Below are positions 1-10,417 of a DNA stretch of 10,417 nt, piece by piece. Below the pieces are notes generated by a model. That model was not told the origin of the DNA, did not search any database, and worked only from the letters and a program-made list of their open reading frames with translations. Source of the DNA: Phycisphaeraceae bacterium (GTDB lineage: Bacteria; Planctomycetota; Phycisphaerae; Phycisphaerales; Phycisphaeraceae); the NCBI GenBank assembly GCA_016763955.1, contig JAESSU010000298.1:1-10417 (forward strand), written 5' to 3'. A program made the position numbers and the translations under genes. Every line of letters starts with the position of its first letter. Position 1 is the first letter of the stretch.

Positions 1-2
1 TG

Positions 3-2339
3 GGCGTGAGTTGGTATAGTCGTGAAGGGTTAATTCAGCCGCAACCCGGCGACATGGGCCTCAACAGAGGGTGGGTTGGCAAAAACAAAATCACATGGCA
101 ATATCTCAAAACTGAGGATGGCCAAATCGACTGGCTTTCACCACAGGTTCCCGAGGTTTATGAGAAGCTAAAAAAAAGTCACTTGTGGGCAGGTGCCAGT
201 GTGTATGCTCATACTTACATTTGGTCGGATCACGCACAGCCGGCTTTGATACAGCGTCAGATACAAGGGGGGGGCAAAGTCTGGCTCAATGGTGATGTGA
301 TCACCACGGATAAAATCAGATTTCTTAAAGGTTGGAATCGACTGTTGGTGTGGATGCACTCACCTGCTTTGATTAACGGCCAGGAAAGAAAGTTTGCCAG
401 CGAGACGCAATCCAGCAATTGGACGATGCAGTTTGCCATCACTGGCACGCAGGAAAACGACATCGACAACATTCGTTTTTCAGCCTTTGATCCCACACGT
501 ACCACCATGTTAACCTCGGACAATCAACCGATGCGTTTTTGTGCGGAGTTTCGGCGGCCTGATGGTGAGAGTCCTATTTTCTTTGTCGATGAGCCTGTGA
601 ATCTGGTGTACAAACTCTTAGTCGAGATCAATACTCAAGATGTTAAAGAGCGCAAACCTTGGTCTTATACGGTGACGCCTCAGACGATTATGGGCATGAT
701 GGAAAAACGTGATTCAAAGACCACGCAGTACCGCATTGCTCCGTCAGCTCAGCGGTTTTCACTTGAAAAGTTCAAGGACAACCTGCCTACGAAACTTGTC
801 GTGAAGATCGTGGACTACGACGATCGTCCGGTATTTCAAAAGACTTTGGATTTGTCCTTTGAGTCTGAAAATGACGGTGTTTTTGAGGCGAAGCAGTCGT
901 TGACACTAGGTCTGCTGCCGGTGAATCATTACACGATTTTTACCGAGTATCGTAATCATGAGGATCAGGTGATATTACGCAACAGTCCGCACTCGTTTTC
1001 GGTGGTCAGCGGGCCGGTGGATCGGTCATTGGATACGGGAGATCGCGTGCTGTCGACCGTGGGGCATTGGTTGGTTAAGAATGACATCAAGTCATCTTTA
1101 GGCCGCTTGCGGTTTCTCTGGCGTGCGGGCGTGACAAGACAGCAGAAGCTCAATCAATCTTGGTCAGCATGGGGGATTTCGCATGATGGTAAAGGCAATG
1201 TGACGTTCACGCCCAATCCCAATATTGATGCGGCTATTGATGAGGCCAATCGTTTGGGGATCACAGTGGTGGGCGATCTTTCCACCGGCTTTATCCTTTC
1301 AGACCGGATTCGTGATGGTCGTTTTCCACCTAACACTGAAGCAGAACAAAAGGAATTACAAGCCAAATCACAGGCGATTACCGATCCGGGGCAACTGGTG
1401 CTGTGTCCTTATGGTGTGCCGCTCTTACCTCCCTTTGGCACCAAAGCTTTTGATAAAACATTGCATGATTACGCTGTCGCACTGGTATCACATTACAAAG
1501 GGCGCGTAGATTACTGGTCCGGAGACAACGAAACGGATCTGCATGCAGGCAAAGCTTCTGAGCAGATTGCGCGTGTCTATGCTGGGGCGGTGAAAGTGCT
1601 TTATCGCAGTATGAAAGAGGCCAACCCCAATGCGAAATATGTGTCTCCATCCTTGTGTCGCAAGAACGACTTTACCGGTTACTTGCAAAAATGGGGCTTC
1701 ATGGATGCTTGTGATATTCTGGATGTACATGCGCATCCGATCAACCCGCCAGACATGGATTCGCCGGTGATTGGCAATTCCACCCAGGAAGGTCTTGGCG
1801 TGGTAATAGACTATGTGACTCAACAAGGTAAGCAAAAACCCGTGTGGTATGGCGAGCTATCTGCGCCCGCTTCGCACCATGTTGATGGGGTACGTGGGCA
1901 GGTATCAAGCCTACTGAAACAACTCGCATGGGCCATTAATAACGAACATGTTAACGTCTTGTCCTATCTGGTCATGTACAACGGTTACGACTACCGATGG
2001 CCCAGTGGTATGTGCAATGCTGTGGGTGAACCTTTGCCCGTGATCAACGCGATTAACACCGCCTCACATCTGCTTGATGGCCGTAAAAAAATGTCAACCC
2101 TGCCAACACTTAAAGCATCCATTGAGCAACTGCGTGTCGTCGATAAGGAGGGTAAGCAGACGCTGCTACTTTGGAATCACGCACCGACTACCGTCTGGTT
2201 GAAGGTCAAAAAAACCTGTCAGCAAATTGATGCGTTGGGAATCCACAAAACGAATCTTGAACCTGATGCCCAAGGGATGGTGCAGGTTCTTGTCGATCAA
2301 GTACCCGTGTATGTTGTCGGACAATTTTTAGATCAGTAA
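3..2339 (+). CDS. Clan GH-A-like glycoside hydrolase, 5' partial
   Basis: Probable polysaccharide- or glycoside-cleaving enzyme, truncated by the window edge. The frame is open to base 3; a GTG at base 6 could start it but has no visible ribosome site, and the protein seems to begin inside an N-terminal domain. Numbering from that GTG (777 residues): about 55-120 resembles a jelly-roll sugar-binding domain (VWLNG at 92-96, then KGWNRLLV at 108-115); about 190-340 looks like beta-sandwich linker domains; about 360-690 looks like a TIM barrel. In the barrel GDNET places a candidate acid/base Glu at 509, HAHP lies at 575-578, and VWYGE places a candidate nucleophile Glu at 617, the spacing expected of clan GH-A retaining enzymes. 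A short beta domain ends the protein (about 700-777). The exact GH family and substrate are not recognised. The next gene follows after 27 bp and is probably in the same operon. Confidence 0.7.
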   Translation, partial: GVSWYSREGLIQPQPGDMGLNRGWVGKNKITWQYLKTEDGQIDWLSPQVPEVYEKLKKSHLWAGASVYAHTYIWSDHAQPALIQRQIQGGGKVWLNGDVITTDKIRFLKGWNRLLVWMHSPALINGQERKFASETQSSNWTMQFAITGTQENDIDNIRFSAFDPTRTTMLTSDNQPMRFCAEFRRPDGESPIFFVDEPVNLVYKLLVEINTQDVKERKPWSYTVTPQTIMGMMEKRDSKTTQYRIAPSAQRFSLEKFKDNLPTKLVVKIVDYDDRPVFQKTLDLSFESENDGVFEAKQSLTLGLLPVNHYTIFTEYRNHEDQVILRNSPHSFSVVSGPVDRSLDTGDRVLSTVGHWLVKNDIKSSLGRLRFLWRAGVTRQQKLNQSWSAWGISHDGKGNVTFTPNPNIDAAIDEANRLGITVVGDLSTGFILSDRIRDGRFPPNTEAEQKELQAKSQAITDPGQLVLCPYGVPLLPPFGTKAFDKTLHDYAVALVSHYKGRVDYWSGDNETDLHAGKASEQIARVYAGAVKVLYRSMKEANPNAKYVSPSLCRKNDFTGYLQKWGFMDACDILDVHAHPINPPDMDSPVIGNSTQEGLGVVIDYVTQQGKQKPVWYGELSAPASHHVDGVRGQVSSLLKQLAWAINNEHVNVLSYLVMYNGYDYRWPSGMCNAVGEPLPVINAINTASHLLDGRKKMSTLPTLKASIEQLRVVDKEGKQTLLLWNHAPTTVWLKVKKTCQQIDALGIHKTNLEPDAQGMVQVLVDQVPVYVVGQFLDQ

Positions 2340-2366
2340 GACAAAATGAAAGTGGAGATGTGAATC

Positions 2367-2951
2367 ATGATATATCGTGAAGCAATGATGACCATAGTGG
2401 TAATAGGTGTTACTTTTTTGACCAGTCTAGTTTTTGCGGAAGTAAAAACGCCAACCCCCAAGCCGTTTGAAGATCATGCGTCACTGCTGATTTTCGAAGC
2501 TGAACCTGCCCCCAAAGAAGTTGATAGCACAAAGCCTGTCCCCAAGGCCAGCATCGCACATCCGACTGCCGTGACCACGGAGAATCAACATTACTCCGAT
2601 GTGATGCATTTGTATCTTGTGTTAAAGGGTTATAAGCCAAGCACCTTGACGTTGGATTATGCTTTTAAGCAGCCTGTTAAGACAGGTGAATACCGCTGGT
2701 GGGCAGGACTCAGGCTAGGGGGTAAAGCCTTACAAGTCATTACGATTTATGCGGGCCCCGATGTTGATCATCTGACACTGCGTGGCAAGATTCGCCAAAC
2801 CAATAAAGCGTCATGGAAACATGAATGGATGGCTGGGAAACGTCCCGTCCATCTTGATGGGAAAGATCAACTCCTTCGCGTGGTCATCACCGGGAGCGCT
2901 AGTGATCGCAAGATTATTGATGCCATGGTGTTTGAACCGTTGACTCCGTAA
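2367..2951 (+). CDS. Small secreted protein with CBM-like fold
   Basis: Hypothetical exported protein of 194 residues. Residues about 8-24 form a hydrophobic signal peptide ending in VFAE, so cleavage near residue 24 is likely. After a Pro/Lys-rich stretch the mature part starts with LIFEAEPA (about 41-48) and ends with IDAMVFEPL. This beginning and end resemble galactose-binding-like beta-sandwich modules such as CBM6/CBM35, but no binding residues can be assigned. The start is ATG 2367 with a GGAG at 2354-2357, nine bases upstream; in-frame ATGs at 2385 and 2388 have weaker context. It follows the glycoside hydrolase by 27 bp, which suggests a secreted accessory or carbohydrate-binding partner. 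No catalytic motif is visible. Confidence 0.65.
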   Translation: MIYREAMMTIVVIGVTFLTSLVFAEVKTPTPKPFEDHASLLIFEAEPAPKEVDSTKPVPKASIAHPTAVTTENQHYSDVMHLYLVLKGYKPSTLTLDYAFKQPVKTGEYRWWAGLRLGGKALQVITIYAGPDVDHLTLRGKIRQTNKASWKHEWMAGKRPVHLDGKDQLLRVVITGSASDRKIIDAMVFEPLTP

Positions 2952-3284
2952 ACACTTAATCCACGATTCGCTAGCGACGTATAATGTCGCGGCTATGCAG
3001 ATCATCGGTAAATCAGTTTGTAAATACTTTAGGCGTAGTCAGAATCACCATCACGGTAGACATTCTAGTTGAAATAGTAGCGTTCTAATCAAGCCGTTTG
3101 GTTTGAGCAGGACATGCTTAATGGACTTGCTATTAAAATTTTGTCAGCAAGTTCTTTGTCGTATAAAATTTAGTTTTTATACGCATCGCGTCTATATTGT
3201 GCGCGTCGGACGATTCATAAACCTTTGTAGCATTTACATTCGCCAGGTCAGTCACGCACGGTTTTTAATCGTGATGGGTATGAC
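2952..3284. other. Convergent intergenic region without a recognisable gene
   Basis: This 333-bp gap lies between the convergent ends of the secreted-protein gene and the PIN/TRAM gene. I see no convincing gene. It holds three dyads: GCGAC/GTCGC around a TATAAT-containing loop (2974-2990), a nine-pair stem with one G-U pair at 3123-3154, and a perfect nine-pair AT-rich stem at 3160-3183. A 25-codon ATG frame begins at 2995 but has no supporting signal beyond the nearby TATAAT. Confidence 0.6.
3123..3183. terminator. Pair of stem-loops, possible convergent terminator
   Basis: The first stem pairs GGACTTGCT (3123-3131) with AGCAAGTTC (3146-3154) around a 14-base loop and is followed by a few T residues. 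The second pairs CGTATAAAA (3160-3168) with TTTTATACG (3175-3183) around six bases. The position between two converging genes fits termination in both directions, but the stems are AT-rich and there is no classical long T tract, so the call is weak. Confidence 0.3.
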
Positions 3285-4346
3285 TTACTCAGCACGTCCG
3301 AAGATCATTCGTCCTGCGGAGGTTTGCAGGGTGCTGGTGACGGTCATGTCGATGATTTTATTGACTGCGTTTTTAGCATTTTCGACGACGACCATGGTGC
3401 CATCTTCGAGATAGCCCACGCCTTGGGATGGGCCTTCGCCGGTCTTGACGATTTTGACTTGCATGATTTCGCCCGGCAAAGCGACAAGGCGAAGTGCTTT
3501 AGCTAGATCGTTAAGGTTGATGACATCTACACCACGGAATGTGGCGATTTTGTTGAGGTTGTAATCGTTGGTCATCACGCGTGCGGGCATGTGTTGCGCG
3601 AGGCTGATGAGCTTGTGATCAACGTTGGTGCCTTCTGCTTCTGCTTCATCGATGGTGACGGTGATGACGGAATTTTCCTGGAGTTTTTGGAGAATTTCCA
3701 GACCGCGTCGTCCGCGTGCACGTTTGAGTTTGTCAGCTGAGTCTGCGATGACTTGTAATTCGTTAAGGACAAATTTGGGGACGATGAGTGTGCCTTGGAG
3801 GATTTGCGTTTCGATGATGTCGATGATTCTGCCGTCGATGATCACGGAGGTGTCGAGCAAGACGGGCTTAGTGCCTCGAACCTGTTTGGCGAACTCGACG
3901 TAGGGGATGACGAAGCGGAAATCATCTTTGGTCTGGAGGACCAGCGAGATGCAGACGTAGCAGCTAATTAGGCCAATGAACACTTTGACGCCTTGGAGTA
4001 GGCTAAGGTAAGCCTCCATGGACATGGATTTAGGCTGCGGGCCGATACGTGGGATTAGATCGACGAACATGCCCAGTGCAGTTGAGACGATTAGTCCCGC
4101 AACGAGTCCTAAAAAGACTCCTGAGATGGCTGCGAGTTTTTTCTTTTTGAATAGATTATCGACAAGGATCACCGCCAGGGTGATTCCCATGGAGATGCCA
4201 AACATGATCAGTATGGTTGAAAAATCGAGTTCTTGATTAGCGTCATTAACCTGTTGTTGTAATTGGCTCACGTAAAGTACTGAAATACAACACGCAAACA
4301 GGATGAAACATCCTCGCAGTATAAATAGAATCATAAGTCCACTCAT
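3285..4346 (-). CDS. YacL-type membrane PIN/TRAM-domain protein
   Basis: Predicted membrane-anchored PIN-domain ribonuclease-like protein of 353 residues, similar in architecture to Bacillus YacL. Four hydrophobic segments (about 5-26, 43-63, 70-97, 116-137) form a membrane domain. The PIN domain (about 160-280) carries the acidic metal-binding set: LLDTS (Asp165), Asp171, NEL (Glu196), VDH (Asp243) and TND (Asp261). A C-terminal TRAM domain (about 287-345, with PGEIMQVKI and GVGYLEDGTMVVVE) probably binds RNA. The full active-site set suggests nuclease activity, though the substrate of this family is not established. The ATG at 4346 has a GGGGG only two bases upstream, so the ATG at 4334 is an alternative start. 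It is divergent from the ffs-dnaX cluster. Confidence 0.85.
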   Translation of the reverse strand: MSGLMILFILRGCFILFACCISVLYVSQLQQQVNDANQELDFSTILIMFGISMGITLAVILVDNLFKKKKLAAISGVFLGLVAGLIVSTALGMFVDLIPRIGPQPKSMSMEAYLSLLQGVKVFIGLISCYVCISLVLQTKDDFRFVIPYVEFAKQVRGTKPVLLDTSVIIDGRIIDIIETQILQGTLIVPKFVLNELQVIADSADKLKRARGRRGLEILQKLQENSVITVTIDEAEAEGTNVDHKLISLAQHMPARVMTNDYNLNKIATFRGVDVINLNDLAKALRLVALPGEIMQVKIVKTGEGPSQGVGYLEDGTMVVVENAKNAVNKIIDMTVTSTLQTSAGRMIFGRAE

Positions 4347-4351
4347 TTCCC

Positions 4352-4366
4352 CCGAAACACTTTCGG
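4352..4366 (-). promoter_or_regulatory. Hairpin next to the start of the PIN/TRAM gene
   Basis: On the minus strand CCGAAA pairs with TTTCGG around a three-base loop. The 3' arm runs directly into the G-rich stretch at 4349-4353 that would act as ribosome-binding site. The hairpin could hide or present that site; a regulatory role is inference only. Confidence 0.35.
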
Positions 4367-4426
4367 TTGATGTATTAATAATATATTTGAGGCAAAATTT
4401 ATAGAAACCTAAACCATATATGAATA

Positions 4427-4455
4427 AGCATACTTTAGTAAGCCAAATTTACCAA
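4427..4455 (-). promoter_or_regulatory. Candidate promoter of the PIN/TRAM gene
   Basis: On the minus strand TTGGTA (4455-4450) and TATGCT (4432-4427) are separated by 17 bases. Each box matches the sigma-70 type consensus at only four of six positions. The site lies in an AT-rich stretch and would give a 5' leader of roughly 75 bases. Confidence 0.3.
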
Positions 4456-4460
4456 GTCAT

Positions 4461-4489
4461 TTGCGACAAATAACCTAAGAGTCTATGAT
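4461..4489 (+). promoter_or_regulatory. Distal promoter-like sequence upstream of ffs
   Basis: TTGCGA (4461-4466) and TATGAT (4484-4489) are spaced by exactly 17 bases, a good sigma-70 type match. It lies 41 bp upstream of a second, stronger promoter-like pair, so ffs (and perhaps dnaX) may have tandem promoters. Confidence 0.45.
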
Positions 4490-4501
4490 TTTATCATTGC
4501 T

Positions 4502-4530
4502 TTGCACAGAACTCTTGTCTGAATTATAAT
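4502..4530 (+). promoter_or_regulatory. Proximal promoter of ffs
   Basis: TTGCAC (4502-4507) and a perfect TATAAT (4525-4530) with 17-base spacing form the best promoter in the window. The predicted start is near 4537, about 65 bases before the base-paired body of the SRP RNA, so the mature 5' end may be made by processing. Confidence 0.6.
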
Positions 4531-4602
4531 GTTATATTCAGGTAAGAATTTGCAAGTGTAAGCAATTGTAAGCTTTCGTGGTTCCCCGTAACGGGGCTCA
4601 CA

Positions 4603-4738
4603 GGAGGCTATGAGAACAGACGGTCGGGCTCGATGCACGGGTGGTCCCATGAACCGGGTCAGGCCTTGATCGGAGCAGCCCTAAGTGGCGTTTGCCCGGA
4701 GCCGTTGGTGTCCTGACCGTCTGTTCACATAGCCCCCC
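4603..4738 (+). ncRNA. ffs: Bacterial signal recognition particle RNA (4.5S/SRP RNA)
   Basis: RNA core of the signal recognition particle, which binds the Ffh M domain and directs nascent membrane and secreted proteins to FtsY and the translocon. The conserved domain IV core is visible: GGGTCAGG at 4656-4663 opposite AGCAGCCC at 4674-4681, the symmetric internal loop bound by Ffh, flanked by the usual GAA and TAAG elements. The ends form a long helix: 4614-4625 pairs perfectly over 12 bp with 4715-4726, and GGCTATG (4606-4612) pairs with CATAGCC (4728-4734). The apical loop is TTGATC closed by CC/GG rather than the common GGAA tetraloop. Ends are inferred from pairing. A small hairpin, CCCCG/CGGGG at 4584-4596, precedes it and could belong to a longer precursor. 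No Alu-type domain is clear. Location before dnaX matches many bacteria. Confidence 0.88.
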
Positions 4739-4784
4739 GGAAGTTTTGGAAACCCCGGAAGTTTCTCGAAGTCCCGGAGTTTCC
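4735..4784 (+). repeat. Three imperfect tandem repeats after ffs
   Basis: CCCCGGAAGTTTT (4735-4747), CCCCGGAAGTTTC (4753-4765) and TCCCGGAGTTTCC (4772-4784) recur with a period of 18-19 bases. The first copy overlaps the 3' arm of the SRP RNA helix. Function unknown; they may form part of a 3' extension or an intergenic repeat element. Confidence 0.55.
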
Positions 4785-4820
4785 TTTGGTGGTTAATTGC
4801 CTTTAGATGTAGTGTGTTGT

Positions 4821-4856
4821 TTGGGCTCAAGCCCAATGCTAAGCGTAGCGAAGCAT
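4821..4856 (+). repeat. Two adjacent hairpins in the dnaX leader
   Basis: TTGGGC (4821-4826) pairs with GCCCAA (4831-4836) around a TCAA loop. Directly after it ATGCT (4836-4840) pairs with AGCAT (4852-4856), with an inner GC/GC. There is no T tract, so this is not a classical terminator, and no clear dnaX promoter is seen downstream. dnaX may therefore be read through from the ffs promoters, with these hairpins in its leader. Confidence 0.45.
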
Positions 4857-4888
4857 GGATTAGACTCTTGAAATAAACTCAGGTAATT

Positions 4889-6082
4889 ATGTCCTATACC
4901 GTACTGGCAAGACGATACCGCTCCACCGCATTTGAAGGTGTCATAGGGCAAGAACCCATTGCTCAGACCCTCAAAAATGCCATTAAGTCTGGCCGTATTG
5001 CACATGCCTACCTCTTTTCTGGCACACGCGGTGTAGGCAAAACCTCCATGGCCCGCATCTACGCCCGTGCTCTTAACGCACCGGCGACCATCCCCGACTG
5101 TCCCGTCCCCCCCGGTGAACATGAATATCCCCCAGAAGATGTCCAACAGCGTATGGCGACGGCTATCATGGCGGGGGATGATCTAAATGTCATCGAAATT
5201 GACGGGGCATCAAACCGAAGTGTCGAAGATGCTCGCCAGCTTATTGGCAATGCATCACTAGCGCCCACTGGCAATGCTCGGTTTAAAATCTACATCATTG
5301 ACGAAGTGCACATGCTCACCAAAGAAGCGTTTAACACGCTCCTAAAGACCATGGAAGAGCCTCCCGCCCACGTCAAATTTATTCTCTGCACGACTGAACC
5401 TCACAAAGTATTGGCAACGATTCAAAGCCGTTGCCAGCGGTTTGATTTCCGTAATCTCCCCAGTGCTCGGATCGCAGAACATTTGACCAATGTGCTTAAA
5501 CAAGAAAAAATTGAAGCCCAGGCCGATGCCATCTGGCAGGTGGCACGGTTAGGTAATGGCTCGATGCGTGATGCACTAAGTCTCATGGATCGACTGATCG
5601 CAACGGGGAAGTTTCCCTTGTCAGCTAAAATTCTCGAAGAGATGCTTGGTTTGCCTCCTGTTGAACAGGTTGTGGGACTCGTTGAGGCCATGGCTGCTGG
5701 TGATATCGGCAAGACGCTGACACAAACGGCGGCCCTAATTGATGGCGGCATTGCTGTGGAGCAGTTCTTTGATGTTCTAATTGAACGCTTGCGAGTGTTG
5801 ATGCTCGTCGCTGCCTGTGGCAAGGATAGTGAACTCGTTGAGTTGGCTGATGATGCACGCGATCTTGCAGCAACACAGGCTCAATCATTTGATGCTGCGG
5901 GTATTGTGCACATGATCGCGCTATGTGAAAATGTCCAACGCACCTGCAAACTCAGTTCCAATCCCCGAGCCTTATTAGATGCTGCGATGGTGCGATTAGC
6001 TCTAGCGGAAAAAATGGCAGACGTGTCTGCGGTGCTTCAAGGCGGCGGACAAGCTGGCTTTGGGGCGCAAAAAAAAAACTAA
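4889..6082 (+). CDS. dnaX: DNA polymerase III subunit gamma (zero-frame product)
   Basis: The unshifted reading frame encodes 397 residues and stops at TAA 6080-6082, one codon after the ten-adenine run. It contains the whole ATPase module and collar domain that oligomerises in the clamp loader, but neither the linker nor the tau domain. That is the domain content of E. coli gamma, where however the short form arises by frameshift. Here the short form is the default product. The +1 frame also ends quickly (TGA 6087-6089), so any other slippage product would be gamma-like too. Confidence 0.75.
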   Translation: MSYTVLARRYRSTAFEGVIGQEPIAQTLKNAIKSGRIAHAYLFSGTRGVGKTSMARIYARALNAPATIPDCPVPPGEHEYPPEDVQQRMATAIMAGDDLNVIEIDGASNRSVEDARQLIGNASLAPTGNARFKIYIIDEVHMLTKEAFNTLLKTMEEPPAHVKFILCTTEPHKVLATIQSRCQRFDFRNLPSARIAEHLTNVLKQEKIEAQADAIWQVARLGNGSMRDALSLMDRLIATGKFPLSAKILEEMLGLPPVEQVVGLVEAMAAGDIGKTLTQTAALIDGGIAVEQFFDVLIERLRVLMLVAACGKDSELVELADDARDLAATQAQSFDAAGIVHMIALCENVQRTCKLSSNPRALLDAAMVRLALAEKMADVSAVLQGGGQAGFGAQKKN

Positions 6083-6684
6083 CAACTGAGCCCTCGCCTG
6101 CTAAGCGACCCGAGGCCCGTCCTGTTTTATCGCCAAGACCAGCACCAGCACCCACGCCAACACCTAAGCCCACAACGCCTCCAACATCATCACCGGCGCA
6201 AAGCAATTCGACGACCCCCAGTTATGTGCGTGAGATTGACACGACGGACGTGAAAGCGGTTTGGTCGGAAGTCTCTCGTGCAGCGGGCAGGTCACAAACT
6301 TTAAGTTTTCTTAGCGCTGCTTTTACCATTGATACGATTCAAGACTCACAGGTGACGCTTGCGCCCAAGCCGGGCAGTCGCGGTTTTATCACTGAAAAAC
6401 AAAAGTCCCAACTCGCCCAGCTCATTAGTGATGTGCTTGGCAGGCCTGTCAACGTGCAGGTAAAGCAGAAGGTTCGCCCAGCAGCGACGGCGGACACTTC
6501 TAATACAAATGGCGGACTCACTGAACGCCAGCTTGCGATGAAATTACCCTTGGTTCAGCAAATTAGTGAGCATTATGATGTCTCACTTATGGATGTGTCT
6601 GACGAACAGCTCATCGATGAACCCTCACCCGATGCCGTTGAAAGCGATGACCTTTTAGACGAGCAGGAGCAAGACGATGTTTGA
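4889..6684 (+). CDS. dnaX: DNA polymerase III subunit tau, via -1 slippage
   Basis: Clamp-loader ATPase and organiser of the replicative polymerase; the long tau form links the clamp loader to the polymerase core and helicase. It is read from ATG 4889 (AGG at 4881-4883) to the A10 run at 6069-6078, then in the -1 frame to TGA 6682-6684, giving about 598 residues. Domains: AAA+ module with Walker A GTRGVGKTS (45-53), Walker B IIDEVH (136-141), SRC motif (180-182) and GNGSMRDAL (222-230); collar domain to about 380; a Pro/Thr/Ala-rich linker (about 397-446) encoded only in the -1 frame; C-terminal tau domain from VREIDTTDV to an acidic end. No stop codon occurs in the -1 frame between the A run and 6682. 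The usual four-cysteine zinc module is missing: only Cys71 remains. The end overlaps ebfC by eight bases. A missed A in the assembly would give the same picture. Confidence 0.82.
6069..6078 (+). promoter_or_regulatory. Poly-A slippery site in dnaX
   Basis: Ten consecutive A residues are read as CA-A AAA AAA AAC in the zero frame and followed directly by TAA. Either ribosomal -1 slippage on repeated AAA codons or RNA polymerase slippage adding one A (or removing two) would join the ATPase frame to the tau frame. Known precedents are the A AAA AAG ribosomal site in E. coli dnaX and the A9 transcriptional slippage site in Thermus dnaX. I see no convincing downstream stem-loop or well-spaced upstream Shine-Dalgarno stimulator, which slightly favours transcriptional slippage. 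Confidence 0.7.
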
Positions 6685-7033
6685 TAATCTCAAAAACATG
6701 GCAGGCATCATGGGCCAAGCCAAAGAAATGAAACAAAAAATGGAAGCGGTTCAGGAATCGCTTTCGAGTAAGACGGTTTCTGCGGAATCTGGAGCTGGTG
6801 CGGTGACGGTGATTATGAATGGCAAATTTGAAGTCATGGACATCAAGATGGACCCGGTGATGATTGTCACTTTAGCTGGCGAAGGTGTTGATGCGGACCA
6901 GCAGATGATTCAAGATTTAATCGTCGCAGCTTGCCGTGGAGCCCATGTTAAAGCTCAGCAATTAGTCCAAGATGAAATGGCTCAAGTGACTGGCGGATTG
7001 AATTTGCCAGGGTTGGATCAGATGTTTAAGTAA
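6677..7033 (+). CDS. ebfC: YbaB/EbfC family nucleoid-associated protein
   Basis: Small DNA-binding protein of 118 residues that acts as a dimer on the nucleoid. Family features: a helical N-terminus with Met/Lys-rich coiled segment (about 10-32: MGQAKEMKQKMEAVQE), a beta-rich core with VTVIMNGKFEVMDIKMDP (about 43-60), and a C-terminal helix rich in Ala and Gln ending near GLNLPGL. Length is normal for the family. Start ATG 6677 has AGGAG at 6665-6669 with seven-base spacing and lies inside the last codons of the tau frame, so it overlaps dnaX by eight bases and is probably translationally coupled. The dnaX-ebfC pairing is widespread in bacteria, but recR, commonly next, is not here. Confidence 0.9.
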   Translation: MFDNLKNMAGIMGQAKEMKQKMEAVQESLSSKTVSAESGAGAVTVIMNGKFEVMDIKMDPVMIVTLAGEGVDADQQMIQDLIVAACRGAHVKAQQLVQDEMAQVTGGLNLPGLDQMFK

Positions 7034-7034
7034 G

Positions 7035-7068
7035 TCAATAAAAAAACACTATTGAAATAGCTCGCTGG
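7035..7068. terminator. Weak stem between convergent ebfC and membrane gene
   Basis: TCAATA (7035-7040) pairs with TATTGA (7050-7055). On the minus strand CTAT-TTCA-ATAG is followed by TG and seven T residues, which could end the right-hand operon. The stems are short and AT-rich, so this is tentative. Confidence 0.25.
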
Positions 7069-7109
7069 TCTTTAAAATCGCAGTTGTATTTTTGAATGCA
7101 AGAGGACGT

Positions 7110-7811
7110 TTAGCTACCCGTTTTTGAATCACGTCCGATGTGTCCGATGACCGGGTCATTGGGGTCATGCGGGAAATTTACAGCAGGTGCTTTGCCAGCG
7201 AAGTGGTCATCAAGTGACATATTCTGAGATCCGGGCGCGGGATATGCGAAGGTTCCGGGGTTTTCGAGACTTCCGGGGCCAAGGGCGGGGGCTAGGTGTG
7301 TTGTGAACATTGGGGGCATGTTGTCATGGGGCGCGGAGGCCATTGCCATGTGTGGCGGTTGGTATGCTTGAGCCCGAGCGCTACGTGGGTAAGCGGGTTT
7401 GACGTGCGGAGCATGGGCGCGGAACGATCGGTGAATCGGACTGTTCCGCTGACAATATTCTAAGAGCATGAGCGCAACGATTGAGACGTTATACATCAGC
7501 AGAATCATAATTAGACCATGAAGCGCATATTCATGGGGCTGAATGTCTAATTGCTTATGGAAGAAAAAGACATCACCCATGCGATGAAGTTTGAGTTCTA
7601 GAGATTTACTGCCTAGTGTGCTTGCAAAGGGCAGGCCTGTAAAATCCTCACGGAAAATTCTGGGTAGGTCCGGGATCAATGCCCACAGTCCACCTGCGGT
7701 CATGGATAGTGGAAGCCATCGCCAGCCGCGGCGCATGACCATGCAGCTTACGCCAGTAATGGCTGTTGCACCAGCCATTCCGACTGCAAAATGCATTGTT
7801 GTCCATGCCAT
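7110..7811 (-). CDS. Hypothetical membrane protein with disordered tail
   Basis: Unrecognised protein of 233 residues. Hydrophobic segments at about 8-25, 33-47 and 97-117 place the N-terminal half in the membrane. Between them lie scattered potential metal ligands: His7, PDLP at 47-50, His76, Asp80, His85, His93 and His98. This pattern loosely recalls YdjM/DUF457-type membrane-bound metal-dependent hydrolases, but I would not assign that. Residues about 125-233 form a low-complexity tail rich in Pro, His, Met and Ala with no predicted fold. The start ATG 7811 has GGAG nine bases upstream. It follows the broken dehydrogenase by 57 bp on the same strand and is probably the last gene of the operon; a role in surface polysaccharide production is suggested by context only. 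Confidence 0.6.
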   Translation of the reverse strand: MAWTTMHFAVGMAGATAITGVSCMVMRRGWRWLPLSMTAGGLWALIPDLPRIFREDFTGLPFASTLGSKSLELKLHRMGDVFFFHKQLDIQPHEYALHGLIMILLMYNVSIVALMLLEYCQRNSPIHRSFRAHAPHVKPAYPRSARAQAYQPPHMAMASAPHDNMPPMFTTHLAPALGPGSLENPGTFAYPAPGSQNMSLDDHFAGKAPAVNFPHDPNDPVIGHIGRDSKTGS

Positions 7812-7868
7812 TTAAGATCACTCCAACAGATGGTCTTCCGCCATGCTGCTGAAGTTGACCTATGAGGT

Positions 7869-9220
7869 TCATGCAGCGAGGGCGTTTGGTATCTGTTGAT
7901 ATGTTTCGGCATTCTGTTGCGTGAACTTACCCTGTCCAGTGAGGTCAATAACAGTCTTTCCCACTAAGTGTTCAGGTTGTAGCGATTGAATCGATTTGGT
8001 GATCACCACGACCTGTGCATCGGCTAATGCGCTCTGTAAATCGTCACGTAAAAGCATCTTTAAATGTGGTAAATGTTGGGCGACATACACTGCGTTGGCA
8101 CCAATAAGATTCTCTGGAATCAAATCCGGGTCATAAATGGAAAGTGCAATACCCTTACCTAGCAGTTGTTCTGCGAGGTCTACCATTGGGCTTTCACGTA
8201 GATCATCCGTACCTGCTTTGAATGTCAGTCCAAGGAGTAATGTCCGTTGACGTCCATGTGATAGGACGGCATCGACACCGCGTTTTAGCTGCGCTTTATT
8301 GGCATCAAGAACAGAACTAATCAGTGGTAAGTCATGCCAAATTCATGGGCTTTACCCATCATCGCACGGGTGTCTTTGGGCAAGCAAGAGCCGCCAAAGG
8401 CAAAGCCGGGTTTGAGATACGCAGGTGAGATGTTGAGTTTTGTGTCCTGTGAAAAAGCATGCATGACCTTGGCAGGGTCTGCGCCCAAGGCATTGGCTAA
8501 AGCCCCAATCTCGTTGGCAAAGTCGATTTTAATCGCATGAAAAATATTACATGCATATTTCATCAATTCACTTTCACGGGATGCTAAAGGCAGATGAGGC
8601 GCATCGACATTTTGATAAAGGGTGTGCATTGCCTGATCCACAGCGACGCGATCAGATGGATCATCGGAACCCCAGACAATCATCGGAGGCTGATGCCAGT
8701 CTTTAAGGGCGCTGCCTTCGCGTAAAAATTCGGGATGATGACATACTGCAATATTGGGGCATGAGGCTTTGAGCTTGGGGACAATGTGTGTTGCGACAGT
8801 ACCCGGTGGAACCGTGCTACGGATCATCACCACGCGGGGCTTGGTTTCAAAATGTAGGGACATGGCAAGCTGATCGGTGACGCGATTGATCGCATCGAGA
8901 TTCACTTGGCCTTGTGCGTTACTGGGTGTGCCTACCGCAACCATAATGATGTCCGCTGCTTTGACTGCGGCAGTTAAATCATCGGTTGCATCAAGCTTTC
9001 CGCTGGCATGCATCTGGGAAACGAGTTGTTGCAAGCCCGGTTCAAACACAGGTGATTGACCGCTTTGGAGCATCTTGAGTTTGGTGGGTTGCACTTCTAC
9101 GCCAATGACATGACAACCTTGGGATGCCAAGGCTGCGCTACTCACTGCACCGACGTACCCCATGCCAATCATTGCGACGGTGGGCATGGTTTTGACTGTC
9201 GTTTCTTGATTAAGTGTCAT
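7869..9220 (-). pseudogene. Nucleotide-sugar dehydrogenase with a frameshift
   Basis: UDP-glucose/GDP-mannose dehydrogenase family: NAD-dependent four-electron oxidation of a sugar nucleotide to its uronic acid, feeding acidic polysaccharide synthesis. Restored length would be about 450 residues. The N-terminal Rossmann site is IGMGYVG (18-24); PEFLREG (163-169), KYACN (221-225) and Lys231 lie in the middle; the catalytic cysteine is Cys279 in AFGGSCLPKD. The style of PGFAFGGSCLPKD and the QPPM after LREG favours the AlgD-like GDP-mannose 6-dehydrogenase branch, but substrate cannot be fixed. The first frame stops at 8321-8323. Adding one T opposite 8329-8330 restores the family sequence MTLPLISSVLDANK and the C-terminal LTFKAGTDDLRES domain down to TGA 7869. 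Start ATG 9220 overlaps the upstream stop (TAATG) and has AAGGA at 9234-9230. It could be a true pseudogene or a sequencing error. Confidence 0.8.
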
Positions 9221-10416
9221 TATGCAGCTTCCTTATTAACGAATTGATTTAACTCATGAGCTTTAAAATGGGACTCTTGGTTTGCGTGTGTTTGACTTGC
9301 CAGATGTTGTTGGCATTGCCCGTTTGATGCGGGTAGGTGGTCAAGCCAATCGAGCATTTCGATTGCAGCATTGGACCAACTATGTTCAGCTAGGACCCAT
9401 TGACGAAGTAGCATTCCAAGTCCCTTGGCAAGGACGGTGTCCGACCAGAGGTCCTCGATGCTGCTAATCCACATCGCAGGATTCGTGCAGGTAAGAACAG
9501 GCACTTGGCCCTGTTGGGACTTTAAGCCGGCGATTGCTTTGGGTGAACCAATGATTGGAATTCCCATGGCTGCCGCTTCTAAAAGTTTGTTTTTAATTCC
9601 ACCGCCGCAACGCATCGGCATGACCGTTACGCTACTACTATGGACATAAGGCCTAATGTCCGGCACACCGCCAGTAATCTCCACACCCGCAATTTTTGCC
9701 AATGCGTTCACCGCAGCGTTTGGATTTTTGCCGACGATTTTAAATGTCGCATCCGGATGCTTGGCATGTAATTGAAGCCAAACTTTTTGGCAGAACCATG
9801 TCACTGCATCAATGTTAGGTTCAAAGTCCATGCGACCCCAGAACACAAGCTGCTTATTGATCGGGCGGCTTGTTGGGGGCGTAAAGTAATCCATGTCCAC
9901 GCCGTTGCGGATACAAGTGCTTTGTTTGGCACCTGCAAGATGTTTGAGAAGTTTGGCTTCAAATGGAGCCACGCCAATCGCGCCGTCTAAGCCCCGGGCA
10001 AAGAATGTTTCCAATCCGCCGTACAAGGCAAGCTTTTGCAATCGGCTGCTAAGGGTCGATAATCCTTCACGTCGCATGCACGAAAGTTGGAAATAAACCA
10101 ACTCATCTGCGGCATACCAAACCTTACGAATATTAGGAAACTGCTTAAGGGCTCGGAGCATCAGAATACTATGCTGTCCAAGGCCGATGACGGTTTTGGG
10201 TTGATAGCGTTTAACCAGTGAGATAATGCCCGCAAACTTTTCAAGGTCTCTGCCTTGATACTTTGCAATGCGCATCCGAACGCGGGATCCTAGACCCTTC
10301 CAACCTTGGAGGAAGTGTTTGGTTTGCTCTGCATTAACGCTAGGCCAATCCTGATACAAACTTTTGATTTGATTAGATGCCGCATCGGGTATGGGCTCAA
10401 TGCTTGCCACTGCGAC
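9220..10416 (-). CDS. GT4-type glycosyltransferase, 5' partial
   Basis: Retaining GT-B fold sugar transferase that would move a sugar from a nucleotide donor onto a growing polysaccharide. The frame is open to the right edge; a GTG at 10410 could start it, but most of the N-terminal acceptor domain seems to lie outside. Numbering from that GTG (396 residues): IRNGVDMDYF (167-176) starts the donor domain, FWGRMDFEPNIDA (190-202) is the glycine/arginine loop, FKIVG (223-227) and PDIRPYV (250-256) follow, and MRCGGGIKNKLLEAAAMG (266-283) carries the donor-binding glutamate region. The pattern resembles TIGR03087-type transferases associated with PEP-CTERM/EpsH exopolysaccharide systems. A tail of about 50 polar residues (Gln, His, Asn-rich) follows the domain. 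The stop overlaps the dehydrogenase start by one base. Confidence 0.82.
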   Translation of the reverse strand, partial: VAVASIEPIPDAASNQIKSLYQDWPSVNAEQTKHFLQGWKGLGSRVRMRIAKYQGRDLEKFAGIISLVKRYQPKTVIGLGQHSILMLRALKQFPNIRKVWYAADELVYFQLSCMRREGLSTLSSRLQKLALYGGLETFFARGLDGAIGVAPFEAKLLKHLAGAKQSTCIRNGVDMDYFTPPTSRPINKQLVFWGRMDFEPNIDAVTWFCQKVWLQLHAKHPDATFKIVGKNPNAAVNALAKIAGVEITGGVPDIRPYVHSSSVTVMPMRCGGGIKNKLLEAAAMGIPIIGSPKAIAGLKSQQGQVPVLTCTNPAMWISSIEDLWSDTVLAKGLGMLLRQWVLAEHSWSNAAIEMLDWLDHLPASNGQCQQHLASQTHANQESHFKAHELNQFVNKEAA

Positions 10417-10417
10417 A

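Follow-up and report, generated by a model that had tools for sequence, protein, structure and literature searches.

Gamma as the template product, and tau by predicted transcriptional slippage on ten adenines, in the dnaX gene of a Phycisphaeraceae bacterium

In the stretch of Phycisphaeraceae DNA analysed here (10,417 nucleotides, further called the window), dnaX has gamma as its template default, and tau is probably made through transcriptional slippage on a run of ten adenines. This reading, put forward in a preliminary description of the same DNA, is supported by the conservation of the run and the stop behind it, by selection on the -1 frame, by the presence of stops in both non-tau frames and by the absence of a downstream fold. 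By this mechanism one locus would give two clamp-loader proteins. The template read as written yields gamma (397 aa), and RNA polymerase slipping on the ten A would produce some mRNA with 11 A (or 8 or 14), in which translation would continue into tau, by this reading a protein of 598 aa. Messages with 10, 9 or 12 A would meet one of the two stops behind the run and be translated into gamma. We infer the occurrence of slippage, its transcriptional level and its rate all from sequence.

The dnaX gene of the window and of its genus

The following features of the window are used throughout.

4889..6082, plus strand: zero frame of dnaX, the gamma form of 397 aa (open reading frame, Pfam)
6069..6078, plus strand: A10 run, the putative slip site (sequence; a run of A7 to A12 at the equivalent place in 43 of 43 family loci)
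6080..6082, plus strand: zero-frame TAA, end of gamma (sequence; TGA at this place in three congeners)
6087..6089, plus strand: +1-frame stop TGA, closing the second non-tau frame (sequence)
6079..6684, plus strand: tau-specific extension in the -1 frame, 201 codons and a stop (open frame, dN/dS)
6677..7033, plus strand: ybaB/ebfC, its start overlapped by the last codons of tau (open reading frame, Pfam YbaB_DNA_bd)

The preliminary description placed a TAA one codon after ten A in the zero frame, an open -1 frame of about 600 bases with a Pro-rich linker, and a closure of the +1 frame at 6087-6089, and all three are found in the sequence. The run is flanked by C at 6068 and C at 6079 (C-A10-C-TAA, 6068-6082) and is read as CAA AAA AAA AAC TAA, the -1 frame has no stop from the run until 6682-6684, and the non-tau stops lie 1 and 8 nt past the A10. 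The window hereby combines the hallmark of a reversed (two-ORF) dnaX, a zero-frame stop directly behind the run with tau in -1, with two Thermus-type features, namely a run of at least nine A (here A10) and near stops in both non-tau frames. The run also holds the in-phase heptamers A_AAA_AAA and A_AAA_AAC. Neither of the E. coli-type stimulators was found: the stretch behind the run shows no downstream fold (MFE -8.3, z +0.73), and there is no Shine-Dalgarno-like core within 20 nt upstream.

Pfam recognizes DNA_pol3_delta2, DNAX_ATPase_lid and DNA_pol3_gamma3 in the gamma form, corresponding to the AAA+ clamp-loader core, the lid and domain III. A Pfam search with the window's own tau extension gave no match; among 18 related extensions, PF12362 (gamma/tau C terminal) matches four, weakly (best 3.5e-05), and DNA_pol3_tau_5 matches one, at 0.057. 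The extension consists of a Pro-rich linker followed by a conserved C-terminal part, and it has the linker and a conserved C-terminal motif in common with the tau parts of its relatives.

The preliminary description had suggested a comparison of run and stop in related genomes. In each of the three congeneric genomes (G001, G002 and G003), C-A10-C is directly followed by a zero-frame stop, so that run and stop are kept in four of four genomes, the window included; in G003, dnaX sits on a 7.4-Mb contig, the sole contig of that genome. The -1-frame extension has a dN/dS of 0.13-0.28 in four of the six congener pairs (dS being saturated in the other two), and the gamma part one of 0.03-0.06 in all six. 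The -1 frame is under purifying selection.

Exact A10 runs occur 12 times in the window's own assembly, counting both strands (3.58 Mb, 78.5% complete). Besides that of dnaX, three such runs, on other contigs of the same genome, lie within long open frames (L288, L289 and L291), of which one has a weak glycoside hydrolase 42 match, one has no Pfam match and one has CarboxypepD_reg matches with the A10 near the start of the frame; these are possible further slippage genes. Elsewhere in the window, a gene of the UDP-glucose/GDP-mannose dehydrogenase family (7869-9220, minus strand) is split, its N-terminal and central domains ending at 8321 and the rest being read in a different frame between about 8340 and 7869. 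The junction is without a homopolymer, and the split is either a draft error or a broken gene.

Template default and site design among relatives

Within the family, 51 genomes were searched and 43 gave a dnaX hit, the other eight falling below threshold. An A run near residue 390-420 is present in 43 of 43 loci, with ten A in 38 loci, nine in two, and seven, 11 and 12 in a single locus each. The template encodes gamma in 21 loci and tau in 22, and A10 prevails under both defaults (18/21 and 20/22, respectively). A close relative lacking the A run but having an unbroken tau frame would have spoken against slippage; the tau frame is unbroken in 22 of the 43, yet the run is there in every one. 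By inspection, the two defaults are separated by indels adjoining the run: A10-CTRACC is found in the genus and A10-G-CTGACC in some tau-default relatives, and the tau peptide KKKLT is the same in both. In the dnaX gene L020 (genome G028), codon 106, within the conserved core, is an in-frame TAG.

The default product matters less if RNA polymerase slips frequently, since both defaults share A10 and the close pair of stops. The earlier reading, with gamma as template default and tau through slippage at A10, is the best supported one, but the importance that it gives to the default would be overstated in the case of frequent polymerase slippage. In the nearest sister genus, a locus known from one metagenome assembly (L014) combines A12 with a +1-frame tau; such a tau is beyond the reach of a -1 ribosomal shift and so supports transcriptional slippage. 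A10 via +1 and A12 via -1 converge on one 11-A message. The A9 locus L107 likewise has tau in the +1 frame.

To these 43 loci, 80 from five more families of the order and four from outside the order were added, giving 127 class loci. In the order sample, five of 121 genomes had no hit at threshold, and two of the 82 out-of-family hits, both partial, were left out (G107 and G089). A profile of the relatives' tau detects the extension in 120 of the 127; for seven rows (L095, L102, L106, L109, L112, L113 and L118) the choice of tau frame followed the open frame, and for the others the profile. An A run of seven or more is present in 117 loci and an in-phase heptamer in the other ten (eight GGGAAAA, one CCCAAAA and one GGGAAAG, the last, in tau-default L116, being perhaps a chance occurrence).

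The labels of a transcriptional and a ribosomal design were set by run length. The A9-A12 design counts 77 loci (55 tau-default, 22 gamma-default) and the A7-8/heptamer design 50 (41 gamma-default, nine tau-default). Both non-tau frames are shut within 40 nt in 73 of the 77 loci of the former versus 5 of the 50 of the latter, counts which, like the frame-closing tests on loci, treat relatives as independent; the A9+ exceptions are L022, L030, L043 and L109. The contrast persists with limits of 20, 30, 60 and 80 nt as well as within each of three GC bins, linker GC being unequal between the designs (means 0.66-0.68 versus 0.74). When stretches farther down each gene serve as the reference, the +1 frame closes early in gamma-default A9+ loci (median empirical p 0.08) and shows no early closing in gamma-default A7-8 loci (median p 1.0). 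A tree-aware test of the trait against the stop pair, on seven independent pairs on supported branches, found 6.3 on average in the expected direction and none in the opposite one (median p 0.031, range 0.016-0.125).

Downstream folding, measured on the 60 nt just 3' of the site with controls 120 and 200 nt further on, also separates the designs among gamma-default loci. The mean z is -1.83 for A7/heptamer loci (n=41; z < -1.5 in 23) versus -0.14 for A9+ loci (n=22; z < -1.5 in three), with control stretches around 0 in both groups. Among tau-default loci the contrast is weak (-0.94, n=9, versus -0.41, n=54), the A7/heptamer fold there being no different from its own control stretch. A Shine-Dalgarno-like core (GGAG, AGGA or GAGG, at most 20 nt upstream) precedes 21/41 A7/heptamer versus 0/22 A9+ gamma-default sites, and 3/9 versus 12/54 tau-default sites. 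The A7 runs stand in the one phase that yields A_AAA_AAA in 38 of 38 cases, and this fixed phase speaks for ribosomal shifting in the A7 genes. As an observation apart, A7 sites read A_AAA_AAA followed by a different base, and the E. coli site A_AAA_AAG occurs in none of the 50 A7/heptamer loci. The long-A, two-stop design fits transcriptional slippage and the A7/heptamer design fits -1 ribosomal frameshifting; the window has the long-A, two-stop design.

Other candidate signs did not hold. Codon-phase freedom of A10 was rejected as a mark of transcriptional slippage, A_AAA_AAA being present in every A10 phase. Three loci with a lone A7 or CCCAAAA among A10 relatives (L055, L057 and L017) were rejected as clean ribosomal switches, since their third frame is open yet the downstream fold is absent (z 0.64, 0.12 and -0.27). 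The suggestion that two lysine tRNAs might accompany transcriptional slippage, found in the extracts of a review (PMC5009743), is unsupported here: with an anticodon-loop pattern, a tRNA-Lys(CUU)-like match was found in 49/50 A7/heptamer genomes, 26/30 out-of-family A9+ genomes and 28/41 family genomes, the UUU control matching in 80/80 genomes of the first two sets and 38/41 of the third. Outside the run, the lysine codons of 53 tau-default A9+ genes are AAG 462 times and AAA 186 times; that AAG never interrupts the run in tau-default A9+ genes is true by construction of the class and is only a point of consistency with selection on the run at the nucleotide level.

On a family tree (43 family rows and three outgroup rows), gamma-default as a single clade is rejected (AU p 0.0005; nine changes, bootstrap range 8-10). 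Parsimony on the class tree, which came from a quick search and has 38 of its 124 inner branches starred as well supported, counts 21 template-default changes and 11 design changes, the starred branches alone forcing at least eight and at least seven, respectively. These counts suggest that the gamma/tau template arrangement has flipped to and fro many times among relatives. On balance we lean towards the view that, within one order, the slip site has repeatedly switched its template product and its level (transcription or translation) with the two-product output being kept; if so, selection would hold the dual output and leave the mechanism to drift. That gamma may be needed alongside tau is a long-standing argument. 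In all 127 loci, whatever the default, the end of gamma lies near an A run of at least seven or an in-phase heptamer, which speaks for selection on the dual product.

Outside the class, 57 loci were analysed, about half of the hits in the phylum. A9-A11 occurs in ten, of which seven close both non-tau frames within 40 nt. Only one of the ten (L179) is gamma-default, so that, within this sample, the gamma-default arrangement looks concentrated in the order of the window. In eight other outside-class loci (L182 to L187, L190 and L191) the zero frame stops at 376-448 aa, and no A run of seven or more was found near the end of these frames; some may encode a gamma-only DnaX and others may use an unrecognised site.

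Two questions, whether the third frame is closed and whether a stem is present, could hereby serve as a sequence-only test of transcriptional versus ribosomal slippage, and the clade supplies sets of close relatives on which slippage signatures can be tested. Gene callers halting at the gamma stop would presumably miss tau in such genomes.

Alternative explanations

The strongest alternative, although an unlikely one, is that tau arises by -1 ribosomal frameshifting on A_AAA_AAA or A_AAA_AAC, as gamma does in E. coli. The in-phase heptamers inside the run allow it, and the gamma-default A7 or GGGAAAA-type loci of the same order resemble real -1 sites, with their A_AAA_AAA phase in 38/38 and a fold z below -1.5 in 23/41. 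Against this, the window has a z of +0.73 and lacks a Shine-Dalgarno-like core, frameshifting has no need of the three extra A and the +1-frame stop, which are nevertheless conserved, and in E. coli, according to PMC5009743, A_AAA_AAC shifts far less readily than A_AAA_AAG. The sequence evidence favours transcriptional over ribosomal slippage at the window, two levels between which the preliminary description did not decide; a -1 ribosomal shift could add to it or replace it, as the in-phase heptamers would permit, and such a shift is feasible on A10 whatever its phase.

Gene fission, by which gamma and the C-terminal part of tau would be separate proteins and the second be made by re-initiation, is highly improbable. 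A 152-aa open reading frame does start at a GTG at 6226, but across the 22 gamma-default A9+ loci the distance from the gamma stop to the earliest potential tau-frame start is not fixed, ranging over 25-485 nt (median 156.5), and the tau frame is already open at the run; fission would moreover leave the A run without a role. An error of assembly or sequencing in the run would be suspected from the fragmented draft (559 contigs, 78.5% complete) and from the gene at 7869-9220 being split across frames, but it is scarcely credible given that the run and a stop behind it recur in the three congeneric species and that gamma is the default at 21 family loci. We do not take the arrangement for an assembly artefact, as A10 and the stop are kept in all three congeners and purifying selection acts on the -1 frame. 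A decaying gene that lost tau and retained gamma, for which the DnaX proteins of other families of the phylum ending at 376-448 aa without an A run could be invoked, can be discarded in view of the extension dN/dS of 0.13-0.28 and the tau profile being positive in 120/127 class loci.

Comparison with known systems

The reversed dnaX arrangement is known from published work, often at A10. In the extracts of Antonov et al. 2013 (PMC3711429), 17 dnaX genes from 12 genera need recoding for tau, nine of them with ten A, and transcriptional slippage is proposed, an account repeated in the review PMC5009743; in E. coli reporters with another gene, A7, A9 and A11 gave 10, 40 and 63% frameshifting (PMC3711429). 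These two-ORF genes are like the window in having gamma in the zero frame and tau by recoding into -1; the hosts named in those extracts are Chlorobi species only, two planctomycete genomes being part of the set surveyed. A search of the open-access literature, subscription papers lying outside it, found no description of dnaX recoding in Phycisphaerae.

Slippage has been demonstrated for Thermus thermophilus dnaX, where, according to PMC5009743 and PMC1088944, it is transcriptional and results in both products. The long A run and the two close non-tau stops are shared with the window, but the template product is tau on A9 in Thermus and gamma on A10 in the window. E. coli dnaX resembles it as a single gene giving gamma and tau from one slippery site, and differs in that its gamma comes from a -1 ribosomal shift on A_AAA_AAG, helped by stimulators (PMC5009743). 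In Shigella mxiE and Citrobacter rodentium tssM, transcriptional slippage on a homopolymer likewise restores a longer product, but these are unrelated genes and no conserved dual-product replisome locus, as described in the extracts of PMC1088944 and PMC4256274. New here are the density and the mixing of states in one order, together with two signatures by which a transcriptional design can be told from a translational one.
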